Virus record (IMG/VR): IMGVR_UViG_3300009506_000178
Coordinates: 1-24,873 of that record
Source: a virus
Reading direction: 5' to 3' (one strand)
DNA: 24,873 nucleotides
The notes below the pieces were generated by a model that had not been told where the DNA came from, did no database searches, and saw only the letters and a program-made list of their open reading frames with translations. Below, piece after piece: positions 1-24,873 of the stretch. Position numbers and translations under genes: made by a program. How positions within the stretch are numbered: the stretch's first letter is position 1; each line of letters opens with the position of its first letter.

Positions 1-692
1 AAAACACCATGCTCGGTGTATGGATCAAGCTCATAATGAGCCTGGATGAATTCATTGCGCACGACATGGCGCACACGACTTGTTACGTTTCTATCTACCC
101 TCCAGGCATTGTTGACATAGGTTTTGACTGTCTGAGTTATCTCACCAGTCTGGTCCTTGGACAGGATGTCCCTAATATCATCTTCCAGAGTCATTGAGTT
201 AGTCAGCGGCTGCACAAATGTGGCACCACCCTGATTGAGACGCTCACTCAGTACCTGAAGCAGCCTCTCTTTGACTGGCTGGTTTCTGATCTGTCTGAGT
301 CTCTGGATTATATCCTCAAGGGTCTCTCTGCGCATTGTGGCTTGTGTGGTTCTAAGATCTCTGTATCTATCCAATACAGAAGACTTGCTACTTTTCCACA
401 CTTCATGGAAGAATCCCTTCCGGTTGATTAATGGAATGGTTGTAGACTGCCTATCAGGCAATGGAACTTCAAATGGCAGGCCACCACTAACAAACGGAAT
501 ACGATTGAGGCCAGACAGCACTCTCCTAGTTCCATAGGCGAACTTACTATCCTTCACCTTTGGATAGTAGCGATAAGCAGCGAACCCCATGAGGCTGAAT
601 GAAGCCATAGATAGACCAACAGACCCTATGGGCCAGCCACGCTCGTCTCGCTCTCCTCTGTTTGGATCTACAAATGGGTATGGATTAGCCAC
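1..692 (-). CDS. Partial gene after the tape measure, probable tail protein with N-terminal hydrophobic segment
   Basis: An uninterrupted minus-strand frame runs from a GTG at 692 to the left edge, giving 230 complete codons with no stop, so the 3' end is missing. The GTG overlaps the last codons and TAA stop of the giant tail gene (stop at 687-685), and an AGAGG lies about 10 bases upstream. The product begins MANPYPFVDP and has a hydrophobic stretch around residues 22-41 (GSVGLSMASFSLMGFAAY), followed by a basic region. The rest looks helical and charged, with a segment rich in Arg, Gln and Leu around residues 110-160. The layout of a short polar start, a hydrophobic segment and then basic residues resembles the start of the giant protein next door. 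I do not recognise a family. Position after the tape measure suggests a tail or baseplate-proximal protein, possibly ejected with the genome. Confidence 0.8.
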   Translation of the reverse strand, partial: MANPYPFVDPNRGERDERGWPIGSVGLSMASFSLMGFAAYRYYPKVKDSKFAYGTRRVLSGLNRIPFVSGGLPFEVPLPDRQSTTIPLINRKGFFHEVWKSSKSSVLDRYRDLRTTQATMRRETLEDIIQRLRQIRNQPVKERLLQVLSERLNQGGATFVQPLTNSMTLEDDIRDILSKDQTGEITQTVKTYVNNAWRVDRNVTSRVRHVVRNEFIQAHYELDPYTEHGV

Positions 693-3600
693 CTAGTAGT
701 GCCCTCTCTGTCGGTGAAAGTGATCTATCTGGGCGAACAAGGGTAGCGGTAAGAGCCCTTGATCGATTTACTGTTATCTCTATTCTGGTTGGTACATCGC
801 CAGTCTGCGTGGCTCTGTGGCCTCCTGGGATGCCATCTATCATAACGTTTCCAGTAGCTCCGAACTCACGTATGATCCTCTGGATAGCTGCCTGAGTGTC
901 GTATTTGTCCGGTGCTATATCTCCACCCATGTACTGTCCATCATAATGGGTTAGCTTAGTCATCTGTATTGGCCCTGGTATGAAGGGAGAAGCCCTCATC
1001 CTATCCATCTGATCCTTCCATCCAAGACCGAAATCATGTGCATCATATCCTTCAAACTTGGCACTATTTAGCTTCACATCCTCAAGCTGAACCGCTGGAG
1101 CCCATCCTCCCCATCCAACCTCGGGCACTCCTTCCTCTTCAACAAACTTGCTGACATTCTGGCTATTTCTGAAGTCAGATAGAGCGCGGAAGTTCCTCTC
1201 TCCATCCTGAATCCCCCATCTAACACCAAGCAAGTTACCAACATCTTCTGGCACCAACTCCATAATCCTCTGTCTCTCATCAGGATCAGTAGTGCGCATG
1301 AATGCATTGAAGAATGGGCGCTCTGCATAAGGCAAAGCTCTGTACATAGAAGTCCACCCTGCTGTGGACATTCCAAGAGGATTCAGCCCAGTCATTGTCT
1401 CCCCGGCTTTACGAAGGAAATCTGGAGATCCTGTTAGCTCATGAAGACGCATAGCTTTCATGTACTCAAGCTTGTCAAAGTAAGCCTCCAGTTCTCTCTT
1501 GCGCTTCACATCAGATGGAACACCAGACTTGGCACCGATGACATATCTACCAGCACCATACACGCCCCCAGCGATAGAGCCAATCATTGCCCCAGGAGCA
1601 CTACCAACTAGTCCTCCCATGAATGCCCCTCTAGCTGCGCCTTCTAGTAAAGAGTCAGAAGATACTAGTGTCTTTGCCCATGGTTCAGCGAAGTCACGTA
1701 TGGGATGCTCCCAGAATGCAGCATCTCTTCCATACAACCTAGTTCTTTCATACTCCTCTATCGGAGTTCTGTAGTGAAGGAATCTGGTATGTATTGGTGT
1801 ATCTAGATGTGAGTTATGTATTGTGTACAACCCGGTTGAATACGTGTGATCCTCATAGACTGTGAAATCATACAGTGGACTCTTGCTTCGTGGTTTGCTT
1901 GTGCCAACAGAAGTGACCATCATATGACATATATCATCCTCATCAAACCACATCAGCTCATTCTTTGGTGCTTCGACTCCGTATAGAATTCGTTGAAGAT
2001 CAGTCTCATCTATCACCAGATCATATGAGCTGGAATTCAGCTTGATGATATGGTGTGCTATGTGAAGTCTCAGCAATAGCTTCGATATGTCAAACAATGT
2101 ACCAGTGCTGCTCAGCTTGAAGGTATTGAAGCTCTTGTTCATTGTCAATCCTCTAACAAATGCTTTCAGCATGACAATGTCAGAGTTCTTAACAAAGTCA
2201 GGGATGCGCTTCTCCTTCCCATATCCGAACAGCCCCTTGATCATCAGAGCGAACACAGGAGATGTAAACTTCACATAGTCATATCCAGATATAGTTTGCT
2301 CGGTTGTCTGAACAACCATTGCTGATGCTGTTCTCATAGAATCAAGCTTAGCTGTGTCAGAACAGAAGCCTATTCTGATGCCATGGTCAGATCCCTTGTC
2401 TCTGATCGGACCGCCTCTTGCAAAATAGTACCCTAGTAGTCTCATGAGCTCCTGGCTCTTCTCAACCTTGCGCTGGAAGAACTTCACACTGCCCTTCTTC
2501 CGTAGCATCTCTACATCATCTATTACTTCGCTTATGAGATCAATATCTGCCAGTTCCATCACATCTAGTTCGTCTGTGCGCTCATCTATGATGATTGGCG
2601 GAAACAGCAGCACATCTCCTCTGGTGACATCTCCAGCTTTGACAAATCCACGCTCTGTCCATATGATGTGGTTGGTGGTTGTTCTAAGTGGATGCTCATG
2701 CCCACCTGCACGTATGGTTCTCATCTTGTCCCAGGACTCTGGCATTCTTACATGAACATCTGTTACTGCTCGCCATATTCCAGTGTGAGTTCTAACCAGA
2801 TCATTTTCACATACCCTTCTAGCCTCTATGTATCCACGATGGGTTTCTATTAGCTCATCCTCTGGAACACAGAACATCTCCCACGCGGCTCCAGCTACTC
2901 TCTCTGGGAATGAATACTCAGCGGAAGCCTTGAGATTCTCATTGGTGCTGAGGTTGGTGTACTCTGTATCAGGAGAGAAGATCTTCCCTTTGAACCGATA
3001 AGGATAGTACTCTTGCTTCTGAACTACGGCTCTTCTCTGCTTCAGAATAGTCTGAACTCTGTCTTTGTCCTCATCTGATAGTAGCCCCATCCTGCTTTGC
3101 ATTCTAACTATCTCCAGCTCTTCCTTGTACTTCTTCGAGTATGGGGCAACATCTGCTAGAATTGCCAATCTATCCAGGTGACTATAGTCCTCTCCTGCCC
3201 ATCCAAGATTCTTTGCTCTCAATTCCATAGCTATACCTCTAGCCTGCAGCATCTTGGCTACATCTTCCTCATACCTGCTCTGGGAGAATGGCACATCAAA
3301 TGCCAGCGTAACCCTTGGGTCATCTCTAGATACATACAAGATCTGCCCACTATAGATACCGCTGGCCTTCATGTAGAAGTTCACCTGACTATAGTGCTTT
3401 GATCTAGGAGCAGTCATTTGAGACAGAGCCTCTGTTGTGATGGTCTTGATCTCAACTACCTTGTTCTTCCGTCCCTCTCTAACTATCGCATCCATATGCC
3501 CAGATACGTTGGAGTATGGGTCATAGACTAGCGCCTCTGCCTTAACAAGTAGATTAGCTCTTGCAAGTTGTTCCTGAACTACCTTGTGCAGATATGTACC

Positions 3601-6600
3601 CATGGAGGTTACATCGAATCCCTCTTCATCAAGGGGAGGAGATTCACCAAGCATTCTAGTAACGATCTCATCTCTGGTCATTCCTATCCATGATGCTCTT
3701 CCTGGGAATGTCTTCTTAACCGTTCTTGCTGATTCATATCCAGATCCTGGAAGTCGCAGCAATCCCTCCGGAACCTTTGTATAAGGATCTCCATACGCGA
3801 AGTTCATGAAGTAGTCTCTGGTATCCAACCACCCAGGCATCTTGTTTCTGATCCTGTTGTAATACTCAGTGTTGAATGGTCTTCTTGGTATGAATCGTCT
3901 CCAGAACTCAGTCAGACCCATTTGCCCACCTATATTCAGATCCCAATATCTGCGCCGATATGAGTACAGCTCAGAGGCATTCTCCATGACAGCATCAGGC
4001 TCAAACATTCCTCTTCTACCATCTTCCCCTTGGATCTTACCCATGGCAGACTCATATCCGAATCCAACAAGACCAAGAGGCTCGATGATTCCTCTGTACT
4101 CCATGTTTCCAAGAGTAGCACCAAGACTAGTTGAAGATAGAGGAGCGGGCAATCTCAACGAGGCAGTTCCTGGCGACACGTTGTCTGCGCCAGCCATAGG
4201 AGCAAAGTGATCCTCGTACTTCTTTAGGAAGTTTGGACTGGAGTATCCTATCGTTCCACCATTCCTTGGATCAGTAGCATCATCGTAACTATTGAACAAC
4301 CTAACAAGCTCCTTGTGATGCATCTTGATAGTAGGCTTGGTGAATGGAAGATGGAATGGTCCAACCATTGGAGCCTTGGCTGTTATGTAGGAAATAGCTG
4401 GTCCAACAAATGGTATCTCTTCTCCCAGACCACCAGTCTCCGGATATGGCCTGGACAGATAATGCTTGCGCTCGTAATGGTAAGGATCTATCAGTGCTCC
4501 AATCAGATTCACACCCATCGGTGGATTTGCGAACAGAGCAGCTTCCATCTTGCTTCCAAGACCATCTGGAGTGTACTCATACTGTGACTTGAGTCTCACA
4601 AACCAGTTAGGTCTGAAGTACATGATATCCTTGCCCTGGTAGTTCTGTCTAGACAACTCCCAGAATCTACCTCTTCTAACCGGCACCTCTTTCCTACCAG
4701 AGAACTCCTCTTCAAACTGCTGCTTCGATCTAGTAGAGAGCAGACCAGGACCAGCGAATAGACCTTCTCCTGTAACAAGGTTCTGGCTCAGCTCTCCTGC
4801 ACTCAGCAATAGACCAGCAGTCATTCCTATGGCTGCTCCCTGTCCTCCCCTTAGCCTAGCCCCCAGTGCAGAGAATACAAGGGGAGGAGCGAAGGTTCTG
4901 ACCATACTGGCAGCTGGACTCTCTATGGAACCAGGCATCAGCCCTTCCATATACTTAGACAGCTGAGTCAACCCAGTTATATCCTTGAAAGCATGATACG
5001 TGTGCGATGTCTTAACCACCTGATCAGCCATTGCTACAGTTAATCCTTCATCAAAGGCTGTTCCGTTGAACATAGGATTCTCATCAATAGCAGCATCAGT
5101 GAACTGATAAACTGCTCCAAGTCCAGCAACAGCAGGTCCCCACGTAATAGCAGTTAGACCCATTGCCAATGCGCTTCTTCTATGGTCTGGATTATTAGGG
5201 GCAAACCCCATGAACTCGCCTATTCTAGCAAATCTATCAGCCAGCCAGAATGGAATCATTCCGGCTCTAGACATAACGAACTTTGGATCATGCGGAGGAT
5301 CCTCAAGACTGTCCTTCCATATTGATGGGAAGAAGCTGCGCATCATTCCGCCGAATCCTCTTGATCCAGGAGAGAAGAAGCTGTTTGTCACTGATACGAA
5401 TGGTGAGTCGTAGATCCTTGCAGCAATGGGATCATCTATGGGAACTCTGGTGAATTCTCTTATCTTGCCAGATGACCACGGTGGAATATACTGCTTTGCC
5501 AGCTGATAAAGAGGAGTCTGGGCATCCATTACAGTATTCAAACTCTCAAGCAACACTTGATCATTTACATCACTTCGGGTACCCTCACGAATAGCATCCA
5601 GAACTTGCTTCTTATACGTCAGTATTCCAAGAGCCTTTCTCTCGCTCTTCCTGATGTAGTTCAGACCCTCTGATTCTGATGCTTTTGCTATCTCGTTGAG
5701 CTCAGATGCCCGCAGATTGCTTGACAGGATCTTCTCTTCTGCTATGACATTACGTATCTCCTGCAGCTTACTAATGGTGCTCTTCCCACCATAGCCAAAT
5801 CCTCTTGAACCAGCTTCCTCTGTGATGGCTCTGAAGTCATCATAACTTCTGCCTATTACAGAGTTAACTGTTGATGCAACTCTTCTGTTACGTGAGAATA
5901 GAGAGTCTCTAACATTGGTATTCTGAAGAACTCTGTAGAGATAGTGATCATCCTCTAGGGCCCTCATGACATTCACACCAACACCAGGTCCTAGTTCTAC
6001 ATCTCCCTGAAGAATCTTTCTGAACATCCCTGGTCTAGATGTCACTATGGTTGTTGCATTGATGGATGCTCTTCCTACAAATCCACTTACTAGCTGTAGA
6101 GCTTCCTGGGCCATGGTTCTCTCTTTAGGATTGAAACCTTGTCTTGCTCTGGCTGCTATGAATTCCTTGTTGAACACTCTTGATTCGTTGCTAAGGAGAT
6201 TTAGAACGCTGTGCGGCTTCGTGTACTTCGCTGCTAGATTAGATACCCATGTGAATAGTGATTCTGACTCTCCATATCCTGCACCTATCTCAAACCTTCT
6301 GAGAACATGCTCATGAACACGTCTTCTCCATTTACCAATGAACCCCTTACTCCATGCTCTGGTTTCTGCAAGCTCCTTTACATCCATCAGCCTGGATTCT
6401 GGTAGACCGTAGTGCTTGTGCACCGCACGAGCTATGTATGATCCTCTTCCTGCCCTGAGCATCCTATAGGAGTTATATGGATTGATAGGAACTATCTGTC
6501 CTGGTTTGACCAGATAATGCTTCCCAAGGAAGAACAGACCAGCCTCATCTTCACCAGGCACAATAGCCCCAAGCCTACTAAACAAAGCCTCTGTGTTGAC

Positions 6601-8172
6601 ATTGGCTGGCTTATGAATATACCCAAGCCCCATTCTACCTTCGCCATGTCCATAGAAATCGGCAGCCACTTCCTTGTCCATGAAGATTCTGAGAGGAGTG
6701 CCTAGTACGCCAACAGCAACACCACCAACTCCACCAAAGGAATGCTGCATTGCAGTGACTGCTCTGTTGAACAGATACTTCGGACTAACAGCCCGCATGT
6801 CAAGAATGTCACCGCTTCCCTGTAGTCTATATATTGGCTGCTTGGAATAGAGGTTCTTAGTGAGCTTATTGTAGATAGCTCCGGAGGATCTCTTACCAAA
6901 GATGCCAGTCTTAGCTATCCTGGCAGCAAGAACTCTAGACTCGCGCTCAGCTACCTTTGCCTTCTCTACACCCAGTAGCTCTTCGAAGAATGTAGATCTT
7001 GGCTTTGCCTGTCTATCTCGAAGATCCTTTAGGAATTGTCTCTTAAGATCTCTAACTCCAGCAACCTCATGAAGACTACCACCCATTCCTCCAACCATAG
7101 AGGTTCTCTCTATGGCAGAGACCATATTCATTAGATCATCGTCTATACGATTGACACGTCTGGTGTTTCTGAGAAGGATCCTTTGCTGTCTCTCCTTCTG
7201 GAATGATTCAATGAAGTTCCTGGCGTTCCTCAACATACCAGAGGGTCTTACAAACTTCCTCCAGGTAGAGGGAACCATGGTATCTCTCCATGTAACAGAT
7301 CCAAAGGCCCCGCCAAGACCTGCTTGAACAGACTTCCCATATGCCAATGTCTTCTCGAAGAACTGCAGAGTCTGCTTTGTGGCATGCTCTCGCATGCTTG
7401 GATCTATCTTTCCAACGAACTTCTGAAGAGCTGCACCTCCGACTCCCCTAACACCATAGTTGAGAAGGTTCCCACCACCTACAAAGAAAGCGTCTATTGG
7501 GTAGAATCCGGCAGTGAACTTAGCATAGTCCAGGAGAGTTCCTGGAACATTGAAGACAGATGGCTTATCAGATTCACCGTGCAATCCCCCTATGATTCTA
7601 TCTGCAAGATAGAATGGCACGGATCTCTTGAGGTAGTCCTGCGCATGGACTGCCATAGCACCTTTGACAACAGCTATTCTATCATAGGTGTTCTTCTTCA
7701 GCAGAGACTGGGCCTTCAGCCCCATAACTCTGGTTCCACTCATGTTCCCAAACTTGGCAGCTATCTGCTCTGTCTCTGTCTTCCATTTGTAGTACGGGTT
7801 TGTTATGTCTCTGACTCTGCCTCTAAACTGCCTAATCCAGTTATCCCTAGGAAGCTCGTCTACAATAGATGCAAGAGGGGCTGGAGCTGAGCCCACAGCT
7901 CTCACTGCTGCTCTCTCTGCTGTTGCGAATGCAGATCTTGGAAAGGCTCTAGCAACCTTTTGAGATAGGCTGCTGGTGAGTCTGGTTGTGGCACCGCCAA
8001 GCCGCTTGGTTAGAAGACCAGTCAGGGCAACATATCCAACCATAGTAAGACCAAGTCTGATGAAATCAGACGTACCAAATCCATCCTGACCAGGGATATT
8101 CCCTAGGCCAGTTGGCAAACCAGTATCTAGCTGGTTGTATTGATCATCATAGTACTTGTCTATGTCAGCCAT
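685..8172 (-). CDS. Giant tape-measure-position tail protein with PD-(D/E)XK nuclease domain and intein
   Basis: This 2495-codon gene directly follows the two tail chaperone-like genes, the usual place of the tape measure protein, which sets tail length and sits in the tail lumen. The ATG at 8172 overlaps the preceding stop as TAATG; an in-frame TTG at 8196 is less likely. A hydrophobic segment lies at residues 37-54, with others near 1001-1025 and 1095-1128 and a glycine-zipper stretch near 2174-2213. A RecB/Cas4-like nuclease domain spans about 1505-1640, with H1529, D1561, E1574, K1576 and Q1596/Y1600. Residues 1768-2120 are an intein, so the spliced product should be about 2142 residues. 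I see no lysozyme or peptidase motif. The protein lacks the long uniform coiled coil of simple tape measures, so it may instead be a composite tail-lumen or ejection protein. Role is inferred from position; the nuclease and intein are read directly from motifs. Confidence 0.82.
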   Translation of the reverse strand: MADIDKYYDDQYNQLDTGLPTGLGNIPGQDGFGTSDFIRLGLTMVGYVALTGLLTKRLGGATTRLTSSLSQKVARAFPRSAFATAERAAVRAVGSAPAPLASIVDELPRDNWIRQFRGRVRDITNPYYKWKTETEQIAAKFGNMSGTRVMGLKAQSLLKKNTYDRIAVVKGAMAVHAQDYLKRSVPFYLADRIIGGLHGESDKPSVFNVPGTLLDYAKFTAGFYPIDAFFVGGGNLLNYGVRGVGGAALQKFVGKIDPSMREHATKQTLQFFEKTLAYGKSVQAGLGGAFGSVTWRDTMVPSTWRKFVRPSGMLRNARNFIESFQKERQQRILLRNTRRVNRIDDDLMNMVSAIERTSMVGGMGGSLHEVAGVRDLKRQFLKDLRDRQAKPRSTFFEELLGVEKAKVAERESRVLAARIAKTGIFGKRSSGAIYNKLTKNLYSKQPIYRLQGSGDILDMRAVSPKYLFNRAVTAMQHSFGGVGGVAVGVLGTPLRIFMDKEVAADFYGHGEGRMGLGYIHKPANVNTEALFSRLGAIVPGEDEAGLFFLGKHYLVKPGQIVPINPYNSYRMLRAGRGSYIARAVHKHYGLPESRLMDVKELAETRAWSKGFIGKWRRRVHEHVLRRFEIGAGYGESESLFTWVSNLAAKYTKPHSVLNLLSNESRVFNKEFIAARARQGFNPKERTMAQEALQLVSGFVGRASINATTIVTSRPGMFRKILQGDVELGPGVGVNVMRALEDDHYLYRVLQNTNVRDSLFSRNRRVASTVNSVIGRSYDDFRAITEEAGSRGFGYGGKSTISKLQEIRNVIAEEKILSSNLRASELNEIAKASESEGLNYIRKSERKALGILTYKKQVLDAIREGTRSDVNDQVLLESLNTVMDAQTPLYQLAKQYIPPWSSGKIREFTRVPIDDPIAARIYDSPFVSVTNSFFSPGSRGFGGMMRSFFPSIWKDSLEDPPHDPKFVMSRAGMIPFWLADRFARIGEFMGFAPNNPDHRRSALAMGLTAITWGPAVAGLGAVYQFTDAAIDENPMFNGTAFDEGLTVAMADQVVKTSHTYHAFKDITGLTQLSKYMEGLMPGSIESPAASMVRTFAPPLVFSALGARLRGGQGAAIGMTAGLLLSAGELSQNLVTGEGLFAGPGLLSTRSKQQFEEEFSGRKEVPVRRGRFWELSRQNYQGKDIMYFRPNWFVRLKSQYEYTPDGLGSKMEAALFANPPMGVNLIGALIDPYHYERKHYLSRPYPETGGLGEEIPFVGPAISYITAKAPMVGPFHLPFTKPTIKMHHKELVRLFNSYDDATDPRNGGTIGYSSPNFLKKYEDHFAPMAGADNVSPGTASLRLPAPLSSTSLGATLGNMEYRGIIEPLGLVGFGYESAMGKIQGEDGRRGMFEPDAVMENASELYSYRRRYWDLNIGGQMGLTEFWRRFIPRRPFNTEYYNRIRNKMPGWLDTRDYFMNFAYGDPYTKVPEGLLRLPGSGYESARTVKKTFPGRASWIGMTRDEIVTRMLGESPPLDEEGFDVTSMGTYLHKVVQEQLARANLLVKAEALVYDPYSNVSGHMDAIVREGRKNKVVEIKTITTEALSQMTAPRSKHYSQVNFYMKASGIYSGQILYVSRDDPRVTLAFDVPFSQSRYEEDVAKMLQARGIAMELRAKNLGWAGEDYSHLDRLAILADVAPYSKKYKEELEIVRMQSRMGLLSDEDKDRVQTILKQRRAVVQKQEYYPYRFKGKIFSPDTEYTNLSTNENLKASAEYSFPERVAGAAWEMFCVPEDELIETHRGYIEARRVCENDLVRTHTGIWRAVTDVHVRMPESWDKMRTIRAGGHEHPLRTTTNHIIWTERGFVKAGDVTRGDVLLFPPIIIDERTDELDVMELADIDLISEVIDDVEMLRKKGSVKFFQRKVEKSQELMRLLGYYFARGGPIRDKGSDHGIRIGFCSDTAKLDSMRTASAMVVQTTEQTISGYDYVKFTSPVFALMIKGLFGYGKEKRIPDFVKNSDIVMLKAFVRGLTMNKSFNTFKLSSTGTLFDISKLLLRLHIAHHIIKLNSSSYDLVIDETDLQRILYGVEAPKNELMWFDEDDICHMMVTSVGTSKPRSKSPLYDFTVYEDHTYSTGLYTIHNSHLDTPIHTRFLHYRTPIEEYERTRLYGRDAAFWEHPIRDFAEPWAKTLVSSDSLLEGAARGAFMGGLVGSAPGAMIGSIAGGVYGAGRYVIGAKSGVPSDVKRKRELEAYFDKLEYMKAMRLHELTGSPDFLRKAGETMTGLNPLGMSTAGWTSMYRALPYAERPFFNAFMRTTDPDERQRIMELVPEDVGNLLGVRWGIQDGERNFRALSDFRNSQNVSKFVEEEGVPEVGWGGWAPAVQLEDVKLNSAKFEGYDAHDFGLGWKDQMDRMRASPFIPGPIQMTKLTHYDGQYMGGDIAPDKYDTQAAIQRIIREFGATGNVMIDGIPGGHRATQTGDVPTRIEITVNRSRALTATLVRPDRSLSPTERALLGG
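1813..2871 (-). mobile_element. In-frame intein (353 residues) with degenerate LAGLIDADG endonuclease
   Basis: The intein starts at Cys1 (codon 2871-2869, CVPEDELIET) and ends at Asn353 (codon 1815-1813), followed by Ser as the first C-extein residue. Block A has a Cys-Pro-Glu-Asp start and an ending like LVRTHTG. Block B is TTNH at 65-68. Block F and G are YDFTVYEDH (334-342) and the terminal IHN. All residues expected for standard splicing are present. The middle is a LAGLIDADG-type domain: block C LLGYYFARGG at 145-154, block D KRIPDF at 221-226, block E FVRGLTMNKS at 238-247. The two catalytic acids, expected at 152 and 246, are Arg and Lys, so the endonuclease is probably inactive while splicing is retained. 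The reading frame continues through both junctions, which fits an intein and not an intron. Confidence 0.93.
3253..3660 (-). other. RecB/Cas4-like PD-(D/E)XK nuclease domain inside the giant tail protein
   Basis: The domain covers about residues 1505-1640 of the giant protein. In order it has GTYLHKVVQE (motif with H1529), GHMDAIV (D1561), VVEIKT (E1574 and K1576) and QVNFY (Q1596 to Y1600). This is the G-x-x-x-H, G-x-x-D, E-x-K, Q-x-x-x-Y order known for the RecB/Cas4 branch of PD-(D/E)XK nucleases. All expected metal-binding and catalytic residues are present, so activity is plausible. No iron-sulfur cysteine cluster like that of Cas4 is visible nearby. It lies about 130 residues before the intein insertion point. 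Confidence 0.85.
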
Positions 8173-8933
8173 TAGATTGGTGGTCCATCTACCCAAGCGT
8201 GTTCATTCTCTTGGTAGTCATCTTTGCCTATTACTGTCTTCTTGATATCACCCTTTGACAGATTCTCTGGAGGCCTTTCTCTTTTGTTGATAATTGCCTC
8301 ACGGATACTGATTGGATCATTTCCAGTCTCATTGAAGATTCTTTCGCGCAGGGATCTCTGTGCTGGTTCTATCCCTGACATCCTCAAGCTGTCAAATACA
8401 TCTCCACCAGACCACTTATTGTCTACTGGTGCTCTGATAGGAGGAGGTGGCACTGGAGTAGGAACTCTCTTTCCTCTGTCTCTCTTATCTGAGTACAATC
8501 TCTTCTGTGCGACAAGCTCAACCTGTCCAACATATGACAAGAACTCCTCAATACCCATGTTATCCACATCAAGTGGATTCATGTTGAAGTATGAGCATAT
8601 CAGAGCTTTAGCCTCTGGATGGAACGACTGAGCCTCTTTGCGCTTCTCAGACAAGATAGTTAGGAACACATTTTCATCACCCCAGCCAGAGATCTTTAGA
8701 ATACTCTCACACAGAGCCACATATTCACCAGTTCTTAGCTCTGGTATCTCTTCTGGGTGTACTACAGCAGCCTGTATGATGAAATCTTCAAGATCAGGAG
8801 ACTGTTCCTTGCCATCTATTTTGGCAAACTCACCTAATGATAGTTGCTTGAAAACAAATAAGGTGCCCCCAACCTCTAGTGAGAAGAGGGCACCATGCTT
8901 TTGCTTCAGAGCGTCAATGTCTGGATGGGACAT
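8172..8933 (-). CDS. Tail assembly chaperone-like protein, long paralogue
   Basis: This 253-residue protein sits immediately before the giant tail gene, where tail assembly chaperones are normally found. Its first 45 residues match the start of the preceding 114-residue protein in pattern: both have an ALK-x-x-HG motif, then a Ser-Leu strand, glycines and a Phe-x-Phe/Phe-Lys strand. The middle (about 50-145) looks helical. Residues 150-175 are Pro-rich (TPVPPPPIRAP), and the tail is polar and charged. The ATG at 8933 has AGGA about eight bases upstream. The stop overlaps the next start as TAATG, which suggests translational coupling. In many phages a short and an extended chaperone are made by frameshifting; here two separate genes seem to serve instead. 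Function is inferred from position and the paralogy. Confidence 0.72.
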   Translation of the reverse strand: MSHPDIDALKQKHGALFSLEVGGTLFVFKQLSLGEFAKIDGKEQSPDLEDFIIQAAVVHPEEIPELRTGEYVALCESILKISGWGDENVFLTILSEKRKEAQSFHPEAKALICSYFNMNPLDVDNMGIEEFLSYVGQVELVAQKRLYSDKRDRGKRVPTPVPPPPIRAPVDNKWSGGDVFDSLRMSGIEPAQRSLRERIFNETGNDPISIREAIINKRERPPENLSKGDIKKTVIGKDDYQENEHAWVDGPPI

Positions 8934-8945
8934 GTTCCCATCCTT

Positions 8946-9290
8946 TTACAGCTTGGTAGGTGCGCTGAAGATTGCAAATCCGCTCACAGAGTAAATCTGC
9001 TCGACTACCGCTGGTCGCAGGCCTGCTCTCGTCTCATGTAGCTTCTTGAATTCCTCTGGAGTTGGAGAAATGAGACAAGCATCGATAACCATATCCTCTG
9101 CTGCATCATTGATCTCTACTTCGTCATTGCTCTTGTTCATGAGCTCCTGAACCCCACGCTGAATCTCAGCATTGGCGATCCTGCCTAGTGGCTTGAAGTA
9201 GAAGACATCCCCTCCTGGGATATCCAAGGAGTACACCTCACCATGCTCTTTCTTCAGAGCTTCGATCTGTTCCTTAGTCAAATTAGACAT
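8946..9290 (-). CDS. Tail assembly chaperone-like protein, short paralogue
   Basis: A 114-residue acidic protein beginning MSNLTKEQIEALKKEHGEVY, with AGGAGG four to five bases before its ATG. The N-terminal half resembles the start of the next gene's product (ALKKEHG versus ALKQKHG, then a Ser-Leu strand and a Phe-rich strand ending in FKPL versus FKQL). The second half is helical with a conserved-looking acidic stretch around residues 53-72. It lies between the third tube-type gene and the longer paralogue, upstream of the tape-measure-position gene, so a tail assembly chaperone role is the best guess. The next gene begins in the same frame just four codons past this gene's TAA. Confidence 0.7.
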   Translation of the reverse strand: MSNLTKEQIEALKKEHGEVYSLDIPGGDVFYFKPLGRIANAEIQRGVQELMNKSNDEVEINDAAEDMVIDACLISPTPEEFKKLHETRAGLRPAVVEQIYSVSGFAIFSAPTKL

Positions 9291-9306
9291 ATTTCCTCCT
9301 ATGGAG

Positions 9307-10566
9307 TTATGATATGGAGAATGTTCTCCTGTTGGATCTCACATCTGTTCCATTGTAACTGGCTATTACATAGATGTATCCGTTTCCTGAGGTGATAGGA
9401 TATCCCTGCAGGATCTCGGTGAAATCTATGGTAGCGGTTCTTCCTTCATATCCTAGATTGAAGAAGAAACTTGGGTCATGATTCTCATAGTGCACCGCCC
9501 AGTGAAACTTAACATTATTTTGCAATCCATCTGGAACGCCAACTGCCTTTGCTTGAACTGCAATCAATGGGAATGTTCCGTTAGTGGCCGAAATGGTGAG
9601 GTGTTCTATTGGCTCTTCAATAACAACACCACTGAGAACCAGATTACTTAGAGCATTATCTTCTGTGCTCGCTGGGTCGTCGTCCACGGGGTTACCATCA
9701 GAATCAACAACTATCTCTATGGTATCCAGAGTCTCACCTACTTGATCAGTATTATCTGCATCATTAGAACCTGAATACTGTGAGCCGAAGGGATCTGATG
9801 CTCTTTCTGACTGCAGAGTTTGCCCCTCCTGCCCATGATATGGATCCATCATCTTTCCAAAGAAGGTGTATGCCTCAAAGAGAGGTTCACCATTTGGTGT
9901 TAGTAGTTGTCTGATACCAGTTATATGACAATCCCCAATACTCTTGACTGTCCACTCATTTGATGCATTGGAGATGTTCCCATAAATGACTTCTATGTCA
10001 AACCCAGACACTATCGTTTGCAGGCTTTTGTCCTTGTCGAGTGCCTGCTCTCGCAATCCCTGGGCCACCTGGCCCCAGATCCTGTCCTCAAGATATGTTT
10101 TCATACCATGAAAGTCCGCACCACTGTCCTGTTTTAGTGCTTCGTCTAGGATCCTATCGTAATTGGTAAACTTGGGGAGAGCTGGCCCAAACTGCGTGGA
10201 GCTTTGTGCTCTCTGTTCATATGCCTTCCTGGCCTTGTTCTGTTTGACCCTCTTGAGGATAGACTCACCAGATTCTCCTCTAGTGTTCAGATAGTCCAGG
10301 ATGGTATTGATATAGTCTCTGTCCTTGAAGGCAACAGTGAAGACCCCCTGCACTATTTGTGTGCCTCTAGCTATTGCATCATACTTATCAGATGCATAAC
10401 CGTATAGAGGGGCCTTCTGTTCAACCAGATCCCAGCTGATGGTAACAACCTCATCTACCCAGACGTTCCCAAAGAACACCTTAGTTTGAGCCCCAGAGAA
10501 GTACATATCAGTGTACTGGACTAGGTTTAGATCTGGCTGTTGTCTTATTAGATCAGTGTTTGGCAT
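9307..10566 (-). CDS. Third tube-type tail protein with acidic linker and beta-rich C-terminal domain
   Basis: This 419-residue protein shares the tube-type pattern of the two preceding genes: FSG at 23-25, a Glu-Gln-Lys-x-Pro strand, then ARG and FTVAFKDRD about 65-85. The later strands are recognisable but more diverged. Residues about 90-180 are an inserted helical, charged segment. Residues about 245-305 are an acidic, Ser/Asp/Asn-rich linker, and about 307-419 form a beta-rich domain that looks Ig- or FN3-like. The ATG at 10566 has GAGG about six bases upstream. As the most diverged copy and the one nearest the chaperone and tape measure genes, it may be a tube-initiating or tube-capping ring; that is inference. 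It could also be a baseplate-tube adaptor. Confidence 0.7.
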   Translation of the reverse strand: MPNTDLIRQQPDLNLVQYTDMYFSGAQTKVFFGNVWVDEVVTISWDLVEQKAPLYGYASDKYDAIARGTQIVQGVFTVAFKDRDYINTILDYLNTRGESGESILKRVKQNKARKAYEQRAQSSTQFGPALPKFTNYDRILDEALKQDSGADFHGMKTYLEDRIWGQVAQGLREQALDKDKSLQTIVSGFDIEVIYGNISNASNEWTVKSIGDCHITGIRQLLTPNGEPLFEAYTFFGKMMDPYHGQEGQTLQSERASDPFGSQYSGSNDADNTDQVGETLDTIEIVVDSDGNPVDDDPASTEDNALSNLVLSGVVIEEPIEHLTISATNGTFPLIAVQAKAVGVPDGLQNNVKFHWAVHYENHDPSFFFNLGYEGRTATIDFTEILQGYPITSGNGYIYVIASYNGTDVRSNRRTFSIS

Positions 10567-10620
10567 TTGCTACCTCAACCATATTGTACCACGTAATGGT
10601 CAGTAAACAAAGTTAGTTAC

Positions 10621-11547
10621 CTATCTAATATCAAGATAGCTCCAAGGAGTGTAATACGGTCCAGTCTTGTCCAGTGTCCCTTCCTTGGGTATGTTGTAGC
10701 TGTTCTTGGATAGATCTTCTAGTTGGGAATTCAGCAGGGCAAGTTCTGACAATAGAGAAGATCTTGTTGCGCCACTTGCAGTTGCGAGGCTGGTCTCCAC
10801 TTGTCCTATCTTACGAAGAATGCTAACGGCCAGCTCTATGTTCAACTGGGAAGTATAGTCAGAGAAGAAGATACCCTGATTGATGAATGTCTTTCCATCT
10901 GGACCAAACTCAAGACCATTTGGAGCCATGATTGTCATATCCCTTGCTAGATAGCTGGTGACATTCTCTGTAAAGATGTCATCGATGGACATAGTCTGGC
11001 CTTCGTTGACCATTTCAAGTCCATACAGGCGCATGGATGACATTACGCCAACCTCATTCTGGAAGGTGATTGTAATGTCTATCGGAGGGATTTGGTCTAT
11101 CAGTGTACTGTGTCCAGCTATATCTGGAGGATCATTCCTATTGATAGATGGTACCAACTCCCACAATGCATTCCTATCGAATACAGTAAACACCATGCTG
11201 CCAGCTATCGTCCTGGCTCCTCTGGTGAACCCCTTTGGATTGGATCTCCCAAGAGTTCTGACTGGATTCTTCTCTCTATGCACGGAGAAGGAGAATGTCT
11301 GGAGTTCAGCGAACTTCTTCAGCTTCCCATCAGAGTAGGCTTGGACAATAATATCACACCCAGAGAATGAGTGGTATCTGTTGCTTTGATCTACTAGTGC
11401 ATTAAATGGTTCTGGTAGTGCTCCACCAATAGGTAGCTGGGCAGCCACGTTGGCTATATTGGCAGGTGTAACCAGCTCATCTATATCTGGCACATCTACC
11501 CATTCAAGTGGATTCCCTACACTTGCTACAAGTCTCTCTTTAGACAT
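10621..11547 (-). CDS. Second tail-tube-type protein with N- and C-terminal extensions
   Basis: A 308-residue protein closely related to the 206-residue tube protein upstream. Shared landmarks are FSGCD at 61-65, a REK-x-P strand, RG-x-x-x-IAGS followed by FTVFDR, DQIPPIDIT, SM-x-x-YG-x-E and NEG-x-x-x-SIDDI. It differs by about 45 extra residues at the N-terminus and about 90 at the C-terminus, the latter including a Leu/Ser-rich helical stretch at about 230-285. The ATG at 11547 has GGGGGTGA directly upstream, a wobble version of the consensus, with a short spacer. That site can be paired into a hairpin with the preceding leader. It may form a special ring of the tube or a second tube layer; the exact role is not visible. 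Confidence 0.75.
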   Translation of the reverse strand: MSKERLVASVGNPLEWVDVPDIDELVTPANIANVAAQLPIGGALPEPFNALVDQSNRYHSFSGCDIIVQAYSDGKLKKFAELQTFSFSVHREKNPVRTLGRSNPKGFTRGARTIAGSMVFTVFDRNALWELVPSINRNDPPDIAGHSTLIDQIPPIDITITFQNEVGVMSSMRLYGLEMVNEGQTMSIDDIFTENVTSYLARDMTIMAPNGLEFGPDGKTFINQGIFFSDYTSQLNIELAVSILRKIGQVETSLATASGATRSSLLSELALLNSQLEDLSKNSYNIPKEGTLDKTGPYYTPWSYLDIR

Positions 11548-11598
11548 TTCACCCCCATAAGAGAAATGGGGATGGGGATAGAATTCCCCACCCCCATA
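11545..11598 (-). promoter_or_regulatory. Leader with two mutually exclusive hairpins over the second tube gene's ribosome binding site
   Basis: In minus-strand RNA the arm at 11578-11566 can pair with 11597-11585 to make a 13-bp stem (one G-U, loop of six). The same arm's 11574-11566 part can instead pair with 11558-11550, giving a 9-bp stem (one G-U, loop of seven) that buries the GGGGGTG ribosome binding site of the 308-residue gene. The upstream arm and the binding site share the sequence TTATGGGGGTG. Pairings are read directly; a regulatory role is inference. Confidence 0.5.
11566..11597 (-). terminator. Hairpin after the tail tube gene, terminator or attenuator
   Basis: The arms at 11566-11578 and 11585-11597 form a 13-bp GC-rich stem with a six-base loop, 20 bases past the tube stop. 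The single odd pair is G-U only in minus-strand RNA (A-C on the plus strand), which fits minus-strand transcription. The following bases are TTTCTCTT, pyrimidine-rich but not a clean T-run, so partial termination or 3'-end stabilisation are both possible. Confidence 0.65.
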
Positions 11599-11617
11599 AC
11601 GGAGTCATCGGCTCTAC

Positions 11618-12238
11618 TTACGCAGCTGGAATAGCACCGATAGCAGCAAGATGCTGAAGTGGGTTGTTTACAGATTCAACTGGTACCCACGGTGTCAGAG
11701 ATCTAGCTACAAAGGTCATCTGCGCTTCGTTTACGATATCATCAATGGACAATCCAGATCCTTCGTTAAGGATCTCAACTCCATAGATCTTCATACTGGC
11801 AATCTGGCCATACTCATTGGCAGCAGACAGCGTCACATCAAACGGTGGAACCTGATCAGAATAGACTGCCTTTCTGAGCTCTAGTCCCAGTGCGATGTTT
11901 GGAGACAGACCACTGATTTCATGTACCGACAGAACTGTCTCCTCAGGGTTCCGGATGTCATCGAACTTAGCGAGATATCTGGACTGATTGACAATGCTGT
12001 TCAGAACGTGTCTGTCAAACACAGTGAAGATCAGGGAGCCAGCGATGCCTCTCTTACCACGAGAGAACGCTCTTGGATCCGCATTGCCCATGGTGTAGAC
12101 TGGAGCCTTTTCTCTAGTTACACTGTAGGAAATACCCTGGATCTCCGCAACGACCTGATTGTGAAATACAGCCTTCACGTCGCATCCGGAGAACGCGGTG
12201 TATGTCCTAGTGAATTGGCTAGTTGCTAGTCCTACCAC
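11618..12238 (-). CDS. Tail tube protein (likely major)
   Basis: A 206-residue protein directly after the sheath, the standard place of the tube protein that forms the inner tail channel. It has FSGCD at 16-20, REKAPVY, RGKRGIAGS then FTVFDR, a DQVPPFDVT strand, SMKIYG and NEG-x-x-x-SIDDI. The short, compact size and beta-rich pattern fit a myophage tube monomer. The start is a GTG at 12238 with AAGGAG about eight bases upstream, so GTG is well supported. Hairpins lie both before and after this gene, which fits separate tuning of a highly expressed product. Two diverged copies of the same core follow it. Which of the three builds most of the tube is inferred from size and position. Confidence 0.8.
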   Translation of the reverse strand: MVGLATSQFTRTYTAFSGCDVKAVFHNQVVAEIQGISYSVTREKAPVYTMGNADPRAFSRGKRGIAGSLIFTVFDRHVLNSIVNQSRYLAKFDDIRNPEETVLSVHEISGLSPNIALGLELRKAVYSDQVPPFDVTLSAANEYGQIASMKIYGVEILNEGSGLSIDDIVNEAQMTFVARSLTPWVPVESVNNPLQHLAAIGAIPAA

Positions 12239-12260
12239 GGTTGAATCTCCTTTGTTGAGT

Positions 12261-12285
12261 AGGGACCCTCAGTGAGAGGGTCCCT
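12261..12285 (-). terminator. Perfect hairpin between sheath and tube genes
   Basis: AGGGACCCTC at 12261-12270 is the exact inverse of GAGGGTCCCT at 12276-12285, with a five-base loop. It begins nine bases past the sheath stop. There is no T-run after it, so it could be a weak terminator, a processing site or a 3'-protecting structure. Confidence 0.6.
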
Positions 12286-12293
12286 CTCGTTGG

Positions 12294-14855
12294 TTATAGA
12301 CTTGGTCTGAGCTTCACAGTAACCTTGATCTTCCGCATTTCAAACGGTGGGACCAGGATCATCTCAACATTGACGATCCCTGCTACCTGCTCAGCCGGTG
12401 TTGCTGTGACATTGAATGCAAAGTCCACCAGAGCTCTGGCCTCAACCATGGCCTGAAGACCCTTGCTCACAGCTGTATCAAGGGCTCTTCTCTGGGCCTC
12501 ATCGTTTGGCTCACCGATGAATGGCTCTGCAACCTCTCGTACAACATCCATAGCAGCGAACACAACTCTGACTGTTGAGAGTCTGACATAGTCAGATCCA
12601 GCAGCCGCAGCTGTAACTCCATCGGTAACTACGATACCAGGAGGAGTTCCACCTCTTCTCAGCGTCACATATCTCTTCTGAGATAGTGTGTTCAGCTGGC
12701 CATTGCTCAGTGGGTATCTCAGTCCAACCACCCTATCTACACGCTTGTTGGTAGTAGAACTCTGGGGTGGCAGAGTAGAGATCAGCCCAGCATACAGAGC
12801 CTCAGCAGTAGATGTGTATGGAACTGTTACTTCGTTGTTGATGAACAGCGGCTCCATCGCTACCACATTGACAAACTTGCTGTCGAATGCAGCCATGATG
12901 TTGGCACCTCTGGTAAGATCACTTGTGCTAACCTTTGTCAGCTTCGTGTACCAGTCATTCACATCTGTGAGACTATTAGAAGCAGCTGGCTTGACAGATA
13001 TGATACCAATGGCTTCATTCACTCCCTCCTGAAGATTCGTCAGGAAGTCGTGTAGAAGAATATGATATCCAGCATTCTGTGTCTCAAGATCACCAGTCTC
13101 CTCGTTGTACGTCTCCTTGGTGTCGTCTAGATACATATTCATCGGAACGAATATGTCCGCATCGTAGTTCTCAAGATTATCAAGCGCATCTTCGAGAGCA
13201 TCATACTTCTCTGCGTTAGTCATAACGATACCATCACTACCACCCTTAAGAGATACCGCGTTGAATCCAAGCGAGATCCATTCCGGCTGGTAGGAGTAGG
13301 TGAATCCTAGAGTGACAGGGACAGCTGCTGTAGCTGCTTCGATATCAGTCTTCGGAGAAGCATCCGTAGCTGGCCACAATAGCTTGCCAGTATCAGCATT
13401 CTCCAATATGATCTCACCATTTAGTCCAAACTGCTTCTTGTACTTGTAGGTGATGATCAGATTCGTAGGAACAGCATCACCGAAGTAGATGGTATTCCCA
13501 GATACGAAGTAGCTCTTCCAGTCCTCAGTTGCTTGAACAGCTGTTCTGGTAGCAACCTCTGTTAGAGAAAATGCAGTGCTTCGATAGCTGACAGTAAGAA
13601 TAGTCCCTACTTCAGGAACCGCGCCAGCAGTGAATGTAACATCTGGACTTGGGCCAGCTGCAGTCAATACATAGTCACCAGCATCTACCGCGCTTCTTAC
13701 ACTACCAACTGTCTTGTATAGTGTGAAGTTAGTAGAATCAACTGTGACTGCAGAGTCGGTCTCCCACGAGTACGTTAGCGTACCAGTGGATTCAACAAAT
13801 CCTATGAAACCATTCACAACATATTGCATTGCTTCGCTAGATGCAAATGATGTTCCATCCAGAGTTCCTATTGTCTTGGTTGTAGTAACATCGCCTCTGA
13901 TTGGTGTCTCGTCCAGCTGAATGGTGTTCTTTCCTGCAGTCTCTATAATCAGTTCAGCTGTGCCACCGCTGGAGTTAGGAACAAGAGCTATCTGATATGC
14001 ATCTGTTAGCTTAACGATCTTGTTACCTACAGTTGGGAAGTTACCAGTGTAGTTTCCATACAGATCTTCAACATTGGCAACGCCGGTTGGAAGACTAGTT
14101 GATGCATCCAATCCAACTACGTCGTCATCTAGTCTAGTCTTCAGCTCTAGTCTAATTAGCTCACCATCTACAGTAACACCAGAAGCCAGAGGAGAAGCAG
14201 ATGTCGTTCCAGCTACATCAACCTCAAAGCTAACAGACAGATCCTTCATCGTGGCCTGTATGATGTCACTCAGATCTGTGTTTGCATTGATAGCATCTGC
14301 AAGTTCCTTGACATTATGCACATCTGCGCTGTAGTTGATGTTGGAATTGTAAGAGAATGCACTCTCCACACCACTGTCGGGATTGAAGACTACTACACTC
14401 AGCTCTCCATCAACATAGTCAAGTCTGACACTCACGTTGTTGTACTCATCCCCCTCCTTGAGGGCTTCTATCAACAGAGCGTCCTGAATCTGCGTAGCAC
14501 CGTCTGATTCGAAAGTCGGATCATCGTACCCTGCACCACCTGCCGAATTAGCCTCAGCAAATCCAAGGGATGCCTTCTTTGCATTACCAATTCTGCATCC
14601 TCTTACGTCCTTAGCTGTAGCGTTGGCACCGAATGCCTCAAATATCCCTCGCACGAGGGTTCCATTACCATACGCTCCGAATATCTCCTTAGCATCGGAC
14701 AGATTTGTGATAGCCACAGGCTGGTTTAGCGGACCAGATTCAGCAGTACCTAGAATGACAATACTGTCACCCAGGTCCACTTGTCTATGGATCTGCAGAC
14801 CACCATCTTCAAGTGTAGAGGTTACACCTGGCAAATATGGGAATCTTTCAGCCAT
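12294..14855 (-). CDS. Tail sheath protein
   Basis: An 853-residue protein whose C-terminal part, about 708-853, is typical of contractile sheath proteins: a YPLSNGQLN segment, an RRGGTPPGIVVTDG strand, a helix around DVVREVAEPFIGEP, and a final beta segment ending in KIKVTVKLRPSL. The N-terminus (FPYLPGVTSTLEDGG, then GDSIVILGTAESGPLNQP) also fits the sheath start. The middle, about 110-560, is a large beta-rich and acidic insertion, making it longer than T4 gp18 and suggesting extra surface domains. The ATG at 14855 follows AGGAGG with a seven-base spacer. A hairpin and the tube gene follow. This identifies the phage as contractile. Confidence 0.92.
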   Translation of the reverse strand: MAERFPYLPGVTSTLEDGGLQIHRQVDLGDSIVILGTAESGPLNQPVAITNLSDAKEIFGAYGNGTLVRGIFEAFGANATAKDVRGCRIGNAKKASLGFAEANSAGGAGYDDPTFESDGATQIQDALLIEALKEGDEYNNVSVRLDYVDGELSVVVFNPDSGVESAFSYNSNINYSADVHNVKELADAINANTDLSDIIQATMKDLSVSFEVDVAGTTSASPLASGVTVDGELIRLELKTRLDDDVVGLDASTSLPTGVANVEDLYGNYTGNFPTVGNKIVKLTDAYQIALVPNSSGGTAELIIETAGKNTIQLDETPIRGDVTTTKTIGTLDGTSFASSEAMQYVVNGFIGFVESTGTLTYSWETDSAVTVDSTNFTLYKTVGSVRSAVDAGDYVLTAAGPSPDVTFTAGAVPEVGTILTVSYRSTAFSLTEVATRTAVQATEDWKSYFVSGNTIYFGDAVPTNLIITYKYKKQFGLNGEIILENADTGKLLWPATDASPKTDIEAATAAVPVTLGFTYSYQPEWISLGFNAVSLKGGSDGIVMTNAEKYDALEDALDNLENYDADIFVPMNMYLDDTKETYNEETGDLETQNAGYHILLHDFLTNLQEGVNEAIGIISVKPAASNSLTDVNDWYTKLTKVSTSDLTRGANIMAAFDSKFVNVVAMEPLFINNEVTVPYTSTAEALYAGLISTLPPQSSTTNKRVDRVVGLRYPLSNGQLNTLSQKRYVTLRRGGTPPGIVVTDGVTAAAAGSDYVRLSTVRVVFAAMDVVREVAEPFIGEPNDEAQRRALDTAVSKGLQAMVEARALVDFAFNVTATPAEQVAGIVNVEMILVPPFEMRKIKVTVKLRPSL

Positions 14856-14876
14856 TTGTGGTCCTCCTATTTACTT

Positions 14877-15713
14877 TCATAGAAGTTCGTCCTGCAGAGT
14901 GCCGGTCTCAAAACCAGCAGCCTCTGCTTCAGTATTTACAATCGCGAGGAGTTTCAAATGGATCTCCTCCATCCTACTATTGTCAATTCTGTAATACCTT
15001 TTCGTTCTTACGTAGTATCTCAGAGTTCTAGTATTCAAAGCTGTGGCCAACCTATCAACTCGTTCGTCCATGGTTCTTTCCATGAAGAGAACTCTAGGTA
15101 TGCCAATCTTCTGGAAATACCACTGAAACACCACTATCTGATCCTCGAACCACTCGGCTAGCTCTTCGCATTTTGCGTTGGTTTCCGAGAAGATGTCGAA
15201 CTGAATCACGTTATCGAAGTCTTGTTCGAAGATATCGACAAGCAAGTCCTTGTCAGTTTCATGCTTTGCGGCCCTTTCTATAATTCTGGGCTTCCATTGC
15301 TTGTTAGGACCAAATGGTTTATCCCCAATACTTCCTGGGGCTCTCCTAAATACCTTCCATGTTATCGTGTCCTGGAAGAGTCTGGCTCTCTGATCAGTGT
15401 TGCTTTGATCAGCAAATTGATCAGTATATGACTCATCAAGATCCACTATGAAATCAGGATAGGCATGGGCAAATCTAACATTGGGATCTAGCACCTGAAG
15501 CATCAACCACATGTGGTGGGCGAAGTGCCTTATATCTCCTCCATCCTCTGCACGTATCCTAGGAGGGTCAGTCCTCGAATTCGGAATCAAACCATGATCA
15601 TCTACCACGCCAGGTATGGGGACATAATCCCCAGTATCTGGATCTATCGCTCCAGAAGGGAGGACATCATCCTCTGTGATAACTACCTCTTGGAGAGGGA
15701 CATACTCGCTCAT
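14877..15713 (-). CDS. Neck protein, probable tail terminator/completion protein
   Basis: A 278-residue acidic protein placed just before the sheath, where phages usually encode the tail terminator or completion protein. I chose the ATG at 15713 because it overlaps the previous stop as ATGA, a typical coupled start; a TTG at 15743 would need a long overlap. The first 60 residues are Asp/Pro/Val-rich and probably extended. The core, about 65-278, mixes helices and strands, with a WFEDQIVVFQWYFQKIG helix near 175 and an aromatic-basic stretch (RYYVRTKRYY) near 230. I recognise no named family, so the function comes from gene order only. A baseplate or neck collar role is possible. Confidence 0.65.
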   Translation of the reverse strand: MSEYVPLQEVVITEDDVLPSGAIDPDTGDYVPIPGVVDDHGLIPNSRTDPPRIRAEDGGDIRHFAHHMWLMLQVLDPNVRFAHAYPDFIVDLDESYTDQFADQSNTDQRARLFQDTITWKVFRRAPGSIGDKPFGPNKQWKPRIIERAAKHETDKDLLVDIFEQDFDNVIQFDIFSETNAKCEELAEWFEDQIVVFQWYFQKIGIPRVLFMERTMDERVDRLATALNTRTLRYYVRTKRYYRIDNSRMEEIHLKLLAIVNTEAEAAGFETGTLQDELL

Positions 15714-16267
15714 GTCTTGATCGGTTCCCTTCTGCAGAGACAAGCGTAGAATTCAACCCTACCATTGTCCCCACGGAGTGGATAGATGTCGTTTATATTA
15801 TACTTATCTTCGTCTGGCAAAACAAGTTGTCCGATCTCTGGCTTCACAGAATGATCATCCCAATTAATCTCGTAAATGAAGTCCGTCCGCTTGGGTTTCA
15901 CGTCGTACTGGAGGAAGTAAATCCTGTAGTCAACGTGAATTACGCCTGGAGCAGTCTCCATTTCGAAGAATCTTGTGAGGCCACCAGAGATGACCTGGTC
16001 ATATCTGGCCAGGTGAAGTTCATCTGTGTACTCCCAAGAAGGCCCACCTACGGACTCTTTGTACTCATCGTCTACCCAGTATTCTGACCTCTGGGATAGG
16101 TCAAATCTACGATATACAACCCAATGGCCCTGTGGAAGATCAGTGGCTCCGTCCCCCTCAAGGATCTTCCTCAGCTCCTCTCTCATGTTTATGCTAGCGC
16201 CCCCGCTGGATCCTATCCATCTGGACGAGGATCCTGCAGATCCTACGCTGTAGAACTTGCGGGCCAT
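15710..16267 (-). CDS. Small neck protein, possible head-tail stopper
   Basis: A 185-residue protein whose ATG at 16267 overlaps the preceding stop as TAATG, with AAGGAG nine bases upstream. The first 30 residues are Ser/Gly-rich, then a short helix (MREELRKILEG) leads into a beta-rich core of many aromatic strands (VVYRRFDL, VDYRIYFLQYDV, FIYEINWDD). It ends with a CLCRR motif. Position between a connector-like protein and the presumed tail terminator suggests a head-tail joining or stopper role. No family is recognised with confidence. Confidence 0.6.
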   Translation of the reverse strand: MARKFYSVGSAGSSSRWIGSSGGASINMREELRKILEGDGATDLPQGHWVVYRRFDLSQRSEYWVDDEYKESVGGPSWEYTDELHLARYDQVISGGLTRFFEMETAPGVIHVDYRIYFLQYDVKPKRTDFIYEINWDDHSVKPEIGQLVLPDEDKYNINDIYPLRGDNGRVEFYACLCRREPIKT

Positions 16268-17706
16268 TAGAGGTTGCTCCTTGCTATCCTAAATGGATAT
16301 GGAGGGTTGTCTCTGTTCCTATTAGTAGTTCCTGGCTTCAGGAGCCTGTCATTCACACTATCTGGGCTGCCTAGCCTAGACCAGGCACGTCCTGGATATG
16401 GATCAGCTGCCAAGATATGAGGAGTTGTCTGCATTGGAGCTCCAACCCCTATTCCTTGGGTGATGATCTCCTCTTCCTTCTCATCTACACACGCGCCTAG
16501 CTGCTCCAGGATTGGAATGATGTAATCCGCAGATCCACCACTATCCTTCTCTATAGTCATATCTCCAAGAGTACGTCTTCCTCCACCGAGGGTGCCAGCA
16601 CCAAGGAAGATAGAGTTGAGAAGGTCCAGCTTTGTCTTGCAATCCACATACTCCCTAACATACAGAGGAGGATTACTATAGGAGAAGCTTCCTAGCTGCT
16701 GTGCTCGAATGCTGTTCCGGTGAATCAACACAGCAATTGTGTTATCTGGAACACCATCGATGATAGATCCAAGACTCAGTCTAATGACCTCAACAGAGAT
16801 GTACATGGGGACCATGAGTGATGTAAACAAGAACTCATAGTTGGAATCCATGATAGTAGTGTTGAGACCCTTTATCCTATCCTTCAGAATAGTTACAGTG
16901 TAGTCAGATGATTGTTCCCATCTACCAGCAGTTGCTGTTCCCTGTACATATGAACCACCATTGTAGTACGAATCCACATATCCTGTACTGGTTGGAGTCA
17001 AATAGACAGTGTCCACATCTGAGTCATAGTACAGAGAGAACTGCGGTGCCGCTGGTGTGAACCCAGCAAACTCTGATCCAAGGACAGCCTGCGAAGTCAT
17101 TGTTATACTGTTAGTTAGCCATCCTGTTGGATCAGCATATGCCCCAGATGGTAGCGTTTCTACTATGCTTACATTCTCTACCCACAGATCATCATTGAAC
17201 TCAACGGCTATCACTTGATCCAATGGAACATTGTATGCTAAATCCTCTGGATCTGTTGACTCAACCAGAAGTGGAAGATAGTCAGTTGTGCCAGTAGAAT
17301 CTGGTGTGGCATAGATAGTTGAATCTCCAGATGCCTCCACGAAGATATTCTCACCAGTGGTGAACGTCCAGGAGATATTCCCAACCATCGGCTCACCGGA
17401 CAAATTCTTCACTCCAGTCAATACCGCAGCATCTGGATCCGTCGCACCAACAACCAACATCCTATATGTTGTGTTATTAGCTAGATAAGTAGATGGGGAT
17501 ACAGTTGCCTTCTTGTTACCTGGATTGTAAACAACAGTCCTACTGACAGTATCCATGTACTCGCCATCAATACTAAGAATCATTGTCAAGGTACTGATGG
17601 TGGCTGGATCCATCTGCTGATCGAAGGTAACTTCTACAACAGAGTTATTAGGTACAGATGTCTCCAGATTTGCAGGAGTGTATGTAGTGATAACAGGATA
17701 GGACAC
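16267..17706 (-). CDS. Ig-like (SbsA/Big_5 type) domains fused to a probable head-tail connector
   Basis: A 479-residue protein. Residues about 3-118 form an SbsA-type Ig-like domain: TPANLETSVPNNSVVEVTFDQQMDP at the start is diagnostic, with YLANNTTYRMLV and ISWTFTTGE at the end. A second, longer copy spans about 145-295 (YNVPLDQVIAVEFNDDL, then SDYTVTIL and YEFLFTSL). The C-terminal part, about 296-479, has a REYVDCKTKLDLLNSIFL helix and a long polar tail, resembling connector or adaptor proteins of the neck. The start is GTG at 17706 with AGAGGA seven to eight bases upstream. Ig-like domains on virions are often thought to bind weakly to host surface sugars. The connector assignment is tentative; the Ig-like calls are firmer. 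Confidence 0.72.
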   Translation of the reverse strand: MSYPVITTYTPANLETSVPNNSVVEVTFDQQMDPATISTLTMILSIDGEYMDTVSRTVVYNPGNKKATVSPSTYLANNTTYRMLVVGATDPDAAVLTGVKNLSGEPMVGNISWTFTTGENIFVEASGDSTIYATPDSTGTTDYLPLLVESTDPEDLAYNVPLDQVIAVEFNDDLWVENVSIVETLPSGAYADPTGWLTNSITMTSQAVLGSEFAGFTPAAPQFSLYYDSDVDTVYLTPTSTGYVDSYYNGGSYVQGTATAGRWEQSSDYTVTILKDRIKGLNTTIMDSNYEFLFTSLMVPMYISVEVIRLSLGSIIDGVPDNTIAVLIHRNSIRAQQLGSFSYSNPPLYVREYVDCKTKLDLLNSIFLGAGTLGGGRRTLGDMTIEKDSGGSADYIIPILEQLGACVDEKEEEIITQGIGVGAPMQTTPHILAADPYPGRAWSRLGSPDSVNDRLLKPGTTNRNRDNPPYPFRIARSNL

Positions 17707-17708
17707 GG

Positions 17709-18308
17709 CTATTTCCTCTGAGCTCTCCCCTTCTTAGGCTCATTCACCTCAGGCTCCTTATTCAAAGGAGTATCAGGAGGCTCATCTTTTAGAGGTCTCT
17801 TACCATCCTCTACCCTTTCCCTGACAAAGTTCTCAACCATTCCTTCTTTGCCTGCTCCTACAGTTCCAGCTGCAAATTCAGACGCATACGTCTTGATCTT
17901 AGCCGAAAGAACCTTGATCAGACTCTTCCTCTGATCCTTCTTACGGAACTCAAGATTGTACAGGCACTCTATGTCAGTATTTGATAGAGTATCTAGCTTA
18001 CCCTTGATGAAATCTGTGGAGTGCGTCAGAAGCTCTCTAAGATAGACGCTTCTTTCACCCATCTCTCTAGCCTTTGCAACATCAGCAGGCTTCTCTTGTA
18101 GGACAAATAGTCTGTTGGTCACAACACCCTTTCTTATCCTATCTAAGTCCTCATTGTCGCATTCTGGAGGAATCTGCTGATACGTATCACCCCAAACACT
18201 TAGATTGATTCCACTATACTCATCCTTCCAGATAGCGCTTGTCTTCAGATTCAAGCATACCCAATCACCAACTTTGACTTCTACTTCATGCGGCTTAATT
18301 CTAGGCAT
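17709..18308 (-). CDS. Small charged neck or head protein of unknown function
   Basis: A 199-residue protein starting at ATG 18308, chosen because GGAGG lies five to nine bases upstream; an in-frame ATG at 18347 falls inside the hairpin after the capsid gene and lacks a site. The N-terminal part has beta strands (VEVKVGDWVCLNLKT). Residues about 70-145 are helical and charged, and the last 45 residues are rich in Lys, Glu and Pro, probably disordered. The gene lies between the major capsid gene and the Ig-like/connector gene, which points to a head completion or adaptor role, but I recognise no family. Its stop is two bases before the next GTG. Confidence 0.65.
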   Translation of the reverse strand: MPRIKPHEVEVKVGDWVCLNLKTSAIWKDEYSGINLSVWGDTYQQIPPECDNEDLDRIRKGVVTNRLFVLQEKPADVAKAREMGERSVYLRELLTHSTDFIKGKLDTLSNTDIECLYNLEFRKKDQRKSLIKVLSAKIKTYASEFAAGTVGAGKEGMVENFVRERVEDGKRPLKDEPPDTPLNKEPEVNEPKKGRAQRK

Positions 18309-18313
18309 CAAAA

Positions 18314-18318
18314 CCTCC
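18314..18318 (-). promoter_or_regulatory. Ribosome binding site that sets the start at 18308
   Basis: GGAGG in minus-strand sequence with a five-base spacer to ATG 18308. It fixes the start after the capsid hairpin and excludes the longer in-frame version. Confidence 0.8.
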
Positions 18319-18329
18319 AAAGTAAGAAG

Positions 18330-18360
18330 AAAGGGATGGGGTTCCAAACCCCACCCCTTT
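18330..18360 (-). terminator. Hairpin after the major capsid gene, terminator or attenuator
   Basis: Arms at 18330-18343 and 18347-18360 make a 14-bp stem with a three-base loop in minus-strand RNA, with one G-U pair that would be an A-C mismatch on the plus strand. It lies about 30 bases past the capsid stop. CTTCTTACTTT follows, not a full T-run. The core (GGGGTGGGG against CCCCATCCC) is shared with the hairpin after the tube gene. Confidence 0.7.
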
Positions 18361-18392
18361 CATCAACTCCAATTATGTTCAACGTCCACGCC

Positions 18393-19724
18393 TTAGTAGG
18401 TTGCCCCGCTAGGCTGTGTCGTAGACTGACTGATCTCTGCCAGCGTCTGCTGGTTGACGTTATCGAACACGTAGTTACGGTCAACGATTACATTCTTCGC
18501 TACCGCAACACCACGACCCTGCTCGATTACCGCCAGACCATACCGCTCACGGATCTTCATTGCTCTGATGTCACGTGCTGGATCATCAAACTCCTCTGTT
18601 CCAACAGGATCTCTCACGACAATCACACCAGTCGCACCAGAATCGCACATAATAACGGATGTGCCAGGCTTGGAGACACCGGTTACGGATGGAGTGAAAG
18701 GAACGTGGGGCGACACGAGCACCGTCATCGGGGAAGGAAGACCCTTCGGAGCGATGTTGAAGGTCGCATTGAGAGGGTTCAGAGTCGTTACAAACGCACT
18801 CGGAGCTCTGAGCTGGGTTCCAGCGGTGGAGTCAGGACCGTCCGTCCCAGTTGCCTTCGTCCGTAGACCAAGACCACCGTGACCCGTCATCCAACCAGGA
18901 GCTGGCTGCCCATCAGGCAGTCTCCGTGTTGCGAGGGTTGCGCCTCTTAGAACAATCTCTCTCACCTCTGGATCGATGGAGAATACCTTCCATGCTAGAG
19001 GATGCATGAGAAGTACATCTGGTGTGAACCCACGGAGAACCAGGAACGTGTACATATCAAAGATATCGTTCAGCGTCATGGTTCCGTTGGCTGTACCATC
19101 GATACCGCGACCAGTCAGAGCACCCTCTACACCAAGATCGGTTGCTGTCGTCTGATCGTTGTTAAATACAGTTGCACCCATCGCGTTCAGTAGCTGTAGG
19201 GCCTTCTTCTCCTTGTGTCGTGCAAGAGCGCGTCCTGCAGCACGGAGCCAAAGTGCCATTACATCCCACTGACTATCAGCGATAAGCTCGTCTGTTACGG
19301 AGATCTTGAGACCGTGCTTCGACACAGCGACGGAGACCATGTCTCCCCCGTCCAGGTCTGGCATTCTCTCAGGGTACGGAGTCCCCTCGGGAATCTCAGC
19401 CGCATGGATAGCGCCGATGGCACCAATCTCAATCATTCTCCCTGCTTCCATTCTGACCTCTTCGAACAGATTAGGTACTACCAGGAGATTTGGTTCTAGT
19501 GCTTCACGAACGATGTACTGAACAACTCTCGGAATGAACCGAGTAGCATCTGGCGTTGCCAGCGTGTCCTGAATGGATAGACGAGCCGGAACCTGGTCCT
19601 TCTCGGAAATGCACCATCCATTGTTAGTGAACACGTCGTACATGTTCTTGATAGCAGGCAAATCGTCCACGGTGAAGTCACTATCTGCCGCGTTGAAGAG
19701 GTCGTAGAAATATCTGTTATCCAT
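18393..19724 (-). CDS. Major capsid protein (HK97 fold)
   Basis: A 443-residue protein following the protease/scaffold block. It has a helical N-terminus, then an E-loop and A-domain pattern: GRMIEIGAIGAIHAAEIPEG and a VSVAVSKHGLKISVTDELIADSQWDV segment, the strand and spine-helix start typical of HK97-fold capsids. A helix with RALARHKEKKALQLLNA follows. The A-domain region has TLNDIFDMYTFLVLRGF and the conserved-looking DVLLMHPLAWKVF. The C-terminal half is beta-rich and ends with AVAKNVIVDRNYVFD. The ATG at 19724 follows AAGGAGG, which directly overlaps the previous stop. Strong ribosome binding and a following hairpin fit a very highly expressed gene. No separate delta-domain is visible; the upstream scaffold supplies that role. 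Confidence 0.88.
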   Translation of the reverse strand: MDNRYFYDLFNAADSDFTVDDLPAIKNMYDVFTNNGWCISEKDQVPARLSIQDTLATPDATRFIPRVVQYIVREALEPNLLVVPNLFEEVRMEAGRMIEIGAIGAIHAAEIPEGTPYPERMPDLDGGDMVSVAVSKHGLKISVTDELIADSQWDVMALWLRAAGRALARHKEKKALQLLNAMGATVFNNDQTTATDLGVEGALTGRGIDGTANGTMTLNDIFDMYTFLVLRGFTPDVLLMHPLAWKVFSIDPEVREIVLRGATLATRRLPDGQPAPGWMTGHGGLGLRTKATGTDGPDSTAGTQLRAPSAFVTTLNPLNATFNIAPKGLPSPMTVLVSPHVPFTPSVTGVSKPGTSVIMCDSGATGVIVVRDPVGTEEFDDPARDIRAMKIRERYGLAVIEQGRGVAVAKNVIVDRNYVFDNVNQQTLAEISQSTTQPSGATY

Positions 19725-19736
19725 TACCTTTCCTCC

Positions 19737-20999
19737 TTACGCCAGCGTTAGCTGAATTCGGGCCACACCGAAGATACCTGCCTGCACAACATCCAACATC
19801 TGAACTAGCGATGGACCATTGGTGAATCTAGGATCACCGCATTCCTTCAGTACATCATAAACGAATGTGTACAGAGGTGCAGGCAATCCGCCTGTGTCTG
19901 TACCAGGCATCCCACTGTTGGGATAAGTGGTTACAGTCTCAAGCATGTCCTTTGGCCATCTGCTGTCGGTGATTACTAGTCTACCGACTGTCTGGGCTGT
20001 CTGGATAGCGTCCTTTGTGGCAGACCCTAGGGCCTTAGCAAAGTTTGCGCCTTCCTGACCATAGTAATACCCACCAGTGTCAAGGTTGGATGGGACCACA
20101 TACTCAGGAACGAACTTGCCATAGATGTCAGACTTCATTAGACATCCAGGAACAAGCAGGTTCGAGCTGTCAACTGGGTTGTATGCGAATGCATGCTTTC
20201 TTGCAACTGCAACGTACCACGGAGCATCCGAAAGGATGACGTCGGCAGTGGAAGCACTGTCAAGAAACCCAGAAAGTGTGTTGTCCTTGCCTCTACCATT
20301 GCTGTCAGCAGCCCACAGGTCTACGAACGGTACCTCAACGTATCCACGCATCTTGATACCCCAGATGTTCCAAACCTGGTAATTCAGGTGCGCACCACGA
20401 ATGTCCTGGTACACGTCACCTGTGACAATACCTACTGGCCAATTAGCCGCTCTGTTGTATGGAAGATTCTGATTCGACCCTCCAGCTGCGATATTCACAT
20501 ATGCAGCCGATGCGGGGTTGACAGTTCTTCCAGTGTCCAGAGAGGTGTACTGATCTAGAGCTGTCGCTCCACCAGACGCCGTTACACCGCCATTTGCTGG
20601 TATAAGCAGGCCAGCGATTGCATCCGAGTATCCCCAGTAATCCGTATCGATGTTGGCCTGAACAGCCCCACCAGTGTAGTCTACACCGATGTAAATCGAA
20701 CTTGCCTCGATGATCTCTGCAAAACCTAGACCAGAAAGATCAGACGCAACTGTCTTGGTGCTTAGAACCGAGACAATCGTTCCCTTGGGAATTACGATTC
20801 CATCATCCAGCGTAGTATCTACCATCATGACAGGGAGATACCGATATGGGTAGAATGCCTCTTCGGGACGGGACCCGTTTGCATCCTCGGAGTGTTCAAT
20901 CACACCACGTAGCTTCGACTGAATGAAGCCACTTAGGGGTGCTCTTGTGGTCTGGTACGGAGTGACATAGCCAGAGAAATCCAAGTTAAGATTTGGCAT
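19737..20999 (-). CDS. Structural protein between protease/scaffold and capsid, possible decoration protein
   Basis: A 420-residue protein with AGGAGGA nine bases before its ATG at 20999. The region about 60-85 (DDGIVIPKGTIVSVL) is a beta motif seen in head decoration and stabilising proteins. The rest is beta- and loop-rich, heavy in Gly, Ser, Tyr and Asn, with no coiled coil or signal peptide. A late segment has PNSGMPGTDTGGLPAPLYTF. Position directly before the capsid gene, sharing the late operon, supports a head structural role. Alternatives are a head fibre or an internal minor capsid protein. No family is recognised with confidence. Confidence 0.65.
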   Translation of the reverse strand: MPNLNLDFSGYVTPYQTTRAPLSGFIQSKLRGVIEHSEDANGSRPEEAFYPYRYLPVMMVDTTLDDGIVIPKGTIVSVLSTKTVASDLSGLGFAEIIEASSIYIGVDYTGGAVQANIDTDYWGYSDAIAGLLIPANGGVTASGGATALDQYTSLDTGRTVNPASAAYVNIAAGGSNQNLPYNRAANWPVGIVTGDVYQDIRGAHLNYQVWNIWGIKMRGYVEVPFVDLWAADSNGRGKDNTLSGFLDSASTADVILSDAPWYVAVARKHAFAYNPVDSSNLLVPGCLMKSDIYGKFVPEYVVPSNLDTGGYYYGQEGANFAKALGSATKDAIQTAQTVGRLVITDSRWPKDMLETVTTYPNSGMPGTDTGGLPAPLYTFVYDVLKECGDPRFTNGPSLVQMLDVVQAGIFGVARIQLTLA

Positions 21000-21013
21000 T
21001 TTCTACTGTCCTC

Positions 21014-22663
21014 CTACTTTCCTCTTGATTTGATACCGAGATGAGCACTAGTTTCTTCGCTACGTGTCTTTCTCGAAGGCCGTCTTTGGCCCTTCACACC
21101 AAACACTGTGAACTCACCATTGGTACCATCATTTACTTCTGCTTTGGAATCTACAACTTCTGTTGGTTTACCAACATCGTTTACTTCAACAGCTAGGTCG
21201 TTAATAGCATACTCAAGAGCACTGACTTCTCTCTTCGAGAATTCCTCGACCTTTTCATCTCTCAACTGCTTTCTGTCCTCAGAGCTTGTAGCTGTGAAGA
21301 CATCTCTCATGTCAGGCTTTCTCAGAGTAATACGCATGTCTACTAGTCTCTCTGCGAGAGAACGATGTTTCTCTGTTATGAGAGAAGCATTCTGTTCAAG
21401 AAGCCTCTCTTTCTCTGCCTTGACGTCGTTCAACTCCTTCTGCAGATCCTCATTGGACTGCTTCAGAGTCTTATTCTTCTCGGTGAAATCTTCGAGCGTA
21501 GTGGTCATTGCCTTGTGCTGCTCAACCAGTACTTCGAATTCCTCCGTCTTTGCAATGAGATTATCCTCGAAGACAGCGGCCTGCTCTACATCAGCTACCC
21601 AGTATGCAAAAACGTCAGCTACTGATAGCTGCTCGTTGTTCTCTGCATCACTCTTGCTCTTCGAATCACATCCCATCGACTTCGCTTTGCGCGATACACA
21701 AGAAAGAATCCGAGACTTTGCACCGGACGATAGACCCTTGGCTCTTCCAATTAGTCTACGAGCTGCGGTGACATGTGCGCAATCTGGAACTGGGAATGAT
21801 CTATTCGGTCCACAGAATGTGCTACTGGCAAGACTCTTTCTCTTCTTGGTGGAGAGCTTCGCATCTCCAACTTCAAGATCCAAGGCATCACCGAGATCAC
21901 CAGCGAGTAGCTGTGCTTCCTCGTCAGTGAATTCATAGCTCATGATGCTTTCTAGATCTGTCATCTCATTGTCCTCTTCAGTCTCTGTTCCTTCGACAGT
22001 CTCTTCTAGTTCCTCTTCGAGGAACACTTCGCTGTCCTCCAGGACCATGTCTACTGTCTCAATAGACTCAACAGAGGCATATTCATCAGCTGGGGCATTG
22101 ACAAAAGAGAGCTCATTGTAGCTCATCTTTCCGATCTTCCAATAGCACTCCTTGCCATCGTAAACCTTGCCCTTTTTGTGTTCACAGATTCCGCCTTCTG
22201 CTATGTTCTTATTACAAATAGAACAGTTGACTTCGTCTGTGGTCCCACCGATTGAAACCGTCAGATATCTCTCATCTAGGATCTTCTCGATTGCCGCAGC
22301 ATCCGTGACCTTAGCAAGAACTGAGATATACCCAAGCGGCTTGCTTGAGTCGGACGTATGTGGGAGGTCAATATACTCTGCATTCTTAACTCTCCCAATA
22401 GGATCCGACATCTTATTGTGATGTAGAAGAACCGGCTTCTCATGCGGCTCAATCCACGTGATCGTGCTCTCCCGCATCTTATCAGGGATGTAGACCGCGT
22501 TATTCTTGTTCTTCATCCCAGCATGAGTGGCTGCAATACGCACCATCAATGCGGTCGGTGGAGAGCCGTCACCGGAAGAGTCAAGCCTCTCCCGAATCAT
22601 CGTTCTTTGTGAATCTGTCAGATCAAGCTTCAGCTTTGTCCTGACTGTGTCATTGATATTCAC
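21014..22663 (-). CDS. Prohead protease fused to scaffold
   Basis: A 549-residue protein. The N-terminal 195 residues look like a prohead serine protease: HH at 81-82 in KPVLLHHNKMSDPIGRV, the YLTVSIGG strand with Ser137, and the ending ELSFVNAPAD typical of these proteases. A zinc-like cluster (C147, C150, C160, H162, C173) is inserted after the Ser. Residues about 205-245 are acidic. A second Cys-containing segment at about 278-333 (FCGPNRSFPVPDCAHVTAARR to MGC) is of a kind I recall from phage scaffold proteins. About 365-470 is a coiled coil, as expected for a scaffold. The start is GTG at 22663 with AGGAGG six bases upstream. The protease would cleave the scaffold during head maturation. 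Confidence 0.8.
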   Translation of the reverse strand: MNINDTVRTKLKLDLTDSQRTMIRERLDSSGDGSPPTALMVRIAATHAGMKNKNNAVYIPDKMRESTITWIEPHEKPVLLHHNKMSDPIGRVKNAEYIDLPHTSDSSKPLGYISVLAKVTDAAAIEKILDERYLTVSIGGTTDEVNCSICNKNIAEGGICEHKKGKVYDGKECYWKIGKMSYNELSFVNAPADEYASVESIETVDMVLEDSEVFLEEELEETVEGTETEEDNEMTDLESIMSYEFTDEEAQLLAGDLGDALDLEVGDAKLSTKKRKSLASSTFCGPNRSFPVPDCAHVTAARRLIGRAKGLSSGAKSRILSCVSRKAKSMGCDSKSKSDAENNEQLSVADVFAYWVADVEQAAVFEDNLIAKTEEFEVLVEQHKAMTTTLEDFTEKNKTLKQSNEDLQKELNDVKAEKERLLEQNASLITEKHRSLAERLVDMRITLRKPDMRDVFTATSSEDRKQLRDEKVEEFSKREVSALEYAINDLAVEVNDVGKPTEVVDSKAEVNDGTNGEFTVFGVKGQRRPSRKTRSEETSAHLGIKSRGK

Positions 22664-22669
22664 GACGAA

Positions 22670-22675
22670 CCTCCT
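22670..22675 (-). promoter_or_regulatory. Ribosome binding site supporting the GTG start at 22663
   Basis: AGGAGG in minus-strand sequence, six bases before GTG 22663. No in-frame ATG with a comparable site lies nearby. Confidence 0.75.
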
Positions 22676-22709
22676 ACCCTTTGAAATGTATCATGTTACG
22701 ACGCTTGGA

Positions 22710-24873
22710 TCAAGCCTGCGCCATTCTTTGTACTTTACAAGTGCAATTTGGGTGAAAAGGTGGCAGATTTGCCATAGCCTCTGGGTGATTCAAATCTATG
22801 GAAACCTCCTCAGCCTTGCAACCGTCATTTGTCCTAGACCCACGTATCACCTGTATCTTATAGTCTCTAAACGACATAGAGGCCTTGGCTACTCCCTGGT
22901 TGTAAGCATTCATCAACTGTGCTCTGGCTATGAACTCAGTTCTGAAGGCCAGTGCTTCCATTCTGCTGATGAACTTCAACGATCCACCTTCTTCTCCGTA
23001 GTACCTCTTAACTTCTACTTCAACATCTTTTATGAGCCTTGAGATGTCCTTAACTGCAGAATCCATGAGCATATGCATGCCCAACTGCGAACTGTCACCG
23101 ACATATCCAGCACTTAGGGCTCCTGTATGGAAAGCAGCTCTGACATAAGTATTCAGAGCATCATTCATGGCTGTTCTGGCCGTAGCTAGAGTTCCTTCCA
23201 GCATCTTCTCGTCTTTACCTTCCATTCTATCAACAAGATCTCTCTTCATGTCATTGTAAATGCCGAAGAGTGTACCGTGATATGTGGGAAAGGCCAATTG
23301 TTCAAGAAGAGAGATGTGCTCCTCAGATACAGACTTACCAACCTTGTCTTCTTGTTCTACGTCCTCTACGTCCTCCATATCAAATCGATCTCTCAGTAAT
23401 TCTATTACAAAGTCTCTATTGAGTTTAGGAGAACTACGCTTGCCACTCTGATTTGCTGGCTTGCTTCTGTTAGCAGATGTCTTCTTTGTCTTGGCTGATG
23501 CTGTACTTGTAGCTGAGCCCTTATTAGCACCTTGCTTGACATACTGCTCGTCCAACGATTGGATAAGGGCCTTGGGCATTCCTATCAGCTCCCAGAAGGT
23601 ATCCTTCCATTCCTCATCGCTGAATGGATCCTTACCAATGGCTCTTCTGAGCTCTGCTGAGGTGATGGCATTCTGCTCCCAAAGCTGAGTGTAATGATTC
23701 TCCATCGCCAGCTTCTTATCAATGTCAATCTCTGGAATGAACAGCTCAACTAGGCGGTCATACTGCCCACTGTCCCACTCAAAGCCACCCTCAGCCAGGA
23801 GCTCAGCTATTAGTAGATCAATGAAGATCTTAATACGCTTCTGGAATGCTTGAGCCACATCCTGAACAATGGCGTTAATAGTAGAAGCGGTAGATCTGTT
23901 GGCTGTGCCTCCTTCACCAACGACAACCGCTCCTAGCCTCAGTCCAGAGAGAACTCTGTTCTTGAAGTATTCCAGGTAGGGACCAGCATTGATCGCCTCT
24001 CCCTGAGCTCCTATGGCCTCCACAGAGTGCCTCTCGGAGACTATAAGGACTCCGTGCTTAGGCATCTCCTGTAGCTCACCCTTGAGATACTCAATCTCCC
24101 CCTCCTGAACAGGATTCTCAGGAGTCCCAACTTTGTACAAATAGAGAGGAACTGCGTGTTGGAATACAAGTATCTCTATGTTCTGCTCCATGCTTCGTAG
24201 AGCCCTAATATCGTCAAGAGTCGGTATTACGAACGGTGTTCCGAATGCCAGGCCTCTCTGTCTGGCATAGTGCATATGCAGCATATCTGCGGCTGGCCAC
24301 TCTGGATACTGTCTATTTGGATTGGGAATCACTTGACGATATCTCAGTGGCTTTCCATTGTCTGCTCTGGCTATCTCCATAGAGGTAGCATCTAGAGCAA
24401 ACAAACCAGCTATTGGTATGAACTCCACTCCATCGAACCTAGTCCACCGTCTTCCACCAGAAGCATTGTCAGATCTTCTCTTCTCAACAAAGGCATTGCC
24501 ATAAGTAACTATCTGTCTGGCAATATCTTCGAAGAGATCATCCGTTGGTTGATCTGCTACCATGGAGATCTGATGGAATCTGCGCTTAACATAAGCTACA
24601 GCATCATTATCCTTTCCTACAAAGGACCACCCGTTCTTCCAAATCTCATTAACGAACTTGTCTACGGCTATCCTGAAATAAGTCTCTGTATCAATTGCAG
24701 CAGCCACGTCTGTTAGATTGTAGTCTGGCTCCTGGAAGTCAGTACTTCTTCCACTGGTGTTGTACACCAACTGCTTGCTTCTGATGGTAGAGACTATCTC
24801 AGTTGGAGTTGCTTTTGCATCAGTAGGCTCGTTGATCTCTTCATCAGGCACCTCGACAGGTCTACCTATGTTG
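22710..24873 (-). CDS. Portal protein with C-terminal MuF-like domain, partial at 5' end
   Basis: The first 430 or so residues match a portal: an opening helix region with DTETYFRIAVDKFVNEIWKNGWSF, then a segment with TYGNAFVEKRR, PNRQYPEWPAADMLHMHYARQ and SMEQNIEILVFQHAVPLYLYK. A Ser/Lys/Thr-rich linker spans about 435-477. The rest, to residue 713, ends in a MuF-like head morphogenesis domain with R-x-EFIARAQLMNAYNQG, an RTNDGCK motif and the diagnostic PPFHPNCTCKV near the C-terminus. Numbering is from a GTG at 24851, but the frame stays open upstream to the window edge and that GTG has no clear binding site, so the true start is probably outside. The portal forms the DNA entry ring; MuF domains act in head assembly, sometimes as ejected proteins. 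Confidence 0.85.
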   Translation of the reverse strand, partial: NIGRPVEVPDEEINEPTDAKATPTEIVSTIRSKQLVYNTSGRSTDFQEPDYNLTDVAAAIDTETYFRIAVDKFVNEIWKNGWSFVGKDNDAVAYVKRRFHQISMVADQPTDDLFEDIARQIVTYGNAFVEKRRSDNASGGRRWTRFDGVEFIPIAGLFALDATSMEIARADNGKPLRYRQVIPNPNRQYPEWPAADMLHMHYARQRGLAFGTPFVIPTLDDIRALRSMEQNIEILVFQHAVPLYLYKVGTPENPVQEGEIEYLKGELQEMPKHGVLIVSERHSVEAIGAQGEAINAGPYLEYFKNRVLSGLRLGAVVVGEGGTANRSTASTINAIVQDVAQAFQKRIKIFIDLLIAELLAEGGFEWDSGQYDRLVELFIPEIDIDKKLAMENHYTQLWEQNAITSAELRRAIGKDPFSDEEWKDTFWELIGMPKALIQSLDEQYVKQGANKGSATSTASAKTKKTSANRSKPANQSGKRSSPKLNRDFVIELLRDRFDMEDVEDVEQEDKVGKSVSEEHISLLEQLAFPTYHGTLFGIYNDMKRDLVDRMEGKDEKMLEGTLATARTAMNDALNTYVRAAFHTGALSAGYVGDSSQLGMHMLMDSAVKDISRLIKDVEVEVKRYYGEEGGSLKFISRMEALAFRTEFIARAQLMNAYNQGVAKASMSFRDYKIQVIRGSRTNDGCKAEEVSIDLNHPEAMANLPPFHPNCTCKVQRMAQA

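Follow-up and report, generated by a model that had tools for sequence, protein, structure and literature searches.

A probable class 1 intein with a decayed endonuclease domain in a predicted giant tail protein of a phage

Inteins are thought to favor the conserved active sites of nucleic-acid-binding enzymes. For example, mycobacteriophage inteins have been found in TerL, RecB-like, and portal proteins; these hosts were described as nucleic-acid-binding, and no tail protein appears in the survey table (PMC5050341). Inteins are also known from phage head proteins, such as the minor head protein of cryoconite phage AB09 (PMC7468147), and from the capsid morphogenesis protein of Jerseyvirus (PMC8425127). 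Weak intein matches were obtained as well for MuF-like minor capsid proteins of Gordonia. Like the predicted tail protein studied here, these three are virion or morphogenesis proteins, but they belong to the head and not the tail. The original prediction held that phage inteins usually lie in DNA-metabolism proteins, which is broadly correct but has to be narrowed in view of the published portal, minor head, and capsid-morphogenesis cases. For giant tail genes, interruption by introns with homing endonucleases has been reported in tape measure genes, e.g., in ICP1 (PMC10448857). Such introns place a mobile element in a giant tail gene, as in the present locus, but act through RNA rather than protein splicing. 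No report of an intein in a tail protein was found in the open-access literature searched, the partial coverage of which makes this weak evidence.

Two described inteins are particularly close to the one analyzed here. PhoVMA from Pyrococcus horikoshii (PDB 7qst), whose endonuclease was published as degenerate and inactive (PMC8966425), likewise combines a Hint domain with a retained LAGLIDADG domain in which both acids are gone (Z 24.8 over 290 residues). However, its host is a cellular ATPase subunit instead of a phage tail protein. The acids of the present intein were replaced by Arg and Lys, and no truncation of the second helix is evident in the alignment. PI-PkoII (PDB 2cw7) was the best match in both fold and sequence, but it is longer (537 versus 353 residues) and has Glu and Asp at the positions of R152 and K246 in the phmmer alignment. 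The element belongs to a known kind, the inteins; what is unusual is the class of protein that hosts it, a predicted phage tail protein.

The giant gene and its place in the tail region

The window, that is, the whole stretch of DNA analyzed, measures 24,873 bases and is a linear virus record from a metagenomic, contractile-tailed phage. According to Pfam and PHROG scans, its minus strand encodes in order the portal, head genes, the major capsid protein, the sheath, two probable tube genes, two small ORFs, and a giant ORF, followed by one more gene that runs off the window end. The open frame of the giant ORF (685-8196, minus strand, 2,503 residues) is intact throughout. Translation likely starts at the ATG at 8172, which forms a TAATG overlap with the stop of the upstream ORF. 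The gene and its main parts outside the intein are as follows.

685..8172, minus strand: gene for the predicted giant tail protein, encoding an intein precursor of 2,495 aa from the likely ATG start; first giant tail gene after the sheath and tube genes, from the ORF, gene order, and homologues
2872..8172, minus strand: N-extein, ending in ...AGAAWEMF
3199..3732, minus strand: insertion of a PD-(D/E)XK (Cas4/RecB-like) nuclease within the N-extein, approximately aa 1489-1666, PHROG match at 3.7e-18
688..1812, minus strand: C-extein, beginning with Ser+1 (SHLDTPIHTRF...), conserved in homologues
1525..1641, minus strand: glycine-zipper-like segment of the C-extein, GAARGAFMGGLVGSAPGAMIGSIAGGVYGAGRYVIGAK, read from the sequence

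Two adjacent ORFs between the sheath and the giant gene (window 9307-11547, minus strand) both scored against a PHROG labeled "major head protein". They probably encode tail tube proteins, and the label looks wrong.

Across phages, the giant protein ranges from approximately 1,190 to 2,500 residues and is encoded by the first giant gene after the tube genes. In both the window and Bacillus phage KLEB27-3, tail tube and chaperone-like genes precede this gene. The KLEB27-3 homologue is in two halves, each of which bears the annotation "structural protein". Gene order and this annotation together suggest a virion tail protein, which would be present in the virion and essential. By position it is a likely candidate for the tape measure, but no Pfam or PHROG tape-measure profile matched the giant protein, and when L093, a homologue lacking an intein, was modeled with AlphaFold, the fold gave no PDB match and distant viral matches only. 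In relatives, three giant genes follow in succession. In phage 0305phi8-36, the tape measure gene sits directly before the hub gene (PMC2147016). The second giant gene is therefore also a tape-measure candidate, since the next two genes are giant too and the 0305phi8-36 gene order would allow it.

The KLEB27-3 homologue has an ICP1-like break. In this phage, a segment containing an endonuclease-like ORF divides the gene (gp031-gp033; L004:11150-12250, plus strand), and Rfam returned for the break a group I intron at an E value of 0.026, below the curated score. As a separate observation, the next giant tail gene of Moorella phage MTATph1 (CDS0027; L005:13354-17283, plus strand) encodes a DnaQ-like exonuclease domain (PHROG 192, E value of 5e-11).

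The nuclease insertion has intact motifs, G-H-M-D (D1569), E-I-K (E1582-I-K1584), and Q-V-N-F-Y (Q1604). It is located at RLPGxGYE and recurs in five homologues (L008, L067, L080, L076, and L085), with a degenerate copy in L026. The intein had been placed between a nuclease domain and a glycine-zipper segment, and this location was borne out, the nuclease being of the PD-(D/E)XK type. In contrast, the idea that splicing joins a nuclease "half" to the remainder of the protein did not survive, since the nuclease is actually a small insert common to several lineages. The nuclease was also considered as a partner of the intein; this was ruled out by its recurrence in the intein-free homologues L067, L080, L076, and L085. 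MTATph1 and KLEB27-3 instead carry a segment just before the intein site, which was read by eye as staphylococcal-nuclease-like; its catalytic residues are apparently missing, and Pfam did not confirm the reading. When 763 aa of the N-extein served as the query, only L096 was retrieved, which is related via the nuclease domain. This contig (L096:3-16559, plus strand) encodes a tape-measure-like protein of >5,500 residues with a RecB/Cas4-like nuclease domain in the middle.

Boundaries, fold, and splicing residues of the intein

The minus-strand segment 1813-2871 translates to 353 in-frame residues with no stop. Its features are listed below.

1813..2871, minus strand: intein, Cys1 to Asn353, 353 aa, residues 1776-2128 of the 2,503-residue frame, from HMM, alignment, and model
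2869..2871, minus strand: Cys1, the N-terminal splice nucleophile, invariant in the intein alignment
2668..2679, minus strand: splicing block B, T-T-N-H, residues 65-68, with T65, N67, and H68 invariant
1813..1818, minus strand: His352-Asn353, the C-terminal splice junction, invariant
1810..1812, minus strand: Ser+1, the C-extein nucleophile, from the alignment; the intein-free homologues that match most closely have Ser, Ala, or Thr here
2416..2418, minus strand: R152 in LLGYYFARGG, the first LAGLIDADG motif, where seven of the eight relatives with an endonuclease domain have Glu
2134..2136, minus strand: K246 in FVRGLTMNKS, the second LAGLIDADG motif, where all eight of these relatives have Asp

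Together, these features make it very probable that the segment is a full-length class 1 intein, made up of a Hint splicing domain in which a LAGLIDADG endonuclease domain is nested. In the structural model, the Hint fold spans residues 1-353 with the splice junctions at its ends, and the characters of class 1 (Cys1, a TxxH block B, a C-terminal His-Asn, and Ser+1) are all present. Block F contains Asp335 and His342. Among the ten aligned inteins of the giant-protein family, C1, T65, N67, H68, D335, H352, and N353 are invariant. The splicing residues were found intact as foreseen.

Standard libraries were of little help here. The Pfam scan gave no match to the intein region, and the NCBIfam and PHROG scans gave weak matches to intein-bearing proteins, as would be expected from a divergent intein. 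In contrast, an HMM built from the nine other inteins of giant-protein homologues, with the window intein excluded, aligned over model positions 1-385 to exactly the 1813-2871 stretch (E value of 7e-18). The HMM comparison proposed for this region was therefore negative with Pfam, weak with NCBIfam and PHROG, and positive with the family-specific model, and the negatives from the standard libraries alone would have misled. A phmmer search of PDB sequences gave PI-PkoII (E value of 1.7e-4), and the window intein, used by itself as a single-sequence query against viral contigs, retrieved no relative. HMMs of the N block or the C block, made without the window intein and used alone, matched weakly (best-domain E values of 0.12 and 0.032, respectively), which also points to a divergent sequence.

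An AlphaFold model of the intein was produced from the ten-intein alignment (pLDDT 77, pTM 0.78). Its best PDB match was PI-PkoII (Z 27.8, 336 residues, rmsd 3.7), followed by TliVMA and PhoVMA (Z 24.8 to 26.7) and by PI-PfuI and PI-SceI (Z of about 19); these are inteins with endonuclease domains. The LAGLIDADG fold of the model matched I-DmoI, PI-SceI, and WhiA. The fold match to PI-PkoII and the leave-one-out HMM bore out the identification as an intein. Hedgehog and bacterial intein-like domains share the Hint fold and also matched the model (Z of about 15), so that the element might be read as an autoprocessing domain that cuts the protein into two pieces and leaves the flanks unjoined. 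Such a domain is extremely unlikely here: the element has an endonuclease domain, Ser+1, and a terminal His-Asn, and in homologues lacking an intein its two flanks run on as a single conserved chain.

This continuity was evident at the junction itself. Intein-free homologues L085, L026, L024, and L005 (MTATph1) cross it ungapped, as was expected of a clean WEMF/SHLD junction, and no insert at the window intein site was present among the homologues examined. The best ungapped match was L085, YSGGEIAFGAAWERI-SHMNTIFNTK versus YSFPERVAGAAWEMF/SHLDTPIHTR in the window (GAAWERI-SHMNT versus GAAWEMF/SHLDT), with 24 of 50 residues identical in a stretch made up of the 15 residues that precede the junction and the 35 that follow it. 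Shuffled queries reached at most 14 identical residues, in scans against a smaller protein set than that used for the real query. In L026, L024, and L005, Ala replaces Ser+1. On these alignments, the insertion is clean and in-frame. Recent import of the intein was unsupported, as its synonymous codon use lies within the extein range.

The acidic residue of each LAGLIDADG helix is absent from the window intein, and both aligned columns are basic. This agrees with the prediction for R152 and K246, set against the Glu and Asp of relatives in the list above. The PhoVMA intein, which lost both acids, has been shown to be inactive (PMC8966425). By the same double loss, the window endonuclease is almost certainly inactive, as judged from sequence, and the intein should splice but not home.

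Splicing would proceed by attack of Cys1 to form a thioester, transfer of the N-extein to Ser+1, and cyclization of Asn353 with the assistance of His352. WEMF would thereby be joined to SHLDTP to give a single uninterrupted tail protein, with the predicted ligated junction peptide AAWEMFSHLDTPIHTR. With Arg and Lys in place of both metal-binding acids, neither DNA cutting nor homing would be expected. The intein may be retained because loss of splicing would break an essential tail gene. Splicing would be expected to occur and, as far as so divergent a sequence can tell, to be efficient. Alternatively, it may be degrading or slow, leaving mostly precursor in a phage that is tolerant or defective. 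The low identity to the other aligned inteins (17 to 21%) and the already dead endonuclease would suit such decay, but with all splicing residues intact and the 2,503-codon frame open it is very unlikely. Excision by class 1 splicing with loss of homing is, with high probability, the best explanation as a whole, and the weight of the case lies on structure and comparison.

Intein turnover in the giant-protein family

Homologues of the giant protein were found in 2 isolates and >50 metagenomic phages. The set analyzed comprised 61 distinct homologues with the window included and fragments and duplicates removed. A scan of genome contigs found one homologue only, in a MAG, matching IMG/VR L026. 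A scan with the window sheath gave no matches, and neither it nor the N-extein scan brought up a close relative of the phage. Eight of the 61 homologues carry 10 inteins at 7 sites, each with Cys1, His-Asn, and Ser+1, and the inteins of relatives occupy six sites other than that of the window. About 50 homologues have no intein, and many sites are empty. The sites fall in conserved motifs, such as RGRxWExGR/S, RLPG/S, and WExF/SHLDT. In one case (L027:2358-10211, plus strand), a single giant protein contains three inteins (aa 561-935, 1145-1601, and 2119-2505). Several sites per protein and a sporadic distribution have likewise been described for mycobacteriophage inteins (PMC5050341).

One site is shared by L015, L019, and L027 and is empty in L018 of the same clade. 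Full-length inteins are present in L019 and L027, while L015 has an endonuclease-free intein of 166 residues (L015:6054-6551, plus strand). Since full-length, endonuclease-free, and empty versions of this site coexist in one clade, the pattern fits mobile-element turnover by an ordinary homing cycle of repeated invasion, decay, and loss. The window intein is one of several independent invasions of the family.

Of the intein-bearing phages with searchable records, most also gave intein-like matches elsewhere, and the L027 contig has further ones in other genes. In the phage represented by L011 and L052, another gene of the tail region, located upstream of the giant gene, also contains an intein (L052:1135-2472, plus strand) with Cys1 and a terminal HN/Thr (RGQR/TIAGSMIFTTF), so that inteins occupy two genes of the tail region in a single phage.

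For some inteins, splicing has been described as conditional. The window intein might accordingly be kept as a regulatory maturation switch, with timed or conditional splicing gating the giant protein or its nuclease domain, particularly as splicing is needed for one continuous protein and the nuclease insert precedes the intein in the same chain. This reading is decidedly unlikely, because about 50 homologues are intein-free and others have inteins at different sites, an intein at the window site was found in no other phage, and the nuclease insert occurs in four homologues free of inteins. A maturation step had been suggested for the locus from the start; what holds is that every intein must splice, whereas a role beyond that has no specific support, given the intein-free homologues, the other sites, and the turnover pattern. 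A broader proposal makes the giant tail protein family a multi-site intein hot spot in which the endonuclease of the window lineage decayed and tail assembly became splicing-dependent, perhaps as a virion-assembly checkpoint; taken whole, it is unlikely.

Implications for phage inteins

In this phage and seven relatives, inteins sit at conserved motifs of a giant protein that is probably structural and part of the tail. Thus, the range of intein hosts is broader than phage surveys suggest. With occupied, endonuclease-dead, endonuclease-free, and empty states, the family provides a natural setting in which to examine how the homing cycle runs in phages. In addition, splicing-dependent tail assembly is directly testable in this system, and several compact splicing domains become available from new sources.
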